A program made the translations under genes and the position numbers. From the NCBI GenBank assembly GCA_017457155.1, contig JAFTHZ010000016.1, positions 56,097-120,096 on the forward strand: a stretch of 64,000 bases of DNA, written 5' to 3'. This document shows, in pieces, positions 1 to 64,000 of the stretch. Position 1 is the first letter of the stretch. The number at the start of each line of letters is the position of its first letter. The notes under the pieces are model-generated. The model was not told where the DNA came from. It saw nothing but the letters and a program-made list of their open reading frames with translations, and made no database searches. The DNA comes from Ruminococcus sp. (lineage in GTDB: Bacteria > Bacillota > Clostridia > Oscillospirales > Acutalibacteraceae).

Positions 1-266
1 TTGACAACTGCAACAGGGAATCCGAATCTGTCCAAATATTTTTTATTGACACCCTTGGTTGTAGCAAGCACGCTATGGATGATGGTCCTGACACAGTGGT
101 TGTATCTTAGGTAGATAACCAGTGTCACAAGGATTCCTGCAAAGGCGATGGTGCTCTGGACTGCAAATATTGTTTTGCTGTAAAACAATGATGCAACAGC
201 GCTGAGCAACATCACCACACAGAAAAGTGCCAAATAAGGTAATATCAGCTTTGATTTATTTTTCAT
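1..266 (-). CDS. gdpP: GdpP-like cyclic-di-AMP phosphodiesterase, N-terminal fragment
   Basis: Only the first ~88 residues are in the window; the gene runs off the left edge. The visible part starts with a lysine-rich stretch, then two hydrophobic helices (roughly residues 6-30 and 33-55), followed by a sequence ending YLDRFGFPVAV. This matches the start of the degenerate PAS domain that follows the membrane anchor in GdpP/YybT proteins, which hydrolyse c-di-AMP through a downstream DHH-DHHA1 domain. The ATG at 266 is chosen because GGAGGA lies 6-7 bases upstream; an ATG at 272 abuts that RBS. The gene follows the RNase J gene by about 80 bases, so cotranscription is likely. The family call rests on the N-terminus alone. 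Confidence 0.65.
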   Translation of the reverse strand, partial: MKNKSKLILPYLALFCVVMLLSAVASLFYSKTIFAVQSTIAFAGILVTLVIYLRYNHCVRTIIHSVLATTKGVNKKYLDRFGFPVAVV

Positions 267-347
267 ACTCATTCCTCCGCTTTCTGCGAAAGCTCCCGAG
301 GGACAGATACCCTTATATCACATCCCTAGGGAAACATCTCCTATCCA

Positions 348-2237
348 TCAGACCTCCATCAGGATAGGCAGTATCATAGGATAGCGTCCTGTGCTCTTGC
401 TGATGCATGATGACACAGCGTCCTTGATTTTGTTCTTGATAACGCCCCACTCATGAATGTTTCTGTCGGCACAATCCTCCAGAACATTCAGAGCAATATG
501 GCGAATCTCATCAAGCAGGGACTCGCTCTCCTTCACATATACAAATCCTCTGGAAACAATATCGGGACCGCTGATAACGTGTCCGTCGTATACATCCAGG
601 GATGCAACTACAATAATAAGTCCGTCCTGTCCAAGGTGCTTTCTGTCGCGAAGGACGATGCTTCCCACATCACCTACACCCAGACCATCAACAAACACCT
701 TGCCTGCGGGTACAGGCTCCAGCTCCTTCATATAATCCTCGTGGAGCTCAAGGCACTTTCCGTTGTCGCCAATATATACGTTCTCCTTGGGAACGCCCAT
801 GGACACCGCAAGGTTGCGATGACTGCGCAGATGCTTCTGCTCACCGTGAACAGGGATAAAGTACTTAGGCTTTGTCAGACACTGAATGATCTTCAGCTCC
901 TCCTGACAGGCGTGGCCCGAAACATGAACCTCATACATAGACTCATAGATAACCTCACAGCCACGCTTGAGAAGCTCGTCAACAACATTACCGACGGTTC
1001 TCTCGTTGCCGGGAATGGGGTTTGCAGAGATAATGATGCAGTCACCCTCTCCCACAGACACCTTACGATGGTCAGAGTATGCCATACGTGAAAGTGCAGA
1101 CATGGGCTCGCCCTGGCTGCCTGTGGTGATGAGCACTACCTGCTCGGGAGGATACTTTGACAGCATATCAATATCGATGAGCACTCCTGCGGGGATATCA
1201 AGGTATCCCAGCTCAGACGCAACGGACATATAGTTGACCATGCTCCTGCCTGAGAAAGCAACCTTTCTGCCATATTTGTGGGCGCAGTTTATGATAGACT
1301 GCACACGTCCCACATTAGAGGCAAAGGTAGCTATAATGATACGCTTCTTCATAGCATTCTTGAACAGATAGTCAAAGCTCTCAGACACGGTCTGCTCGGT
1401 GGGAGTATTGCCGGGTCGGGAGGCATTGGTACTGTCTGCCAGCAAACAAAGAACACCCTCACTTCCAAGCCTTGCAAATGTGCTCAGGTCAATGGGACCG
1501 CCCCAGGTGGGGGTATAGTCAACCTTGAAGTCACCTGTGTGGACAATGGTACCAGCAGGGGTATGCAGTGCAATTGCCACAGCATCGGGAATGGAATGAT
1601 TGACGTGTATAAACTCAATCTCCATACAACCCAGCTTGATTCTCTCACCCGGCTTCACTTCATGAAGCTCGGCAGGCTTGGGAAGGCTGTGCTCACGGAG
1701 CTTGTTGCCTATGATGCCGTTTGTCAGGGATGTGGAGTATATGGGAACACTCATCTTGCCCAGCAGGTACGGAAGACCGCCGATGTGGTCCTCGTGGGCA
1801 TGGGTTATGATGATACCCCTGAGCTTATCTTTGTTCTGCTCAACATAGGTGAAATCAGGGATAACCAGGTCAACACCCAGCATATCGCCGTCAGGGAATG
1901 CCATACCGCAATCCACCATCACCATATCTCCCATACACTCAAAAAGGGTAATGTTCTTTCCGATTTCGTTGAGTCCTCCCAGGAACATTACGCGCACAGA
2001 AGGCTTGGGTGCCTTCTGAACAGTCTTTTTCTTACTGCTCTTATGGTAAGAGGGAGAGTAGGTTTTTCTCTTGTTCTGTTTTTTGGGAGCAGAGTTGCTG
2101 CTTTTTCCGGAGGTCTTTGCAGCGGTCTTTGATGTAGCTGCATTGCCTTTGGCAGCGGTCTTTTTCTTCTGGCCTGAAGCTTTGTTATTCTTCGGTTTCT
2201 TGTAATTTTCTTTGTTAGAATTATTATTCTGACTCAC
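348..2237 (-). CDS. rnj: Ribonuclease J
   Basis: Metallo-beta-lactamase/beta-CASP ribonuclease with 5'-3' exo- and endonuclease activity, central to mRNA decay and rRNA maturation in Bacillota. The metal motif HAHEDHIGG, the later HTGDFKVD, the beta-CASP motifs (SGRSM, SANPIPGNE) and the VHVSGHA/PVHGE motifs are all present. The GTG at 2237 has GGAGG six bases upstream and gives 629 residues. The first ~80 residues are a Lys/Ser/Asn/Ala-rich, probably disordered extension that most RNase J proteins lack; it could be an RNA- or partner-binding tail. A consensus promoter lies ~180 bases upstream, giving a long structured leader. The gdpP-like gene follows. Confidence 0.95.
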   Translation of the reverse strand: MSQNNNSNKENYKKPKNNKASGQKKKTAAKGNAATSKTAAKTSGKSSNSAPKKQNKRKTYSPSYHKSSKKKTVQKAPKPSVRVMFLGGLNEIGKNITLFECMGDMVMVDCGMAFPDGDMLGVDLVIPDFTYVEQNKDKLRGIIITHAHEDHIGGLPYLLGKMSVPIYSTSLTNGIIGNKLREHSLPKPAELHEVKPGERIKLGCMEIEFIHVNHSIPDAVAIALHTPAGTIVHTGDFKVDYTPTWGGPIDLSTFARLGSEGVLCLLADSTNASRPGNTPTEQTVSESFDYLFKNAMKKRIIIATFASNVGRVQSIINCAHKYGRKVAFSGRSMVNYMSVASELGYLDIPAGVLIDIDMLSKYPPEQVVLITTGSQGEPMSALSRMAYSDHRKVSVGEGDCIIISANPIPGNERTVGNVVDELLKRGCEVIYESMYEVHVSGHACQEELKIIQCLTKPKYFIPVHGEQKHLRSHRNLAVSMGVPKENVYIGDNGKCLELHEDYMKELEPVPAGKVFVDGLGVGDVGSIVLRDRKHLGQDGLIIVVASLDVYDGHVISGPDIVSRGFVYVKESESLLDEIRHIALNVLEDCADRNIHEWGVIKNKIKDAVSSCISKSTGRYPMILPILMEV

Positions 2238-2420
2238 TTTAATCCTCCAATTCTGAATCGTCAACTGTAATCCAAGCTAAGATTATTCAATAAATATATC
2301 ACGGGGTGCACTCCCCGAAATCCGTCATAAATGGGGTGGAAAACCCTGCTGTTTCCCACATTGTACTCTTGAATAAATGCCAAAAAAGCATATATGTACC
2401 TAATATAACTATTCCATTTT
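2238..2420 (-). promoter_or_regulatory. Long structured 5' leader of RNase J mRNA
   Basis: From the predicted start near 2414 to the GTG at 2237 is ~177 nt. It contains a GC-rich palindrome (CGGGGTGCACTCCCCG at about 2313-2328) and a second possible stem around GTGGGAAA...TTTCCAC (about 2337-2360). No reading frame of note. Regulatory use is inferred. Confidence 0.45.
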
Positions 2421-2449
2421 ATTGTACCCCTTTATCCATTTTATGTCAA
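2421..2449 (-). promoter_or_regulatory. Promoter of RNase J gene
   Basis: On the minus strand TTGACA (2449-2444) is followed after 17 bases by TACAAT (2426-2421), a near-consensus SigA-type promoter. Confidence 0.75.
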
Positions 2450-2540
2450 GGCAGGATTGGATAATTAATACCACTAATAATTACCGTATTTGTGATAATC
2501 ATAGTATTACATATAATATGAAAAATATTCTTTATAAAGG

Positions 2541-2568
2541 TTGCAAATGGAATTTTCGGTGGTATAAT
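2541..2568 (+). promoter_or_regulatory. Promoter of rnhA-nifS-nifU
   Basis: TTGCAA (2541-2546), a 16-base spacer and TATAAT (2563-2568) lie ahead of rnhA. This promoter is divergent from the RNase J promoter. The start point would be near 2574. Confidence 0.7.
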
Positions 2569-2571
2569 ATA

Positions 2572-2604
2572 GGGTGGTAAGCGTTTAGCATATGCTAACC
2601 ACCC
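2572..2604 (+). promoter_or_regulatory. 5'-terminal hairpin/palindrome in rnhA leader
   Basis: A perfect 14-base palindrome, TTAGCATATGCTAA (2585-2598), is bracketed by GGGTGG (2572-2577) and CCACCC (2599-2604). As RNA it would form a bulged hairpin at the very 5' end of the transcript; as DNA it could be an operator just downstream of the start site. Function unknown. Confidence 0.4.
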
Positions 2605-2651
2605 ATAAACACCCTGTTGTCAGGGTAGCCCACTGAGAGGAGGTCCCGCTT

Positions 2652-3089
2652 ATGAAGCAGGTCGAAATATTCACTGACGGAGCCTGCAGCGGTAATCCCG
2701 GCCCCGGCGGTTGGGGTGCAATACTCCGATACAAGGGCACCGAGAAAGAAATCTCCGGCGGAGAAACCAACACCACCAACAACCGTATGGAGCTGCTGGC
2801 GGTTATCAACGCCCTGGAGATGCTCAAAGAACCCTGTGCAGTCACCCTGTACTCAGACTCCCAGTATGTATGCAACGCGCTGGAAAGAGGCTGGGCAAAG
2901 AACTGGCAGAAAAACGGATGGATGAGAAACCGCAAGGAACCTGCCCTGAATCCTGATCTTTGGGAGCGACTTCTCTCCCTATATGACAAGCATCAGGTCA
3001 CCGTTGTATGGGTCCGCGGTCATGCAGGTCATCCTGAGAATGAGCGTTGCGACAAGCTTGCTGTTGCACAGGCTCAGAGATTCAGCTGA
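2652..3089 (+). CDS. rnhA: Ribonuclease HI
   Basis: Removes RNA from RNA-DNA hybrids. At 145 residues it has the usual size of bacterial RNase HI. The catalytic carboxylates are in [13 protein letters not shown] (Asp near residue 8), NRMEL (Glu), YSDSQYV (Asp), and the [15 protein letters not shown] segment near the C-terminus that carries the flexible His and the last Asp. The helical handle region ([16 protein letters not shown]) is present. The ATG at 2652 follows GAGAGGAGG by about nine bases. It is first in a plus-strand group with nifS and nifU; the link to iron-sulfur genes looks incidental. Confidence 0.96.
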
Positions 3090-3139
3090 GGATAATCCCC
3101 CCTCTGCTGTGCACAATACCCTATGCAAGGAGGATATAT

Positions 3140-4315
3140 ATGAAAATATACGCTGATAATGCAGCAACCACCGCATTATCGCCCAAGGTTCTGGAGGCAA
3201 TGACCCCCTATCTCACAGAGATATACGGCAACCCCTCCAGCTTATATCAGATCGGCGCAGTAGCAAAGGATGCTGTTGAGAGCTCCCGCGAGACTGTTGC
3301 AAAGCTCATCGGAGCAAAGAACCCTAACGAGATCTACTTTACATCAGGCGGATCCGAAGCCGACAACTGGGCTATCAAAGGTGTCTGCAAAGCCCTGAAG
3401 AACAAGGGTAAAAACCACATCATCACCTCAAAGTTTGAGCATCATGCAGTGCTTCATGTTTGTGAGTCCATGGAAAAGGAAGGTTTTGAGGTCACATATC
3501 TGGATGTGTATGAGGATGGACTCGTCAGACCTGAGGACGTAAAGGCCGCCATCCGTCCCGAAACCGCCCTGGTCACAATTATGTACGCAAACAACGAGAT
3601 CGGCACTGTTCAGCCCATCGCAGAGATTGGAAAAATCTGCCGCGAGGCAAAGGTACTCTTCCACACAGACGCTGTTCAGGCTGTAGGTAATGTTCCCATA
3701 AATGTTGAGGAAGAGTGTATTGATCTGCTCTCCCTCACTGCTCACAAGTTCCACGGTCCCAAGGGCTGCGGCGCGCTGTATGTGAGAAAGGGTGTTCTTA
3801 TCCGCAACCTCATCGAGGGCGGTGCACAGGAACGCTCAAGAAGAGCAGGAACTGAGAACGTAGCAGGCATTGTAGGACTCGCAAAGGCTATGGAACTGGC
3901 AATCGGCTCCATGGAGGACAGAGCCGAAAAGCTCACAAAAATGAGAGACCGACTCATTGACGGACTCCTCTCAACCATAGAGCGTTCCCGCCTCAACGGC
4001 AGCCGTGAGCACCGACTCCCCGGAAACATCAACATGTGCTTCGAGGGTATTGAGGGCGAGAGCCTCCTGCTTAAGCTGGATCTGGCAGGTGTCAGCGCAT
4101 CCTCAGGCTCAGCATGCACATCAGGAAGTCTGGACCCCAGCCATGTGCTTCTGTCTCTGGGACTTCCCCACGAGATCGCACACGGAAGCTTGAGACTCTC
4201 TTTCAGCGATGACAACACAGAAGAGCATATTGATTATCTGCTGAAGGTTATCCCCGAAACAGTAGAGTACCTTCGCAGTTTCTCTCCCCTTTGGGATAAG
4301 ATAAAGAGCGAATAA
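3140..4315 (+). CDS. nifS: Cysteine desulfurase, NifS/IscS family
   Basis: PLP enzyme that moves sulfur from cysteine to an active-site cysteine persulfide for iron-sulfur cluster assembly. It starts [11 protein letters not shown], typical of the NifS group. The PLP lysine is in [14 protein letters not shown] and the sulfur-carrying cysteine in [17 protein letters not shown] near residue 325. AAGGAGG lies before the ATG at 3140, giving 391 residues; a longer frame reaching back into rnhA has no such support. nifU follows after 18 bases, which is the standard clostridial NifS-NifU pair. Confidence 0.95.
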
Positions 4316-4333
4316 TTCTTAGGAGGAATATAA

Positions 4334-4780
4334 ATGGCATATTCAGAGAAGGTTATGGACCATTTCGCCAATCCTCGTAATGTAGGCGAAATTCCCGATG
4401 CCTCAGGTGTAGGCGAGGTTGGAAACTCCAAGTGCGGAGACATTATGAGAATGTACATCAAGGTTGAGGGCAACGTCATCACCGACTGTAAGTTCAAGAC
4501 CTTTGGTTGCGGAGCTGCAATTGCAACCAGCTCTATGGCAACAGAGCTCATCAAGGGCAAGACTATTGACGAGGCGCTGAAGCTGACAAACAAAGCAGTT
4601 ATGGAAGCACTGGATGGCCTTCCTCCAGTGAAGGTTCACTGCTCTGTGCTGGCTGAGCAGGCAATCAAAGCTGCCCTGTCTGACTACTACACCAGACTGG
4701 GTGTAGACCCCACCCCCATCGTGGGAGTAATCCAGGAGTGCGATCACGACCACGGATGTGGATGCGAGAGCTGCAACTGA
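4334..4780 (+). CDS. nifU: Iron-sulfur cluster scaffold, NifU/IscU type
   Basis: Scaffold on which clusters are built with sulfur from the adjacent NifS. The three conserved ligand cysteines appear in NSKCGD, FKTFGCGAAIA and KVHCSVLAEQA. Its 148 residues match the N-terminal IscU-like domain of NifU, without the ferredoxin or C-terminal NFU domains. The tail is unusual, ending in a His/Cys-rich segment (CDHDHGCGCESCN) that could bind metal. The ATG is preceded by AGGAGG. An intrinsic terminator follows. Confidence 0.95.
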   Translation: MAYSEKVMDHFANPRNVGEIPDASGVGEVGNSKCGDIMRMYIKVEGNVITDCKFKTFGCGAAIATSSMATELIKGKTIDEALKLTNKAVMEALDGLPPVKVHCSVLAEQAIKAALSDYYTRLGVDPTPIVGVIQECDHDHGCGCESCN

Positions 4781-4796
4781 TAATTTAGCTGTACAG

Positions 4797-4831
4797 AACA
4801 CCGTCTGCATATTCTGCAGATGGTGTTTTTT
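4797..4831 (+). terminator. Terminator after nifU
   Basis: AACACCGTCTGCA pairs with TGCAGATGGTGTT (one mismatch region), followed by a run of T. Confidence 0.85.
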
Positions 4832-4846
4832 AATATCAAAACAAGC

Positions 4847-4884
4847 AAAAAAAAGCCGTCCCTGATCATAGACCGGGGACGGCT
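4847..4884 (-). terminator. Terminator after nrdR
   Basis: AGCCGTCCC...GGGGACGGCT stem; the run of A at 4847-4854 is the T-tract on the minus strand. Confidence 0.85.
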
Positions 4885-4928
4885 ATCTAATTCCACTTTT
4901 CTCTCAAGTCGGAACAATATTCAATTCA

Positions 4929-5387
4929 TCAGGACTGAGCCTTGCGCAGACGGTTGAGCTCCTCCATAAATGTATCTGTGTCCTCAAAGTTCTTATACAC
5001 AGATGCAAAACGTATGTAGGCTACCTTGTCCACTTCTTTCAGAAGCTCCATAACAAGCTCACCAATATGCTGAGATGTGACCTCCCTGTCATATCCACTC
5101 TGGAGCTTGGACTCGATAGTATCTACCATACCCTCAATCTGGTCGATGGAAATGGGGCGCTTCTCGCATGCACGGAGGAATCCGCCCATAAGCTTGCTGC
5201 GATTGAAAACCTCACGGGATTTGTCTCTCTTGACAACCACAATGGGCACTGTCTCGATTATCTCGTGAGTAGTAAAACGCTTGGCACAGCTGAGGCATTC
5301 TCTGCGACGACGGATGCGCTCGCCATCATCCGCAGGACGAGAGTCGATAACCTTACTTTCTTCAAATCCGCAAAAAGGACATTTCAT
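4929..5387 (-). CDS. nrdR: Transcriptional repressor NrdR
   Basis: ATP/dATP-sensing repressor of ribonucleotide reductase genes. It has the N-terminal zinc ribbon (CPFCG...CLSCAKRF), followed by an ATP-cone domain ([20 protein letters not shown] onward). The size (152 residues) is standard. The ATG at 5387 is chosen because NrdR proteins begin M(K/R)CPFC; an ATG six codons upstream exists. No reductase gene is in the window, so its targets lie elsewhere. It has its own promoter and terminator, suggesting a single-gene transcript. Confidence 0.95.
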
Positions 5388-5430
5388 ATATATTCCACTC
5401 CACATATAGTATTTATTATTCTATATAAAA

Positions 5431-5458
5431 ATTATAACACAATATTTAGTAAATTCAA
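5431..5458 (-). promoter_or_regulatory. Promoter of nrdR
   Basis: TTGAAT (5458-5453), 16 bases, TATAAT (5436-5431) on the minus strand. Confidence 0.65.
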
Positions 5459-5503
5459 GTTACTATTTTTTAAGAATTGTTACAGAGTGTAAAATTTTTG
5501 ACA

Positions 5504-5534
5504 AAAAAACAGACTTCCTGTTACAAGGAAGTCT
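5504..5534 (-). terminator. Terminator after the 5560-5994 gene
   Basis: AGACTTCCT...AGGAAGTCT stem (5511-5534) with A-tract at 5504-5510, read on the minus strand. Confidence 0.8.
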
Positions 5535-5559
5535 ATGTTTCGTAAATATACTGCAATAC

Positions 5560-5994
5560 TTAATCGTTTTTATCTCCGGGCTCACGTTTTTTCAGAAGAT
5601 GAGTGTCATACAAACATACAACCACCATACATACTATACCAAGCACGCCCAGGATATAATCCATAACAAAGGAGCCTATGGGAACACTGCTCATAACCTT
5701 GTTATACATTCCAAGCAGCTGAATCACCCACAGCATACCCACAACTATATCCAGAAGGGGCTCGGGGGATTTTGCTGCACGACGAATAAAAACCACTATC
5801 GCGGTACATGTGCCAAGGATTCCTGCCCAGGTATCAGAGACAAAAGCCTTGAAGGTAATTTCTGTGCCAACGCTGAAAACAGCTTCAGGGTCAGAACCGC
5901 CGTCAAGAATACTCAGCGAAATACCAAGAATCTGCAACACAAAGAAAACAATGCCTGCCACAAAGAAGAAAACTCCTATATCCTTTTTTCTCAT
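5560..5994 (-). CDS. Small integral membrane protein, unknown function
   Basis: I do not recognise this 144-residue protein. It has four hydrophobic segments: near residues 7-28 (preceded by MRKKD, positive inside), 50-70, 85-102 and 112-133, and ends in a charged tail (KKREPGDKND). There are no catalytic motifs. The ATG is preceded by GGAGGAATTTCT. It lies downstream of the dockerin amylase but is separated from it by that gene's terminator, and it has its own terminator. A structural or small transporter role cannot be told apart. Confidence 0.7.
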   Translation of the reverse strand: MRKKDIGVFFFVAGIVFFVLQILGISLSILDGGSDPEAVFSVGTEITFKAFVSDTWAGILGTCTAIVVFIRRAAKSPEPLLDIVVGMLWVIQLLGMYNKVMSSVPIGSFVMDYILGVLGIVCMVVVCLYDTHLLKKREPGDKND

Positions 5995-6125
5995 AGAAAT
6001 TCCTCCAAAGTAGTGAAATCCGCAGTAAAACTGCCTTTTAGATGATATTACAACATAATAATTCTCTTGTCAATAAAATACCACTAAACACCAATGAATT
6101 TCACACAATTGGAATATCCTATGGA

Positions 6126-6162
6126 CAAAAATCACCCTCGGGTGATATACGCCCGAGGGTGA
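6126..6162 (-). terminator. Terminator after the alpha-amylase gene
   Basis: Perfect 11-base stem TCACCCTCGGG/CCCGAGGGTGA with the minus-strand T-tract at 6131-6126. Confidence 0.9.
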
Positions 6163-6196
6163 GAATAAACTATTCAGTATTAATCAGTAATCTGAA

Positions 6197-8536
6197 TTAT
6201 GCGTATGTTCCGATGTCGGAATCAGGAAGCATCAGAGCAACCCACTTCTGAATTGCGGTAGCATCCTTAACGTTAACGTTGCCGCTGTTGTCAACATCAG
6301 CTGCTGCCTCGTTGTAAGAAGCAACCTCCATCAGAGCTACAACCTTCTGGATTGTAGTAGCATCCTTAACGTTAACTGTATTGTTACCATCAACGTCACC
6401 AACCATTACGCGATCAGGATCAGTAACGGGAGGCTTGCCCTGTGTCTCTGTAGGAGTTGTATCTGCGGGAGTTGAGGGAGTTGTGGGAGTTGTGGGCTTG
6501 TGATCATAGAAGGGGCAATCCCAGTAGCCTACTGTCCACTTACCATCTACACCTGAAGTATCCTTCATGTACATACCGATGCTGTCTGTAACTGTCAGGT
6601 CGATTGTCTGGTTAGAACCGCCGCCGGTACCGTTGTTGATGATGTAGCAGTCATACTCCTCAGGAACATAAGCAACGTACTGCTTCTCGCCGTAGTCGTT
6701 GTAACGTGCAAACTTCATCTCTCTGCCGGGCCATGCAAACTCGCACTCCTCTGTGCCCTGCTTCCAGCAGTAGTAATAAACTGTGCTCCAGTTAGAGCTA
6801 TTGGATGCGGAGTAAACAACAGTGTTGTAACCCTCAACTCTGGGATAGAGCTCATCATAAATCTCGATCTCCCAGGGATCATCGGGAAGCTCAGGGAATG
6901 TGGGAGCAACATCGTCCTCTGCATAGTAGATACATGCGATACCTGTTGCGCCGATGGAACCTGTGAGCATCTGGTCAGCAACTACGAACTCGTTGCCTGT
7001 GATAGCATCGATGTACTTACCATCTGCCAGAGTGTAGGTCTTCATGTTTACAGTCTTGACTGTGCCGGACAGGTTAACAAGAGTTGCACCCAGACCGCCA
7101 CGCTCGATGATTGCAACCTTATCAATGGTCTTGCAGTACTCGGAAGCGTTGCCGAAGTAGTTGTCGAACTGGTTAACAGCTGCAACCTCGGGTGTTGCCC
7201 AAGAAGTTACGTTTGCCTCACCAAGAACGATGTCTGCACAGATTTTCTCAATAGCTGCACGGTTTGCACCTGTTGCATCGTTGGGACGTGCAAAGTAAAC
7301 GCCTGTGATCTCCTGGCGAGCTGCTGTGAGAGCCCAGATCTTGTTTCTCTGCTGGATTGTCAGAGAGGATGTGCCGCCGTCGATGTATGTATCGTGGGAC
7401 TCGTTCCACTGGATAACGTTCTCTTTTGTGAAGTTAACAGTTGTGGGATCACAACCCTCTTTCTCAGACTTGTAGAAAGGAGTAGCGTTGCCGCCGTTGC
7501 CGCTCTTCTGAACAGCGTCCTTGATTGACCAGTAAGAAGAAGAGTCAGTAACGTCCATGAGCTCTGTATACTCGTGGAAGGGACGACCGTCGCCGCACTT
7601 GTTGAGAATCTCGCCGTATGCGTAGTTCTCCATGTCGGGATAGTTAGCTCTGAGCTTGAGGAGAGTGTTATCCCAGAAGTCAGATGCAAAGTATGTGTCG
7701 TGCTTTGTCTCGATGTGCTTTGCAGCGTCAAAACGGAAGCCGTCTGCGCCGGCCTCAACCAGCTCTACAAAGTAATCATAGATAGTATCCTGAACCAGCT
7801 TAGTCTCAGTTGCAAGGTCAGGAAGACCGGATGTACAATGCTGAGTCAGGTCCTCTTCGATGTCGTAATCGCTGTAGCCATCCCAGTAGTTCTCTTTGTA
7901 TGTCATGTTGACCCAAGGAGAGTGGAAAGCCTTTGCAGCAATGAGCTCGGGCTCGAACTCAATAGCTCTGGAGTTAACGTGATCCATAGGATCTGTGGAG
8001 GTGTTATCATAAACACCGATGTGGTCATCATCAGTACCCATGTGGTTGATAACTGCGTCAACGATAACCTTAAGACCAAGCTTATGAGCCTCTTCGATCA
8101 TCTTAACGAACTGAGCCTTTGTACCCAGAGCGTTGTCCTCAGACTCATTGAGCTGGAAACCTGCGGGCTGATAGAACATCCACCAACCGTTGGGAGCAAT
8201 GCCGTCAACTGCAGGCTCACAAACCTTAACATCCTTAGTGGGCATCTTGAGCTCGTTGGGAGGAGATACCTGGATAGTTGTGAAGCCCTGCTCAGCAACT
8301 GTCTCGAGATTTGCAATAATGTTCTCGTAGGACCAGTTCCAAGCCTGGATGATCTTACCTTCGTTTACAGTGTCAGTAAGACCGTAGTTGTTCTCAGCGG
8401 TGAGACCAGCGAGCATTTTCTCATACTCGTTGTAGTTAGTAGCTGCCTGTGCAGTGGGAGCAACGCCCAGAGATACTACGCAGGAAAGAACTACTACAAC
8501 CGCAAGAACTACGCTAAGTAATCTTTTTGCTTTCAT
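6197..8536 (-). CDS. Secreted GH13 alpha-amylase with CBM26-like module and C-terminal dockerin
   Basis: Endo-acting starch hydrolase. The order is a signal peptide (1-~32, MKAKRLLS... to AQA), a GH13 barrel with region I DAVINHMGT, nucleophile Asp in GFRFDAAKH (~268), acid/base Glu in YGEIL (~307) and region IV NESHD, a beta-sheet C domain, a starch-binding CBM26-like module (~575-675, aromatic-rich with YYYCWKQG and FAWPG), a Pro/Thr linker (~675-705) and a type I dockerin (~708-775). The dockerin has two calcium-loop repeats, GDVDGNNTVNVKDATTIQK and a VDNSGNVNVKDATAIQK match. The ATG at 8536 has GGAGG seven bases upstream. Expected outside the cell, docked to a cohesin protein. Confidence 0.95.
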   Translation of the reverse strand: MKAKRLLSVVLAVVVVLSCVVSLGVAPTAQAATNYNEYEKMLAGLTAENNYGLTDTVNEGKIIQAWNWSYENIIANLETVAEQGFTTIQVSPPNELKMPTKDVKVCEPAVDGIAPNGWWMFYQPAGFQLNESEDNALGTKAQFVKMIEEAHKLGLKVIVDAVINHMGTDDDHIGVYDNTSTDPMDHVNSRAIEFEPELIAAKAFHSPWVNMTYKENYWDGYSDYDIEEDLTQHCTSGLPDLATETKLVQDTIYDYFVELVEAGADGFRFDAAKHIETKHDTYFASDFWDNTLLKLRANYPDMENYAYGEILNKCGDGRPFHEYTELMDVTDSSSYWSIKDAVQKSGNGGNATPFYKSEKEGCDPTTVNFTKENVIQWNESHDTYIDGGTSSLTIQQRNKIWALTAARQEITGVYFARPNDATGANRAAIEKICADIVLGEANVTSWATPEVAAVNQFDNYFGNASEYCKTIDKVAIIERGGLGATLVNLSGTVKTVNMKTYTLADGKYIDAITGNEFVVADQMLTGSIGATGIACIYYAEDDVAPTFPELPDDPWEIEIYDELYPRVEGYNTVVYSASNSSNWSTVYYYCWKQGTEECEFAWPGREMKFARYNDYGEKQYVAYVPEEYDCYIINNGTGGGSNQTIDLTVTDSIGMYMKDTSGVDGKWTVGYWDCPFYDHKPTTPTTPSTPADTTPTETQGKPPVTDPDRVMVGDVDGNNTVNVKDATTIQKVVALMEVASYNEAAADVDNSGNVNVKDATAIQKWVALMLPDSDIGTYA

Positions 8537-8641
8537 CTGAAAAGCCTCCATTAATAAAATTTGTACCCGTCAGAAGTTGCAACCAGAATTGCGAGCCCCC
8601 AACAAGCGACGGCAATGCTTACCGCCACATTATACAGGATT
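8537..8641 (-). promoter_or_regulatory. Leader of the alpha-amylase mRNA
   Basis: About 100 nt from the predicted start to the ATG, without an ORF. It holds imperfect inverted repeats (GCGGTAAGCATTGCCG and GCAATTCTGGTTGC). Confidence 0.3.
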
Positions 8642-8670
8642 ATTATACAATAGAGATTCAGAAAAGACAA
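8642..8670 (-). promoter_or_regulatory. Promoter of the alpha-amylase gene
   Basis: TTGTCT (8670-8665), 17 bases, TATAAT (8647-8642) on the minus strand. From 8671 to 8890 I see no gene, only AT-rich sequence. Confidence 0.7.
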
Positions 8671-8890
8671 CAGTTTTTTGCCACAAACATATCCTTTTTT
8701 TATAAAAAGTGAGAAATTTGGAATAAATATGCAAAAGATAAAATATGCCATAGGGAACATAATAAAAAAGAAGAAAGATCGATTGTATAAGATTTAAATC
8801 CCCAAAATAACAACAAACAAACCCTGCAGATAATTCTGTCAGAAGAATCGGACTTTCCTACACTCACCCGAACAAATCCTTGTGTGGTGC

Positions 8891-8919
8891 TTGAAAAAAA
8901 CATAACACTATGGTATACT
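8891..8919 (+). promoter_or_regulatory. Promoter of the 8950-9327 gene
   Basis: TTGAAA (8891-8896), 17 bases, TATACT (8914-8919), 30 bases ahead of the start codon. Confidence 0.7.
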
Positions 8920-8949
8920 GCAATCATAATTTTCTTCGGAGATGACATA

Positions 8950-9327
8950 ATGAAAAAGTGTAACTACTGTGCTAAAGAAATCGGATACAACGATATGTAT
9001 TGTTGTGAGGAATGCGAAATAAAAAATAACGAATATTATAACACAAGGGTCAAGTATCAGAAGCTTCTGTCTGCTATGAACATAATCGGCACCTGTTCCA
9101 TCGCTATCGGAATATTCCTGTATGCACTGCACAACGCAGTTGGAGCGGGACTGTGCACACTTGGCGGATTCTGTGTGGGACTCATCACCCTCCTGCTGCC
9201 TACACCCACAGATAATATGATCTCCGGCATGAAGCTGAAGAAAGCCGTTTTCATAGTCAGGATCGTGGGAGTGATACTTCTGCTTTTCGGCGCAGGGGCA
9301 CTTTGGCTTCTTATTACTAAGATCTGA
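8950..9327 (+). CDS. Zinc-ribbon-like membrane protein, unknown function
   Basis: A 125-residue protein starting MKKCNYCAKEIGYNDMYCC, with a treble-clef/zinc-ribbon-like CxxC...CCxxC arrangement in the first 22 residues. Three hydrophobic segments follow near 43-60, 63-80 and 96-120. The domain pattern suggests a membrane protein with a cytoplasmic metal-binding head, but I cannot name the family. The ATG at 8950 is chosen because it sits 30 bases after a good promoter with GGAG upstream; a longer in-frame start would precede the promoter -10. A DUF378 gene follows after 58 bases and is probably cotranscribed. Confidence 0.75.
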   Translation: MKKCNYCAKEIGYNDMYCCEECEIKNNEYYNTRVKYQKLLSAMNIIGTCSIAIGIFLYALHNAVGAGLCTLGGFCVGLITLLLPTPTDNMISGMKLKKAVFIVRIVGVILLLFGAGALWLLITKI

Positions 9328-9385
9328 ATAATTTCCATCGCAAGCGTCAACACTATTAGAGCAAATAGAAATAGGAGGTTTTTAT

Positions 9386-9622
9386 ATGCTCGACAAAATA
9401 GCTTTGACGCTTCTTATTATCGGAGGCATCAACTGGGGCAGCGTTGGTCTGTTTCAGTTTGACCTTGTGGCATGGATATGCGGCGGTCAGACAGGAATCA
9501 TCTCCAGAATCATCTATGCTCTGGTAGGCTTGTCAGCCCTGTGGTGCATCACCTTTCTGTTCAGAGAGCGTGCTGTCACAAGCACCCCTGACAGAGGCGA
9601 GTTCTCCGAATCCGGCATCTGA
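9386..9622 (+). CDS. DUF378 family membrane protein (YuzA-like)
   Basis: A 78-residue protein with two transmembrane helices. It carries the DUF378 signature in the first helix and after it (GGINWGSVGLFQFDLV) and a second helix IIYALVGLSALWC. Members are common small membrane proteins of Bacillota with no known function. AGGAGG precedes the ATG. The C-terminal ~18 residues are polar. It shares a transcript with the upstream zinc-ribbon gene and ends at a bidirectional terminator. Confidence 0.9.
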   Translation: MLDKIALTLLIIGGINWGSVGLFQFDLVAWICGGQTGIISRIIYALVGLSALWCITFLFRERAVTSTPDRGEFSESGI

Positions 9623-9630
9623 GGAATATA

Positions 9631-9667
9631 AAAAAGGACAGCAGAGTCTTGGTTCTGCTGTCCTTTA
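9631..9667. terminator. Bidirectional terminator between DUF378 gene and ackA
   Basis: GGACAGCAGA/TCTGCTGTCC stem (9636-9663) flanked by A-run on the left and T-run on the right; serves both converging genes. Confidence 0.85.
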
Positions 9668-9697
9668 TTCTTTGTAGTTATTATTCCCTCAGAGAAA

Positions 9698-10909
9698 TTA
9701 TGCCTTATTCTCTACAAGTGCCTTGGTATCTCTTGCGATAACAAGCTCCTCATTGGTTGCGATAACATATACGGGAATCTTGGAATCATCTGCAGAGATC
9801 TCACCTGATGCACCGAGACGAGCCTTCTGGTTCTTCTCGTCATCAATAGTGATGCCCAGACACTCAAGATAATCACAGACAGTCTTGCGCAGACGTGGCT
9901 GGTTCTCGCCCAAACCTGCGGTGAATACGATACCGTCGCATCCGCCGAGAGCTACATAGTAGCTGCCGATGAACTTTGCGATCTGATAGTAGAGCATCTC
10001 GTGAGCCAGGTGTGCACGCTCGTTACCTGCATCCTCAGCAGCAGTAACATCACGGTCATCAGAAGAAACACCGGAAATACCCAGCAAACCGCTCTTCTTG
10101 TTGAGGAGGTTGCTCATCTGTTCGGGAGTAATACCCTCCTTCTCTGCGATAAATGTAACAACAGAGGGATCCAGTCCGCCTGAACGAGTACCCATCATAA
10201 AGCCGTCAAGAGGTGTCAGGCCCATAGATGTGTCGATAACCTTGCCGCCGTCAACTGCTGTGATAGAGGAGCCGTTGCCGATGTGGCAGGTGATGAGCTT
10301 CAGGTCCTTGATATCCTTGCCCAAGGCCTTTGCCATCTCGCCTGAAACATAGCGGTGGGATGTGCCGTGGAAGCCGTAGCGACGAACCTGATACTTCTCA
10401 TAGTACTCATAGGGTACTGCGTACATATATGCCTTCTCGGGCATTGTGGAATGGAATGCTGTGTCAAAAACTACAACCTCGGGAACACTGTCGCCGAATA
10501 CCTGCAGGCAACCTCTGATAGCCTGAACATGGCCAGAGTTGTGGAGAGGTGCAAGAGGAATCAGGCTCTCGATACCCTCGATAACCTTCTCGTCAACAAG
10601 TACGGACTCGCTGAAGAGTGCGCCGCCCTGAACGATTCTGTGACCTATTGCTGAAACCTCAGAAAGCTCGGTGATAACGCCGTGCTCCTTGTCGGTGAGA
10701 GCATCCTTAACCTGCAGAAATGCGGTTGTGTGGTCGGGCATAGCCACCTCTTTGGTCATCTGTCTGCCGTCGGCTGTCTTGTGGCCGATGAAAGAACCCT
10801 CAGCGCCGATACGCTCACAGTTACCCTTAGCAAGAACGTTCTCGTTGTCCATATCAATCAGCTGATATTTCAGAGAAGAACTACCTGCGTTAATTACAAG
10901 AATTTTCAT
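9698..10909 (-). CDS. ackA: Acetate kinase
   Basis: Interconverts acetyl phosphate + ADP and acetate + ATP, the ATP-yielding last step of acetate fermentation. It begins MKILVINAGSSSLKYQL, the classic acetokinase start, and has HRIVQGG, FDTAFHSTMPEKAYMY, RRYGFHGTSHRYV, CHIGNGSS and FTAGLGENQP. Its 403 residues match the family. The ATG at 10909 has GGAGG before it. No pta gene is adjacent. Its promoter overlaps the divergent tmcAL promoter. Confidence 0.97.
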   Translation of the reverse strand: MKILVINAGSSSLKYQLIDMDNENVLAKGNCERIGAEGSFIGHKTADGRQMTKEVAMPDHTTAFLQVKDALTDKEHGVITELSEVSAIGHRIVQGGALFSESVLVDEKVIEGIESLIPLAPLHNSGHVQAIRGCLQVFGDSVPEVVVFDTAFHSTMPEKAYMYAVPYEYYEKYQVRRYGFHGTSHRYVSGEMAKALGKDIKDLKLITCHIGNGSSITAVDGGKVIDTSMGLTPLDGFMMGTRSGGLDPSVVTFIAEKEGITPEQMSNLLNKKSGLLGISGVSSDDRDVTAAEDAGNERAHLAHEMLYYQIAKFIGSYYVALGGCDGIVFTAGLGENQPRLRKTVCDYLECLGITIDDEKNQKARLGASGEISADDSKIPVYVIATNEELVIARDTKALVENKA

Positions 10910-10926
10910 AATTCTACCTCCATTTA

Positions 10927-10954
10927 TTGAAATCGTTAAAAAAAACACTATAAT
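10927..10954 (+). promoter_or_regulatory. Promoter of tmcAL
   Basis: TTGAAA (10927-10932), 16 bases, TATAAT (10949-10954). Confidence 0.7.
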
Positions 10955-10956
10955 AT

Positions 10957-10985
10957 ATAATAGTACAATCGGGAAGAGTTTTCAA
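10957..10985 (-). promoter_or_regulatory. Promoter of ackA
   Basis: On the minus strand TTGAAA (10985-10980), 17 bases, TATTAT (10962-10957). It overlaps the opposite promoter's transcription start region, so the two polymerases should interfere. Confidence 0.65.
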
Positions 10986-11012
10986 GTACTTTTTCATAAG
11001 GAGTGAAGCAAG

Positions 11013-12176
11013 TTGATTACAGGAGCGGTTATATGTGAGTTCAATCCCTTTCACAGGGGACACAAGTATCTTCTTGAACAAATGAAAAAAGACGGCTGCG
11101 ACTGTATTGTTGCCATAATGAGCGGAAGCTTCACCCAAAGAGGAGACGTGGCTGTTTTCTCAAAATTCAGTCGTACAAGGTCTGCGCTTAGGTGCGGTGC
11201 GAATATTGTTATTGAGCTCCCCGCCGTATGGGCAACCTCATCTGCACAGCGATTTGCAAAGGGTGGATGCGACATCATACGTGCTCTGGGTGGTATCAAC
11301 AGAGTGTACTTCGGCAGCGAGTGCGGAAACATCGGGCTGCTGAAAGCTGCGGCAGATGCAACTGAAGACATCAGAGTTCAGGAGATAACAAAAGCTCTGA
11401 TGGAGCAGGGTGAATACTACCCAAGTGCAGTGCAAAAGGCGGTTCGTGAAATCTACGGAGACGATATCTCAGACATTCTATCCTCCCCCAACAATACTCT
11501 TGGTCTTGAGTACATCAAGTCACTGAAGGACACGGATATAGATTTGCGCACCGTTACTCGGGCAGGAGCCGGTCACCACAGTACCCTTGTCACAGACGGC
11601 TTTGCCAGTGCATCCCTTATCAGAGAAAGAATCAGAGAAGGAGATGAATATAAAGGACTTCTCCCCTGTTTACCGGACGATATAGATAACCCTGCTTTCA
11701 CTCAACAGGGAGACAGAGCGCTCCTCCTCAGGCTCAGACAGATGAGTCCCGAGGAATATGAAAACATCCCTGACGTATCCGAAGGGCTGCACAACCGCAT
11801 ATACGAGGCGGCGAGAAAGTGCAACACATCAGAAGAAATACTGGAAAAAGTTAAAACCAAGCGCTATACCCACTCCCGACTCAGACGTATTCTCACTTGT
11901 GCCCTGTTGGGTATTACAAAGGATATGCAAAAAAATAACGTTCCTTATATCAGGGTTTTAGGCTTTGATCCTCGTGGAGAAGAATTCCTCAAAATTGCAA
12001 AAAACTCCTGTGCCCTGCCCTTTGTCATCAATGTTGCCGCAGGATACGCAGAGCTTCATGAAGATGCAAGAGAGATCTTTGACATTGACATAAAGGCCAC
12101 GGATATACGAACAATCTTTGAGAAAACACCCTCTCCCTGCGGTGAGGACTTTACCTCTCGCCTTATCAAGATATAA
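11013..12176 (+). CDS. tmcAL: tRNA(Met) cytidine acetate ligase TmcAL
   Basis: ATP-dependent enzyme that makes N4-acetylcytidine at the wobble position of elongator tRNA-Met using free acetate (formerly YlbM). The N-terminal nucleotidyltransferase-like motif GAVICEFNPFHRGHKYLL includes the HxGH signature; SGSFTQRGD and the FGSECG segment are also typical. At 387 residues it is normal in length. The start is TTG at 11013, with AAGGAG nine bases upstream; the protein begins MITGAVICEFNP. It is divergent from acetate kinase, so the acetate-using modification gene sits next to an acetate-producing gene. Confidence 0.93.
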   Translation: MITGAVICEFNPFHRGHKYLLEQMKKDGCDCIVAIMSGSFTQRGDVAVFSKFSRTRSALRCGANIVIELPAVWATSSAQRFAKGGCDIIRALGGINRVYFGSECGNIGLLKAAADATEDIRVQEITKALMEQGEYYPSAVQKAVREIYGDDISDILSSPNNTLGLEYIKSLKDTDIDLRTVTRAGAGHHSTLVTDGFASASLIRERIREGDEYKGLLPCLPDDIDNPAFTQQGDRALLLRLRQMSPEEYENIPDVSEGLHNRIYEAARKCNTSEEILEKVKTKRYTHSRLRRILTCALLGITKDMQKNNVPYIRVLGFDPRGEEFLKIAKNSCALPFVINVAAGYAELHEDAREIFDIDIKATDIRTIFEKTPSPCGEDFTSRLIKI

Positions 12177-12180
12177 TATA

Positions 12181-12215
12181 ACGAGCACCCTATGCAGAAA
12201 GGGTGCTCGTTTTTG
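12181..12215 (+). terminator. Terminator after tmcAL
   Basis: Perfect ACGAGCACCC/GGGTGCTCGT stem followed by TTTT. Confidence 0.9.
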
Positions 12216-12220
12216 TATAT

Positions 12221-13183
12221 TCAGTCTGCCAGTTGGATGTTAACATCTCCGCTGGTGGTATTTACAGAAAATGTACCCTCAGCAAAATCCACGTGAGGAG
12301 TAACCGCATCTCCGCTGGTGGTATCAACATCAAAGAGTTTGCTACTGAGAATCGTACCCGAAACATCCCCTGAGGTTGTGCTGAATGTGTAGTTATCTGC
12401 ATCCACCAGACTCAGGGTGACGTCGCCCGAGACAGTATCAACGGAAATATCCCCTGACACCACAGCATCAGTTAGTTCAATACTGCCGCTGGCCGAGGTA
12501 GCCTTTATACCATCAGCAGTCAGATAGTTAAGATTCATACTGCCGCTGGTAGTAGAAAGCTTCATATCGCTAAAACTGCCGTCAATCGTCACATCACCTG
12601 AGGTTGTGCTGACAATGGACAATCCCTGCACATCTGCACCAAGAAAGATATCTCCCGAGGTAGTGCTGACGGCTAACTCATCTGCATCAATCTCAGCCCG
12701 CAGATCACCGCTCACTGTACTCATAGCACAGGTAGTCGCATCAAGCTTCTCGATAATACCAATATCTCCCGAATCAGTAGTGATGTTTACTGACTCATAG
12801 GTTTTCCCGGGAATTTCCAGTACAATAGTCAAATCCTCACTGAACAAATTGATACCGATATGATCATACCAACGGTTGTTGTCCTCATACTCAACAGTGA
12901 GCTTTCCGTTATTGCACTCCGTTTTATATCCTACTTTTTCTGAATATGGATAAATAACCTTCACTTCGTCAGCTGTTGAGTACACAATGCTCACATCCGC
13001 GGCTACCGCATCAATCTCAAAACTGTCCACTCCGTTAAAGACGGCCGTAGCAGTTTCGTAATGCTCAGTCTCTGCGATAAACGCATCCGGTCCGCCTATG
13101 GCATATCCGAGAGCACATAAGCACAAACCTGCCAAAAGCAGAACCGACGCAATAATCAAAGATATTTTTACTATTTTTTTCAT
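12221..13183 (-). CDS. DUF4097-type beta-repeat protein
   Basis: A 320-residue protein with an N-terminal hydrophobic helix (residues ~5-30: signal or anchor) followed by a beta-helix-like repeat region. The repeat unit ends in T(T/V)SG(D/S) and recurs about ten times from residue ~130 to the end, as in DUF4097/adhesin-like proteins. It is the last gene of a PadR-DUF1700-DUF4097 operon, an arrangement common in Bacillota and thought to belong to envelope-stress-like systems. AGAAGGGAG precedes the ATG. Location is probably the outer face of the membrane; the function of the family is not established. Confidence 0.85.
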   Translation of the reverse strand: MKKIVKISLIIASVLLLAGLCLCALGYAIGGPDAFIAETEHYETATAVFNGVDSFEIDAVAADVSIVYSTADEVKVIYPYSEKVGYKTECNNGKLTVEYEDNNRWYDHIGINLFSEDLTIVLEIPGKTYESVNITTDSGDIGIIEKLDATTCAMSTVSGDLRAEIDADELAVSTTSGDIFLGADVQGLSIVSTTSGDVTIDGSFSDMKLSTTSGSMNLNYLTADGIKATSASGSIELTDAVVSGDISVDTVSGDVTLSLVDADNYTFSTTSGDVSGTILSSKLFDVDTTSGDAVTPHVDFAEGTFSVNTTSGDVNIQLAD

Positions 13184-13201
13184 ATTACTTCTCCCTTCTG
13201 C

Positions 13202-13786
13202 TTATATAAAACATTTTTTGATAGCCTTGATAATAAGCACGCTGAGTCGGGATGCACCCTTTGAGGCTATGACAGAGAGCACAGAAAAGAATATGCACAA
13301 TGCTGCAAGAATCATACTTGCTCCCAGAAGTGCCAGTCCCATAGGAGCACTTGAATGAACAAAAGCCATCACTGATGCAGGCAATCCTGCAACAGCACAA
13401 ACACCTAATGCAAGCACAACTACCCAGAGCACCAGCACCAAAGTCCAAAGCACGATATAAACAGCAAGCAGTACAGCCAACACCGCCAAAGCTAACGACA
13501 ACCACAGAGGGGACCCGATAACAATGAGTAAAATCTCCCATACTCTCAGCTTATGCTTGGGTCTGACCTTCTCTTTGATAATAGTGGCAAGGGGCATATC
13601 CATCATAGCGCTCTGAGCTATTTCATCCACAGAGCCCAACGCCTCCACGGCCTGCTCCTCGGTCATGCCGTCTTCCATACGCTCAGAAATCATCTCTGAA
13701 TAAAAGCTCAGAACTTCCTCCTGCTCCTTTTGGGGCATACTGCCTATTCTCTCGGACAATTCTCTGAGAAACTCAATTCTGTTCAT
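13202..13786 (-). CDS. DUF1700 (HAAS-domain) membrane protein
   Basis: Residues 1-~65 form the helical HAAS domain, with the usual RIEFLRELSERIGSMPQ...EEVLSFYSEMISERMEDGM...EEQAVEALG pattern. It is followed by several transmembrane helices (about 85-175). In the family, HAAS proteins pair with PadR regulators and DUF4097 proteins, exactly as here, and are thought to hold or sense the regulator at the membrane. The start overlaps the padR stop, so the two are translationally coupled. ATG at 13786 lies nine bases after GGAGG; a GTG directly before it (13789) is also possible. Confidence 0.88.
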   Translation of the reverse strand: MNRIEFLRELSERIGSMPQKEQEEVLSFYSEMISERMEDGMTEEQAVEALGSVDEIAQSAMMDMPLATIIKEKVRPKHKLRVWEILLIVIGSPLWLSLALAVLAVLLAVYIVLWTLVLVLWVVVLALGVCAVAGLPASVMAFVHSSAPMGLALLGASMILAALCIFFSVLSVIASKGASRLSVLIIKAIKKCFI

Positions 13787-14099
13787 CACCTGATACCTCC
13801 CCTGTGATAAATTTATAAATACTCATAATCTCTTTCCATTCCTCAGAAAAAGCCTGAAGACGACATTTCCCCTCATCTGTTATGCTGTAATACTTCCTCA
13901 GCCTTCCATTATGCTCCACTGAATAAACAGTGAGCTGTCTGTTCTCTTCCAGACGCCTGAGGATAGGATAAAGGGTCGATTCTGAAATAGAGATATATGG
14001 CTCAATATCCTTTATAATCTGATATCCGTAGGAATCCTTGCGGGATATAGCCGCAAGAACACAGACTTCCAACAGCCCTCGTTTGATTTGAATATCCAT
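13773..14099 (-). CDS. PadR-family transcriptional regulator
   Basis: A 108-residue winged-helix regulator: MDIQIKRGLLEVCVLAAISR, then SYGYQIIKDI, the recognition region ESTLYPILRRLEENRQL and the wing GRLRKYYSITDEG, all typical of the short PadR group. The ATG at 14099 follows AGGAGG; longer frames run upstream into the promoter. It heads the padR-DUF1700-DUF4097 operon. A perfect palindrome spans its own promoter, so autorepression is likely. Confidence 0.93.
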   Translation of the reverse strand: MDIQIKRGLLEVCVLAAISRKDSYGYQIIKDIEPYISISESTLYPILRRLEENRQLTVYSVEHNGRLRKYYSITDEGKCRLQAFSEEWKEIMSIYKFITGEVSGDEQN

Positions 14100-14117
14100 G
14101 ACATCCCTCCTGACAAC

Positions 14118-14150
14118 TAATACTATACACCGCATAGTATTATGTGTCAA
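14118..14150 (-). promoter_or_regulatory. padR promoter with overlapping palindromic operator
   Basis: Consensus TTGACA (14150-14145), 17 bases, TATAGT (14127-14122). TAATACTAT-N7-ATAGTATTA (14118-14142) is a perfect nine-base inverted repeat covering the -10 and spacer, well placed for a dimeric PadR repressor. Confidence 0.8.
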
Positions 14151-14163
14151 GAGGTATTTTGGT

Positions 14164-14197
14164 AAAAAAAACAACCTCTCCGAAAAACGGAGAGGTT
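14164..14197 (-). terminator. Terminator of the carboxyltransferase operon
   Basis: AACCTCTCCG/CGGAGAGGTT stem (14173-14197) with minus-strand T-tract at 14170-14164. Confidence 0.9.
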
Positions 14198-14224
14198 TAT
14201 TTCTTCTATAGAATATTCAAGCAA

Positions 14225-15625
14225 TTAAACAGGATAGGTCTTGTTCTGCTTGTCAAGCATATCGGGATTGAGACCCAGCTGACTCTCGCGACGCTTGTTA
14301 AAGAAGTCTACAGAGACCTTGGGGAACATAGCATATGAGAGCACGTCCTCCTCCTGCTGAACATACTGAGCTGCCTCCTCCTTGAGCTTATCAAGCTCAG
14401 GAGCAATCAGGTCTGCAGGACGACAGGTAACAGGCTCCATATCGCCGATGATCTTGTTTCTGAACTTCTCATCAATAGCAACGGGAGTTGTGCCGTACTT
14501 GCCGGCTACCATATCCTTGAACTCGTTGGTGCACATCTTGTAGCGCTCGCCCATGATAACATTGAACACTGCCTGTGTGCCGACGATCTGAGATGTGGGA
14601 GTAACCAGAGGAGGATAACCCGCATCCTCACGTACACGGGGAACTTCCTCCAGAACCTTTGTCAGCTCTGACTCCTTACCTGCCTGCTTAAGCTGTGAGA
14701 GCAGGTTTGAGAGCATACCGCCGGGCACCTGATAGATGAGAGCGTTGGCATCTGTTGCAAGCATCTTTGGGTCGATAAGGCCTGACTTGATGTACTTGTC
14801 ACGGAGAGTCATAAAGTACTCGCGAATCTCAGAAAGTGCGATAAGGTCAAGACCTGTGTCATACTCTGTGCCCTGGAAAGCGGCAACCATAGACTCTGTG
14901 GGAGCGTGGGATGTACCCAGCGCCAGAGGGCTGATTGCGGTGTCGATCATATCTGCACCAGCCTCAACACCCTTCAGCAGACACATGGAAGCAAGTCCTG
15001 AAGTATAGTGAGTATGTATCTGAATAGGAAGGTCAACTTCCTTTTTGATAGCCTTGACAAGAGACTCTGTCTTGTAGGGTGTGAGCAGAGCCGCCATATC
15101 CTTGATACAGATGGTATCTGCACCTGCGTCAGCAATACGCTTTGCATAGTCAACGTAGTACTCATCTGTGAAGACGGGGCCTGTTGTGTAGCTGATTGCT
15201 ACCTGAACCTCAGCCTTCTCTCTCTTTGCGGCCTTAATGGCGCTCTGGAGATTCTTGATGTCGTTGAGAGCATCAAAAATACGGAGGATATCGATACCGT
15301 TAGCAACGGAACGCTGTACAAAATAGTCCAGGACATCGTCTGCATAGTGGCGATAACCCAGCATATTCTGGCCGCGGAAGAGCATCTGAAGCTTTGTGTT
15401 CTTGCATTTGTCGCGGATTATGCGAAGTCTCTCCCAGGGGTCTTCATTGAGGAATCGCAGGCAGGAGTCAAATGTAGCTCCGCCCCAACACTCCAGAGAA
15501 TAGAATCCAACCTTGTCCATCTTCTCAAGAATGGGAAGCATATCAGAGGTGGGCATTCTGGTAGCCAGCAGAGACTGGTGGGCATCACGCAGTCCTGTCT
15601 CGGTAATTTTAATCTTCTTTGCCAT
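14225..15625 (-). CDS. oadA: Biotin-dependent carboxyltransferase, OadA/PycB/5S type
   Basis: TIM-barrel carboxyltransferase acting on oxaloacetate/pyruvate, as in oxaloacetate decarboxylase alpha, pyruvate carboxylase subunit B and the 5S subunit of transcarboxylase. Seen are ITETGLRDAHQS, ECWGGATFDSC (metal-site region), LFRGQN, CIKDMAALL with the biotin-acceptor Lys, and the metal ligands in IQIHTHYTSG. At 466 residues it holds the catalytic and conserved C-terminal domains but not the biotinyl domain, which is encoded by the next gene upstream. No membrane OadB is in the operon, so a sodium pump is not supported here. The gene follows the carrier gene by 11 bases. Confidence 0.9.
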   Translation of the reverse strand: MAKKIKITETGLRDAHQSLLATRMPTSDMLPILEKMDKVGFYSLECWGGATFDSCLRFLNEDPWERLRIIRDKCKNTKLQMLFRGQNMLGYRHYADDVLDYFVQRSVANGIDILRIFDALNDIKNLQSAIKAAKREKAEVQVAISYTTGPVFTDEYYVDYAKRIADAGADTICIKDMAALLTPYKTESLVKAIKKEVDLPIQIHTHYTSGLASMCLLKGVEAGADMIDTAISPLALGTSHAPTESMVAAFQGTEYDTGLDLIALSEIREYFMTLRDKYIKSGLIDPKMLATDANALIYQVPGGMLSNLLSQLKQAGKESELTKVLEEVPRVREDAGYPPLVTPTSQIVGTQAVFNVIMGERYKMCTNEFKDMVAGKYGTTPVAIDEKFRNKIIGDMEPVTCRPADLIAPELDKLKEEAAQYVQQEEDVLSYAMFPKVSVDFFNKRRESQLGLNPDMLDKQNKTYPV

Positions 15626-15636
15626 TTATGTCACCC

Positions 15637-15996
15637 TTAGTTCAAAGTGATGATAACCGCACCGGTCTCAACGTTTGCGCCCTTCTCAACTGCGATGGAA
15701 GCAACTGTGCCGGCTGCAGGAGAAGGAATCTCGTTTTCCATCTTCATAGCCTCAAGCACCGCAACACACTGACCCTCTGCAACCTTGTCGCCTACTGCAA
15801 CATTGATAGAAAGGATTGTGCCGGGCATAGGAGCGGTAACCTTTGTGCCACCTGCTGCAGGAGCTGCTGCAGGAGCTGCTGCGGGTGCTGCTACGGGAGC
15901 TGCTGCAGGTGCTGCTGCGGGAGCTGATGTACCACCCAGCTCCTCAACCTGTACATCATATGAAACGCCGTTAACTGTAACTCTGAGAGTTTTCAT
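15637..15996 (-). CDS. Biotin carboxyl carrier protein (1.3S/OadA-C type)
   Basis: A 119-residue carrier. The C-terminal biotinyl domain has the EAMKMEN motif whose Lys (~86) is biotinylated, inside KVTAPMPGTI...PSPAAGTVASI. The N-terminal segment (MKTLRVTVNGVSYDVQVEEL) is the usual edge strand of this group. An Ala/Pro linker of about 27 residues joins them, built of repeated APAA units. Between the two carboxyltransferase genes it can shuttle carboxybiotin from one active site to the other. A good RBS (AGGAGG) precedes the ATG. Confidence 0.95.
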   Translation of the reverse strand: MKTLRVTVNGVSYDVQVEELGGTSAPAAAPAAAPVAAPAAAPAAAPAAGGTKVTAPMPGTILSINVAVGDKVAEGQCVAVLEAMKMENEIPSPAAGTVASIAVEKGANVETGAVIITLN

Positions 15997-16011
15997 TTTC
16001 AGACCTCCTGA

Positions 16012-17265
16012 TTAAATGGTGTTATGTTTTTTGGGCAGAGATGTCTCTCTCTTGCCGGAAAGAATATCCATGTAGCTAATGAGCTTGTCACGAAGCTGTG
16101 CAAAGGAGACCACGTCGTCTATGTAGCCTGCCTTGGCTGCATTATCGGCAGAGAGCTCTGCCTTTACGTACTCATCAATGAGCTTGTCCTGCTGTGCAAC
16201 AGTGCCTGTGAGGCTGTCGCCCAGCGCAATGTATGCTGCTGCCTCGGGGCGGATGGGAGAAACAACTGCACCATCCAGAGCGAGGGTAGCATCGGCACGG
16301 CAACCCTTGCCTGCCATTGACATATATACAGCGCCCACTGCCTTGCCTGTAACAACAGATACCTTGGGGGTAGTTGCCTCAGCATATGCAGAGAGAACGG
16401 ATTTTGCACCTGAGAGGCACTCAAACTCAGTGGCATCCACCAGAGTAACAACAGGGATTGAGAAAGCATCACAGAAGCGGACAAAAGAAGCAATCTTCTT
16501 TGAATCCTTGTGACCGATAGCAGTGCCAAGAGTCTTGACAGCACCGACAACCTGTCCGCCCAGTCTTGCAAGGGCTACCTTTGAACCCTCACCCATACCT
16601 GTGTAGAGTTCCATCACTGTGTCCTTATCGAAAATACACTCAGAATCCTCAACAATATCATCAGCCAGAGGAGCTACACCCAAATTGTTGGAAGGAAGCA
16701 GGTCAACAAGAGTCTTTACAGCCTCCACAGCCTCAGCGGCTGTCTTTGTTACAAGGGCTGCTCTGCCCTTACCTGTACACTCGCTGTCAGTACAGAGGCT
16801 GAGCTTTGCGTCCTCGGTCATAATCACGAAATCAGCATTTGATGCCATCATGGCAGTTGTGGATACACAGCTGCCCAGCACAACAGAGATCTGAGGCACA
16901 ACGCCCGAGAGTCTGCCGCTTGCTGAGAGCACATCTCCCACAGCATCCAGAAGCATATTACCCTGTGAGATTCTGGCTGTGCTGTCAAAGTAGAAACCAA
17001 CAACAGGACAACCTGTCTTCAGGGCAAGGTCATAGAGCTTCTTTAGCTTGTTTGCCTGAGCAACGCTCATTGCACCACCGCAACGATCCTCTGCCTGAGC
17101 AAAAGCGTACAGTGTCTGACCGGAAACCTTACCGCAGGCGGCAACTGCCTCTGCAGGGGTGTCCTGGGAATAAAGTTTTCCGCCAAGCTCGGTATATACA
17201 CCGCCGTCAAAAAGGGCAGCAAGAAGCTCAACTGCGGACATTGTGTTTTTCTTATCCATGCTCAT
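16012..17265 (-). CDS. Divergent acyl-CoA carboxyltransferase-like subunit (12S/MmdA-like)
   Basis: A two-crotonase-fold carboxyltransferase protein (417 residues; family members are ~510). The fold is recognisable from LFDGGVYTELG, SGVVPQISVVLGSC, FVRFCDAF, SAYAEATTPKVSVVTGKA. The residues that normally shape the two oxyanion holes are changed: the usual GGARIQEG is STARISQGN, GPCAGGAVYSP is GSCVSTTAMMAS, and GGAYDVM is GAVYMSM. It may use an unusual substrate or be structural. It heads the operon with the biotin carrier and the 5S-like enzyme. ATG at 17265 has GGAGG seven bases upstream. Confidence 0.8.
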   Translation of the reverse strand: MSMDKKNTMSAVELLAALFDGGVYTELGGKLYSQDTPAEAVAACGKVSGQTLYAFAQAEDRCGGAMSVAQANKLKKLYDLALKTGCPVVGFYFDSTARISQGNMLLDAVGDVLSASGRLSGVVPQISVVLGSCVSTTAMMASNADFVIMTEDAKLSLCTDSECTGKGRAALVTKTAAEAVEAVKTLVDLLPSNNLGVAPLADDIVEDSECIFDKDTVMELYTGMGEGSKVALARLGGQVVGAVKTLGTAIGHKDSKKIASFVRFCDAFSIPVVTLVDATEFECLSGAKSVLSAYAEATTPKVSVVTGKAVGAVYMSMAGKGCRADATLALDGAVVSPIRPEAAAYIALGDSLTGTVAQQDKLIDEYVKAELSADNAAKAGYIDDVVSFAQLRDKLISYMDILSGKRETSLPKKHNTI

Positions 17266-17305
17266 TAGAATTCCTCCAAGCATTACTCAAAATATATCCA
17301 ATATA

Positions 17306-17333
17306 ATTATACATTATCAGGATAAAATTACAA
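17306..17333 (-). promoter_or_regulatory. Promoter of the carboxyltransferase operon
   Basis: TTGTAA (17333-17328), 16 bases, TATAAT (17311-17306) on the minus strand. Confidence 0.6.
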
Positions 17334-17375
17334 GAGAATATTACAGAAAAAAGTTGCAAAACTTAATATTTTTGG

Positions 17376-17777
17376 TTAATTACATCCGCCGCAACCGCTG
17401 CATCCGCTGCAACCCTTGGCAAATAGTTTGTTGAGATAGAGAATGTAGTAATCTCCATTTTTGAAGAAACCAAGCTTATCAAGCAGTGGGCTCAGGTCAT
17501 AGAGCTTGGTGCAAAGAGTCAGAAGTCCCTTGCCCAAAGCAATCGAACCTACAGATCGAACCAGGGCATCCCCATGCAGAAAAGCTTCCTCACTCAGGGG
17601 CAGATCGGGAGAAATGTCCTCTCCCACCTCCATAGAGATAATCTCGATGGCGGATTTGTTCTGATAATATGCAACGTGACCGCGCTCGGTGCCGTTGTCC
17701 TTATAGATAAGCAGTGTTGTACCCTCGGGGTACTCTCCCACACGGGCAGGATCACTGCAGGGTAAAATCGAAAACAT
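17376..17777 (-). CDS. GNAT-like protein with Cys-Gly-rich tail, unknown substrate
   Basis: A 133-residue protein. The middle resembles a reduced GNAT acetyltransferase fold: a beta-strand pair (TTLLIYKDNGTERGHVAYYQ, AIEIISMEV), a helix with ALVRSVGSIALGKG where the acetyl-CoA loop would be, and LLDKLGFFKNGDYYILYLN at the end. The last 12 residues are GCSGCSGCGGCN, a cysteine-rich tail of the kind that binds a metal or a cluster. The call as GNAT is an inference from pattern and length only. It is 24 bases downstream of rluB and probably cotranscribed. Confidence 0.6.
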   Translation of the reverse strand: MFSILPCSDPARVGEYPEGTTLLIYKDNGTERGHVAYYQNKSAIEIISMEVGEDISPDLPLSEEAFLHGDALVRSVGSIALGKGLLTLCTKLYDLSPLLDKLGFFKNGDYYILYLNKLFAKGCSGCSGCGGCN

Positions 17778-17801
17778 AGCTTGTACCTCTAAACTTCAGA
17801 A

Positions 17802-18554
17802 TTACTTAAGATGACGGGAGGGGTTAGGATCAGCGGTGAGCTTCTTGACCTCTTCGGGGGTCAGGTCTCTCCAGTCACCCTTCTTCAGCATACCCATCTT
17901 CACTCCGCCAATGGCAGTACGGCGAAGTCTGGCAACCTCCAGTCCCAGCATCTCACACATACGACGAATCTGGCGGTTTCTGCCTTCACGCAGGAGAATT
18001 TCCAGCACAACCCTGCCTTCCTCACGGGTGATAACTCTCACCTCTGCAGGAGCGGTCTTTCTGCCGTCCAGCATCATTCCGTTCTGGAACTGCACAATCA
18101 TCTCGTCGGTAACGGCAGGTCTGACTGTTACACGATAGACCTTATATATATCTTTCTTGGGATGCATAACGATGTTGGCAAAGTCTCCGTCATTAGTGAA
18201 CAGGAGCATACCCTCGCTGTCCCTGTCCAGTCTGCCTACAGGATATACTCGCTCGGGGATATCAGCCACAAGCTCCGCAACGCACTTTCTGCCTCGCTCG
18301 TCGCTCATGGTTGTCACATATCCGCGGGGTTTGTTGAGCATTATATATCTGTGCTTGGGCTTGGCGTTTGCTGTTACACGTCTGCCGTTTACTACTACCT
18401 TGTCGTTGTATGGGTCCACCTTGTCCCCTATCTCTGCCCGCACACCGTTGACCTTGACAGAACCTGCACGGATGAGCTCCTCAGACTTTCTTCTGGAGGC
18501 TACACCGCAGTCAGCCAGCATCTTCTGTAGACGGACGTAATTTTTGTTAGCCAT
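17802..18554 (-). CDS. rluB: 23S rRNA pseudouridine synthase, RluB family
   Basis: Modifies a uridine in 23S rRNA. An N-terminal S4 RNA-binding domain (RLQKMLADCGVASRRKSEELI...GSVKVNG) is followed by the RsuA/RluB catalytic domain with GRLDRDSEGMLLFTNDG, whose Asp is the nucleophile, and LREGRNRQIRRMCEMLG. At 250 residues it is typical. In many Bacillota rluB lies downstream of scpAB and the dacF/spmAB sporulation genes, as it does here, though spmA and spmB are missing. Confidence 0.95.
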   Translation of the reverse strand: MANKNYVRLQKMLADCGVASRRKSEELIRAGSVKVNGVRAEIGDKVDPYNDKVVVNGRRVTANAKPKHRYIMLNKPRGYVTTMSDERGRKCVAELVADIPERVYPVGRLDRDSEGMLLFTNDGDFANIVMHPKKDIYKVYRVTVRPAVTDEMIVQFQNGMMLDGRKTAPAEVRVITREEGRVVLEILLREGRNRQIRRMCEMLGLEVARLRRTAIGGVKMGMLKKGDWRDLTPEEVKKLTADPNPSRHLK

Positions 18555-18604
18555 AATACCTACCTTTTATTTCCTTATCTTTTATATCGTTTTTATAGTT
18601 AAGC

Positions 18605-19723
18605 TTATCCGAAGATTCTTCTCCACAATCTTGTCAGAGGAGCTGACTCCATATACGCTGCGGATTCTCCGGCAATAAGCGGAATTTCCTGAATAATCTC
18701 TCCATCAAGAGAGTAGACCACCTTCCCCAAGGTATCTCCCTTTTTTACAGGGGCATATACCACAGGAGGAAGATACACCTGACAGATGACGCTCTGTGCT
18801 TTGTCAGCTTCTACGATACATCTTTGGGTGACCTGAGCTTTTGCGGTCAGGGTATTCCGACGAGACCCCAACACTGAAACAGTATAGGTGCTGTCTGAGG
18901 CAGCGCTGTCAACAGGCGAAAAGTTCCCGAATCCATACTCATACAGAGATATATGGTCCTGCCAGTCCTCGCGGTCATTGAAGGTAACCGCCACAAGGGT
19001 CATTCCGTTCTGCCTGGCGCAGGTCACAAGGCATCTGCCCGTGGATTTTGTGTATCCCGTCTTGCCACCTACACAGCTGCTGTACATAGACAGAAGCTTG
19101 TTATGATTTGTATATGTAACCTTCTGCCCCTGAGGATTCACAAATTCTACCGACACAGAGGTTTTTTCTGTGAGCTGAGCAAAGTCATCGTTACTCATGG
19201 CGTGAGCCATAAGCAGTGCCATATCATAGGGTGTGGAATAATGCTCCTGTGCATCCAGTCCGCTGGGGGTAACAAAGTTTGTATTCTCCATGCCAAGCTG
19301 CTTTGCCCTGCGGTTCATAATCTCTGCGAAGCCCTCCATACTGCCGCCGATGGCCAGCGCCACAGCGTTGGCAGCATCGTTGCCTGACACAGTCATCATA
19401 CCCGCCGCCAGGTCAGACAGATGAAGCTTATCTCCAACCTTCAGATACATACTGCTGCCCTCGGCTATCATATCCTCTGTAAACTCCACCACCTCATCAG
19501 CGGTGGAAGCATACTCAAGAGCTATGAGCGCAGTCATTATCTTTGTGGTGCTTGCCATTCCTGCGCGGGTGTGCTGATTCTCTCCGCACAGGACCTTTCC
19601 GTTATCGGCACAGTAGAGAACATAACTCCCTGCAGACACAGACACCTGCTGTGCAGAAGCCTGCGGACCAACACAGAACAAAAGTATACACGCTGACAAA
19701 AAGACACAAACTATCCGTTTCAT
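18605..19723 (-). CDS. dacF: D-alanyl-D-alanine carboxypeptidase (DacF/DacB type)
   Basis: Secreted penicillin-binding DD-carboxypeptidase that trims peptidoglycan peptides. It has a signal peptide (1-~25), the SxxK motif in GMASTTKIMTAL, the SxN motif in VSGNDAANA and KTG in VGGKTGYTKSTGR. The C-terminal domain (~265-350) is the PBP5-like beta domain, with a short hydrophobic end that could anchor weakly. Length (372) fits. Genomic position after ytfJ and DUF2953 suggests the sporulation-associated DacF group; the symbol is by context. Confidence 0.92.
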   Translation of the reverse strand: MKRIVCVFLSACILLFCVGPQASAQQVSVSAGSYVLYCADNGKVLCGENQHTRAGMASTTKIMTALIALEYASTADEVVEFTEDMIAEGSSMYLKVGDKLHLSDLAAGMMTVSGNDAANAVALAIGGSMEGFAEIMNRRAKQLGMENTNFVTPSGLDAQEHYSTPYDMALLMAHAMSNDDFAQLTEKTSVSVEFVNPQGQKVTYTNHNKLLSMYSSCVGGKTGYTKSTGRCLVTCARQNGMTLVAVTFNDREDWQDHISLYEYGFGNFSPVDSAASDSTYTVSVLGSRRNTLTAKAQVTQRCIVEADKAQSVICQVYLPPVVYAPVKKGDTLGKVVYSLDGEIIQEIPLIAGESAAYMESAPLTRLWRRIFG

Positions 19724-19773
19724 AAAGACACACCCCGATACAAAAATATGATCGGGGCATGATTAATATGCAA

Positions 19774-20184
19774 TCAGATTATTTCGTCGTCGCCAACCTC
19801 AGATGAGGCCTTCTTGTCCTTGTTGAAAAGGTCCTTTACTTTGTCAAACATCTCAGGCACAAGTCCTACGATACGATCTGCGGGACCGTCGTACTTCTCG
19901 ACAGGAATGAACTTGACCTCGCCTCTGTATACAGACAGGAAGCCCACAGGATTGATGGATACACCTGCACCCGAGCCGCCGCCAAAGTTGGGACGGGGGC
20001 TGTCCTTCTTTGTACTGATATCTGTACCGCCTGATGCAAAACCGTAGCTTACCTTTGACACAGGGATAATTACTGTGCCGTCAGGTGAGGTAATGGGATC
20101 ACCGATAATGGTGTTCACGTCCACCATACTCTTAATTTTGTCAAGGGTTGTGTCCATAAGACCGTTAATAGGATGATCGTTCAT
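19774..20184 (-). CDS. ytfJ: GerW/YtfJ family sporulation protein
   Basis: A 136-residue protein of the GerW family, needed in Bacillus for germination with some germinants. Conserved segments are HPINGLMDTTLDKIKSMVD, GTVIIPVSKVSYGFASGG, the glycine-rich GGGSGAGVSINPVGFL and VGLVPEMFDKV. A Lys-rich acidic tail ends the protein. It sits two bases after the DUF2953 stop and before the carboxypeptidase, the same order as in other spore-formers, supporting a sporulation-linked operon. Confidence 0.93.
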   Translation of the reverse strand: MNDHPINGLMDTTLDKIKSMVDVNTIIGDPITSPDGTVIIPVSKVSYGFASGGTDISTKKDSPRPNFGGGSGAGVSINPVGFLSVYRGEVKFIPVEKYDGPADRIVGLVPEMFDKVKDLFNKDKKASSEVGDDEII

Positions 20185-20186
20185 TA

Positions 20187-20834
20187 TTATTTCTCCTTTT
20201 CGTGTTTAGGTTTATAGGTTAACGCTGCAAGCAGATCACGAAGCTGCGTATAGCTGCGTATCATAACAGCGATGAAAGTCACCGGTCTGATAGAAATTGC
20301 CATATCAAATTCCACCGACGAGGAAGACTCGTGATTATAGTCGGGAATCAGCTCTACTGTGTAGTCCTCGTAGTCGGCCACATTGTCAAGCAAAGCTCCC
20401 ACAATGGGGTATACAACAGAGTTTGCCCAGCCGAAGCTGATGGCTGTATCCGCCGCGTCTTCTCCTGTGATGCTCAGACGTATCAGCAGGTTTCTGAGAG
20501 TAACATTCCTCAGTATACTCACAAACAGCTTCCAGGCGGCATTTACAACCGTCTGAAGGCTTTTTACAAAGCCTATGGCACCCTTTTCCTTATATATACT
20601 GACTATAGGAGAAGGCTTGTCCACTGACTTTTTCTTTTTTTTCGGTTGCTTTTTGTTTTTTCTTTTCTTCTTTTCTTTCTTGGGCGAGACGATGTAGTTC
20701 AGAAAAAGATATCTGACACTGCATCGGAACACCCCGTCCCTGTCATCGTAGTGCAGGGTGACGGTTACGTTTGAGAACAAAAGCAGATAAACAAGTCCAA
20801 CAAAAAACGCAATCGCAATTATTGCCCAGACCAA
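20187..20834 (-). CDS. DUF2953 membrane protein
   Basis: About 215 residues: one N-terminal transmembrane helix (VWAIIAIAFFVGLVYLLLF), a beta-rich region (VTVTLHYDDRDG...RYLFLNYIV), a very Lys-rich stretch (~55-75), and the DUF2953 core with FGWANSVVYPIVGAL. These proteins occur beside ytfJ in spore-formers; function unknown. The start is uncertain because there is no ATG: I take the TTG at 20834, which has GGGGGG six bases upstream. A TTG at 20864 would add ten residues but has no clear RBS. Confidence 0.82.
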   Translation of the reverse strand: MVWAIIAIAFFVGLVYLLLFSNVTVTLHYDDRDGVFRCSVRYLFLNYIVSPKKEKKKRKNKKQPKKKKKSVDKPSPIVSIYKEKGAIGFVKSLQTVVNAAWKLFVSILRNVTLRNLLIRLSITGEDAADTAISFGWANSVVYPIVGALLDNVADYEDYTVELIPDYNHESSSSVEFDMAISIRPVTFIAVMIRSYTQLRDLLAALTYKPKHEKEK

Positions 20835-20882
20835 GGGTATCCCCCCACTGTGCCACAGCACCAAGTGTATTTTGCAAAAGAA

Positions 20883-21557
20883 TTATTCTTTCGTAGCTTC
20901 CTCAATAATCTCTTCTACCGAAGCTGCAATCATAGCATCTGCAACTTCTGTTTTTGTCTCGTCCTCTGCCTGTGCTTCGTCCTCAGCGTGGAATATGCTC
21001 AGCTGGGAGTCATCTCCATCCTCGTCCTTATCCTGCTGAGGTTCCTTCTCCTCGGGAATCTCAGGAAGCTCAGACAGGTCAGAAATGCCAAAGCAACGGA
21101 GGAAGTTCTCAGTTGTTCCATAGACCAGAGGTCTTCCGGGAAGCTCAAGTCTGCCCTTCTCCTCTATCAGGTCCTTGGCTGTGAGGCTGCCGATAACACC
21201 GGAGCAATCCACACCTCTGACCTGCTCAACAAAAGCTTTGGTCACAGGCTGGTTATATGCAATAACCGCCAGCACCTCAAGCGCCGCCTGAGACAGAGGG
21301 GTATTTCTCCTCAGGTCCATAACGATACGGATCTGGGGTGCGTATTCCTCACAGGATACCATCTGATATGCGTTATCGAGCCTGATAATAGTTATTCCAC
21401 GGTCAGCGCTCTCATATTCTTTCATGAGGGCTTCCAGGTGCTTCTGTGCTTCTTTCTCGGTAAGCTCCAGAGCTGTTGAGATTCTGTGTACGGGTACAGA
21501 AGAACCGCTGGCAAAGAGAATTGCCTCGATAGCATTTCTGATATTCAGTTCACTCAT
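20883..21557 (-). CDS. scpB: Segregation and condensation protein B
   Basis: Partner of ScpA and SMC in the condensin complex that compacts and separates chromosomes. Two winged-helix domains are visible: AIEAILFASGSSVPVHRIS... and SQAALEVLAVIAYNQPVTKAFVEQVRGVDCSGVI, plus GRPLVYGTTENFLRCFG. The acidic tail (~175-224) is longer than in most ScpB proteins. Its ATG overlaps the scpA stop by four bases, so translation is coupled. Confidence 0.96.
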   Translation of the reverse strand: MSELNIRNAIEAILFASGSSVPVHRISTALELTEKEAQKHLEALMKEYESADRGITIIRLDNAYQMVSCEEYAPQIRIVMDLRRNTPLSQAALEVLAVIAYNQPVTKAFVEQVRGVDCSGVIGSLTAKDLIEEKGRLELPGRPLVYGTTENFLRCFGISDLSELPEIPEEKEPQQDKDEDGDDSQLSIFHAEDEAQAEDETKTEVADAMIAASVEEIIEEATKE

Positions 21558-22276
21558 CTTCTGTCCTCCTCTATCATTCTGACGGTGGCACTGTCGCCCT
21601 CGCCGTCTATAATAACACGCTTGCCCTTCACAAGCTCCAGCACAGCCAAGAAGGTTGCCACAAGGTCGCTTTTGCCGTTACAAGCCTCAAACAAACTGCT
21701 GTACTGAATGTTCTTTTTGTGCCAGAGATTCCTCATGACACGGATAATACGGGAGCTGACAGAGATTATCTTCTTCTCTACAATTCCCGAGAAAGCCTCT
21801 CTTTTGGGAGGGAGCTTTCGCTTTCCTCTGCCCACCGCAGACACATAGGCCTTGGCAATATCTGTGGGCGGATGCTCCCTGTTGTATGTCAGGTCGAACT
21901 CTACGGGAGAAGGTTCCCTGACGAATTTATCAAAGCTGACCATAGGCTGCAGCATAGCCGCCACCTTCTTGCACAGCTGATACTCGATAAGCTGTCCCTG
22001 AAGCTCTGTTTTGAGCTGCTCTGCCTCTTCCTCGTACTTGGGCAGGAGCATCACTGACTTGATGTAAACAAGTCTCGATGCCATCTCAAGGAACTCCGAG
22101 GCCACATCCATATCTGCCTCCTGCATAGAGGCGATCTGCTCCATATACTGCTCAAGAAGCAGAGATATCTGGATATCGTAAATATCGATTTTATTTTTTG
22201 CAATCAGCTGCAGCAGCAGGTCAAGTGGACCCTCAAAGCCTGACAGCTTGTACTGAAATTTAGTTGTATTCTCCAA
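21554..22276 (-). CDS. scpA: Segregation and condensation protein A
   Basis: Kleisin subunit bridging SMC heads. The N-terminal signature FQYKLSGFEGPLDLLLQLIAKNKIDIYDI and the C-terminal winged helix with LVATFLAVLELVKGKRV are clear. The start is taken as TTG at 22276, eight bases after AGGAGG (protein MENTTKFQYKL); a GTG at 22285 overlaps that RBS. It forms a translationally coupled pair with scpB. Confidence 0.95.
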   Translation of the reverse strand: MENTTKFQYKLSGFEGPLDLLLQLIAKNKIDIYDIQISLLLEQYMEQIASMQEADMDVASEFLEMASRLVYIKSVMLLPKYEEEAEQLKTELQGQLIEYQLCKKVAAMLQPMVSFDKFVREPSPVEFDLTYNREHPPTDIAKAYVSAVGRGKRKLPPKREAFSGIVEKKIISVSSRIIRVMRNLWHKKNIQYSSLFEACNGKSDLVATFLAVLELVKGKRVIIDGEGDSATVRMIEEDRR

Positions 22277-22311
22277 AGCTGTCACCTCCTGAGAGAATCA
22301 ATAACAAAAGC

Positions 22312-22986
22312 TTAAATATTTCTGAAAATAAAGAATGTGCACAAATCAAAGATAAAACTACTGCCTGCACCGATAACCCCATCCAGAACATTGGTTAATA
22401 ACAAAGCATAGATAAGGATAAATGAGTACTGCTGATAACGATAGCAAAACTGCACTGCACTATCAGGAAGAAACATAAACAGAACCTTACTTCCGTCCAG
22501 CGGCGGAATGGGAATCATATTGAACACCGCAAGGGTGGCATTGATCTGGACATAATAAAGCAGAAAAATATAAACATACTTTCCTATGGTGCTAAACACA
22601 AGGAACTCAGGAGAGAACCGAACCAGTCCCGCAAGGATCACTCCGCCCAGCATACCGCACAGGACGTTTGAAACAGGTCCTGCAAGAGCAGTGATTGCCA
22701 TGCCCACCTTCGGGTTCTTAAAATTACGGGGATCAATGGGAACTGCCTTTGCCCAGCCAAAGCCCAGCAGAAGCATACACAGCGCACCCATGATATCAAT
22801 ATGATACAAAGGATTCAGGGTGAGTCTGCCACGTCGTCTGATGGCCTTGTCTCCCATAAGATATGCCACCCCTGCATGAGCAAACTCATGAACGGGAAGC
22901 ACAAGAAAAATCATAAGAAGGATTACCAGTACCTGAGCAATCACGCCGCCAAAGGTCAGATTGCCTCTCATCAAATCAAATAACAT
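22312..22986 (-). CDS. Site-2 protease family (M50) membrane metalloprotease
   Basis: Intramembrane protease-like protein of 224 residues with five to six hydrophobic segments. The zinc motif HEFAHA (HExxH) lies at the end of the first helix, and NMIPIPPLDGSK supplies the third ligand Asp. It belongs to the small M50 group commonly found just upstream of scpAB in Clostridia; its substrate is unknown. It is 36 bases before scpA and 28 bases after a related protein that lacks the motif, so the two probably work together. Confidence 0.93.
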   Translation of the reverse strand: MLFDLMRGNLTFGGVIAQVLVILLMIFLVLPVHEFAHAGVAYLMGDKAIRRRGRLTLNPLYHIDIMGALCMLLLGFGWAKAVPIDPRNFKNPKVGMAITALAGPVSNVLCGMLGGVILAGLVRFSPEFLVFSTIGKYVYIFLLYYVQINATLAVFNMIPIPPLDGSKVLFMFLPDSAVQFCYRYQQYSFILIYALLLTNVLDGVIGAGSSFIFDLCTFFIFRNI

Positions 22987-23013
22987 ATACCTTTCGCCTC
23001 AAAAAATAAAATA

Positions 23014-23772
23014 TTATATAAACAGGGAGGCTATTTTTTCCGCAACAAAATAGAATCCGTTTATCACAGGTTCAGAAATAACAGTAGAGATATCTCTGAC
23101 AAAGCCTCCCGGCTGGCCTATGCTGAGGAATAATACAGCCACAATAACTGCGCTGACTGCCATCTGATTATTCCTGAAGAAATCAGACCACTGCAGAGGC
23201 AGGAACTGATAGAGTACATCCCCCATATCCAGAGGAACAAGAGGAATCAGATTTATGACCGCAGAATAAATGCTGATTTTCATAACGACATAGAGCATGA
23301 GTGTTATGCCGTAGTAGATGTAATGCCCCACAGGAGCATTCACAGGCAGAACCTCAAGATTAAAAATACCCTGAGGATCAAATGCGTCCACAAAGGACAA
23401 AAGCAGAAGTGAAGCAAAAAAGCTTCCAAGATATACTCCTATTCCCGACAAAGCAACATAAATGGTATAAAGCACGGGACTATAGTAGCGGTCCCTGCGC
23501 TGATAGATGGGAAAAGAAAATCCCATCTGCAGAACAAAAACAGAAATCGCACCCATCCAATGAAAAGATGCAGAGGGTTTCATTGTGAGATAGTCTTCGG
23601 GGTGGCGCTTCTTGTCACCGCATTTTTCTATCACCATATACTTTATATAGTTGTGCAGAGGAAATACAACCAGCACAAAAATCAACATAGCAGCCAGATG
23701 CCCCGCAATCAAAGTGATGAATCCGGGGATATTATTCATATATAGCGCTGCGTCCTTGACTAACTCATACAT
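23014..23772 (-). CDS. Inactive site-2-protease-like membrane protein
   Basis: A 252-residue membrane protein paralogous to the M50 protease next to it. The first helix ends VFPLHNYIKYM where the protease has VLPVHEFAHAG, so the HExxH glutamate and second histidine are gone. The later motif NLIPLVPLDMGDVLYQFLP aligns with NMIPIPPLDGSKVLFMFLP, so the fold and one Asp are kept. I infer a pseudoprotease that could regulate or hold substrates for its neighbour. The ATG at 23772 has a GAGG nearby, and the gene is the first of the scpAB run. Confidence 0.8.
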   Translation of the reverse strand: MYELVKDAALYMNNIPGFITLIAGHLAAMLIFVLVVFPLHNYIKYMVIEKCGDKKRHPEDYLTMKPSASFHWMGAISVFVLQMGFSFPIYQRRDRYYSPVLYTIYVALSGIGVYLGSFFASLLLLSFVDAFDPQGIFNLEVLPVNAPVGHYIYYGITLMLYVVMKISIYSAVINLIPLVPLDMGDVLYQFLPLQWSDFFRNNQMAVSAVIVAVLFLSIGQPGGFVRDISTVISEPVINGFYFVAEKIASLFI

Positions 23773-23889
23773 AGAACTTTAGGCCTCCGAGGGTGTATAA
23801 TAGCTATACTAATCCATTATAAACAATTAATCTATCATATTATATAATATACAAATAAAAAAAACAAGAAAAGTTTTTCAAAAAAACAC

Positions 23890-23918
23890 TTGCATTTTCT
23901 GTTTGTTTCTGTTATTAT
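23890..23918 (+). promoter_or_regulatory. Promoter of rpmB
   Basis: TTGCAT (23890-23895), 17 bases, TATTAT (23913-23918). Confidence 0.65.
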
Positions 23919-23964
23919 AACAGAGTTACAAACGATATTATGTCACTTAAGGAGGTGCAGAAGC

Positions 23965-24153
23965 ATGGCAAAATGTGATTTCTGCGGAAAGGACGTTAAG
24001 TTCGGAATCAAGGTTTCTCACTCTCACAGACGCTCCAACAGAACTTGGAAGCCCAATGTGCAGAGAGTAAAGGCTGTTGTTGACGGCTCACCCAAGCACG
24101 TTTATGCTTGCACCCGTTGCTTACGTTCAGGTAAGGTTCAGAGAGCTGTTTAA
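23965..24153 (+). CDS. rpmB: Ribosomal protein bL28
   Basis: A 62-residue large-subunit protein beginning MAKCDFCGKDVKFGIKVSHS and ending with YACTRCLRSGKVQ. It is the C+ (zinc-binding) form with CxxC pairs at both ends. The ATG at 23965 follows AAGGAGGTGCAGAAGC; longer in-frame reading upstream crosses the promoter. It is a single-gene unit with promoter and terminator. Confidence 0.97.
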   Translation: MAKCDFCGKDVKFGIKVSHSHRRSNRTWKPNVQRVKAVVDGSPKHVYACTRCLRSGKVQRAV

Positions 24154-24186
24154 TCACTCCCTGATTTTCAAGAAACACGGTACTAC

Positions 24187-24216
24187 AACCCTTCGTATTT
24201 ACGGAGGGTTTTTTAC
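24187..24216 (+). terminator. Terminator after rpmB
   Basis: AACCCTTCGTA pairs with TACGGAGGGTT (one mismatch), followed by six T. Confidence 0.85.
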
Positions 24217-24285
24217 TTTTTATTTATACTTTCTACTCATACAATCGGGGTATATCCCCCGCTTCATAAAAATACTTCATAAACA

Positions 24286-24324
24286 CAAAAAAGCGGTCAG
24301 GCAGATTTCTCTGTCTGACCGCTT
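24286..24324 (-). terminator. Terminator after the secreted pullulanase gene
   Basis: AAGCGGTCAGGCAGA/TCTGTCTGACCGCTT near-perfect stem with minus-strand T-tract at 24292-24286. Confidence 0.9.
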
Positions 24325-24362
24325 ATTCATTCAGTAACTAATTAGGAAAATCCGTGTGGGAC

Positions 24363-27300
24363 TTATTCTGCGGGCTCTACCTCGGGAAGTGCCTCTGCGC
24401 GAAGTGCCTCCAAGTCGGGCTTCTCAGTATATACTGTCAGGAACTGACCCTTATTGACCATGTTATAATCGTCAATAACAACCCAGATCTCTGATGCCTC
24501 AATGCCATCATAGTCTGCGGACTGAGGTGAACCGTTGTTGGAGATAATTACGGAGTAAGAAACACCCTCGGGAAGTGCTGCATCTACGGAGAACCAGCCG
24601 TCACCGTCATCCAGCATTGCAACACCGGGCCATCCGCTGAATGCGTTTGTACCTGATGCACTCCATGCCCACAGGTAGGGGGTCCATGTCTGTGTTGCGT
24701 CCAGATGAGCTGCGTGAATCTTCATGCCGGAGCCTGCGTAGTCGTAGTAATAGTTAACAGTGGTTACACCTACTGCTGTGATACCGCTTGCGTTTGAAGG
24801 AAGCTTATCCTGAACCTTGTAAAGCTCAACTGTATCAGGCTGTGTGGTGTAGTTCTGGCCTACTCTGTACTGCTTTGTTACAGGAGTAGAGATAGCAACT
24901 ACTGTGCCGTCCTCCTTCTCATAGAGGAAGTTAGCAACAACTGTACCGATGTTTACATTGATACCTGCCAGATGCTTCTGGAGAGTAGTTGAATCCTTAA
25001 CGTTTACCTTCTTTGAGTAGTCATAGTCAGCAAGTGCAATCTGCTCGTCGGTAAAGTCCAGAAGGTCTGCACAATACTTCTGGATAGCTGTTGCGTCTCT
25101 GACAGAGATTCTGTTGTCACCTGTCAGATCGTTGTTCTTGAGAGCAGGAGCAACATACATCTCGTAGTTGTAGGTGATAACTGTGTCACCCTCAGAAATG
25201 GTGCCGCTGGTCTCGCCCTCTGCGCCTACGAAATCATACTCCAGTGCCAGTGAAGAATCCACTGCTGTCTCGTAGCCTGTGCCGGGCTGGCCTGTGATAA
25301 CCTGCTTTGTGAGGACCGCACCTGTGTTCATATCCTTATGCTCAACAATGATCTTGCTGTCGCCGGAGGACAGGCCGATTGCATCATAGCTCTCCTTATC
25401 AACTGCGATAAGTGTGCTGGAAGGCTCAACCTTGAATGTGTTGCCTCTTACTGTCTTGATTGCATCCAGACCTGCACAGGAGTTATCAGCGATAACAACC
25501 CACTCGGATACAGAATCATCCTTAAGAGTTACATTCTTGGCTTCTGTGGGGTTGCCGTTATGAATAACAGCAACCTTGTCCCACTCGCCCTCTGTATCGT
25601 TCTGTACTGTGTATGCAATAACATTGGATACAGATGCAAGTGAGTCGTTCATAACGTACTTGCCGTTGTACTTTGTTGTAGCCTCTGTGAAGGGAGAGAA
25701 TGCCTGACGAATAGCAAACAGACCCTTGTAGTAGGATACCAGGTCTGCGTTGGAAACAACCAGTGACCAGTCGATCATATTCTCTGATACAGGAGCGTTG
25801 TAGCTGTTGTGGTCGCCGTCCTTGGTACGAGCCATCTCCTCACCTGCAAGCAGGAAGCAGATACCCTGTGATGTTGTAACAACACCGGCGCTGAGCTTGT
25901 TCATCTCGATGAGATTTGAATATCTCTGTCTGAACTCAGCGTCAACACCGTATACGGAGCTTACGAGTCTGTCGTATACTGTGTGGTTATCGTGGCAGGA
26001 TGCATAAGTAACACACTGTGAAGGAGCCTTTGCAGACCATGTGCTGCCTCTGCCCACGGTGTTTGCACGGATGCCGTATGCAACAGGGCTGTATGATGTT
26101 GCAGTACCCTGAATAAAGCCTGTGCCTGTGTTTGCGAATACATTACCCTTGAGTCCGTCACGGATCTCGTCATTGAAGAGAGCGATACGATCAGACAGGT
26201 GCTCAGCATAGAACTGAGAGGAGCTGACTGTCTTTGTGCCGGAACAGGTGGTTGTGTCGAAGATTGAGGAAGCTGCAGACCAACCCTCGCCGTACATAAG
26301 GATTCTGGGATCGATAGCATCCATCTCCTCACGGATAAGGTTCATTGTCTCTGCATCGTGAATACCCATCAGGTCAAAACGGAAACCGTCAACATGGTAC
26401 TCCTCTGCCCAGTAACGGCAGCTCTCGATCATAAACTTTCTGTACATTGCACGCTCAGAAGCTGTATCGTTTGCACAGCCTGAAGCGTTGGACCAGTTGC
26501 CTGCCTCACCAATTCTGTAGTAGTAGTTGGGAACTGCAAGCTGGAAGTTTGATGTATCTGTGAAGTATGTGTGGTTGTAAACAACGTCCATGATAACGCC
26601 GATGCCTGCATCGTGCAGAGCCTGGATCATCTGCTTACACTCGTTGATACGAACATTACCATCGTAGGGGTTTGAGGAATAGCTTCCCTCGGGAACGTTG
26701 TAGTTCTCGGGATCATAACCCCAGTTGTACTGGGTAGAAAGGTCAGCTGTCTCGTTAACTGTTGCAAAATCATAGAAGGGGTTGATCTGAACATGAGTAA
26801 TGCCCAGCTCCTTCAGATAGTCGACACAAGTGGAGATTTTGCCCTCGCCGTTAACGGTAGTGCCCTCCTCGGTGAAAGCAAGGAACTTTCCTCTGTTTGC
26901 CTCAGACACGCCTGATGTCTCAGATGCAGAGAAGTCGCGTACAACAACCTCCCAGATGATAGCATCTGTCTGAGTGTCAACATAGATGTGTGCATCATTC
27001 TCCCAGCCCTCGGGGTCTGTGGAGTCAAGGTCAACTACCATGGCGCGGTCGCCGTTAACACCTGTTGCCTTAGCATAAGGATCAACAAATGTGGATGTCT
27101 TCTCCCTGCCTGTTACCAGAGCAGTGTTGGTAGCTGTGTAGGTGTAGTAAACGTTCTTAAGGTCTCCCTCAATAGTAACAGACCATGTGCCTGTCCACTC
27201 GCCGTCTACCATATCCTTTGACATAGAATATGTGCCAAGTTCAGCGGCGCCATCTTCTTTATCACTACCGGTAGAATAAAGATTTACCACAACCTCGGTG

Positions 27301-27563
27301 GATGTGGGAGCCCACAGCTTGAAGGTGGTCTTCTCGGGAGCGTATGTAGATCCCAGGTCATTTCCATCGTAAGCATACTCAGCATCCAGTGCCTGAGCTG
27401 CAATCTGATAGGAATTAGGTATCTCGTCGTCTGATGTTGTTACTTCGGTATCAGTAGCGGGCTCTGTAGTATCGTCAGCGCTGACAGACACCAGAGTACC
27501 AGTCACTGTACCCAGAAGCAGGATCATAACAAGCAGAAGAGAGATCAAGCTTTTGAATTTCAT
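24363..27563 (-). CDS. Secreted type I pullulanase with internal dockerin and CBM26-like module
   Basis: Debranching GH13 enzyme for alpha-1,6 bonds. From the MKFKSLIS start (1066 residues): signal peptide to ~28, a Thr/Glu-rich linker, an N-terminal E-set/CBM48-like domain (TTFKLWAPTSTEVVVNLYS), then the barrel with the pullulanase signature YNWGYDPENYNVPEGS, Asp in GFRFDLMG (~394), Glu in MYGEGWS (~423) and SCHDNHTVYDRL. After it come a MucBP-like repeat, a dockerin (~808-872, LTGDNRISVRDATAIQK), a second MucBP-like repeat, and a CBM26-like domain (~943-1050, WTPYLWAW, FSGWPG). The internal position of the dockerin is unusual. The ATG at 27563 has GGAGG ten bases upstream. Confidence 0.95.
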   Translation of the reverse strand: MKFKSLISLLLVMILLLGTVTGTLVSVSADDTTEPATDTEVTTSDDEIPNSYQIAAQALDAEYAYDGNDLGSTYAPEKTTFKLWAPTSTEVVVNLYSTGSDKEDGAAELGTYSMSKDMVDGEWTGTWSVTIEGDLKNVYYTYTATNTALVTGREKTSTFVDPYAKATGVNGDRAMVVDLDSTDPEGWENDAHIYVDTQTDAIIWEVVVRDFSASETSGVSEANRGKFLAFTEEGTTVNGEGKISTCVDYLKELGITHVQINPFYDFATVNETADLSTQYNWGYDPENYNVPEGSYSSNPYDGNVRINECKQMIQALHDAGIGVIMDVVYNHTYFTDTSNFQLAVPNYYYRIGEAGNWSNASGCANDTASERAMYRKFMIESCRYWAEEYHVDGFRFDLMGIHDAETMNLIREEMDAIDPRILMYGEGWSAASSIFDTTTCSGTKTVSSSQFYAEHLSDRIALFNDEIRDGLKGNVFANTGTGFIQGTATSYSPVAYGIRANTVGRGSTWSAKAPSQCVTYASCHDNHTVYDRLVSSVYGVDAEFRQRYSNLIEMNKLSAGVVTTSQGICFLLAGEEMARTKDGDHNSYNAPVSENMIDWSLVVSNADLVSYYKGLFAIRQAFSPFTEATTKYNGKYVMNDSLASVSNVIAYTVQNDTEGEWDKVAVIHNGNPTEAKNVTLKDDSVSEWVVIADNSCAGLDAIKTVRGNTFKVEPSSTLIAVDKESYDAIGLSSGDSKIIVEHKDMNTGAVLTKQVITGQPGTGYETAVDSSLALEYDFVGAEGETSGTISEGDTVITYNYEMYVAPALKNNDLTGDNRISVRDATAIQKYCADLLDFTDEQIALADYDYSKKVNVKDSTTLQKHLAGINVNIGTVVANFLYEKEDGTVVAISTPVTKQYRVGQNYTTQPDTVELYKVQDKLPSNASGITAVGVTTVNYYYDYAGSGMKIHAAHLDATQTWTPYLWAWSASGTNAFSGWPGVAMLDDGDGWFSVDAALPEGVSYSVIISNNGSPQSADYDGIEASEIWVVIDDYNMVNKGQFLTVYTEKPDLEALRAEALPEVEPAE

Positions 27564-27591
27564 GTAAATTCGTCCTCCTTTTAATTTATTT

Positions 27592-27621
27592 TTCTTCGAG
27601 AGAATAATAATTCCCGAAGAA
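27592..27621 (-). promoter_or_regulatory. Leader hairpin of the secreted pullulanase mRNA
   Basis: TTCTTCG...CGAAGAA arms with further pairing inside, just upstream of the RBS. A TATAAT lies a little further upstream (near 27637-27642) with no clear -35. Role unknown. Confidence 0.35.
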
Positions 27622-27710
27622 AACTTCTCATATACATTATAAAGTATTCGGAGGAGAAATTCTACATAAAAATGTAAAAAAGTTGCCAAAACATCTACAA
27701 AGACAAATAA

Positions 27711-27732
27711 GGGATAGACTCATGTCTATCCC
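27711..27732. terminator. Hairpin between the two pullulanase genes
   Basis: GGGATAGAC-tcat-GTCTATCCC perfect stem. The T-run is on the plus side (TATCTTTTTT); on the minus strand, where it would end the cytoplasmic pullulanase transcript, the following sequence is TTATTTGT. Confidence 0.6.
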
Positions 27733-27775
27733 CTATCTTTTTTATTTATTAAATTGCAGGTCAATCGATTATCTG

Positions 27776-29752
27776 TCAGGGAGTAATCTTATCCTGCTCA
27801 ACAAGCAACATTGCACTGGTTGCAGGAACGTTAATAACACGACTATACTCGCCAAGGAAATCTGTGCCTGCGTTTTCGCTGTCAACCACAGCGTCCCACC
27901 AGCCCTCAAGCCCATGAGATGTCAGGTCAAAACTCTCTGTATGGGTGGCACCATTGAAGAGGAGGAGCATCTTTCTTGTTTTGCCGTATACCTCTCCTTC
28001 CAAAGTGTATCCAACGCCTGTGGGATTCTCAGTGAAAAGCCACATACCCTTCTGAATTGAATTGGTTGTATTATCGCGCATGGGCGCAAAAGCTTTTCTC
28101 AGCTTGATGAGACCCTTGTAGTAATCCACAAGGTCCTTGTATTTAACTGTTCTCTCCCAATCAATGCGGTTGATACAGGAGGCAGACTTGTAGCTGTTGT
28201 GATCTCCCAGCTTTGTACGTGCCATCTCCTCGCCTGCTACCATAAAGGGAATTCCCTGGCTGGTGAGCATAATGGCTGCCGCCAGTTTATTCATACGGAT
28301 AACATTCTCGTGGCGGAGATTATACTGGACGTTATTGCGGAATACAGACAGGCACAGCTTGTCGTACATTGTTCTTCCGTCATGGCAAGAAGCGTAGTTG
28401 ACAGCCTGAGCAGGAGTTCTTGCCCAGAAATCTGTATCTGCACGGACGCCCCTGAACACATCGTTACGACGGGAGCCGTTCTGTACAAAGCCGCAGCTGT
28501 GCTGGTCAAACTCAGAACCCTTGATAGCATCGCGGATGTTATCGCAGAATGCACCCACATTATCGGGAAGGTGGTGCATATTGTGCTGATTTGCCATGAT
28601 GGTGCCGGGCTCACAGGCAGTGAACATATCCCAGGCCTCGCCATACATAAGAATCTTCTCACCCTCGGGCAGAGTGTTGAGGGCGTTGCGGATGCCGTTC
28701 ATGGTGACAACATCGTGCAGACCCATCAGGTCAAAGCGGAAGCCATCCAGATGATACTCCTTTGCCCAGTACATAATGGAGTCAATCATAAACTTACGGT
28801 ACATCTCGTGCTCAGAAGCAGTATCGTTACCGCAACCTGAGCCGTTGGACCAGAATCCGTCCTGATTGTATCGGTAATAATAGCCGGGAACGGAAATATC
28901 AAACCATGAACCATAGCCGGAGTAGGTGTGGTTGTAAACAACATCCATAACAACGGCAATTCCTGCATTGTGCAGAGCCTGAATCATCTGCTTGCACTCA
29001 CGGATACGCACATCGCCCTTGTAGGGATCTGTAGAGAAGCTGCCCTCAGGCAGATTGTAGTTCTTGGGATCATAGCCCCAGTTGTACTGCTCAGCATCAG
29101 ATGCCTCGTCAATGGAGCCGAAATCGTAGAAAGGATTGATCTGTACGCAGTTAATACCCAGCTCCTTCAGATAATCAACACAGGTGGGATTGATACCGTC
29201 GCAGTTGAGAGTTGTGCCCTTCTCGGTGAAGGCAAGGAACTTGCCTCTGTGTTTCTTGGATACACCTGAGCTCTCACAGTAGGAAAAGTCTCTGACCTGT
29301 ACCTCCCAGATGATAGCATCTGTGGGACGGTCAAAGAGGATTCTCTCGTCCTTGTCCCAGCCCTCGGGGTCTGTGGTATCAAGGTCGATTACCATGGAGC
29401 GGTTGCCGTTGACACCGGCGGCCTTAGCATAGATATCGCCTGTCTCCCTCTCTCCCATCTGAGGATGAGATACAAGGTAGGTGTAGTAGATGCCGTTCAG
29501 GTCACCCTGTACGGTGTATGACCAGACCCCTGTCTGGTGGTTCTTTGTCATTTCATAGGTGCCGATAACAGAAGCTCCTGCCTCGGCATCGCTGCCTGTT
29601 GTAAAAAGTCTCAGCTTCACACATGAAGCGATGGGTGACCACAGACGAAACTCTGTGGACTCTTTGGAATATATAGCACCAAGCTCGCCGTCAAACTTGA
29701 ACTTGTCAAGCTTTGAGCCTGATTCAGTCAATATATGCTTGTAGTTATTCAT
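27776..29752 (-). CDS. pulA: Cytoplasmic type I pullulanase
   Basis: A 658-residue GH13 debranching enzyme without a signal peptide, dockerin or binding modules. It shares long stretches with the secreted pullulanase downstream of it: TEFRLWSPIASCVKLRLF, YNWGYDPKNYNLPEGSF, DVVYNHT, DGFRFDLMGLHD (nucleophile Asp ~338), MYGEAWD (acid Glu ~368) and NYASCHDGRTMYDKL. It probably debranches imported limit dextrins or glycogen in the cytoplasm. GGGGAG lies upstream of the ATG at 29752. The two genes look like an old tandem duplication followed by specialisation. Confidence 0.94.
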   Translation of the reverse strand: MNNYKHILTESGSKLDKFKFDGELGAIYSKESTEFRLWSPIASCVKLRLFTTGSDAEAGASVIGTYEMTKNHQTGVWSYTVQGDLNGIYYTYLVSHPQMGERETGDIYAKAAGVNGNRSMVIDLDTTDPEGWDKDERILFDRPTDAIIWEVQVRDFSYCESSGVSKKHRGKFLAFTEKGTTLNCDGINPTCVDYLKELGINCVQINPFYDFGSIDEASDAEQYNWGYDPKNYNLPEGSFSTDPYKGDVRIRECKQMIQALHNAGIAVVMDVVYNHTYSGYGSWFDISVPGYYYRYNQDGFWSNGSGCGNDTASEHEMYRKFMIDSIMYWAKEYHLDGFRFDLMGLHDVVTMNGIRNALNTLPEGEKILMYGEAWDMFTACEPGTIMANQHNMHHLPDNVGAFCDNIRDAIKGSEFDQHSCGFVQNGSRRNDVFRGVRADTDFWARTPAQAVNYASCHDGRTMYDKLCLSVFRNNVQYNLRHENVIRMNKLAAAIMLTSQGIPFMVAGEEMARTKLGDHNSYKSASCINRIDWERTVKYKDLVDYYKGLIKLRKAFAPMRDNTTNSIQKGMWLFTENPTGVGYTLEGEVYGKTRKMLLLFNGATHTESFDLTSHGLEGWWDAVVDSENAGTDFLGEYSRVINVPATSAMLLVEQDKITP

Positions 29753-29912
29753 AACCTAACTCCCCTTGATATTCTGATGAATACTGTAAACACACTTACC
29801 AGTTAAACAATATATGCGTAGTATTATACCACAATCTTTTATGAGGGGAAAGTCAAAAATTGACTTATTATAATTGTTTTATTGACTAATAGCCATATAT
29901 TACCCTATTTTT

Positions 29913-31172
29913 TTAGCCAAAATAGTACTGTGAATCAATCCCCAGCTCTTCCTCGATTCTCAGCAGTCGGTTGTATTTTGCAGTACGCTCACCCCTACAG
30001 GGAGCCCCTGTCTTGATCTGTCCGGAGGAGACACCCACTGCAAGGTCGGCGATTGTGGTATCCTCGGTCTCTCCCGAGCGGTGAGATATTACTGAGGTAT
30101 ATCCGCTACGATGGGCAAGCTCAATAGCATCCATAGTCTCGGTGAGGGTGCCGATCTGATTGACCTTGATGAGAATCGAATTGCCCGCACCCGAGTCGAT
30201 TCCTTTCTGCAGTCTCGCGGTGTTTGTGACAAACAGGTCATCCCCCACAAGCTGCACCTTATTTCCCAGGGTCTTTGTAATCTGTGACCAGCCCTCCCAG
30301 TCATTCTCAGACAATGGGTCCTCCAGAGAAACGATGGGATATGTTGCACACAGCCTGTCAAAGTATCCGATAAGTTCCTCGCGGCTCATGGTCACACCAC
30401 GCTTTGGGAGCTTATATACTCCGTCCTCGTACCATTCCGACGCCGCCGCATCAAGGGCAATCTTTGTGTCAGAGGTTGAGTAGCCCGCCTTCTTCACAGC
30501 CTTGAGAATAAGCTCAATCGCCTGCTCGTCGCTCTGCAGGTCGGGGGCAAAGCCACCCTCATCCCCTACGGCGGTAGACTTGCCGAGATTGGTGAGTATT
30601 TCTTTCAGAGAATAATAGATCTCGCAGCACTGGCGAAGTCCTGCGCTGAAACTCTCTGCGCCCACAGGCATAATCATAAACTCCTGAATATCCACGTTGT
30701 TGGAGGCGTGAGCTCCCCCGTTGAGAATATTCATCATAGGCACAGGCAGTCGTGATGACACGGCGGTGCCTATATATCGGTACAAAGGCAGACCCAGATG
30801 ACAGGCCGCCGCACGGGCAACCGCCAGGGACGCACTGAGCATGGCATTGGCGCCGATTTTTCCCTTGTTGTCCGTATCGTCAAGCCTTTGGATTAGTCCG
30901 TCCACCATACGCTGACACAGGGCGGACTTACCTGTGAGGGTGGGAGCAATGAGGGTGTTAACGTTGCTGACGGCTTTTGCCACACCCTTGCCGTTGTAGG
31001 GACTGCCCCCGTCACGAAGCTCCACCGCCTCGAACTCGCCTGTGGAGGCTCCCGAGGGCACAGATGCTACTCCCACCGCGCCTGACTGAAGCTCTACCCT
31101 GCACTCAACCGTAGGCATTCCTCTTGAGTCCAGCACCTGTCTTGCGTGGACGTTCTTGATATCATATTCCAT
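29913..31172 (-). CDS. eno: Enolase
   Basis: Glycolytic conversion of 2-phosphoglycerate to phosphoenolpyruvate. The sequence has [35 protein letters not shown], the metal/catalytic region [35 protein letters not shown] and [17 protein letters not shown]. The 419 residues are slightly short of the usual ~430, mostly at the C-terminus. AGGAGG precedes the ATG. It is a single gene here, with other glycolytic genes outside the window. Confidence 0.97.
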
Positions 31173-31275
31173 AAATATCCTCCTTTTCTATGTATTATGG
31201 GGAGACAACTCGATTTTATTCGTGAACATTTCCGGCTCTTGCGTAATATTATTAATATAGAAAGGAGATTTTCAT

Positions 31276-31587
31276 TTGGAACCTGTACTTTACACTGTAC
31301 TGCCGGGCAACACCCTGTGGGGAATCGCAAACTTCTTCGGCACAACCACCGAGGAGATCATTGAGCTGAATGATATAAAGGACCCCCAGCTCATTTATCC
31401 CGGACAGGTGCTCAAAATACCCGTTGACAAACCCAGAGCCCCCATGTACTACACAGTGCGCCCGGGGGACTCCCTGTGGGAGATCGCCAAGCGCTACGGG
31501 CTCAACGTCAACGACATCATCGCATATAACAACCCCGCAAATCCCAACCTGATATATCCCGGACAGATACTGAGACTCAGACCATAA
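31276..31587 (+). CDS. Two-LysM protein
   Basis: A 103-residue protein made almost entirely of two LysM domains: YTVLPGNTLWGIANFFGTT...NLI-type residues to LIYPGQVLKIP (~6-50) and YTVRPGDSLWEIAKRYGLN...LIYPGQILRLRP (~58-102). LysM binds N-acetylglucosamine in peptidoglycan or chitin. There is no signal peptide, so it may act in the cytoplasm, on spores, or leave by another route. The start is TTG at 31276 with AAAGGAG eight bases upstream; no ATG fits. It is divergent from enolase. Confidence 0.88.
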   Translation: MEPVLYTVLPGNTLWGIANFFGTTTEEIIELNDIKDPQLIYPGQVLKIPVDKPRAPMYYTVRPGDSLWEIAKRYGLNVNDIIAYNNPANPNLIYPGQILRLRP

Positions 31588-31597
31588 CCGACGTGTG

Positions 31598-31635
31598 CAG
31601 GAGGGGCTGTGTAGTACCTCACAGATCCCCTCCTG
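31598..31635 (+). terminator. Strong hairpin after the LysM gene
   Basis: CAGGAGGGGCTGTG pairs with CACAG-at-CCCCTCCTG over 14 pairs with a two-base bulge. There is no T-tract, so it may stabilise the mRNA 3' end rather than terminate. Confidence 0.5.
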
Positions 31636-31670
31636 CCACATCCGTATATATTCTGAAAAAATGTAAAAAT

Positions 31671-31699
31671 TTGTCTTTTCAAACCCCCTTGATTATGAT
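31671..31699 (+). promoter_or_regulatory. Promoter of the CDF transporter gene
   Basis: TTGTCT (31671-31676), 17 bases, TATGAT (31694-31699). Confidence 0.5.
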
Positions 31700-31721
31700 A
31701 TACTCATCCAAGGTGATAAAT

Positions 31722-32894
31722 ATGATAAAAATACTCTCAAAGATTTTTCTCAGAGGTAAGGACACAGCCACCGACGCAGGACGCAGAGCCTGGGGAATGC
31801 TGTGCAGTATCTTCGGGATATTTCTGAACATTCTGCTTTTTGGGGGAAAGCTTGCGGCAGGTATGCTCTCGGGCTCCATCGCCATCACGGCGGACGCCTT
31901 CAACAACCTGTCTGATGCAGGTTCCTCCCTCATCACACTCATCGGATTCAAGTTTGCAGGAATGAAGCCTGACACCAAGCACCCCTTCGGTCACGGAAGG
32001 TTTGAGTACATATCGGGACTTCTGGTGTCTGTTGTGATTATTCTGGTGGGATTTGAGCTTCTCACATCATCTGTGGACAAGATCCTCAACCCCGAAGCTC
32101 CTCAGAAGAACATCCTCCTGCCTGTTTGTATCCTTGTGGCATCCATACTGGTTAAGGGATATATGTTCATGTACAACAACAGTATCGGAAAGAAGATAAA
32201 CTCCGCAGGCATGAAGGCAACCGCCATGGACTGTATCTCTGACTGTGCCGCCACCACCGTGGTACTCATCAGCGTACTTGTCGGCGCATGGACAGGGCTG
32301 GCCATTGACGGCTGGTGCGGTGCGGCGGTATCGCTGTTTGTGCTTTTCGCAGGATTTCGGTCGGCTATGGAGACCCTCCAGCCCCTGCTGGGCTCCCCTC
32401 CCGAGGAGGAGTTTGTCAGGGATATTGAGCAGACGGTCACCGCACACAGCGTGGTGCTCGGAATCCACGACCTGGTAATTCACGACTACGGCCCCGGCAG
32501 ACAGATGCTCTCTCTCCACGCAGAGGTAGACGGCAAGGGCGACATCTTTGCGATTCACGACGAGATCGACCTTATCGAGCAGGAGCTGAACGAGAAGTTC
32601 GGCTGCTCTGCGGTTATCCACATGGACCCCATCGAGACCGACAACGAAAAGACAAACGGCTATAAATGCACAGTGGCAAAGCTTATCAAAGAGATTCACA
32701 AGGACGCAACCATCCACGACTTCCGCATGGTACCCGGTCCCACACACACCAACCTTATCTTTGACGCGGTCATCCCCTATGATGTCAAGGACGAAGAGGA
32801 GCAGATCAGAACCGCCATCTGTGCTCTTGTCAGGGAGCGAATGGAAAACTGCAACGCGGTAGTTATGATTGACCGCCCCTACACAACCATCTGA
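31722..32894 (+). CDS. Cation diffusion facilitator (CDF) metal efflux transporter
   Basis: Proton-coupled exporter of divalent metal (Zn, Mn, Co or Fe). Six transmembrane helices occupy roughly residues 20-215; the transport-site Asp/His are in TADAFNNLSDAG (helix II) and the corresponding MDCISDCAAT (helix V), with the HPFGHGRFEY motif between helices II and III. A long cytoplasmic C-terminal domain (~215-390) is cut into two ferredoxin-like halves, as in the larger CDF group. ATG at 31722 follows AAGGTGATAAAT; a longer frame upstream crosses the promoter. Metal specificity cannot be read. Confidence 0.93.
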   Translation: MIKILSKIFLRGKDTATDAGRRAWGMLCSIFGIFLNILLFGGKLAAGMLSGSIAITADAFNNLSDAGSSLITLIGFKFAGMKPDTKHPFGHGRFEYISGLLVSVVIILVGFELLTSSVDKILNPEAPQKNILLPVCILVASILVKGYMFMYNNSIGKKINSAGMKATAMDCISDCAATTVVLISVLVGAWTGLAIDGWCGAAVSLFVLFAGFRSAMETLQPLLGSPPEEEFVRDIEQTVTAHSVVLGIHDLVIHDYGPGRQMLSLHAEVDGKGDIFAIHDEIDLIEQELNEKFGCSAVIHMDPIETDNEKTNGYKCTVAKLIKEIHKDATIHDFRMVPGPTHTNLIFDAVIPYDVKDEEEQIRTAICALVRERMENCNAVVMIDRPYTTI

Positions 32895-32910
32895 CAAGTT
32901 TATTACAAAC

Positions 32911-32950
32911 AAAAAACACAGGCACCTGTAACACACAGGTGCCTGTTTCT
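32911..32950. terminator. Bidirectional terminator after the CDF gene
   Basis: ACAGGCACCTGT/ACAGGTGCCTGT perfect stem (32918-32946) with A-run left and TTTCT right. Confidence 0.85.
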
Positions 32951-32991
32951 ATTTACTTATGCTTTTTTATTCTCTGATATTGCTGTGAGTC

Positions 32992-33675
32992 TTACCCCTC
33001 AAGACCTGCCAGGTGCTTCTGGATGGCGGTGGCGTCTTTGATGTCGCGCTGATGGTCACAGTTGAAGTCTGTAACATAGACAGGAAGTCCCGCTCCGTCA
33101 TGATTGGGTCCTTCATATCTGTTGGATACAATTTCATCAAAACGATCGAATTCTTCCAGACCTGCCAGGCATTTCTGGATATAGGTGGCATCCTTGACGG
33201 TGAGCTTTCTGTCTCCATCAGCATCTCCGATAAGATCTCCTATCTTTGTATTCAGGAATACATTCTCAATTCCCTCAATCCCCATCTCCCAGGCTGTTGA
33301 CAAGGCATATGCCTTATCCTCTGCAGGGACATAGATACCATAGCCGGCTCCAAGCGGATAACTCATAGAATTAGTATACACTACATAATCACCAAACATA
33401 TCCGCACAACCCATGCCAAATTCGAAATTAGATGACAAATAAAAGAGCATATAGTCAGGCTCGCACTCATCGGGAGTATTGCCCGGAGCATAGTATTCAT
33501 ATCTCTCACCATAGAACCATTCAAACTCAGAGCCATCATTAATTTCTTTATATTTAGAAATTACAGCATCTTTGTATTTATATTTATCTTCCGCTGATGC
33601 AGACATGAGGGTGAAACTGCACAGCAGGACCGAAAGCATCAGGACAAAGGACATTATTCTTACTAAACTTTTCAT
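32992..33675 (-). CDS. Small secreted dockerin protein (copy 1 of tandem pair)
   Basis: A 227-residue protein with a signal peptide (MKSLVRIMSFVLML... to SASA), an unrecognised ~120-residue domain and a C-terminal dockerin. The domain contains PGNTPDECEPDY, ADMFGDYVV and GYGIYVPAEDKAYALSTAW. The dockerin has LIGDADGDRKLTVKDATYIQK and, after an unusually long ~28-residue spacer, VTDFNCDHQRDIKDATAIQKHLAGL. No catalytic family is apparent. It follows its paralogue by 20 bases with its own RBS (GAGGTGATATT). It probably attaches to a cohesin scaffold as a non-enzymatic or new component. Confidence 0.88.
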   Translation of the reverse strand: MKSLVRIMSFVLMLSVLLCSFTLMSASAEDKYKYKDAVISKYKEINDGSEFEWFYGERYEYYAPGNTPDECEPDYMLFYLSSNFEFGMGCADMFGDYVVYTNSMSYPLGAGYGIYVPAEDKAYALSTAWEMGIEGIENVFLNTKIGDLIGDADGDRKLTVKDATYIQKCLAGLEEFDRFDEIVSNRYEGPNHDGAGLPVYVTDFNCDHQRDIKDATAIQKHLAGLEG

Positions 33676-33695
33676 AATATCACCTCGAATAAGAC

Positions 33696-34373
33696 TTACC
33701 CCTCAAGACCTGCCAGGTGCTTCTGGATGGCGGTGGCGTCCTTGATGTCGCGCTGATGGTCACAGTTGAAGTCTGTAACATAGACAGGAAGTCCCGCTCC
33801 GTCACAATTGGGTCCTTCATATCTGTTGGCTTCAATTTCATCAAAACGATAGAATTCTTCCAGACCTGCCAGACATTTCTGGATATAGGTGGCATCCTTG
33901 ACGGTGAGCTTTCTGTCTCCATCAGCATCTCCGATGAGAGAACCTATCTTTGTATTCAGGAATACATTCTCAATTCCCTCAATACCCATATCCCAGGCCT
34001 TGGACAAGGAATATGCTTTGCCTTCCGCAGGGATATATATACCATATCCACTTCCCAGAGGGTGAGTACCCGATAAACCTTTCACTACATAATCTCCGAA
34101 CATATCTGCATAAGGCATACTAAAGCTCAATGATGTATCCAAGGAGAAAAGCACATAGTCAGGCTCGCACTCATCGGGAGTATTGCCCGGAGAATAATAC
34201 TCATACATCTCTCCATACTCCAATCCAAACTCCATAATATCTCCCTCGTTCAGATATTGAGGTACGATTACATCTTTATACTTATCTTCCGCTGATGCAG
34301 ACATGAGGGTGAAACTGCACAGCAGGACCGAAAGCATCAGGACAAAGGACATTATTCTTACTAAACTTTTCAT
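33696..34373 (-). CDS. Small secreted dockerin protein (copy 2 of tandem pair)
   Basis: A 225-residue paralogue of the neighbouring protein. The 29-residue signal peptide is identical and the dockerin nearly so, while the central domain shares motifs (PGNTPDECEPDY, ADMFGDYVV, GYGIYIPAEGKAYSLSKAW, MGIEGIENVFLNTKIG) but differs at many other places. The ATG at 34373 follows GAGGTGATATT; a longer frame from 34412 has less support. A promoter lies ~110 bases upstream and a possible 11-codon leader ORF lies in between. The two copies are transcribed together. Confidence 0.88.
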   Translation of the reverse strand: MKSLVRIMSFVLMLSVLLCSFTLMSASAEDKYKDVIVPQYLNEGDIMEFGLEYGEMYEYYSPGNTPDECEPDYVLFSLDTSLSFSMPYADMFGDYVVKGLSGTHPLGSGYGIYIPAEGKAYSLSKAWDMGIEGIENVFLNTKIGSLIGDADGDRKLTVKDATYIQKCLAGLEEFYRFDEIEANRYEGPNCDGAGLPVYVTDFNCDHQRDIKDATAIQKHLAGLEG

Positions 34374-34418
34374 AATATCACCTCTTAAAATTTTTGTAAG
34401 TCGCAAACACACAGCAAC

Positions 34419-34454
34419 TTATAAGCTGAGCAAAGCTTTTTTTGGGTGCCACAT
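34419..34454 (-). CDS. Possible 11-residue leader peptide upstream of the dockerin pair
   Basis: ATG TGG CAC CCA AAA AAA ... TTA TAA encodes MWHPKKALLSL. AGGAG sits eight bases before the ATG, and the ATG lies in the loop of a five-base hairpin (TGCCA-ATG-TGGCA). It is between the promoter and the first dockerin gene, so it could control that operon through translation. It is short enough to be chance. Confidence 0.35.
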   Translation of the reverse strand: MWHPKKALLSL

Positions 34455-34489
34455 TGGCATCACTCCTAAGTTTAGATTTCTGCGACTAT

Positions 34490-34519
34490 ATTTTACCACG
34501 TGAAATTTGTCACAGTCAA
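34490..34519 (-). promoter_or_regulatory. Promoter of the dockerin pair with a CRP/FNR-like palindrome
   Basis: TTGACT (34519-34514), 18 bases, TAAAAT (34495-34490). The spacer holds TGTGACAAATTTCACG (34514-34499), which matches the TGTGA-N6-TCAC(A/G) half-site pattern of CRP/FNR-family regulators. Confidence 0.5.
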
Positions 34520-34656
34520 CAACTTTCACTTGCTAAACAAGGATTTTGTATACTTGAACAAAATCCTTCTGTTGGTTTTGTGGAGTTTTTCAGCCTGTAT
34601 TCTATAGATAAAAAACTCGGAAGGAATGGAGGCTATCCCCCATAAATCAGAGAGAG

Positions 34657-34680
34657 AAAAAAACCTCGGAATATCCGAGG
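34657..34680 (-). terminator. Terminator of the agr operon
   Basis: CCTCGGA-ata-TCCGAGG stem with a seven-base A-run that is the T-tract on the minus strand. Confidence 0.85.
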
Positions 34681-34699
34681 GAAAGATTAATCAGGAATC

Positions 34700-34736
34700 C
34701 CCGACCTTGGACAAATGGGGAAAATCCAAGGTCGGG
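34700..34736 (-). other. Perfect 12-bp hairpin just downstream of agrD
   Basis: CCCGACCTTGGA (34700-34711) and TCCAAGGTCGGG (34725-34736) with a 13-base loop, 12 bases after the agrD stop. No T-tract follows, so it is separate from the terminator 20 bases on. It may protect the agrBD mRNA 3' end or be a small structured RNA. Confidence 0.5.
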
Positions 34737-34747
34737 TAAAGAAACTC

Positions 34748-34891
34748 TTACTTGCTGAGAAGCTTTCTGAGATTCTTTGGCTCTGAAGTCTGATGGAACA
34801 TATTGGTTGATGCAGAACCTGCAGCAGCCTTGGCAGCGCTGATGGCTGCTTTTTCCAACAGTCTCTTAGAGAGTTTCTTAGCTGACTTCAT
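34748..34891 (-). CDS. agrD: AgrD-like cyclic peptide precursor lacking the core cysteine
   Basis: A 47-residue peptide following agrB and overlapping its 3' end by 14 bases, with AGGAGG seven bases upstream. It has an amphipathic Lys/Leu/Ala N-terminal helix (KSAKKLSKRLLEKAAISAA), a small-residue stretch (KAAAGSA), and a C-terminal part STNMFHQTSEPKNLRKLLSK. AgrD proteins normally read Cys-x3-hydrophobic before a (H/Y)Q..xP tail; here Ser takes the place of Cys and HQTSEP aligns with the HQPKxP tail. I infer a serine lactone ring, STNMF, rather than a thiolactone. No Cys occurs anywhere in it. Confidence 0.78.
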   Translation of the reverse strand: MKSAKKLSKRLLEKAAISAAKAAAGSASTNMFHQTSEPKNLRKLLSK

Positions 34892-35477
34892 CTTGATTCC
34901 TCCTGATTAATTTATTTGTCACAACAGGCACAACCATGGCTATGTCTATTGTAAGACACGTTGGGAGTATTATGAGGAGCTGTTCTATCCCGAGCAGAAA
35001 GTACCCCCCAAGGCACAGTCCGTAGGACAGGGTAATTATGACGAGAGAGATGCGCTTGTATCTCACTCTGTCCTCGGGGGTCAGCTCCTTGTTGACATTG
35101 CCCACAGGCGCCAGCAACAACACGGTCAGCATTGTGAGCAGATACCCTGCCCCGAGTACATACACATTCGATGCAAAATCCCCGAGAAAAAACATGAACG
35201 CCGCCACCAGCACATAGGCCCCCACAGACAGCAGATTGCATCGCAGGTAGGTCATGGCGTGGTAGCCCCCTGTGTAGACTCGTATCCCCGAGAAAAAAGC
35301 AAGGAACAAAACGCTCTCGAGGAAGGTGCGGGTTACAACCCCCACCCCCAGTATCAACAGGGTTGAGATGATCCCCGATATAAGCAGCTCTATGCCGTAG
35401 ACATACACCTGCGAGGGATATTTGTCGTTCTCGTCAAAGAATCGGGTTGCGATTCTGGTTGATATATTATGAAGCAT
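34878..35477 (-). CDS. agrB: AgrB-like autoinducer peptide processing protease
   Basis: A 199-residue membrane cysteine endopeptidase that cuts AgrD and helps close its ring. The catalytic pair is His73 and Cys80 in GGYHAMTYLRC, the family spacing. Four to six hydrophobic segments follow (~35-50, 80-100, 104-125, 148-165, 168-185), and the N-terminal region has the usual amphipathic helix ISTRIATRF. Its RBS, GGTGAGG, is directly before the ATG and lies in the arm of a large hairpin with a terminator. agrD overlaps its end, so they are coupled. Confidence 0.93.
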   Translation of the reverse strand: MLHNISTRIATRFFDENDKYPSQVYVYGIELLISGIISTLLILGVGVVTRTFLESVLFLAFFSGIRVYTGGYHAMTYLRCNLLSVGAYVLVAAFMFFLGDFASNVYVLGAGYLLTMLTVLLLAPVGNVNKELTPEDRVRYKRISLVIITLSYGLCLGGYFLLGIEQLLIILPTCLTIDIAMVVPVVTNKLIRRNQDEVS

Positions 35478-35547
35478 ATCCTCACCAAAAATAAAACAAA
35501 AAATAATGCTACTACCTTCCTAAGAAAATAGTAGCATTATTGGTGAG
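35478..35547 (-). promoter_or_regulatory. Terminator/SD-sequestering hairpin between agrC and agrB
   Basis: On the minus strand, AATAATGCTACTA (35541-35529 complement) pairs perfectly with TAGTAGCATTATT (35514-35502 complement), followed by a T-rich run: an intrinsic terminator. The flank 5' CTCACCAA (35547-35540) can also pair with TTGGTGAG (35488-35481), which contains the agrB SD. The terminator ends ~17 bases before the agrB start, leaving no room for a promoter after it, so agrBD expression needs read-through. Confidence 0.8.
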
Positions 35548-35600
35548 ATAAATGTTGAAAATGGTATACTTGGTATGTTTTCTGGTAAAGTCTGCACTCT

Positions 35601-36932
35601 TTATTGATTTTTATTCACAAAAACCGTCATTTCGAACCATCCGTCCGCTTCTTTGCAGCTTACGCTTCCGCCGTATTGGGCGGCAAGTTTTCTGACGATA
35701 GAGACACCTTTGCCGTGGTTTTTCTTGTCAGACTTGGTTGATAACAGGTCGGGGTTTGACTCCAGAACAGAATGGGAAATGGAATTTTTGCAGACTATCA
35801 CCGCAAAATCTATATGAGCAGAAATCTTCAGGCTCATCTTGCGGTTATCCGCAGGCTGAGAGACAAGATACTCGATAGCATTGTCACACAGGTTGCCGAC
35901 CAGAGAAACCGTATCCTCAGAGGACAGCTGTGTCAGGTGATCGTTCACCTCAACTTGGAAGTCAATGCCCGAGGAGGCTGCCTTCTCCTGCTCTACGTTG
36001 ACAATAGCATTGAGCACAGGGTTGGGGGTGTTGATGGGTGTATATGCAGAGGACAGGGTGTCTATGGCTCTGTGGCACAGCTGAGACGCCTCCTGATAGC
36101 TACCCTTTGAGATAAGCTCGTGGACAGTATTCAAATGGTTCTTCATATCGTGCTTGACAGATGATATGGTCTTTATCTGCTCGTTGGAGGACAGGATGCT
36201 CTCCTCGTAGAGTTTCTCCCTCTGAGTTGTGAGCAGGAGCTCTGTCTTTATCTCGTTTGCCTTGCCTATACGCACAAGCATAAAGCAGGTGAGGATAGTG
36301 ATAACCGCCACAATCAGATAAATACTCAGGATATAGGGCAGAATCGCAGATGAGAAGCCCGACATCTGATGGATGAAAAGTCCGCAGTAAAACACAACCA
36401 GGCACAGCACAGGGATGACGATGAAGGCGGTTATCTCTGCCGCACCCGAAAGCCAGATACGGGTTGAGAAGAGCTTATACACAAGCCAGAGCACCACTGC
36501 GAAGGTGATGTTGACTACCGCTATACACAAGTACCTGAAGTCTGACGAAAGCACCATTGCATCAGCAATAGAAAGTCCCGATACTGCACTGGCAAAATAG
36601 ACAAATGTAAAGGACACCAGTGCATTTAGTCCAAAAGCAATCAGCGGCATAATTATCCGCAGATACAGCTTGCCCCTAAGGAATATGAGGGAATACAGCA
36701 GCATCACGAGAACATACAGCACCGAATCAAGATAATAAACATCGTAACTGAAAAACGTACTATTCAGGGTAAAGAACGTGCACACCCCAAAGAACACAAA
36801 CACAGCACCGAAGAAAGACAATGCCCTCCTGAGCTTTCCCTCGGGTTTGTCAAACAATAGGTATAGAAACCCTATATACAGGAAACTCTGAAAAAGATTT
36901 GCCAAAAATTCTACCGTCATTGCAACTAACAT
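35601..36932 (-). CDS. agrC: AgrC-like sensor histidine kinase (GHKL family)
   Basis: Receptor kinase for the processed peptide. Six to seven transmembrane helices fill residues 1-~205, then a dimerisation helix with the phospho-acceptor His in SSVKHDMKNHLNTV (~258) and a GHKL ATPase domain with GNLCDNAIEYL (N box) and KKNHGKGVSIVRKLAAQYGG (G box). ATG at 36932 is chosen because GGTGAG lies six bases upstream and it overlaps the agrA stop by seven bases; an ATG at 36950 would add six residues. Paired with AgrA. Confidence 0.92.
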   Translation of the reverse strand: MLVAMTVEFLANLFQSFLYIGFLYLLFDKPEGKLRRALSFFGAVFVFFGVCTFFTLNSTFFSYDVYYLDSVLYVLVMLLYSLIFLRGKLYLRIIMPLIAFGLNALVSFTFVYFASAVSGLSIADAMVLSSDFRYLCIAVVNITFAVVLWLVYKLFSTRIWLSGAAEITAFIVIPVLCLVVFYCGLFIHQMSGFSSAILPYILSIYLIVAVITILTCFMLVRIGKANEIKTELLLTTQREKLYEESILSSNEQIKTISSVKHDMKNHLNTVHELISKGSYQEASQLCHRAIDTLSSAYTPINTPNPVLNAIVNVEQEKAASSGIDFQVEVNDHLTQLSSEDTVSLVGNLCDNAIEYLVSQPADNRKMSLKISAHIDFAVIVCKNSISHSVLESNPDLLSTKSDKKNHGKGVSIVRKLAAQYGGSVSCKEADGWFEMTVFVNKNQ

Positions 36933-37639
36933 CTGTTGCTCACCATCCATTCCATGTATTCTTCCCTGAAAGAAGTTCTATACCCGCGGCTGATGCTTAT
37001 AACCTTGCCGTTTGTAAGCTTTATGTAGTCTTTTTTGTACTCAACTATGCAGGCGGCGTTGACCACATAGCCCACGTGAGGCCGAACGAACCCATGGGCA
37101 GAGAGCTCCTTGTGAAGTGGTGTGAGGGTCGCCCTCTCCTGCACCTCCCCGTCCTTTGTATAGAAGCTCACATAGTTGCCGTGCTTCTCAAGATATATCA
37201 CCCGCCTGAGCTCTATCTGCCTCAGGTCCCTGCCACTCTTCAGGGTATAGGTGGGAGAAACAATGAACTTCTTGTTTATATTCAGGACACACAGCTCGAT
37301 CTCGTCTATATGAGATTTGCGGACAAAGGAGTATGGATACTTCTTCAGCGCTTCAAACACAAGGTGATCGTGTGCAGTGACGAACACTATGTAGGGAAGC
37401 TCACTGCAGTCACGCTCGGCATTTATCCTGTCGGCTATCTCCAGCCCGTTCATTATGGGCATATCAATATCAAGAAAAATAATGTCGAATTTAGAATAAA
37501 CATCCCTCTGGATAATATCATCGGGAGCGTCCATTATCGTTGACTTCAGACTGAAGCCGTGCTTGACACACACAAGATCAAGGGCATTTTTGAGCCTATG
37601 TGCAAAGACAGGGTCGTCGTCTACAATACAAACTTTCAT
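36926..37639 (-). CDS. agrA: AgrA-like LytTR response regulator
   Basis: A 237-residue response regulator with a receiver domain (1-~120; phosphoacceptor Asp57 in FLDIDMP, acidic pocket at VDDDP) and a LytTR DNA-binding domain (~135-237; SGRDLRQIELRRVIYLEKHGN, HKELSAHGFVRPHVGYVVN). It should bind direct repeats of the Agr type. It heads the operon agrA-agrC-(terminator)-agrB-agrD, which reverses the staphylococcal order agrB-D-C-A. RBS GGTAAGG precedes the ATG. Confidence 0.93.
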   Translation of the reverse strand: MKVCIVDDDPVFAHRLKNALDLVCVKHGFSLKSTIMDAPDDIIQRDVYSKFDIIFLDIDMPIMNGLEIADRINAERDCSELPYIVFVTAHDHLVFEALKKYPYSFVRKSHIDEIELCVLNINKKFIVSPTYTLKSGRDLRQIELRRVIYLEKHGNYVSFYTKDGEVQERATLTPLHKELSAHGFVRPHVGYVVNAACIVEYKKDYIKLTNGKVISISRGYRTSFREEYMEWMVSNRC

Positions 37640-37681
37640 ACCTTACCTACCAATATCTGACATTTTTCGCATATATAGTAT

Positions 37682-37710
37682 ATAATAAAGAAAAATATAA
37701 TGTTTGTCAA
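37682..37710 (-). promoter_or_regulatory. Promoter of the agr operon
   Basis: Consensus TTGACA (37710-37705), 17 bases, TATTAT (37687-37682), divergent from the T-box promoter 40 bases away. Confidence 0.75.
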
Positions 37711-37748
37711 GAAAGTCCACAACCAAAAAGTCCCCTGATTTTTCATTG

Positions 37749-37777
37749 TTGACAACACTTTTTCAAAATGATATAAT
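37749..37777 (+). promoter_or_regulatory. Consensus promoter of the T-box/acyl-CoA ligase transcript
   Basis: TTGACA (37749-37754), 17 bases, TATAAT (37772-37777): a perfect consensus match. Confidence 0.9.
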
Positions 37778-37784
37778 TTGACAT

Positions 37785-38107
37785 ATTCTTCATAAGCACA
37801 AATGCATTGACCGGAAAATAGTACGCTATTCTTCCTTGTTTTCAGAGAGTCGGCGGCTGGTGTGAGCCGACAGCAGGGGTAGCCGAATACATTCCGAGAG
37901 CAGCGCACCGAACCTCTGGATTATTCTCTCGAAGAATTTTATCAGTCAGTAGGCTGCGACGGAGCCGTCCGTTATGCGGCTGGGTAGGAGTCCGCTCGTA
38001 CCCGTTGAGGTCCCCGGGCCGTGAGGCAGGGACAAATTGAGGTGGTACCACGATTTATTCGTCCTCAAAGGCACTTTTCATTTACTGTGCTTTTGAGGTT
38101 TTTTTAT
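37785..38107 (+). promoter_or_regulatory. T-box riboswitch leader
   Basis: A tRNA-sensing antitermination leader. Stem I base CGGAA (37812-37816) pairs with TTCCG (37892-37896); AGTA box at 37820-37823 faces GAA at 37885-37887; the distal GNTG box (GGCTGGTGTGA) is at 37855-37865; the T-box GAGGTGGTACCACG is at 38039-38052; a terminator stem CCTCAAAGGCAC...GTGCTTTTGAGG with T-run is at 38063-38107. The specifier directly after GAA is TAC (Tyr); if one base intervenes it is ACA (Thr). The frame of the specifier is not certain. Confidence 0.92.
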
Positions 38108-38129
38108 TTTTTATATGGAGGAATTTTCT

Positions 38130-39764
38130 GTGACTATTATTGATATGCTGGAGCGCAACGCAGCTGAGTTTGCATCTGACGTTGCTCTGGTAGAGATAAA
38201 CCCCGGTCAGGCTGAGACAAGACGTCTGACCTGGCGCGACTACGACCTGGTTGAAAGCGAGAAGAAGTACTTCCGCAGAGAGATCACCTGGGGAGTTTTC
38301 AACGAAAAAGCAAACCGCTTTGCCAATGCTCTCATTGCCCGCGGAATCAAGAAGGGCGACAAGGTTGCCATCCTGCTGATGAACTGCATCGAGTGGCTGC
38401 CCATATACTTTGGAATCCTCAAGACAGGCGCTCTGGCTGTTCCGCTGAACTTCCGTTACTCCAGCGATGAGATCGAATACTGCCTGAAGCTTGCTGAGTG
38501 CGACGCCCTTGTGTTCGGTCCTGAGTTCATCGGCCGAGTAGAGGATATTGTGGAGTCCATCAGCATCAATCGTCTGCTTATCTTCGCAGGAGGTCAGGGC
38601 TGTCCTACCTTTGCCGAGGACTACAACGATATGACCTTGGAGTGCTCATCCCAGTCTCCCAGGGTCTCCCTCATCGAGGAGGACTATGCGGCTATATACT
38701 TCTCATCAGGCACCACAGGATTCCCCAAGGCTATCCTCCACAAGCACCAGAGTCTGACACATTCCTGCAAGGTTGAGCAGAATCACCACGGCCAGACAAA
38801 GGACGACGTCTTCCTGTGTATCCCTCCCCTGTACCACACAGGCGCCAAGATGCACTGGTTCGGCAGCCTCCTTGTGGGCGGCAAATCCGTCCTCCTCAAG
38901 GGCACCCGTCCCGAGTATGTGCTGGATGCTGTATCCAAGGAGAAATGCACCATCGTCTGGCTGCTTGTTCCCTGGACACAGGATATACTCAACGCTCTTG
39001 ACAGCGGCGAGATAAACAAAGACGACTACGAGCTTTCTCAGTGGAGACTGATGCACATCGGCGCTCAGCCTGTGCCCCGCAGTCTCATCAGACGCTGGAA
39101 AGAATACTTCCCCGACCACCAGTACGACACCAACTACGGTCTGTCCGAGTCCATCGGCCCCGGTTGTGTACACCTGGGAGTTGAGAACATCCACAAGGTT
39201 GGCGCCATCGGCAAGCCCGGCTACGGCTGGGAGGTCAAGATAGTTGACGAGAACAACAACATCGTCACCCCCGGCGAGGTCGGCGAGCTGTGTGTCAAGG
39301 GCCCCGGTGTTATGACCTGCTACTACAACGACGAGAAGGCTACCGCCGCTTCTATCAAGGACGGCTGGCTCTACACAGGAGACATGGCAAAAGAGGACGA
39401 GGACGGCTTTATCTTCCTTGTTGACAGAAAGAAGGACGTCATTATCTCAGGCGGAGAGAATATCTATCCTGTTCAGATCGAAGACTTCCTCAGTGCTCAC
39501 GAGGCAATCAGCGACGTAGCTGTCATCGGTCTGCCCGATGAGCGTCTGGGCGAGATTTCTGCGGCTATCATAGAACTGAAGAAGGGCTACACTGCCACAG
39601 AGGAGGAGATCCGCGAGTTCTGCAAGGGTATGCCCAGATACAAGCGCCCCTACAAGATCATCTTCGCTGATGTTCCCCGTAACCCCACCGGCAAGATCGA
39701 AAAGCCCAGACTCAGAGAGATGTACGGCGGTGCACAGCTGGTAGACGCCCAGAACAAATCATAA
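38130..39764 (+). CDS. AMP-forming acyl-CoA synthetase/ligase
   Basis: Adenylate-forming enzyme (ANL superfamily) that activates a carboxylic acid with ATP and CoA. The P-loop-like motif IYFSSGTTGFPKA, YGLSESIG, the GWLYTGDMAKEDEDGFIFLVDRKKD hinge region (first 20 quoted at most in family terms: YTGDMAKEDEDGF) and the C-terminal PTGKIEK with the catalytic Lys are all present. At 544 residues it is full length, with no signal peptide. GTG at 38130 is taken as start, with GGAGG eight bases upstream; the ATG at 38115 overlaps that RBS. It is the only gene after a T-box, so its substrate may derive from an amino acid. Substrate unknown. Confidence 0.9.
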   Translation: MTIIDMLERNAAEFASDVALVEINPGQAETRRLTWRDYDLVESEKKYFRREITWGVFNEKANRFANALIARGIKKGDKVAILLMNCIEWLPIYFGILKTGALAVPLNFRYSSDEIEYCLKLAECDALVFGPEFIGRVEDIVESISINRLLIFAGGQGCPTFAEDYNDMTLECSSQSPRVSLIEEDYAAIYFSSGTTGFPKAILHKHQSLTHSCKVEQNHHGQTKDDVFLCIPPLYHTGAKMHWFGSLLVGGKSVLLKGTRPEYVLDAVSKEKCTIVWLLVPWTQDILNALDSGEINKDDYELSQWRLMHIGAQPVPRSLIRRWKEYFPDHQYDTNYGLSESIGPGCVHLGVENIHKVGAIGKPGYGWEVKIVDENNNIVTPGEVGELCVKGPGVMTCYYNDEKATAASIKDGWLYTGDMAKEDEDGFIFLVDRKKDVIISGGENIYPVQIEDFLSAHEAISDVAVIGLPDERLGEISAAIIELKKGYTATEEEIREFCKGMPRYKRPYKIIFADVPRNPTGKIEKPRLREMYGGAQLVDAQNKS

Positions 39765-39800
39765 ATCTCAAAGCATAAAGCTAAACTTAATACAAACACA

Positions 39801-39834
39801 AACATCCTGCCGAAAAAAGCAGGATGTTTTTTTG
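39801..39834 (+). terminator. Terminator after the acyl-CoA ligase gene
   Basis: AACATCCTGC/GCAGGATGTT stem followed by T-run. Confidence 0.9.
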
Positions 39835-39837
39835 CTC

Positions 39838-39875
39838 ACAAAAAGGCTGTCCCGTCAGATGACGAGACAGCCTTT
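39838..39875 (-). terminator. Terminator after the 39896-40507 gene
   Basis: AAAGGCTGTC/GACAGCCTTT stem with minus-strand T-tract. Confidence 0.85.
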
Positions 39876-39895
39876 GATATGTATATTAACTATAA

Positions 39896-40507
39896 TTATT
39901 CAATGCCTGCCAGAGCCTTCTGGATTGCGGTGGCATCCTTGATGTTTATTACTCCGTCCATATTCATATCCGCCACACCGTAACACGGGTCTGACACAAG
40001 GGTGGTTTTGATACCGCACAGCTGCTTTTGCAGAGTGGTGGCGTCTGTTACATCCAGAGCCGAGTCTCCGTTAACATCTCCCATGGGATAGGCAGTTATT
40101 CCGCTAGACGGATAGGCCTCAAGCAACTCTACAACAGGAGAAAAATCAGTGACTATACCCTTGTTATAAGCAACCCTGAGATGATAGACCCTGTCTCCGT
40201 CATACACATAGATATTCGGTGTGTCCGGAGAGGTCAGGAAATTACAATGAAAGTACCAGTCGGCGATTTTTACGCAATCTTCCATACTAAACGTAAAGAA
40301 GTATCCATGCCCCACAAAGAACACAAGTCCGTCCGCCTCAATATAGTATTGTATTTTTGAATCTATGCTGGCCACATTTTCTCTTCTCTTGCAAAACTCC
40401 TCAAACTCGTCCTCCATGTGCTTTTCGTCCACCAGAGCATAAGCCTGAAGGCATCCCACAGACACCACCAGCATCAGCGCCAATAAAAGACTAATTATTC
40501 TTCTCAT
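39896..40507 (-). CDS. Small secreted dockerin protein
   Basis: A 203-residue protein with a signal peptide (1-~24, to AYA), an unrecognised ~110-residue domain and a C-terminal dockerin (PMGDVNGDSALDVTDATTLQK and VADMNMDGVINIKDATAIQK). The domain shares with the tandem pair at 33-34 kb a segment of the form IYVxxxDxxYxLxxAxxxGI (here NIYVYDGDRVYHLRVAYNKGI), so the three probably form one family. No enzyme motif is visible. AGGAGG precedes the ATG. It has its own promoter and terminator. Confidence 0.88.
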   Translation of the reverse strand: MRRIISLLLALMLVVSVGCLQAYALVDEKHMEDEFEEFCKRRENVASIDSKIQYYIEADGLVFFVGHGYFFTFSMEDCVKIADWYFHCNFLTSPDTPNIYVYDGDRVYHLRVAYNKGIVTDFSPVVELLEAYPSSGITAYPMGDVNGDSALDVTDATTLQKQLCGIKTTLVSDPCYGVADMNMDGVINIKDATAIQKALAGIE

Positions 40508-40573
40508 AAATCACGCCTCCTATCAGTTGATTCGTTGTTGCACACTGAGATTTCGCAACATCTTTACAGTGAA

Positions 40574-40603
40574 ATTATACCATCATCACTTTTGTGATGT
40601 CAA
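40574..40603 (-). promoter_or_regulatory. Promoter with inverted repeat, 39896-40507 gene
   Basis: Consensus TTGACA (40603-40598), 18 bases, TATAAT (40579-40574). The spacer holds CATCAC-aaaa-GTGATG (40584-40599), a perfect six-base inverted repeat. A second one, TGTTGC...GCAACA (40536-40560), is in the leader. Confidence 0.7.
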
Positions 40604-40665
40604 TTTTTTTACCGTCAAGTCTTGTTTTTCGTATTGTTGCATAAAACTGTCTGCTGTATCTTGTG

Positions 40666-40712
40666 CAAAAAAACAGGCACACAGCGTCAGCATCCTGACA
40701 CTATGTACCTGT
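40666..40712 (-). terminator. Terminator of the pyr operon
   Basis: AACAGGtaca...GTCAG-gatg-CTGAC...CCTGTT nested stem on the minus strand followed by seven T. Confidence 0.8.
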
Positions 40713-40726
40713 GTTTGTTAATATAA

Positions 40727-41830
40727 TCAGATATTTTTCACTCTTGTTTCGCAGTACTTGCAACGGAAGATATTCTTCTCCTTGTCCACAAGGCGGAACG
40801 CCTGAGGAAGCTCCTGCTCGGTGTGAGTGATACACTTGGGATTGTCGCAGACATACTTGCCCTGTGCGTCATCGCTGATGGGCTTGGGTCTGACAGCGTC
40901 GGCGCTGATGCCCTGCTTTGCTCCTTCCAGAAGCTTGAGGATGAGTGCCATACGCATATACTTTCCATTTAACACCTGCTTGAAGTAGCAGGCACGGCTG
41001 TCATAATCCACCTCAACGGAAATCTCGTTGACGCGGGGCAGCGGATGGAGAATTATCATATCACTCTTGGCGGTTTGGAGCTTGTCAGTTGTGAGTATGT
41101 AGCTGTCCTTGAGGCGCTCATACTCCTCTTTACTGTCAAATCTCTCGCCCTGCACACGAGTCATATAGAGGATGTCGAGGCTTGGCATTGCCTCCTCCAG
41201 GCTCTCACACTCCACATACTCGATGCCGTTCTTCTCAATCACCTCGTAGATAAGGTAGCTGGGAATCCGAAGCTCCTTGGGAGCAATAAATACAAATCTG
41301 ACGTCCTTGTATCTTGCCAGTGCAGTACACAGGGAGTGAACAGTACGTCCGTACTTCAGGTCTCCGCAGAATCCCACAGTAAGACCCGAGAAGGTACCCT
41401 TCTCTCTTCTGATTGTGAGCAGGTCGGCCAGAGTCTGGGTGGGGTGATTGTGTCCCCCGTCACCTGCATTGATGACAGGTGCCATACAGTTGCGGTCTGC
41501 AACAAAGGGTGCACCCTCAATGAAGTGACGCATTGCGATAATATCAGCATAGCAGCCTACAACCCTTGCGGTATCGGCGATGCTCTCGCCCTTGACTGCA
41601 GATGAGTTGCTGCCGTCGCTGAAGCCGATAACGTTGCCGCCCAGCTCATACATTGCTGCCTCAAAGGACAACCTTGTCCTTGTAGAAGGCTCAAAGAACA
41701 GGGTCGCAAGCTTCTTGCCCTTGCAGCTTTCTGCGTACTTCTGAGGATTTGCGATTATATCCTCAGCCACATCCATAAGAGAGTCAAGCTCCTCTATGCT
41801 GAGCTCTGCAATATCAATTAGTCCTCTCAT
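40727..41830 (-). CDS. pyrB: Aspartate carbamoyltransferase catalytic chain with PyrI-like zinc tail
   Basis: Second step of UMP synthesis. The catalytic part (1-~305) has [39 protein letters not shown] and HPLPRVNEI. After a short linker (~306-325) comes a zinc-finger tail: CDNPKC (Cys 328, 333) and FRCKYC (Cys 357, 360), which matches the C-terminal zinc domain of the regulatory chain PyrI (CxxxxC...CxxC, FxxKYCE-like) but without PyrI's N-terminal nucleotide-binding domain. So part of PyrI is fused to PyrB. Last gene of the pyr operon. RBS GGTGGTG precedes the ATG. Confidence 0.95.
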
Positions 41831-41869
41831 ACTTACACCACCAAACTGAAAACTAAACTATGAAGAAAA

Positions 41870-42505
41870 TTACTGAGCGGTGATCCAGCTCTCATCAGAG
41901 GGATTGTCTCTGAACTTCTTGAGTCTTACAACGTCCTCTGCCTTGATGTAGCCTGACTCTGCTGCCTCAGCAGCAACAGCGTCCAGGTTGGTGAGGCTCA
42001 CGTTCTTGACGTTAGCAGCAGCCAGTCTGTCCAGACCCTTCTGCATACCATAGGTGAAGATTGAGACAATACCCAGAACCTCTGCCCCTGCCTCACGCAG
42101 TGCATCAACAACATCGATAACAGAGCCGCCTGTGGAGATAAGGTCCTCGATAACAACAACCTTCTGGCCCTCCTGGAGTCTGCCCTCGATACGATTCTGT
42201 CTGCCGTGGTCCTTTGCGGAGCCGCGGACATAACCCATGGGCATTGAGAGGATATCAGCAGCGATTGCTGCGTGTGCGATACCAGCTGTGGATGTACCCA
42301 TCAGCACCTCTGCCTCGGGATACTCGCGCTTTACTGTCTCTGCGATTGCGTTCTCAACGATATCTCTCTGCTGGGGAGATGTGAGGATGAGACGGTTGTC
42401 GCAGTAGATGGGGCTCTTGATACCTGATGCCCATGTGAAGGGCTCGTCAGGACGAAGGAATACTGCCTGTATCTCAAGTAATGCTTTTGCAACTTTATTT
42501 TCCAT
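41870..42505 (-). CDS. pyrE: Orotate phosphoribosyltransferase
   Basis: Converts orotate and PRPP to OMP. The PRPP-binding loop VVVIEDLISTGGSVIDVV and FTWASGIKSPIYCDNR are typical. The 211 residues match the family. It lies between pyrF and pyrB in the minus-strand pyr operon, about 40 bases from each neighbour. Confidence 0.96.
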   Translation of the reverse strand: MENKVAKALLEIQAVFLRPDEPFTWASGIKSPIYCDNRLILTSPQQRDIVENAIAETVKREYPEAEVLMGTSTAGIAHAAIAADILSMPMGYVRGSAKDHGRQNRIEGRLQEGQKVVVIEDLISTGGSVIDVVDALREAGAEVLGIVSIFTYGMQKGLDRLAAANVKNVSLTNLDAVAAEAAESGYIKAEDVVRLKKFRDNPSDESWITAQ

Positions 42506-42547
42506 AATCTATATTTCCTTTCTAAGCTAAATTTTTATAGTCTCTGA

Positions 42548-43246
42548 TCAACCAACGAACTCAGCAACGCATCTCTTGTATGCTGCCACAGGGTCATCAG
42601 CTGCGGTGATGGGTCTGCCTACTACGATATAGTCAGAACCGATCTCCTTAGCTCTCTCGGGAGTTGTGACACGCTTCTGGTCGCCTACATCTCCGTCTGC
42701 AAAACGCACGCCGGGAGTAACTGTCATGAAGCTCTCGCCACATCTGTCGTGAACCTTGCCTGCCTCCAGAGGTGAGCATACAACGCCGTCCAGACCTGCG
42801 TCCTTTGCGTTGTTTGCATAATGCATAACAACCTCATCAATGGGGGCATCGATAAGAAGGTCTTCCTTCATAGCTTCCTCGGATGTAGAGGTCAGCTGGG
42901 TTACTGCGATGAGCAGAGGACGGGTGCCGTCCTCACGGGTAAGACCCTTGAGTGCTGCCTCCATCATAGCCTTTGTGCCTGATGCGTGGAGGTTGGTCAT
43001 ATCAACATCCAGGTTACGCAGTACAGACATAGACTTCATAACTGTGTTGGGAATATCGTGAAGCTTAAGGTCAAGGAATATCTTGTGACCGCGGCTCTTG
43101 ATCTCCCTTACAATGTCAGGACCTGCTGCGTAGAACAGCTCCATGCCGATTTTTACGAAAGGCTTGCAATCTGTGAACTTGTCAAGAAATGCAAGACACT
43201 GCTCCTTGCCCGCAAAGTCGCAGGCGATAATTACGTCCTTACCCAT
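42548..43246 (-). CDS. pyrF: Orotidine 5'-phosphate decarboxylase
   Basis: Final step to UMP. The barrel start VIIACDFAGKEQCL, the catalytic cluster FLDLKLHDIPNTV (Lys-Asp-x-x-Asp region) and PGVRFADGD, DYIVVGRPIT phosphate-binding parts are seen. 232 residues, standard for the short bacterial form. The ATG overlaps the pyrD stop by one base (TAATG), so the pair is coupled. Confidence 0.96.
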   Translation of the reverse strand: MGKDVIIACDFAGKEQCLAFLDKFTDCKPFVKIGMELFYAAGPDIVREIKSRGHKIFLDLKLHDIPNTVMKSMSVLRNLDVDMTNLHASGTKAMMEAALKGLTREDGTRPLLIAVTQLTSTSEEAMKEDLLIDAPIDEVVMHYANNAKDAGLDGVVCSPLEAGKVHDRCGESFMTVTPGVRFADGDVGDQKRVTTPERAKEIGSDYIVVGRPITAADDPVAAYKRCVAEFVG

Positions 43247-44157
43247 TAGTGTGCGCCTCCTATAATATCATTCAGGTCTGTGATGCCGTATTTTTCCATC
43301 ACAGCCGGTAATTCCTCAATAATGTTCTTGCAGGCAAAGGGATCTACGAGATTTGCTGCTCCTACCTGTACGGCAGTTGCGCCTGCCAGCATCATCTCGA
43401 TAACGTCCTCAGCAGAGGACACACCGCCGATTCCGATAATGGGAATATCAACTGCCTCATACACAAGGTACACAAGTCTCAGTGCTGAGGGGAATATAGC
43501 GGGACCGGAGAAGCCTCCCATCTTGTTGGCGATGACGGGCTTGCGGGTTTTCAGATCTATTCTCATACCAAGGAAGGTGTTGCACAGGCTGATGCCGTCT
43601 GCACCTGCCTCCTCCACAGCCTTGGCAATGGGGACAATGTTGGTTACGTTGGGGGTGAGCTTGATATAGACAGGCTTTGTGGTGACTGCCTTGACAGCTC
43701 GTGTGATCTCTGCAGCCATCTCGGGAGATGTGCCCAGAGCCATACCGCCTCCGTGAACGTTGGGACAGCTGATGTTGATCTCGATGATTCCAACGCAGTC
43801 CTCTTTGTCGATTTTCTTGCAGCATTCCACATACTCCTCAATGCAGAAACCGCTGATATTGGCAACCACAGGCTTGTGGAAAACCTCTCTCATCTTGGGC
43901 AGTTCCTCTGAGATAACCTTGTCCACTCCGGGATTCTGCAGACCTACTGCGTTGATCATTCCCATGGGAGTCTCTGCGATACGGGGTGTGGGGTTTCCGA
44001 AACGGGGCTCCAGAGTTGTGCCCTTGAAGGAGAAGGAACCTAAGATGTTGATATCATAAAGTTCCGCAAACTCGTAGCCGTAGCCGAAGGTACCGCTGGC
44101 GGGGATTATGGGATTGTCCAGGGTAAGTCCTGAAAGTGTAACCTTTGTGTTTACCAT
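43246..44157 (-). CDS. pyrD: Dihydroorotate dehydrogenase, class 1B catalytic subunit
   Basis: FMN enzyme that oxidises dihydroorotate; in class 1B it works with PyrK using NAD. Motifs are NPIIPASGTFGYG, the catalytic cysteine in INISCPNVHGGG, and IGIGGVSSAEDVIEMM for FMN phosphate binding. 303 residues. The start overlaps the pyrK stop by seven bases (ATGGTAA), consistent with making the two subunits in equal amounts. Confidence 0.96.
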   Translation of the reverse strand: MVNTKVTLSGLTLDNPIIPASGTFGYGYEFAELYDINILGSFSFKGTTLEPRFGNPTPRIAETPMGMINAVGLQNPGVDKVISEELPKMREVFHKPVVANISGFCIEEYVECCKKIDKEDCVGIIEINISCPNVHGGGMALGTSPEMAAEITRAVKAVTTKPVYIKLTPNVTNIVPIAKAVEEAGADGISLCNTFLGMRIDLKTRKPVIANKMGGFSGPAIFPSALRLVYLVYEAVDIPIIGIGGVSSAEDVIEMMLAGATAVQVGAANLVDPFACKNIIEELPAVMEKYGITDLNDIIGGAH

Positions 44158-44882
44158 ATAATCTCCTCCTTTGTCAGCACAGGACCTTCTTTACAGATAC
44201 GCTTGTTGCCGTACTTGGTCTTGCAGGAACAACCCATACAAGCACCGAAGCCGCAACCCATGCGCTCCTCAAAGCTGAACTGTCCTGAGGTTTTGCTCTC
44301 GTTATACACAGCCTTGAGCATAGGCTCGGGACCGCAGGTATACACATAGGTGTAGTCAGGAAGCTTCTTCATCACATCTGTGACAAAGCCCTTCTCTCCT
44401 ACACTGCCGTCAACAGTAGCCACATACACCTTGGCGCCCAGTGCCTCAAACTCCTTGGCATAGAAGATCTCCTCCTCCTTGTTGAATCCAAGGATTACGG
44501 TGACCTCTTTATCGAGAGCTCTCAGTTCCTTTGCCAGCTGATACATGGGAGGTACTCCCACGCCGCCGCCAATAAGCAGGGGTCTTTGTCCGCTCTGTGA
44601 AAGGTCATAGCCGTTGCCAAGTCCTGTGAGAAGGTGTAAAAGCTTACCATGAGTCATATAGCTCATAGCCTCTGTGCCCTTGCCCACTACCTTGTAGATG
44701 AGGGTGAGCACGTCCCCTGACACCTCACAGACCGAGATGGGTCTGCGCAGATACAGTCCCTCGATGGCGATGTTTACAAACTGACCGCAGGCTATGCCCT
44801 GACAGTCACCCTGTAATGTCATTTTATATACATCTTTTGCGATTTTTTCGTTTGTTAATATCTTAAAGAATTCAGTTTTCAT
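44151..44882 (-). CDS. pyrK: Dihydroorotate dehydrogenase electron transfer subunit
   Basis: FAD and [2Fe-2S] subunit passing electrons from PyrD to NAD. FAD-binding (LYLRRPISVCEV), NAD-binding (LLIGGGVGVPPMYQLAKEL) and cluster ligands (ERMGCGFGACMGCSCKT...RICKEGP) are clear. 243 residues. The carB stop lies about 80 bases upstream; a GGGGCT...AGCCCC hairpin sits in that gap. Confidence 0.95.
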   Translation of the reverse strand: MKTEFFKILTNEKIAKDVYKMTLQGDCQGIACGQFVNIAIEGLYLRRPISVCEVSGDVLTLIYKVVGKGTEAMSYMTHGKLLHLLTGLGNGYDLSQSGQRPLLIGGGVGVPPMYQLAKELRALDKEVTVILGFNKEEEIFYAKEFEALGAKVYVATVDGSVGEKGFVTDVMKKLPDYTYVYTCGPEPMLKAVYNESKTSGQFSFEERMGCGFGACMGCSCKTKYGNKRICKEGPVLTKEEIIW

Positions 44883-44959
44883 ACATACACTCCGCTAAAG
44901 GAGGAGGGGCTGCGAAGAACCCCAAGCCCCCTGTCCTCATATTTTGTCAGGATAGCAGA

Positions 44960-47900
44960 TTACTCTGCGTCAATTGTGGAGATAGTCAGTGTGGTCTCCT
45001 CCAGGACATCCAGCAGAACCTTGACTGTATCCAGAGCTGTGAACATTGTCACGTTATTCTCTGCTGCACATGCGCGGATCTCGTAGCCGTCTGTAGCCTG
45101 GCTCATAGAGCCCATATCACGTGTATTGATTACATAAGCAATGTGTCCGCGACGGATTGCCTTGGGAATATCCTCAGAACCGTCGGAGATTTTGCCCATC
45201 TTGTGGGTGCGGATACCGTTCTTGATAAGGAAGTTTGCGGTTCCCTCTGTACCCTCAATGTTGAAGCCCAGCTTGTAGAAGCGGCGGATAAGAGGCAGAG
45301 CCTCCTCCTTGTCCTTGTCGGCGATTGTCACAAGCACTGTGCCGTAGTTCTGTACGGTCATTCCTGCTGCCTGAATAGCCTTGTACATTGCGCGGTTGAG
45401 CTTCTTGTCGTAACCGATAGCCTCACCTGTGGACTTCATCTCGGGTGAAAGGTATGCGTCCAAACCCTTGATCTTGTTGAAGGAGAACACAGGAACCTTA
45501 ACATACCAGCGCTCTTTCTCGGTGGGATAGATGGTGAAGATACCCTGCTCCTTGAGGGTCTTGCCCATGATAACGTTTGTTGCGATATCAGCCAGTGAGT
45601 AGCCCGTTGCCTTGGAGAGGAAGGGTACTGTACGGGATGAACGGGGGTTAACCTCGATGATGTAAACATCCTCGTTCTTGTCAACGATGAACTGGATGTT
45701 ATACAGGCCCACGATTCCCAGACCCAGGCCCAGCTTCTTTGCATACTCAAGGATAACTCCTTTGACCTTGTCAGAGATGCTGAACGCAGGATAAACGCTG
45801 ATGCTGTCGCCTGAGTGAACGCCTGTGCGCTCAACTAGCTCCATGATACCTGCAACGAACACATCCTGTCCGTCACATACTGCGTCAACCTCTACCTCTT
45901 TGCCCATGATGTACTTGTCTACCAGTACGGGCTTGTCTACGTCAACCTCAACAGCGGTGCGCAGGTACATACGCAGCTGGTCCTCGTTGGATACGATCTG
46001 CATGGCTCTTCCGCCCAGAACAAAGCTGGGACGTACAAGCACAGGATAGCCGATCTCGGTGGCTGCCTTGACGCCGTCTTCAATGTTTGTGACAGCGTAG
46101 CCCTTGGGCTGAGGAATCTTGAGCTGTGCAAGGATATGCTCAAAGCTCTTTCTGTCCTCTGCTCTATCGATAGCCTCTACGTCTGTGCCGATTACGGTGA
46201 CACCGCGTCTGCCGATGGGCTCAGCAAGGTTGATGGCTGTCTGTCCGCCCAGGGATGCGATAGCCTCGTATGCTCCCTCAAACTCCACAACGTTCATAAC
46301 ATCCTCGGGAGTGAGAGGCTCAAAGTACAGCTTATCGGCTGTTGTATAGTCGGTGGAAACTGTCTCAGGGTTATTGTTGATGATGATAGCCTCGATGCCT
46401 GCGTTTCGGATGGTGGACACTGCGTGTACGGTGGAGTAGTCGAACTCAACACCCTGACCGATACGGATGGGACCTGCGCCCAGCACCAGAGTCTTCTTTC
46501 TGTCTGTTACTATAGACTTGTTCTCTCCCTGATAGCTGGAGTAGAAGTAAGGAATGTATGCACCTGTGTGGCAGGTATCTACCATTCTGTATACAGGGAA
46601 GATACCCTCTCTCTTACGGATAGCAAAGATTTCGTCGTCTGTCATATCCCAAAGCTTTGCGATGTACTTATCTGCGAAGCCGATCTTCTTTGCTTCCTTG
46701 AGGGTTTCGATATCGTTCTTGTTGTTTGCGATGACTGTCTCAAAGTCAACGATCTTCTTCAGGCTCTCCAGGAACAGCTCTGTGATGGCTGTGATCTCGT
46801 GGAGCTCCTCGATTGTGACGCCTCTGCGCAGAAGCTCTGCCACTGCAAAAAAGTTGTCATCGTGGAAGGTGTAGATGTAGGTCTTGATCTGCTCTGTATC
46901 CCAGCTGTCGAACTTGGGCATATAGAAGTGAGTCACACCTGTCTCCAGAGAGCGGACGGACTTGAGCAGACACTCCTCAAGAGTGGAACCGATACCCATA
47001 ACCTCGCCGGTAGCCTTCATCTGTGTTGAAAGCTCATTGGATACTGTGGGGAATTTATCAAAGGGGAAACGGGGCAGCTTTGCTACCACGTAGTCAAGGT
47101 CAGGCTCAAAGGCTGCGTTGGTGTTGGCGATCTTGATCTCCTCCAGAGTCATACCAACAGCGATCTTTGCGGTGACTCTTGCGATGGGATAGCCTGAAGC
47201 CTTGGATGCCAGAGCTGATGAACGGGAAACTCTGGGGTTTACCTCGATGAGGTAATACTCGGAAGAATCAGGATTGAGAGCATACTGAACGTTACATCCG
47301 CCCTCAATCTTCAGGGACTTGATAATCTTCAGTGCGCTGTTCTTGAGCATATTGAAGTCGTGATCGTTAAGAGACATAATGGGAGCAACAACCATGGAGT
47401 CACCTGTGTGAACTCCTACAGGGTCTATATTCTCCATGCCACAGATCATGATTGCGTGGTCAGCGCTGTCACGCATAACCTCGAACTCGATCTCCTTGTA
47501 TCCCTTGACGCTTTTCTCGATGAGAACCTGAGACACGGGAGACAGACGGAATGCATTGACAGCCTTCTCGTTGAGCTCTTCCTCGTTATTGGCAAATCCG
47601 CCGCCTGTACCGCCCAGAGTGAAAGCAGGACGCAGAACAACAGGATAACCGATCTCTTTTGCGGCTTCTCTTGCTTCCTCTATATTATAGGTGATTCTTG
47701 AGGGGATAACGGGCTCGTCGATGCTCTCGCACAGTTCCTTGAACAGCTCTCTGTCCTCAGCGCGCTCGATACTCTCTGAGCTTGTGCCCAGAAGCTCTAC
47801 TCCGCACTCCTCAAGGATGCCCTTCTTCTGAAGCTGAGTTGCCAGATTCAGACCTGTCTGTCCGCCGATGCCGGGGATAATGGCGTCGGGTCTCTCGTAT

Positions 47901-48136
47901 CTGAGGATACGGGCGATGTACTCCAGAGTCAGAGGCTCCATATAAACCTTGTCTGCAATAGTTGTGTCGGTCATGATTGTTGCAGGGTTGGAGTTACAGA
48001 GGACAACCTCGTAACCCTCCTCCTTCAGTGCAAGGCAAGCCTGTGTGCCTGCATAGTCAAACTCAGCAGCCTGTCCGATAATGATAGGACCTGAGCCGAT
48101 AATGAGAATTTTCTTGATGTCCTTACGTTTTGCCAT
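44960..48136 (-). CDS. carB: Carbamoyl-phosphate synthase large subunit
   Basis: Makes carbamoyl phosphate from ammonia, bicarbonate and two ATP. The two homologous ATP-grasp halves (e.g. SGPIIIGQAAEFDYAGTQA and GAGPIRIGQGVEFDYST) are complete, with the MGS-like regulatory domain at the C-terminus (~930-1058). 1058 residues, full length. The small glutaminase subunit carA, which normally precedes carB, is not next to it; it may be elsewhere. AAGGAG precedes the ATG. Confidence 0.97.
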   Translation of the reverse strand: MAKRKDIKKILIIGSGPIIIGQAAEFDYAGTQACLALKEEGYEVVLCNSNPATIMTDTTIADKVYMEPLTLEYIARILRYERPDAIIPGIGGQTGLNLATQLQKKGILEECGVELLGTSSESIERAEDRELFKELCESIDEPVIPSRITYNIEEAREAAKEIGYPVVLRPAFTLGGTGGGFANNEEELNEKAVNAFRLSPVSQVLIEKSVKGYKEIEFEVMRDSADHAIMICGMENIDPVGVHTGDSMVVAPIMSLNDHDFNMLKNSALKIIKSLKIEGGCNVQYALNPDSSEYYLIEVNPRVSRSSALASKASGYPIARVTAKIAVGMTLEEIKIANTNAAFEPDLDYVVAKLPRFPFDKFPTVSNELSTQMKATGEVMGIGSTLEECLLKSVRSLETGVTHFYMPKFDSWDTEQIKTYIYTFHDDNFFAVAELLRRGVTIEELHEITAITELFLESLKKIVDFETVIANNKNDIETLKEAKKIGFADKYIAKLWDMTDDEIFAIRKREGIFPVYRMVDTCHTGAYIPYFYSSYQGENKSIVTDRKKTLVLGAGPIRIGQGVEFDYSTVHAVSTIRNAGIEAIIINNNPETVSTDYTTADKLYFEPLTPEDVMNVVEFEGAYEAIASLGGQTAINLAEPIGRRGVTVIGTDVEAIDRAEDRKSFEHILAQLKIPQPKGYAVTNIEDGVKAATEIGYPVLVRPSFVLGGRAMQIVSNEDQLRMYLRTAVEVDVDKPVLVDKYIMGKEVEVDAVCDGQDVFVAGIMELVERTGVHSGDSISVYPAFSISDKVKGVILEYAKKLGLGLGIVGLYNIQFIVDKNEDVYIIEVNPRSSRTVPFLSKATGYSLADIATNVIMGKTLKEQGIFTIYPTEKERWYVKVPVFSFNKIKGLDAYLSPEMKSTGEAIGYDKKLNRAMYKAIQAAGMTVQNYGTVLVTIADKDKEEALPLIRRFYKLGFNIEGTEGTANFLIKNGIRTHKMGKISDGSEDIPKAIRRGHIAYVINTRDMGSMSQATDGYEIRACAAENNVTMFTALDTVKVLLDVLEETTLTISTIDAE

Positions 48137-48170
48137 ATTGATTTCTCCTTCCTTAATTACCTCTTATCTA

Positions 48171-49433
48171 TTATTCATTATCCTGCCAAACAATGTTGCC
48201 ATTGCACATTGTCAGGCGGCATTTTCCAAATACCTTCTCACCTTTGAAGGGAGTTGCTCGACCCTTGGTGAGGAAATCCTCCGGGTCTATCTCATACTCC
48301 TCGTTCAGGTCAAACACCGTCAGATCTGCAGGATTACCCACGGATATTTCTGACCCGATGCCGAATCGCTTGCGGGGGTTGGTGCTAAGGAGCTTTACGA
48401 GCTGAGTCAGGGTGATGACGCCTGTCTTGACAAGCTTTGTGTAAAGTATGGGGAACGCTGTCTCAAGTCCCACGATTCCCATAGCACTCTTCTCAAGTCC
48501 CCTGCCCTTCTCCTCATCTGAGTGAGGAGCATGGTCAGTAGCTATCATATCCACAGTGCCGTCCTTGATTCCCTCGATGAGAGCCAGCCTGTCAGCCTTG
48601 TCTCTCAGGGGAGGATTCATCTTGAATCGTCCGTCTTCCTGAAGGAAGCTGTCATCAAGCACCAGATAATGGGGGCCCGTCTCGCAGGTTATGTCCACAC
48701 CCTCTGCCTTTGCCCTGCGGATAATATCCACAGACTCCTTGGCAGACACGTGGCACACATGATATCCGCAGCCTGTCTCCTTTATGAGCTCTACATCCCT
48801 TGCGATGGGACCGTACTCACTCTCTGAGCAGATGCCCTTGTGTCCGTGAGTCTTGGCGTACTCTCCGTCGTGGATGTACCCGCCCTTAAGAAGCGAATTA
48901 TCCTCGCAATGAGCGACAATCATCTTGCCCAGAGCCTTGGACTTTATCATAGCCTGTCTCATCATATCCTCAGACTGAACACCTCTGCCGTCATCAGAGA
49001 ATGCAACGACACCGGGTGCCATCCCCTCCAGATCCGACAGTTGCTCTCCCAGCTGGCCCACAGTGATGGAACCGTAGGGATAGACGTTGATCACCGCGTC
49101 TGAGTCGATGATGTCCTGCTGGGCACGGAGGTTCTCCACCGAGTCGGGCACAGGCGACAGGTTGGGCATTGTACACACGCTGGTGTATCCTCCCCTTGCC
49201 GCAGCCTTTGACCCTGTGAGGATGGTCTCCTTATAAGAAAAACCCGGCTCACGGAAATGCACATGCACATCCACAAAGCCGGGAAGTATAACACAATCAG
49301 TAAAATCGAAAACAAGGGCACCATCGCCCTGGATGTTTTCGGAAACAGAAATGAAAGAACCATCAACGAGCACGTCTTTCTTCACGAACTCGCCTGCTGT
49401 ATATACCTGTGCGTTTTTCAGTAAGTATTTCAT
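48171..49433 (-). CDS. pyrC: Dihydroorotase
   Basis: Closes carbamoyl aspartate to dihydroorotate. Type I (amidohydrolase) enzyme: DVHVHFREPGFSYKE metal ligands, the DDGRGVQ loop, HCEDNSLLKGG, CHVSAKESV and TDHAPHSDEEK. 420 residues from ATG 49433, where ACAGGAG lies upstream; a longer in-frame reading starts inside the regulatory leader. It heads the pyr operon, directly downstream of the attenuator. Confidence 0.96.
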   Translation of the reverse strand: MKYLLKNAQVYTAGEFVKKDVLVDGSFISVSENIQGDGALVFDFTDCVILPGFVDVHVHFREPGFSYKETILTGSKAAARGGYTSVCTMPNLSPVPDSVENLRAQQDIIDSDAVINVYPYGSITVGQLGEQLSDLEGMAPGVVAFSDDGRGVQSEDMMRQAMIKSKALGKMIVAHCEDNSLLKGGYIHDGEYAKTHGHKGICSESEYGPIARDVELIKETGCGYHVCHVSAKESVDIIRRAKAEGVDITCETGPHYLVLDDSFLQEDGRFKMNPPLRDKADRLALIEGIKDGTVDMIATDHAPHSDEEKGRGLEKSAMGIVGLETAFPILYTKLVKTGVITLTQLVKLLSTNPRKRFGIGSEISVGNPADLTVFDLNEEYEIDPEDFLTKGRATPFKGEKVFGKCRLTMCNGNIVWQDNE

Positions 49434-49479
49434 AGCCGTCTCCTGTAGTAATATCATAAGCAAAAAATGCCCGAATATG

Positions 49480-49582
49480 AAAAAAATCTTGCCGCAGATA
49501 CTCGACAAGATACAGGTAACCAAAGCACGCAGTTATACTACGGACATATAAATACACAAATCTTGTCGGCATCTCTGTACCG
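49480..49582 (-). promoter_or_regulatory. PyrR-type transcription attenuator of the pyr operon
   Basis: On the minus strand a PyrR-binding hairpin CGGTACAGAGATGCCG (49582-49567) has the CNGNGA hexaloop (CAGAGA). Next, CGACAAGAT (49568-49560) can pair with ATCTTGTCG (49511-49503) as antiterminator. Otherwise ATCTTGTCG pairs with CGGCAAGAT (49494-49486) to form a terminator followed by seven T. The hairpin overlaps the antiterminator arm, so PyrR-UMP binding should favour termination. Confidence 0.88.
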
Positions 49583-49604
49583 CTCTTAAAGATTCATCTT
49601 ATGT

Positions 49605-49633
49605 ATAATATCACTATCACACACCAAAGTCAA
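49605..49633 (-). promoter_or_regulatory. Promoter of the pyr operon
   Basis: TTGACT (49633-49628), 17 bases, TATTAT (49610-49605). Confidence 0.75.
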
Positions 49634-49652
49634 TGCCACAGAAGAATTATAA

Positions 49653-49680
49653 TAAAAAAACCCGCTGTTTTTTCAGCGGG
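49653..49680 (-). terminator. Terminator after the lipid kinase gene
   Basis: CCCGCTG-tttttt-CAGCGGG stem with a seven-base A-run as minus-strand T-tract. Confidence 0.9.
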
Positions 49681-49697
49681 TACTGTGCTTTAGGGCA

Positions 49698-50531
49698 TTA
49701 TTTGCGGATAGTGTAGGAGGATACGCCCAGAATTGTCTCTCCGTCAATCTGAAGCGCAGTGGGAATATCGAACTCAACGGTTATCTCTTTGCCTGACAGC
49801 AGGGTCACGTTGTCCTCATACTTCAGGTGCTCGCCCTTGAAAATCGAAGGGAAGATCATCAGGGTCTTGAGCTTTGAACTTCTGTGAACAACACAGCAAC
49901 TGAGCTTGTCGCCCAGTCTGTCCTGTGAGGGTGCAACCATCATTCCGCCGCCATAGTAACGGCCGTTCATGCCTGATGCCAACCAGACTCTTCTGAAGCT
50001 GTACTTCTCTCCGTCCACAGTGACTGTGGCGTTGGGGCATTTGTAGCCATGGATGAGAAGTTTGATAGAAAGCAGAGAGTAGTTTGCCTTTTTACCTTTT
50101 GCGGCCATCTGGTCAGCTACCTCGCAAACCATTCCGTCGATGCCGTAGCCAATGCCGTTCACATAGCGATAGGTCTTGCCCTTGACCTCAACTACAGGAA
50201 GGTTCTTAAGATAAGAATTAAGCAGAAGCTTGTTATCACGGATATTATCCTTCACATCATTGAGAAAATCATTGCCTGTACCTGATTTATACAGATAGAT
50301 ATTGCAAGGATACTCCATTCCGTAGGTGTCATTAGCAAAGCGATTAACTGTGCCGTCACCACCACACAAAATAACTGTGTCCTGCATACTGCAACCTGCA
50401 ATAAACCCTCTCATATCCATATCGATAACATTGTGAATCTCCATAGGCTCTGTCTGTAAAGCCTGAACCTCCTTGGCGGATTTCTCTCCGTTGCCGCTGT
50501 TTGCCAGAGGATTGTAAAGAATATATATCAT
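49698..50531 (-). CDS. Diacylglycerol kinase-like lipid kinase
   Basis: A 277-residue member of the DAGK catalytic family (YegS/BmrU/DgkB group). The nucleotide-binding GGDGTVNRF, preceded by an N-terminal YNPLANSGNG motif, and the GTGNDF segment and C-terminal beta domain ending DGETI are present. It phosphorylates a lipid, probably diacylglycerol or an undecaprenol-like alcohol; the substrate cannot be read. It has its own promoter (50564-50593) and terminator. Confidence 0.9.
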   Translation of the reverse strand: MIYILYNPLANSGNGEKSAKEVQALQTEPMEIHNVIDMDMRGFIAGCSMQDTVILCGGDGTVNRFANDTYGMEYPCNIYLYKSGTGNDFLNDVKDNIRDNKLLLNSYLKNLPVVEVKGKTYRYVNGIGYGIDGMVCEVADQMAAKGKKANYSLLSIKLLIHGYKCPNATVTVDGEKYSFRRVWLASGMNGRYYGGGMMVAPSQDRLGDKLSCCVVHRSSKLKTLMIFPSIFKGEHLKYEDNVTLLSGKEITVEFDIPTALQIDGETILGVSSYTIRK

Positions 50532-50563
50532 AACAGCTTACCTCATTCCTCAAAATTACATCA

Positions 50564-50593
50564 ATTATATCACATCTGCAAATATATTGTCAA
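50564..50593 (-). promoter_or_regulatory. Promoter of the lipid kinase gene
   Basis: TTGACA (50593-50588), 18 bases, TATAAT (50569-50564). Confidence 0.75.
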
Positions 50594-50627
50594 ACTATGA
50601 CGAAATATGAAACTGTACAAAAACGAA

Positions 50628-50657
50628 TCAGCCGTCAGAACAAACCCTGACGGCTGA
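50628..50657 (-). terminator. Terminator of the phosphonate operon
   Basis: TCAGCCGTCAG/CTGACGGCTGA perfect stem; A-rich side at 50619-50627 supplies the minus-strand T-rich tail. Confidence 0.8.
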
Positions 50658-50668
50658 ATACTGAAAAA

Positions 50669-51775
50669 TCAGTTGCCCAGATATTTCATAAAATTTTTCT
50701 TATTATCCATGGCAGTGGTTGTGGGGCGTCCCAGATCATCTCTGGCGCCGATGGAACACTTTACCTCTATAAAGGTCAGCTCCTGTGCCTGACAAGCTTC
50801 AGAGAGAGCCTCATCAAGTGCCTCGAAGTCATCTACGCTGACAACACAGGGATATCCGCATCCCTTAGCAATAAGAGTAAAGTCAACATCTCCTCCCACA
50901 GTGGGCATACCACCCACCGTCTCATGAGCAGAATTGTTGATGAGAATATGAACCATATTGGAGGGCTTGTTGCTTCCTACCAGAGCCATGGCACCCATGT
51001 GCATCAGGGCAGCTCCGTCGCCGTCAACACACCAGACCTTTCTCTCAGGTTTAGAGAGGGCTATCTCAAGCGCGATGGAGGAGGCATGACCCATGGAACC
51101 TACTGTGAGGAAATCCTTTTCGTGTCCCTCTCCCCTGGCTTCTCTTATCTCAAAGAGCTCGCGGGATGCCTTACCTGTGGTGGATACAATGACTCCGTCC
51201 CCTGTATATTCTGCTATATGTCTGATAATATCCTCACGGCACATACTACAATCGTTGCTGTACTTAACCTTGCCGTCAAACTCCAGGGCACCCTTGCGGA
51301 TCACAAAGGCAACCTGCTTGCCACGGGACAGCAGAGCCCTGAACTCAACAAGCTTTTCTCTCACCTGCTCCTCGGTAGTATCCTTTGACACAACAAAGGT
51401 GCTGATATCCATATCCTCAAGGAGCTTTACGGTGACCTCTCCCTGATAGATATGCTGGGGCTCATCGTGGATTCCGGGCTCGCCTCTCCAGCCTACAACA
51501 AACACACAAGGAATTCCATAGACCTTGTCATTTAGGAGAGATGCAACAGGATTGATGATGTTGCCGATTCCGCTGTTCTGAAGATACACCACAGGAACCT
51601 TGCCGGTTGCCAGATGATAGCCTGCTGCCAAAGCAACACAGTTGCCCTCATTGGCGGCGATAATATGTTCTTTTCCGATGCCGTACTCACTCATCAGGTA
51701 ATTACACAGAGGCTTCAGCTGGGAGTCGGGAACTCCCGTAAAAAACTCAAACTCACTGAAAATGTCCGCTCTCAT
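50669..51775 (-). CDS. aepY: Phosphonopyruvate decarboxylase
   Basis: ThDP-dependent enzyme that decarboxylates phosphonopyruvate to phosphonoacetaldehyde, pulling the unfavourable PEP mutase reaction forward. The N-terminal part has FFTGVPDSQLKPLCNYL and AANEGNCVALAAGYHLATGK (ThDP Glu); the C-terminal part has the ThDP motif CVDGDGAALMHMGAMA...NNSAHETVGG. 368 residues, normal. Third gene of the transaminase-mutase-decarboxylase operon, nine bases after the mutase stop. Confidence 0.95.
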   Translation of the reverse strand: MRADIFSEFEFFTGVPDSQLKPLCNYLMSEYGIGKEHIIAANEGNCVALAAGYHLATGKVPVVYLQNSGIGNIINPVASLLNDKVYGIPCVFVVGWRGEPGIHDEPQHIYQGEVTVKLLEDMDISTFVVSKDTTEEQVREKLVEFRALLSRGKQVAFVIRKGALEFDGKVKYSNDCSMCREDIIRHIAEYTGDGVIVSTTGKASRELFEIREARGEGHEKDFLTVGSMGHASSIALEIALSKPERKVWCVDGDGAALMHMGAMALVGSNKPSNMVHILINNSAHETVGGMPTVGGDVDFTLIAKGCGYPCVVSVDDFEALDEALSEACQAQELTFIEVKCSIGARDDLGRPTTTAMDNKKNFMKYLGN

Positions 51776-51784
51776 ATTCTCACC

Positions 51785-53080
51785 TCACAGCTCATCAATC
51801 AGGGTGATGATTTCTTTGAAAGGCATCAGCTTTGAGTCAACCTCCAGAGCTCTGTGGCACTGCAGAATCTCCATAGCAGTGCTCTGCATTGCGGGGAAGG
51901 CTGAGCGAGTAAGCTGATTGGCATAGATAACGATGTTTACTCCATGCTCTGACAGCTCCTCCTCGGTGACGCTGTTGAAGGATGTGGGAACAACCACAAT
52001 GGGAGTTTCCTTGTCCTTCTCTCTGAACTTATCGCAGAACTCAAATATCTCTGCGGGATCCTTCTTTCTGGAGTGAATCATAATGCCGTCTGCACCTGCC
52101 TCAACATAGGCGAAGGCACGGCTGAGGGCATCCTCCATTCCCTGCTCGAGTATAAGGCTCTCAATACGAGCGATGATCATAAACTCCTCGGTGAGCTGAG
52201 CGTTCTTTCCTGCGCTTATCTTTGCACAGAAATTCTCGATGGTATCCTGAGTCTGGACAACCTCTGTACCGAAGAGGGAGTTCTTTTTGAGACCTGTTTT
52301 GTCCTCGATGATAACCGCTGACACACCCATACGCTCAAGGGTTCTTACGTTATATACAAAATGCTCTGTCAGTCCGCCGGTGTCTCCATCAAGTATGATG
52401 GGCTTGGTGGTAACCTCCATAACATCATCGATGGTACGCAGTCTGGATGACATATCAACAAGCTCAATATCAGGCTTGCCCTTGGCAGTAGAGTCACAGA
52501 GAGAGGACACCCACATAGCATCAAACTGGTCCAGCTTGCCGTCTCTGGCAACAACAGTCTTCTCTGCAATAATTCCTGTGAGACCTGAGTGAACCTCCAG
52601 AGTCTTTACCACGGGGCACATCTTTACAAGCTGACGGAGTCTGCGACGGCGATACTCAGGCATAGACAGCTTCTCCTTGAGGATTCTGTCCACCTTCTGA
52701 ACATCGCTGTTTCTGGTGTATTCGATCTCAACCAGCTCTCCGCCCCACTTATCCAGCGCACGTACAGCGCTGTCACGCAGGGCAGACTCGGGACCCTGAG
52801 CCCAGTTGTCTCCATGGATGACATAGTCGGGACGCAACTGCTCAACAATATCATCGTAGAGCATATCGTGCTGAATGACGACCTCATCCACTCCGTCCAT
52901 ATTCTCGTACATCTTTATTCTCTCATCCAGAGTCTTTGTGGGAAAACGGTTGTATCTGATAAGAGCCTCGTCAGAGAGAGCTCCGACAATAACCTTGCCC
53001 AGCTTGTGGGCTTCCTCAATAATATTTATATGACCGTCATGGATAATGTCGGTACAGAAACAGGTATAAACTTTCTTCAT
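51785..53080 (-). CDS. aepX: Phosphoenolpyruvate mutase fused to an N-terminal cytidylyltransferase-like domain
   Basis: Makes the C-P bond by converting PEP to phosphonopyruvate. Residues 1-~135 form a nucleotidyltransferase domain (CTDIIHDGHINII with the HxGH motif, later ISR-like RNSDVQKVD), as in CTP:phosphoethanolamine or glycerol-3-phosphate cytidylyltransferases. Residues ~140-431 are the mutase with the diagnostic EDKTGLKKNSLFG and LDGDTGG. The fusion suggests that the product 2-aminoethylphosphonate is activated with CTP for attachment to a lipid or glycan. ATG at 53080 has AGGAG eight bases upstream. Confidence 0.95.
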   Translation of the reverse strand: MKKVYTCFCTDIIHDGHINIIEEAHKLGKVIVGALSDEALIRYNRFPTKTLDERIKMYENMDGVDEVVIQHDMLYDDIVEQLRPDYVIHGDNWAQGPESALRDSAVRALDKWGGELVEIEYTRNSDVQKVDRILKEKLSMPEYRRRRLRQLVKMCPVVKTLEVHSGLTGIIAEKTVVARDGKLDQFDAMWVSSLCDSTAKGKPDIELVDMSSRLRTIDDVMEVTTKPIILDGDTGGLTEHFVYNVRTLERMGVSAVIIEDKTGLKKNSLFGTEVVQTQDTIENFCAKISAGKNAQLTEEFMIIARIESLILEQGMEDALSRAFAYVEAGADGIMIHSRKKDPAEIFEFCDKFREKDKETPIVVVPTSFNSVTEEELSEHGVNIVIYANQLTRSAFPAMQSTAMEILQCHRALEVDSKLMPFKEIITLIDEL

Positions 53081-53082
53081 TT

Positions 53083-54228
53083 TCAGCACTCCTTATATTT
53101 TACGGGGATAGAAATGTTATTTGCCTGCAGTGCACATCTGAGCACCTTGAAAAACTCCACAATGTCTTCTTCGTCGATAGCTCCCAGAGCACAAAGGCGG
53201 AAGGTGTTGGTGGTGGAAATCTTACCGGGATAAATGGTAAATCCTCTCTCGTAGCAGTAGTCATGAACCTTCTCAAAATCCCAGTTCTCATCATCGGGAT
53301 ATCTGACAGACACAACAAGTCCTGCCTGAAGCTCGCGCTTGATAACATCCTTAAAGCCCAGCTCCTCCAGACCCTTGTGTATAGCCTCAAAGACTCTGGT
53401 GTGACGGGCCCATTTCTCCTGCTCGCCCTCGGCAAAATACTCGTCCAGCGCCTGACGGACAGAGTAGATGGTCTGTACGGGAGGAGTAAAGTGCATCTCC
53501 CCTGTTTTCTCAAAGAAATCATACTGGAGAAAAAGATTGCAGTAATAGGAACGGCGGGGATACTGTGCGGACTTCTCTATGATATCCTTGCGACCTATAA
53601 CAAAGGACAAACCTGTCATGGCCATGAGACCCTTCTGGGCTGATGCCATACAGAAGTCGATGTTCTCCTTCTCAATATCTATGGGACGCATTGCATAGGT
53701 GGAGGTAGTATCCACAGTGAACACAGCCCCGTATTTGTGAGCAAGGGCTCCGATCTCCCTGATGGGGTTGAGGATTCCTGTGCCTGTCTCGTTGTGGGTG
53801 GTGTGAACCAGCGCTATGTCGGGGTCAGCCTTCAGCGTCTCCTCCACAACCTGCAGATCAGGCAGCTCGTCCACAGGAAACTTAAGGTCAATATGCTCAA
53901 GACCGTAATACTCACAGATCTCAACCGCACGTGTGCTGTATGCTCCGTTGTTAACAACCAGGATCTTCTTATCCTTTGGCAGAAGAGAATTGAGGCACAC
54001 ATCAATGTTGATGGTACCCGAGCCGCAGAACAGAACGGAGGTGTAGACCTTCGGGTCTCCGTGTACTATCCGCACCAGATCTTCCCTCATCTGCTTCATC
54101 ATGGAGCCGAACTCTTTCTCACGGGGACAGATATCGGGAACTATCTGTGCCAGCTTCACCGTATCGGTGGTGGTAGCGGGACCGGGATTGAGAAGTATGT
54201 TTCGTTTTATGCTGATACCTTCTAACAT
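53083..54228 (-). CDS. phnW: 2-aminoethylphosphonate-pyruvate transaminase
   Basis: PLP aminotransferase of the PhnW/AepW group: LLNPGPATTTDTVK, CGSGTINIDVCLNSLLP, HNETGTG, VDTTSTYAM and the PLP Lys in ASAQKGLMAM. In this operon it should run toward making 2-aminoethylphosphonate from phosphonoacetaldehyde, completing the three-step path with the mutase and decarboxylase. 381 residues. First gene of the operon; a promoter lies ~100 bases upstream. Confidence 0.93.
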   Translation of the reverse strand: MLEGISIKRNILLNPGPATTTDTVKLAQIVPDICPREKEFGSMMKQMREDLVRIVHGDPKVYTSVLFCGSGTINIDVCLNSLLPKDKKILVVNNGAYSTRAVEICEYYGLEHIDLKFPVDELPDLQVVEETLKADPDIALVHTTHNETGTGILNPIREIGALAHKYGAVFTVDTTSTYAMRPIDIEKENIDFCMASAQKGLMAMTGLSFVIGRKDIIEKSAQYPRRSYYCNLFLQYDFFEKTGEMHFTPPVQTIYSVRQALDEYFAEGEQEKWARHTRVFEAIHKGLEELGFKDVIKRELQAGLVVSVRYPDDENWDFEKVHDYCYERGFTIYPGKISTTNTFRLCALGAIDEEDIVEFFKVLRCALQANNISIPVKYKEC

Positions 54229-54270
54229 TTGAACACCTCATCACATATTTTCAGATTATTTCTTGATTTT

Positions 54271-54450
54271 GTTCATTTATCCAGGAATCACAAAAAGATT
54301 CTGAACATTAAGTCGCATAAGACAATTATAACAACGAAAGGCTATATGTCAAGGTTTTTCTGAATTTTTCTTTATTTTCTTCATATTATCCCCCAAAAAG
54401 CCAATGTTCAGTTTCCACCCTCACAATGAACATAAGCCAATAAAATGAAC
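54271..54450. repeat. Cluster of TGAAC/GTTCA boxes around the phosphonate operon promoter
   Basis: GTTCAT (54271-54276), CTGAACATT (54301-54309), ATGTTCA (54404-54410) facing TGAACAT (54427-54433), and ATGAAC (54445-54450). The middle two form a perfect seven-base inverted repeat. They flank the promoter at 54325-54352 and could be regulator sites. Confidence 0.4.
54325..54352 (-). promoter_or_regulatory. Promoter of the phosphonate operon
   Basis: Consensus TTGACA (54352-54347), 16 bases, TATAAT (54330-54325). Confidence 0.8.
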
Positions 54451-54487
54451 AAAAAAAAAGACAGGGACGCATTCTCTGCATCCCTGT
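54451..54487 (-). terminator. Terminator after the MATE gene
   Basis: ACAGGGACGCA/TGCATCCCTGT stem (one mismatch) with nine-base A-run as minus-strand T-tract. Confidence 0.9.
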
Positions 54488-54515
54488 AATCACTATATAT
54501 CGGTTATCAGTTCGC

Positions 54516-55928
54516 TCAGGCTTTTGCGGTCTCGGACTCGTCGGATACCAGGTTATTGATCCACACGCCCTTCTTCACAAGCACAAAGCCAACCACGCAT
54601 TTGAGGATATCAAATCCCTGGATGATGGCATACATCATAACAACATTGAGTCCTGTGAACATCGACAGCAGATACGCCGCCAAAATCTGTACAAACCAAA
54701 CATACACACTGTCAAACAGGAAGGTGACAACCGTCTTGCCTCCTGAGCGCAGGGTAAAGTACGAGGTATGGATAAATCCATGGAAAGGCATCATAAAGGA
54801 GCTTATGAGCAGGCAAGCGGTTGCGATCTCCTTGACGGTATCTGTGGTCTTGTATATCTGAGGGAACAGGGGTGACAACACAGCCATCACAACTCCCACC
54901 ACAATGCAAACAAAAACGGTGAAAGCGATGATCTTTCTGTCCTCGTCCTTGGCACGTTCCAGCTCTCCTGCTCCCAGCAACTGTCCGACTATGATGCTGA
55001 TCGCACTGCCAAAGGCAAAGAACGCACAGAAGAACAGGTTAGAGACTGTGGAGCTGATATTCAGCGCAGACACAGCCTCAAGTCCTCTCACAGAATATCT
55101 CTGTACAAGCACAGCCTGTCCCACAGACCACAGCACCTCGTTGAGCATAAGAGGAAAACCCTTGCGGATGATTCCCGCCATAAGCTGCGAGGGAATCCTC
55201 AGACTCCTGTATGCCTTCACGATAAACTTGTTCTTGCCCTTATGTGTATGAGTCCAGAATACAACGACACCGAACTCACACAGACGGGAAACAACTGTTG
55301 CGATAGCCGCTCCGCGGATACCCATAGCAGGAATGTGCAGGAAGCTGACACCGAAGATGAGCATATAGTCAAGCGCCACGTTCACAGCAACTGCCACAAG
55401 TCCTCCAATCATGGGAGGTACGGTACGGCCCGTCTCTCTCAAAGTTCCGGCATAAGCGCTGGTTATGGCAAAAAGAGGAATCTGCAGCAGCATTATCCTC
55501 ATATATTCCTTGCCGTACAGGAGAGTGGCCTCAAGGTCAAGGTTATCCTCTCCTTTATGTAGAAACAGAGAGATCAGCTCATCATCAAAGAACAGAAAAA
55601 GTCCGATGCAGAATACCGCCATCAGACTGACGATAATAATCTTTGCTCTGAAGGTAGACCGGACACCCTCGTGGTCACCCTTGCCAAAGTACTGAGCGGT
55701 GAATATTCCTGCTCCTGATACTCCGCCGAAGATGCACACATTGAACACATACAAAAGCTGATTGACAATAGCCACTCCTGACATTTGCTCTGTGCCTATC
55801 TGACCCACCATTATGTTATCCACCAGACTGACAAAGTTGGTGATAACCTGCTGGACAAGTATAGGCAGGGTAATCATCAGAACTTTCTTATAGAATTGTT
55901 TGTCACCAATAAACTTTCTAAGAAACAT
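54516..55928 (-). CDS. MATE family efflux transporter
   Basis: A 470-residue multidrug/metabolite exporter with twelve transmembrane segments in two related halves. The first helix pair LMITLPILVQQVITNFVSLVDNIMVGQIG is reflected in shorter motifs such as SLVDNIMVGQIG, and ALNISSTVSNLFFCAF marks the second half, both typical. ATG at 55928 is used; the upstream in-frame extension would have to be read through the terminator hairpin of the preceding gene. Its RBS (GGTGT) is weak. Substrate unknown. Confidence 0.92.
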   Translation of the reverse strand: MFLRKFIGDKQFYKKVLMITLPILVQQVITNFVSLVDNIMVGQIGTEQMSGVAIVNQLLYVFNVCIFGGVSGAGIFTAQYFGKGDHEGVRSTFRAKIIIVSLMAVFCIGLFLFFDDELISLFLHKGEDNLDLEATLLYGKEYMRIMLLQIPLFAITSAYAGTLRETGRTVPPMIGGLVAVAVNVALDYMLIFGVSFLHIPAMGIRGAAIATVVSRLCEFGVVVFWTHTHKGKNKFIVKAYRSLRIPSQLMAGIIRKGFPLMLNEVLWSVGQAVLVQRYSVRGLEAVSALNISSTVSNLFFCAFFAFGSAISIIVGQLLGAGELERAKDEDRKIIAFTVFVCIVVGVVMAVLSPLFPQIYKTTDTVKEIATACLLISSFMMPFHGFIHTSYFTLRSGGKTVVTFLFDSVYVWFVQILAAYLLSMFTGLNVVMMYAIIQGFDILKCVVGFVLVKKGVWINNLVSDESETAKA

Positions 55929-55935
55929 ATTACAC

Positions 55936-55975
55936 CAAAAAGGCGATGGCACCGCAAAAAAGCGGTACCTCGCCA
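55936..55975 (-). terminator. Terminator between the beta-CASP nuclease and MATE genes
   Basis: GGCGA..GG..ACCGC-aaaaaa-GCGGT.CC.TCGCC stem (55942-55975) with a short minus-strand T-tract at 55940-55936. Confidence 0.75.
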
Positions 55976-55988
55976 CTTCATAAAAATT

Positions 55989-57608
55989 TTATCTTCTGTA
56001 TTTCTCGTACAACTGCTCCACTTCTCTGGTAAAGCGAGCCAGCTCTTTATTAGGAATGCCCTCCGAGCTCTCAGCAATATCAGAGAGCTTCTTCACAGCA
56101 CTCACAAGTCTGCTATACATCAGACGATTCTTGGAGAAGGAAACCTGTGAGGAGGGCTTTCTGACCACAGGTACACCCTGTGCAACATACTCAAACTCTC
56201 CTTTTGCAAGGTCATATACCGTACCGCTGAAGGGTGCCATAGCACTGAGTCCCCGTGTGGTCTCAAGCTCCTGTGCAAACTCCACAGCCGCTCTGTCTTC
56301 CCCGTGATTTACAAACACCTGAGCAGGCTTGTCTTCTATACTGTCAACCCAGCCAAGGAGTCCGTTCTTGTCAGCATGACCGCTGATTCCTGCCAGAGAC
56401 TCAATCCTCGCCCTGACAGCCACCTCGTCTCCGAAGAGCTTCACTTTGTCAGCTCCGTCAAGAATCTTCCGTCCCAGAGTTCCCACAGCCTGATAGCCCA
56501 CAAACAGAACCGTACACTCACTTCTCCACAAGTTATACTTCAGGTGATGACAAATTCTGCCTGCCTCACACATTCCGCTGGCAGATATGATCACCTTGGG
56601 AGTCTTATCAAAGTTCAGCTGCTTTGACTCTTCGGTACTCACATAGGTATGAAGCCCGTCAAACACTAAAGGATTATCGCCCGATTGCATCACAGAACGT
56701 ATATCTCTGTCAAAGCAATCCACACTACATTGCATATATATACTCGTCGCCTCATTTGCAAGAGGAGAATCCACATATACAGGAAAGCCGTCGTGACCCC
56801 TGACCATACCCATGTTCTTGATCTCTCGGATAAAGTACAGCAGTTCCTGTGTACGACCCACCGCAAACGAGGGAATGATAAGGTTTCCGCCCCTATCCAG
56901 AGTAGTCTGAATATAATCCGCAAGCAACGCAACGGTTCTGGCGTCGTTTCCGCTTCTGTCGTGGACACGGTTGCCGTAGGTGGACTCAATCACAAGGTAG
57001 TCACAGCCGTCTATGGGCTTGGGATCATTGATGATAGGTTGGTTAGTATTGCCAACATCTCCACTGAAGACGATCTTCTTGTGCACATCCCCCTCTGAGA
57101 GCCACAGCTCCACACAGGCACTGCCAAGCAGATGTCCGATGTCGGTGAATCTGACAGAGATATTCTCTGACAAGGGCGTAGTCTGTGCATAACTGAGCCG
57201 ACGGAACTTCTCAAGCACCGCCTCAGTATCAGCCAGAGAGAAGAGAGGCTCCACCGGCTCTTTTCCTGCACGGCGGGCCTTGCGGGTCCTGTACTTTGCA
57301 TCCGACTCCTGAATATGCGCACAATCCCGAAGCATGATCTCACACAGGTCACAGGTCTCAGCCGTGGCAAAAACCTGACCTCTGAAGCCTTTCTTATAAA
57401 GCAAGGGAATATATCCCGAGTGGTCCACATGGGCGTGAGTCAGGAACAGATAAGATATCTGAGACGGATGTACAGGCAGGGGTGCATTCTCAAACACATC
57501 CGCACCCTGAGGCATACCGCAATCCACAAGAGCATATTCCCCTCCTACCTCAAGGAGAGTACAGCTGCCTGTCACCTCATGGCAGGCACCGATAAAGGTC
57601 ACTTTCAT
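55989..57608 (-). CDS. Metallo-beta-lactamase/beta-CASP exonuclease-like protein
   Basis: A 539-residue relative of CPSF73/YSH1 and bacterial beta-CASP RNases. Metal motif THAHVDHSG, IGHLLGSACVEL, FSGDVGN, beta-CASP motifs (IPSFAVGRTQELL, VYVDSPLANEAT) and SGHADKNGLLG with a final VNHGEDRAA. It is distinct from the RNase J at the window start, so this chromosome segment has two beta-CASP enzymes. No partner domain such as KH is attached. It is four bases after the LOG-family gene and should be cotranscribed with it. Confidence 0.92.
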   Translation of the reverse strand: MKVTFIGACHEVTGSCTLLEVGGEYALVDCGMPQGADVFENAPLPVHPSQISYLFLTHAHVDHSGYIPLLYKKGFRGQVFATAETCDLCEIMLRDCAHIQESDAKYRTRKARRAGKEPVEPLFSLADTEAVLEKFRRLSYAQTTPLSENISVRFTDIGHLLGSACVELWLSEGDVHKKIVFSGDVGNTNQPIINDPKPIDGCDYLVIESTYGNRVHDRSGNDARTVALLADYIQTTLDRGGNLIIPSFAVGRTQELLYFIREIKNMGMVRGHDGFPVYVDSPLANEATSIYMQCSVDCFDRDIRSVMQSGDNPLVFDGLHTYVSTEESKQLNFDKTPKVIISASGMCEAGRICHHLKYNLWRSECTVLFVGYQAVGTLGRKILDGADKVKLFGDEVAVRARIESLAGISGHADKNGLLGWVDSIEDKPAQVFVNHGEDRAAVEFAQELETTRGLSAMAPFSGTVYDLAKGEFEYVAQGVPVVRKPSSQVSFSKNRLMYSRLVSAVKKLSDIAESSEGIPNKELARFTREVEQLYEKYRR

Positions 57609-57613
57609 TCAAA

Positions 57614-58195
57614 TCAACCATCCTTAAGATCCTTCACCAGAAGATTCTCCGGCTGAGGAGCCTCAATAAATTCAAACAACTCGTCAAGATCGTCCGTGGT
57701 CTTATAGAGTGCATCACAGGCTGAGCGCACAAAGCCCTTTTCAACAGCCGCTTTCATCATAGCATTCAGCTCGTTATAGTAGCCCTTCACATTGTAGAGG
57801 ACGATAGGCTTATTGTGTCGGCACAGCTGCCTGAGAGTCATAATCTCAAAGAACTCCTCAAAGGTACCGATACCTCCGGGAACAATGACAAATGCATCAG
57901 ACCTGTCCTCCATTATCTGCTTGCGCTCACGCATGGTCTTTGTCTCAATGACCTCGTCACAGAAGGGGAACACAGCCTCTATTTCCTCGTCCTCAAAGAA
58001 GCTGGGAATAACCCCCTCAATATAGCCGCCCTGCATCTGGACACCCTGTGCAGCGGCACCCATCAGGCCGTTTCCGCCGCCACCGAATACTAAAGAGTGG
58101 CCTCGTTTTACCATTTCTTCGCCGAAAGCCTGAACCTTCTCGAAATACTCCTTGTCGATTTCGGGAGAAGCTGCTCCGAACACGCAGATTTTCAT
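57614..58195 (-). CDS. LOG family (TIGR00730) nucleotide phosphoribohydrolase
   Basis: A 193-residue Rossmann-like protein with VFGGGGNGLMGAAAQG, ETKTMRERKQIM and the signature VPGGIGTFEEFFE. These enzymes remove ribose 5'-phosphate from nucleotides (AMP, or cytokinin precursors). ATG at 58195 has AAAAGGAGAG upstream. A TTGCCT-18-TATAAT promoter is at 58263-58292. Confidence 0.93.
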   Translation of the reverse strand: MKICVFGAASPEIDKEYFEKVQAFGEEMVKRGHSLVFGGGGNGLMGAAAQGVQMQGGYIEGVIPSFFEDEEIEAVFPFCDEVIETKTMRERKQIMEDRSDAFVIVPGGIGTFEEFFEIMTLRQLCRHNKPIVLYNVKGYYNELNAMMKAAVEKGFVRSACDALYKTTDDLDELFEFIEAPQPENLLVKDLKDG

Positions 58196-58262
58196 ATATT
58201 TCTCTCCTTTTAAAAAAGTGTCTGCCATATAATAAATGATAAACATCTTTTCAATATGTATT

Positions 58263-58292
58263 ATTATACCACGATATTTCCCGATTAGGCAA
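58263..58292 (-). promoter_or_regulatory. Promoter of the LOG/beta-CASP genes
   Basis: TTGCCT (58292-58287), 18 bases, TATAAT (58268-58263). Confidence 0.55.
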
Positions 58293-58330
58293 CAAAAATA
58301 ATATAAAGATTCTATTAATAAAACAAAACA

Positions 58331-58352
58331 CGGCAGCCGAAAACGACTGCCG
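58331..58352 (-). terminator. Terminator after the threonine aldolase gene
   Basis: CGGCAG...CTGCCG stem with extended inner pairing; the minus strand continues TGTTTTGTTTT. Confidence 0.8.
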
Positions 58353-58365
58353 CAAAAGATACTTA

Positions 58366-59403
58366 TCAGATGAGAGAAATAAGCTTCTCCACCGTCTCTG
58401 CTTTGGTGGCCCAGCTGGTAACGAACCTGACTACGGTGCGTCCGTCCTCAAGCTTCTCCCAGACCTCAAATACCGCGTTCTCAGAGAGAGTAGCAAGCTG
58501 TGCATCGTCAACAACCACAAACTGCTGATTGGTGGGAGAGTCAACATACAGCTCATAACCCTTGCTGACAAAACCCTCCTTCAACATATTCGCTGTGTCG
58601 ATGGCGTTCTTGCCAAGCTTCATATACAGCCCGTCAGTGAACAAAGTATCAAACTGCAGACCGGTAACCCAACCCTTTGCCATAAGGGCACCGTGCTGTT
58701 TTATCTGTGCAACAAAGCACTTGGGCATATTGTTCTTTGTGAATACTATGGCCTCTCCGCACAGAGCACCCACCTTGGTACCGCCGATATAGAACACATC
58801 ACAAAGCTGTGCAATATCCTCCAGAGTCAGGTCTGTACCGCGACTCATAAGTCCGTATCCCAATCTTGCTCCATCAAGGAACAAGGGGATGTCGTATTCT
58901 CTGCAGACATCGGATACAGCCTTCAGCTCTTCCTTTGAATACAGGGTTCCCAGCTCTGTGGGATGGGACACATAGACCATTCCGGGATAGACCATATGCT
59001 CGTGGCTCTCGTCAGCATAGAAAGTATCGATTAGTGCGCGAAGCTCACCTGCGTCCATCTTGCCATTATGATGAGGCAGAGTCAGCACCTTGTGTCCCGT
59101 GAATTCCACAGCACCTGCCTCGTGAACGTTAATATGGGCAGTGGTAACTCCCACAACTCCCTCATAGGGCTTGAGCATAGTGTCAATAACAAGCTGATTG
59201 GTCTGAGTTCCTCCGCAGACAAACTTAACCTGTGCAGTCTCGCATCCGCAGGCAACGCGGATCTTCTGCTGTGCACTCTCACAGTAGGGATCTGTGCCGT
59301 AGCCTGTGAGCTGTTCCATCTGGGTCTCGGAAAAACGTCTGAGGATATCTGAGTGAGCACCCTCGGAATAGTCGTTCTTAAAGTAAAGTCTGGTATCTGC
59401 CAT
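58366..59403 (-). CDS. ltaE: Low-specificity threonine aldolase family
   Basis: PLP enzyme cleaving threonine or allo-threonine to glycine and acetaldehyde. YFKNDYSEGAHSDIL at the start, THINVHEAGAVEFTGHKVL, LFLDGARLGYGLMSRG and the PLP lysine in FYIGGTKVGALCGEA are seen. 345 residues from ATG 59403, with AAAGGAG upstream; a longer in-frame reading enters the gap after fabZ. It lies 32 bases after fabZ and may be part of the fabK-fabZ transcript. Confidence 0.92.
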   Translation of the reverse strand: MADTRLYFKNDYSEGAHSDILRRFSETQMEQLTGYGTDPYCESAQQKIRVACGCETAQVKFVCGGTQTNQLVIDTMLKPYEGVVGVTTAHINVHEAGAVEFTGHKVLTLPHHNGKMDAGELRALIDTFYADESHEHMVYPGMVYVSHPTELGTLYSKEELKAVSDVCREYDIPLFLDGARLGYGLMSRGTDLTLEDIAQLCDVFYIGGTKVGALCGEAIVFTKNNMPKCFVAQIKQHGALMAKGWVTGLQFDTLFTDGLYMKLGKNAIDTANMLKEGFVSKGYELYVDSPTNQQFVVVDDAQLATLSENAVFEVWEKLEDGRTVVRFVTSWATKAETVEKLISLI

Positions 59404-59435
59404 TTGTGATACTCCTTTTATCTTAATAAATTTAA

Positions 59436-59858
59436 TCAGATTTCTGCTTCTGTCACCGCAAACGAAAACTCGGCGGAAACACATTTCTTGCCCTTACATG
59501 TCACCGTACCCTCTGCAAAATAGAAGGGATGGCGGGTCTTTGTGAGATGACAGCGGATCTCCACTGTATCCCCGGGCTTTACGGGAGTGCGGAACTTGAC
59601 CTTATTGAGTCCTGTATAGACAGCGGTCTTGCCCTCACCCGCCAGGTCGCTGAGCAGTACGCAACAGGATTGGGCGAGCATCTCGCAAAGGATGACCCCC
59701 GGAACAATAGGATTGGAGGGAAAATGCCCCTGAAGAAAGAACTCGTCTCCTCTCACAGTATAGTGAGCGACGGCCTCATCCCCTACCCTCTCGGCATCAT
59801 CGAGCAGCAGCATAGGCTCTCTGTGAGGGAGGATGTTTTTTATCTCATCTCTGTTCAT
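59436..59858 (-). CDS. fabZ: 3-hydroxyacyl-ACP dehydratase FabZ
   Basis: Dehydrates hydroxyacyl-ACP in fatty acid elongation. The hot-dog fold motif ILPHREPMLLLD, the catalytic His in GHFPSNPIVPGVILCEMLAQ and KFRTPVKPGDT are complete. 140 residues. Follows fabK by 12 bases. The rest of the usual fab cluster (fabD, fabG, fabF, acpP) is not here. Confidence 0.95.
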   Translation of the reverse strand: MNRDEIKNILPHREPMLLLDDAERVGDEAVAHYTVRGDEFFLQGHFPSNPIVPGVILCEMLAQSCCVLLSDLAGEGKTAVYTGLNKVKFRTPVKPGDTVEIRCHLTKTRHPFYFAEGTVTCKGKKCVSAEFSFAVTEAEI

Positions 59859-59870
59859 AAGGCACCTCTG

Positions 59871-60815
59871 TTATTCTACGAAGGAGAGTGCATTCCTGAG
59901 CACAGGCTCTGCCTCGTCCATGATTTCTCTTATAATCTCTGCGGCGGTCTGCTCCTTGGTCACCATAGCAGCAACCTGTCCTGCCATAAAGCAGCCCTTC
60001 TCACTGTCGCCGCTCTGCACAGCCATCTGCAGGGCACCCGATGCCAAAGCCTCCAGCTCCTCGTCAGACATAGTGCTGTACTCTGCCTTTGAATAATCTC
60101 TGGAGAACTGTGTGCGCAGAGAACGAACAGGGTGACCCAGTCGCTTACCTGTTACCACCGTACAGCGGTCAGAAGCCTTGAGAATCTTTTTCTTGTATTC
60201 GGGATGAATCCCGCACTCCTGTGCCACAAGAAAACGGGTTCCCATCTGTACACCGCAGGCGCCAAGCATAAACACAGCTGCTACACCCCTGCCGTCAACT
60301 ATACCCCCTGCAGCTATGACAGGCAGAGTTGTGGCGTCACATATCTGAGGCAGAAGCGCCATGGTAGTCAGCTCGCCTACGTGACCGCCGCTCTCTCCGC
60401 CTTCTGCGATGAGAGCTGTGGCACCCAGCTTTGTCATAAGCTTTGCCATTCCTACAGAAGCAACAACCGGGATAACCTTTACGTCAGCATCCTTCCACAT
60501 CTGCATATATTTGGAGGGGTTGCCTGCACCTGTGGTGACCACCTGCACCCTCTCCTGGGCTACAACCTGTGCAATCTCCTCGGCATAGGGACTCATTAGC
60601 ATAATATTGACACCGATGGGCTTTTGAGTAAGTTCTCTTGCAATACGAATCTGGCGACGGACATATTCTCCGTCAGCACCGCCTGCGGCGATGATTCCAA
60701 GACCACCACCTTCGGACACAGCAGCAGCCAGCTTGCCGTCAGCAATCCAAGCCATGCCCCCCTGAAAGACAGGGTACTGTATGCCGATGATATCACAGAT
60801 TGTTGATTTTATCAT
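59871..60815 (-). CDS. fabK: Enoyl-ACP reductase II FabK
   Basis: FMN enzyme that makes the last reduction in each elongation cycle, replacing FabI. YPVFQGGMAWIADGKLAAAVS, GVNIMLMSPYAEE, TTGAGNPSKYM, GGHVGELTTMALLPQI, AAGGIVDGRGVAAVFMLGACGVQMGT (quoted in part) are typical of the family. 314 residues. First gene of the short fabK-fabZ operon, with a palindrome in its promoter. Confidence 0.94.
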   Translation of the reverse strand: MIKSTICDIIGIQYPVFQGGMAWIADGKLAAAVSEGGGLGIIAAGGADGEYVRRQIRIARELTQKPIGVNIMLMSPYAEEIAQVVAQERVQVVTTGAGNPSKYMQMWKDADVKVIPVVASVGMAKLMTKLGATALIAEGGESGGHVGELTTMALLPQICDATTLPVIAAGGIVDGRGVAAVFMLGACGVQMGTRFLVAQECGIHPEYKKKILKASDRCTVVTGKRLGHPVRSLRTQFSRDYSKAEYSTMSDEELEALASGALQMAVQSGDSEKGCFMAGQVAAMVTKEQTAAEIIREIMDEAEPVLRNALSFVE

Positions 60816-60846
60816 ACAAAAAACTCCTAAACAAAATTACCATATA

Positions 60847-60875
60847 ATCATAGCATAAAATCATTGACTAATCAA
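60847..60875 (-). promoter_or_regulatory. fabK promoter with FabT-like palindrome
   Basis: TTGATT (60875-60870), 17 bases, TATGAT (60852-60847). TTGATTAGTCAA (60875-60864) is a perfect inverted repeat over the -35 and resembles the TTTGA-N-TCAAA type of box used by the MarR-family fatty acid regulator FabT. Confidence 0.6.
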
Positions 60876-60888
60876 CAATATTCCAAAG

Positions 60889-60918
60889 AAAAAAAGTCCC
60901 GGGCTAAGCACCCGGGAC
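60889..60918 (-). terminator. Terminator after the 60934-61317 gene
   Basis: GTCCCGGG/CCCGGGAC perfect stem with seven-base A-run as minus-strand T-tract. Confidence 0.9.
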
Positions 60919-60933
60919 AGAAAGATGAACATA

Positions 60934-61317
60934 TTAAGCCAGACGAGTCAGATACTGACAGTATACGTAAACGTTCTGAATTTTCTTTGCCTCTACCCCA
61001 TCATCTGCCTGAATTATAGGCTGTGTCTCTGAGGGGGTAACATATAGCTTAAACACTATAGCATCCTGTCCTGCTCGCATATTACGGATGCGCTTGTATT
61101 CAAAATTGCGCTTAGCACATCCAAGATAGTCAAAAATAACCGTCTCTATATCAGGATTGGAGAAGCAACGGAGAATATCAGACTCATCGTAGATATCAAC
61201 CAGATGCTTTGCATCCTCAAAAGACAAGTTATAGCACTTGAACTCACCTTCGTTAAGAACGGACATCATAGAGCTGTTATCAAGTAACAGCAGGGGTAAA
61301 TCTTTGTGACTCAGCAT
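60934..61317 (-). CDS. Unknown small protein, strongly expressed single gene
   Basis: I do not recognise this 127-residue soluble protein. It starts MLSHKDLPLLLLDNSSMMSVL and contains a charged middle (DAKHLVDIYDESDILRCFSN), a basic segment (CAKRNFEYKRIRNMRAGQDA) and a beta-rich end (IVFKLYVTPSETQPI, NVYVYCQYLTRLA). No signal peptide or membrane helix. AGGAGG precedes the ATG and the promoter is a perfect consensus match, so it is probably well expressed. The alternation of strand-helix-strand and the Q-D/A-I-V-F segment recall DUF1874-like proteins, but weakly. Confidence 0.7.
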   Translation of the reverse strand: MLSHKDLPLLLLDNSSMMSVLNEGEFKCYNLSFEDAKHLVDIYDESDILRCFSNPDIETVIFDYLGCAKRNFEYKRIRNMRAGQDAIVFKLYVTPSETQPIIQADDGVEAKKIQNVYVYCQYLTRLA

Positions 61318-61367
61318 AAATACAAGCCTCCTTGTAATATTTAATAAAACATCTCTGTTTTGATAAC

Positions 61368-61396
61368 ATTATATCCAGTTTTGCATAATTTGTCAA
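61368..61396 (-). promoter_or_regulatory. Consensus promoter of the 60934-61317 gene
   Basis: TTGACA (61396-61391), 17 bases, TATAAT (61373-61368): perfect match. Confidence 0.85.
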
Positions 61397-61484
61397 CAGT
61401 TCTTGCAAAATTTTTATATTTTCTCTTGTAATTCTATAGCTTTTTGCAATTATTAATATCTATGCTTGCATTTTTGCACTTATT

Positions 61485-61525
61485 CATAAAAAAGAGAACT
61501 CTCTTCCACAGAAGAAAGTTCTCTT
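61485..61525 (-). terminator. Terminator after the 61544-62410 gene
   Basis: AAGAGAACT/AGTTCTCTT arms (61492-61500, 61517-61525) with A-run on the left as minus-strand T-tract. Confidence 0.8.
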
Positions 61526-61543
61526 GAAAATCTCTATTAAGTT

Positions 61544-62410
61544 TCACCTTTGAGAGGAGGTAACCTCCATCTCCAGAGCAACATATCCCATCCCTGTACT
61601 GCTGTCTCTCACAAGGACAGTGACCTTGTGGACGCCCTCTTCAAGTCCATCCTCAAGAGTGAGGGTATTGTCAGCAGAGAAGTTCTGATATTTCTCCCCA
61701 TCCACATAGAAGCTGTAGGTATAGTTACCTGCACCCTGTGTGGCTCCTGCGGTGAAGGTAACGGGCTCACCGGGAGATATTCCGCATACGTTGCGGTCAT
61801 GATAGAAACAACTGATAACAGGGATATTGCTCCGATAAGGTTCCACAACAGTATACTTTATAGAACCTGTCAGGCAGGTATCATACATACTGTAAATCGC
61901 CACAGACACAGTGTAGGTGCCCGGTTCGTCAAAGATATATTCAATACTGCTTGAATCCTGAAGCTGACAGATGGGATCACCGTCTACGTAGTATCTGTAC
62001 CTGAGAGTGTCGTCCGAATTCATATCGTTAACATTGAAGGTCACAGGCACGCCTGTCATAGCATAACCCGAAATATAGCTGGAGTTAAAGGATCGAAGCT
62101 CAATCTCTAAATTAATCTCTTTTTTCTCAAAGCTGAGTCCGAAGCCTGCAAGGTACTTCTGAATCTGGGTTGCATCCCTGACGGTGAGGTATCCGTCAGA
62201 GTCCACATCCCCCACAAACTGACTGCGGATAGAAAGCTCTACCAGCGACGCCAGAGACTTCTGGATGATGGTTGCATCACGGACAGTAACCTGTCCGTCA
62301 GAATCCACATCTCCTGCGGTAACATGCTCCAAAGCCGAAACAGAGGCAACATTTGCAAGCATAATAACAAGAGAAATCACAAGGCAGAAAACCCTGCACA
62401 GATTCTTCAT
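61544..62410 (-). CDS. Secreted protein with N-terminal dockerin and two PKD-like domains
   Basis: A 288-residue protein with a signal peptide (1-~27, to VSA). The dockerin comes directly after it (~32-90: GDVDSDGQVTVRDATIIQK and GDVDSDGYLTVRDATQIQK), an unusual N-terminal position. The rest contains two Ig/PKD-like domains (~108-192 with GVPVTFNVNDMNSDD, FDEPGTYTVSVAIY; ~198-288 with GEPVTFTAGATQGAGNYTY, EEGVHKVTVLVRD). No catalytic module. It may be a structural or adhesion part of the dockerin complex. ATG at 62410 has GGGTGGG before it. Confidence 0.9.
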   Translation of the reverse strand: MKNLCRVFCLVISLVIMLANVASVSALEHVTAGDVDSDGQVTVRDATIIQKSLASLVELSIRSQFVGDVDSDGYLTVRDATQIQKYLAGFGLSFEKKEINLEIELRSFNSSYISGYAMTGVPVTFNVNDMNSDDTLRYRYYVDGDPICQLQDSSSIEYIFDEPGTYTVSVAIYSMYDTCLTGSIKYTVVEPYRSNIPVISCFYHDRNVCGISPGEPVTFTAGATQGAGNYTYSFYVDGEKYQNFSADNTLTLEDGLEEGVHKVTVLVRDSSTGMGYVALEMEVTSSQR

Positions 62411-62444
62411 ATTCCCACCCTTTCTGCGTATTTCCTGCAAGTAA

Positions 62445-62473
62445 ATTATAGCACGAAATATTTCTTCTTTCAA
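62445..62473 (-). promoter_or_regulatory. Promoter of the 61544-62410 gene
   Basis: TTGAAA (62473-62468), 17 bases, TATAAT (62450-62445). Confidence 0.75.
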
Positions 62474-62540
62474 CGAAAGCAGAACAATTCGGAGAAATGC
62501 CCATACAAGGCCCCCGGCTTTTGTACATAATGGCAAAACA

Positions 62541-62666
62541 AAAGCCCCTCATCAACAATGATGAGGGGAGGTGTGTGTCGATAAGCTCAGATATCAAGGA
62601 CTTTTGAGGGAAAATTGAAAAGATAACAAACAAGAAGTAAGCCCCAAGAACTTTCGTCCTTGGGGC
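62541..62666 (-). terminator. Two hairpins downstream of the HARE-HTH gene
   Basis: GCCCCAAG/CTTGGGGC (62641-62666), then CCCCTCAT/ATGAGGGG (62545-62568) whose minus-strand side continues CTTTTGTTTTG. The second is a likely terminator. From 62474 to 62720 I see no gene. Confidence 0.65.
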
Positions 62667-62720
62667 AAAGTCAACGATTGAAAAACACACAGTGAAATCC
62701 TATAAATCAAAAAAATTAAA

Positions 62721-63668
62721 TTATAAGGAAAATTTATTCAAATGCTTTTCGTATTCGATTTCGTCAAGAATTTTATCAAATTGACTCATATTAACAACTC
62801 TAGATAACTTATTGCTTTCCTCTACGCAATTAAATATTTGCTGAACATCAGAGTTCTTATTAATAAGTTTATCAAGCATGTTTATATCAATATTTGTTTT
62901 CGGTTTTGCATAGAACAATATTTCACTTTGTTCTGGAAACTCAATGTTTAATTTTATAACTCCAATACCAAAACCACTGTTTAACAGCGACAACTCACTC
63001 ATAAACTTGTCATCGTCACTAATTTCAGCCGCAACCAGATAGCCTTCATTGGCCCACGAAGAATTAGAAACAGCTTGGAAGAATTTTTCTCTCAATGTTG
63101 AAAGATCTAAAGTTTTCTTAACCTCAAACGAGAAAATCTTAAATGGCTTTTGATTCAAAATTTCTAATGTTGATAAAGTAAGCAACTCAAAATCGTCATA
63201 CGGAAAATAAACCCCTATTAAATCAGGATAAGTCCACATATCCTGATGCATCTTTCCTTTTGAAGATTTTTCGTGAAATATAGTCCTGGTCAAACAAGAA
63301 AAATGCCTATTTCCATATAAATACTTTACAAGAACAGGATGTAAATCTCTTTCATGATACTTCGCTTCTGCAATCGGGTTTTCTTCAGCTTCCTGCATTT
63401 TTCTTATCTCTTGATCAGAATAATTATCTTTATATTCAACTAATGCAAACAATGTAGGTTTTTTTGAAATTAGAAAAAACTTAGAATCGACGCTTTTTAC
63501 ATCCACATATAATTGTGCCCCCAAACTTTCCCAAGGTGTTTTACCTTTTGAACCTAACTTAACATCACATCCAAGTTGCTTTCCTTTTTCCCAAATTTCT
63601 TTATAACCCATAGGTTTTTTTACTGCTTTTAAAACATCATAAGCATAATCTTTAAAACCATATTTCAT
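62721..63668 (-). CDS. HARE-HTH/PD-(D/E)XK nuclease-like protein, possible defence gene
   Basis: A 315-residue protein. Residues ~4-80 resemble the HARE-HTH (HB1/ASXL) domain (YAYDVLKAVKKPMGYKEIWE, TPWESLGAQLYVDVKS, FFLISKKPTLFALVEY), often attached to restriction enzymes. Residues ~105-260 have a PD-(D/E)XK-like core: Asp149 in TYPDLIGVYFP, then Glu182 and Lys184 in FSFEVKKTL. It resembles COG2958-type proteins. The gene looks markedly more AT-rich than its neighbours and sits beside tRNA genes, which suggests horizontal transfer. AGGAAG precedes the ATG. Nuclease activity is an inference. Confidence 0.75.
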   Translation of the reverse strand: MKYGFKDYAYDVLKAVKKPMGYKEIWEKGKQLGCDVKLGSKGKTPWESLGAQLYVDVKSVDSKFFLISKKPTLFALVEYKDNYSDQEIRKMQEAEENPIAEAKYHERDLHPVLVKYLYGNRHFSCLTRTIFHEKSSKGKMHQDMWTYPDLIGVYFPYDDFELLTLSTLEILNQKPFKIFSFEVKKTLDLSTLREKFFQAVSNSSWANEGYLVAAEISDDDKFMSELSLLNSGFGIGVIKLNIEFPEQSEILFYAKPKTNIDINMLDKLINKNSDVQQIFNCVEESNKLSRVVNMSQFDKILDEIEYEKHLNKFSL

Positions 63669-63754
63669 ACTTTCACTTCCTTTAGGCCATCATAACACAC
63701 AACACACCACAAATCAATACAGTTCCAATTATTTAAATTGCATTTAAAAAGTAA

Positions 63755-63784
63755 AAAGCCCTTAGACTAAAGTCTAAGGGCTTT
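63755..63784 (-). terminator. Terminator after tRNA-Cys
   Basis: AAAGCCCTTAGACT-aa-AGTCTAAGGGCTTT perfect stem, minus-strand T-tract beyond. Confidence 0.85.
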
Positions 63785-63858
63785 GGAGGCGTCACCCGGA
63801 TTTGAACCGGGGAATCAGAGTTTTGCAGACTCGTGCCTTACCACTTGGCTATGACGCC
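63784..63858 (-). tRNA. tRNA-Cys (anticodon GCA), CCA encoded
   Basis: Full cloverleaf on the minus strand: acceptor GGCGTCA/TGACGCC, anticodon stem GAGT/ACTC around loop CTGCAAA, T-arm CCGGGTTTGAA complement present, discriminator U and encoded CCA. Confidence 0.95.
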
Positions 63859-63863
63859 GAATG

Positions 63864-63898
63864 AAAAAGCACTTAAATTCTTAACAAGAATTAAGTGC
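63864..63898 (-). terminator. Hairpin with T-tract between tRNA-Gly and tRNA-Cys
   Basis: GCACTTAA-TTCTT/AAGAATT-TAAGTGC arms (63869-63898) with minus-strand T-run 63868-63864. tRNA-Cys would then need its own promoter or read-through. Confidence 0.6.
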
Positions 63899-63913
63899 CT
63901 TCCTTCGCCTTTT

Positions 63914-63989
63914 TGGAGCGGATGACGAGGCTCGAACTCGCTACCTCCACCTTGGCAAGGTGGCGCTCTACCGGATGAGCTACATCCGC
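63914..63989 (-). tRNA. tRNA-Gly (anticodon GCC), CCA encoded
   Basis: Full cloverleaf on the minus strand: acceptor GCGGAT/ATCCGC, anticodon stem CCACC/GGTGG around loop TTGCCAA, T-loop GTTCGAG, discriminator U and encoded CCA. Sequence to the window end (63990-64000) is too short to assign. Confidence 0.95.
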
Positions 63990-64000
63990 ATGTTGGTGCC

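Follow-up and report, generated by a model that had tools for sequence, protein, structure and literature searches.

A candidate AgrA-type promoter nested in a terminator hairpin between agrC and agrB of a Ruminococcus agr locus

An autoinducing circuit in which the sensor genes lie just 5′ of the signal genes should leak signal by read-through. How, then, are the signal genes agrB and agrD transcribed in a locus with the minus-strand order agrA-agrC-agrB-agrD, as found here in the window (the whole 64,000-nt stretch of DNA that was analyzed) from a Ruminococcus sp. draft genome (G000; 1.64 Mb, 40 contigs, 88.95% complete)?

The agr locus and the hairpin between agrC and agrB

All components of an agr quorum-sensing locus, namely AgrB, AgrD, a histidine kinase and a LytTR response regulator, were identified by Pfam and NCBIfam on the minus strand of the window. 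agrA (36926..37639) encodes a response regulator with a LytTR DNA-binding domain (PF00072, E 1.1e-12; LytTR PF04397, E 1.5e-15), agrC (35601..36950) a sensor histidine kinase (HATPase_c_5 PF14501, E 3.7e-17), agrB (34878..35477) the AgrD-processing membrane protein (PF04647, E 1.1e-30), and agrD (34748..34891), which overlaps the end of agrB, the cyclic peptide signal precursor (TIGR04223, 26.9 bits with a cut-off of 19). A likely constitutive agrAC promoter, TTGACA-17-TATTAT with 11/12 consensus matches, was predicted at 37682..37710 on the same strand, and a pattern scan of the window allowing up to two mismatches found no AgrA-box match at this promoter. A terminator-like hairpin (34664..34680, minus strand) is located 3′ of agrD, while the gap between agrC and agrB measures 123 nt.

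Inspection by eye of the AgrD-like peptides of 12 loci showed a conserved Ser at the expected ring position (AS, a short stretch and then Q/H-Q-P/T), and most of them have no Cys there, which would suggest that the AgrD signal is a lactone and not a thiolactone. Directly after agrD, a tandem pair of similar secreted proteins with dockerin-like ends is encoded (32992-33675 and 33696-34412); neither matches Dockerin_1 at 0.001, the second one reaching only E 0.21.

Between agrC and agrB, a hairpin was found on the minus strand (35502..35541) that, read from 35541 to 35502, consists of the 5′ arm AATAATGCTACTATTTTC, the 4-nt loop TTAG and the 3′ arm GAAGGTAGTAGCATTATT. Its stem has 18 pairs, four of which are G-C, and the outer 13 pairs (35541-35529 with 35514-35502) are all perfect Watson-Crick; the T-rich tail TTTTGTTTTATTTTT (35487..35501, minus strand) follows directly. 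These outer pairs and the tail are the 13-bp perfect stem with a T-rich tail before agrB that the first-pass annotation had reported, with the correction that the stem ends 24 bases, not 17, from the agrB ATG (35477). The minimum free energy (MFE) of the 139-nt region is −37.8 kcal/mol compared with −19.64 ± 3.23 in 200 shuffles (z −5.62), none of which was as low (0/200). A stable hairpin with a T-rich tract directly after it is what an intrinsic terminator consists of, and termination is predicted at this site; the proposal that a terminator splits agrAC from agrBD thereby appears to hold. Conservation of the stem in close relatives had been set as a check, and the stem is indeed kept in the two closest relatives found, both of the same genus and identified by AgrB match: Ruminococcus sp. 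RGIG4579 from roe deer rectum (G071, JAFUKO010000006.1) and Oscillospiraceae bacterium SIG571 (G052, SVOS01000016.1).

No riboswitch, T-box or known leader RNA was matched at the hairpin by Rfam at gathering scores, the whole window giving one T-box (37798-38069) and two tRNAs. This T-box leader (116.3 bits) precedes the gene 38115-39764, which by eye has the look of an AMP-binding ligase and is not an obvious aminoacyl-tRNA synthetase. A mobile hairpin repeat was considered and rejected, because a DNA search of the own genome matched the hairpin only at itself.

A predicted AgrA-type promoter reaching into the stem

On the 5′ side of the hairpin, two 9-bp direct repeats are placed 21 bp apart, leaving 12 bp between them, in the layout of a LytTR/AgrA site. 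They were assigned as the distal half-site TTTACCAGA (35581..35589, minus strand) and the proximal half-site TATACCATT (35560..35568, minus strand) of a putative AgrA box. LytTR sites have been described as 9-bp repeats, mostly 12 bp apart, that lie 5′ of promoters, several of which carry an extended −10 (PMC6193735). By a joint call of the repeats and the −10, an extended −10 of the form TGC-TACTAT (TGCTACTAT, 35528..35536, minus strand) was predicted within the 5′ arm of the terminator stem, and therefore the predicted transcription start, an A at 35521 (minus strand) placed 7 nt past the −10 hexamer, falls in the hairpin loop. Relative to this predicted start, the half-site centers are found at about −43 and −64; the proximal AgrA repeats of S. 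aureus are centered near −60 (PMC4227749). The −10 hexamer of the window matches the consensus at 4/6 positions with no convincing −35, and a sigma-70 scan gave nothing on the minus strand there and only a weak plus-strand match (35543-35570) that was within background.

Searching the own genome at the DNA level, we found that the 40-50 nt directly 5′ of the hairpin recur at two further places, sharing the box core TTTACCAGA-N12-TATACCA, whose period as a direct repeat is 21 bp. Exact sites of this box number four in the genome, one at agrB, one before an agrD-like remnant on contig C6 and two opposed ones on contig C7. When one mismatch was allowed, seven matches were obtained versus five for the reversed control pattern, and the three mismatched matches were therefore regarded as background. 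None of the other three exact boxes is directly behind agrC, and within 130 nt from the box none of them has a stem of at least 8 Watson-Crick pairs.

Some of the surroundings of these boxes are worth recording. Behind one of the two opposed box promoters on C7, a 104-nt stretch with three hairpins (L003 1362-1465, minus strand) has a fold of −43.9 kcal/mol (z −7.84) and could be an AgrA-controlled small RNA, as a loose counterpart of RNAIII. The other box promoter is followed by a PqqD-type peptide chaperone gene (L003 1663-1929, plus strand; PF05402, E 4.3e-18), so a modified-peptide pathway may be under AgrA control as well. On C6 (L002 1500-1720), the box site stands before the decayed end of an agrD-like sequence (PKNLRK, by eye), downstream of which about the same sequence is found as after agrD of the window, including, by eye, similar secreted proteins; box and agrD-like end are possibly the remnant of a second agrBD copy.

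Judging from the sequence, the feature is probably an intrinsic terminator with an activator-dependent agrBD promoter nested inside it. Transcription of agrAC would begin at a consensus-like promoter of its own and end at the hairpin before agrB. Once the peptide is sensed by AgrC, AgrA would bind the direct repeats (35589-35560), and RNA polymerase would be recruited to the extended −10 that lies in the 5′ stem arm. The RNA born at this promoter would start in the loop and, because the 5′ arm is missing, could not form the terminator and would run through agrBD; the computed MFE of the region is −36.7 kcal/mol with the 5′ arm and −10.1 kcal/mol without it. Signal production would in this way depend on AgrA and be shielded from transcription of the sensor genes. 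Within this scheme, we infer AgrA as the binder, the exact start, the termination efficiency and the insulating purpose.

Promoter signature and hairpin nesting across relatives

AgrB relatives were detected in 28 of 161 genus genomes (E up to 0.001) and in 60 of 398 sampled family genomes (E up to 1e-10). The scan of agrB upstream regions covered 91 loci, excluding those cut by contig ends (G151, G402, G279, G434, G532 and G285), one with internal stops (G173), the fragmentary matches G382 and G550, duplicate loci and the weak second AgrB matches of the genus search. A joint signature, defined as a 9-bp repeat (at least 7/9 matching at a lag of 21 bp) plus TGnTAnnnT at 48-57 nt further, was found in 19 of the 91 regions, while 100 sets of dinucleotide shuffles gave a mean of 0.37 and a maximum of 4; among the 35 loci tagged by a crude motif test as having an agrC-type gene upstream, 14 had it (shuffle mean 0.21). 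No promoter call was obtained for 72 of the 91 loci, or for 21 of the 35 tagged ones. The thresholds and the distance range of the signature were chosen after data inspection, and therefore other spacings serve as the fair control: the same joint test at lags 15-20 and 22-30 gave 0 to 2 loci. In 12 relatives, which were picked after inspecting 18 upstream sequences, the best self-match peaked only at the 21-bp lag (z 8.3 over mononucleotide shuffles; next 2.7). The repeat sequence varies among genomes and both half-sites change together, such that both copies read TACATCA in G071, TTTCCCAGA in G147, TTAGACAAA in G299 and CGCGGACAA in G214.

A T-tailed hairpin within 170 nt 5′ of agrB was present at 15 of the 91 loci, seven of which also have the signature. 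At five of these seven loci, G000, G071, G052, G155 and G320, the last belonging to another genus, the 5′ arm contains the TGCTA core of the −10 and ends 3, 4, 5, 10 and 1 nt before the predicted start, respectively. At the other two (G214 and G186) the hairpin is wholly 5′ of the −10, and at none of the seven does it come after the predicted start. Eight loci have a T-tailed hairpin without promoter call (G140b, G022, G171, G365, G401, G196, G294 and G225); in G196, the hairpin may come after the start, by eye. Stem pairs were counted by register on the fixed TGCTA (a MAFFT alignment misplaced the 3′ arms of the five stems), and the pairs −3, −2, −1, +5, +6 and +9, which lie outside TGCTA, show changes in both arms when some of the five genomes are compared, yet still pair. 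Pairing of the pre-start segment with the leader beat 300/300 shuffles in G000, G071, G052 and G320 and 299/300 in G155. In this 19-locus test, which gives uncorrected per-locus figures and for which the −10 was placed by hand in G563, G401, G051 and G258, shuffles did as well as the real sequence in 1/300 cases for G563, 3/300 each for G258 and G148 and 18/300 for G147, and 10 of the 14 loci besides the five carriers do not stand out.

In a tree of 30 AgrB proteins, the five nested-hairpin carriers need three state changes. They fall in one weakly supported group (83/87) together with two non-carriers, and one gain with two losses of the nested hairpin is possible. A well supported clade unites G000, G071 and G052, so the five carriers are not five independent cases. 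Among the 17 same-genus loci tagged with agrC upstream, the nested hairpin is missing in 13: five (G001, G040, G089, G039 and G150) have the signature without the terminator, and their agrBD would therefore be open to read-through, and eight (G115, G140, G168, G051, G002, two in G022, and G171) have no signature call. The nested terminator would therefore be an insulating addition in part of the family, not a universal element. In G365 the hairpin directly follows agrC, well 5′ of agrB, and in G147 and G148 the gene before agrB is not tagged as agrC; in the upstream sequences of seven more distant named loci, no nested hairpin was seen by eye.

Alternative readings and comparison with known systems

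The first-pass annotation had further claimed that the 5′ flank of the stem can pair with, and sequester, the agrB Shine-Dalgarno sequence. The complementarity does exist, between the octamer CTCACCAA (35540..35547, minus strand), whose last AA is the start of the stem, and TTGGTGAG (35481..35488, minus strand), which contains the Shine-Dalgarno GGTGAG; in the lowest-energy fold, however, the Shine-Dalgarno region pairs with the upstream CTTTACCAGAAA, a part of the repeat, and not with CTCACCAA. The octamer is not conserved, its pairing being absent by eye from G071 and G052. On the minus strand of the window (35541-35568), CTCACCA occurs another 21 bp from the proximal half-site with two mismatches to the box pattern, and CTCACCAA might instead be a third, poor half-site.

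A double lock, in which the terminator is combined with a read-through RNA that hides the agrB Shine-Dalgarno sequence by upstream pairing, as in T4 gene e, is unlikely for the window. The computed unpaired probability of the Shine-Dalgarno region is 0.15 in the read-through RNA versus 0.13 in the promoter-born RNA, which does not predict a ribosome-binding site hidden only in the longer RNA, and with shuffled upstream segments the Shine-Dalgarno pairing was as good in 18 of 100 cases. Over the 16 loci of the pairing-probability test (per-locus, uncorrected; −10 placed by hand in G563, G401 and G051), no general trend toward such a lock was found. With the pairing probability the same with and without the 5′ part, the lock was rejected for the window and the sequestering claim dropped. 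It finds a better case in G563 (L070), where, behind an agrC-type gene, GGAGG is buried in a 16-pair stem that has one bulge and carries the −10 in its loop; this agrB ribosome site pairs with the segment 5′ of the −10, as a ribosome-site version of the nesting. Weaker stems cover the ribosome site or the start in G258 and G148, neither of which is tagged as behind agrC.

A plain agrAC terminator that overlaps the agrBD promoter by chance, out of compactness and not as designed insulation, is very unlikely in our estimate. T-tailed hairpins are found further 5′, apart from agrB, in G365, G171, G225, G186 and G214, and G115 and G140 also have stems further 5′ of agrB, so a terminator can lie next to the promoter; the intergenic gaps are also short. 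Chance overlap, however, sits poorly with the five loci whose 5′ arm holds the −10 core and is closely followed by the predicted start, and with arms that stay paired despite sequence change, and compactness and insulation are not mutually exclusive. Regulated attenuation, the reading first offered for this locus, in which only upstream transcripts carried past the hairpin by antitermination or an RNA switch would read agrBD, and the Shine-Dalgarno would be locked as well, draws on the strong hairpin with its T-tail and on the pairing capacity of the 5′ flank, but is highly improbable given the conserved activator-type promoter signature that is located in the agrC-agrB gap and extends into the stem, the lack of an Rfam match at the site at gathering scores, the non-conserved CTCACCAA pairing, and a start feeding agrB from within 35480-35540, named at the outset as the finding that would speak against such gating, which the comparison places, as a predicted and not a mapped position, at 35521 with its −10 in the stem.

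The preferred reading, a terminator with the agrBD promoter nested inside, builds on features that are computed: the hairpin, the repeats that part of the family has at fixed spacing with a −10, the location of this −10 in the 5′ arm, and stem changes on both sides. Against it count the small number of G-C pairs (four) in the stem and the 13 of 17 same-genus loci without a nested hairpin. More tentatively, and with somewhat less than an even chance of being right, nesting of an AgrA-dependent signal-gene promoter in a hairpin may be a recurrent agr design in the family that was reached more than once, in a terminator form (the window, G071, G052, G155 and G320) and a ribosome-site form (G563, perhaps G258 and G148), making signal production strictly conditional on signal reception.

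A terminator-nested promoter would stop the leak in some 40 bp and would offer a ready-made insulated element for circuit design. It also suggests a testable cause of possible threshold differences between agr loci, and AgrA targets in uncultured gut bacteria could be sought by means of the 21-bp repeat with the extended −10.

Protection of a gene from outside transcription is familiar from the transposase of IS10/Tn10, where the read-through RNA folds over the ribosome site and the RNA from its own promoter does not. The locus studied here would share this difference in folding between the two RNAs, whereas IS10/Tn10 is a mobile element protected at the translational level and without activator feedback. 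In the open-licence literature searched, no description of the IS10/Tn10 protection or of a terminator-nested agr promoter was recognized.

In the late genes e, soc and I-TevI of phage T4, an inhibitory hairpin has the late promoter within the DNA that encodes its 5′ strand (PMC3014915, PMC2988022). As in T4, the long upstream RNA with both arms would be silenced and the nested-promoter RNA without the 5′ arm expressed; the window has the same nesting, by predicted positions, of a promoter element in the 5′ arm and an RNA that lacks this arm. Unlike T4, where translation is blocked by hiding the ribosome site, the element here is an apparent intrinsic terminator, and it belongs to a quorum-sensing locus that is chromosomal and has a LytTR-type activator site. 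Among clostridial systems, a single transcript has been suggested for C. difficile agrACDB, and agrBD and agrCA of C. acetobutylicum have been predicted to be separate units (PMC3754575); agrAC and the signal genes may likewise form separate units here, and the sections consulted of that paper make no mention of a nested terminator-promoter. The S. aureus agr P2/P3 region resembles the window in having a LytTR-type AgrA at paired direct repeats 5′ of the agrBD promoter (PMC4227749). In S. aureus, however, agrBDCA is one transcript (RNAII) under positive feedback (PMC3754575), whereas the present locus has the order agrA-agrC-agrB-agrD, its own predicted agrAC promoter and an intervening terminator. 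The logic of a nested promoter is already known from the T4 late genes, and its terminator form in agr looks new.
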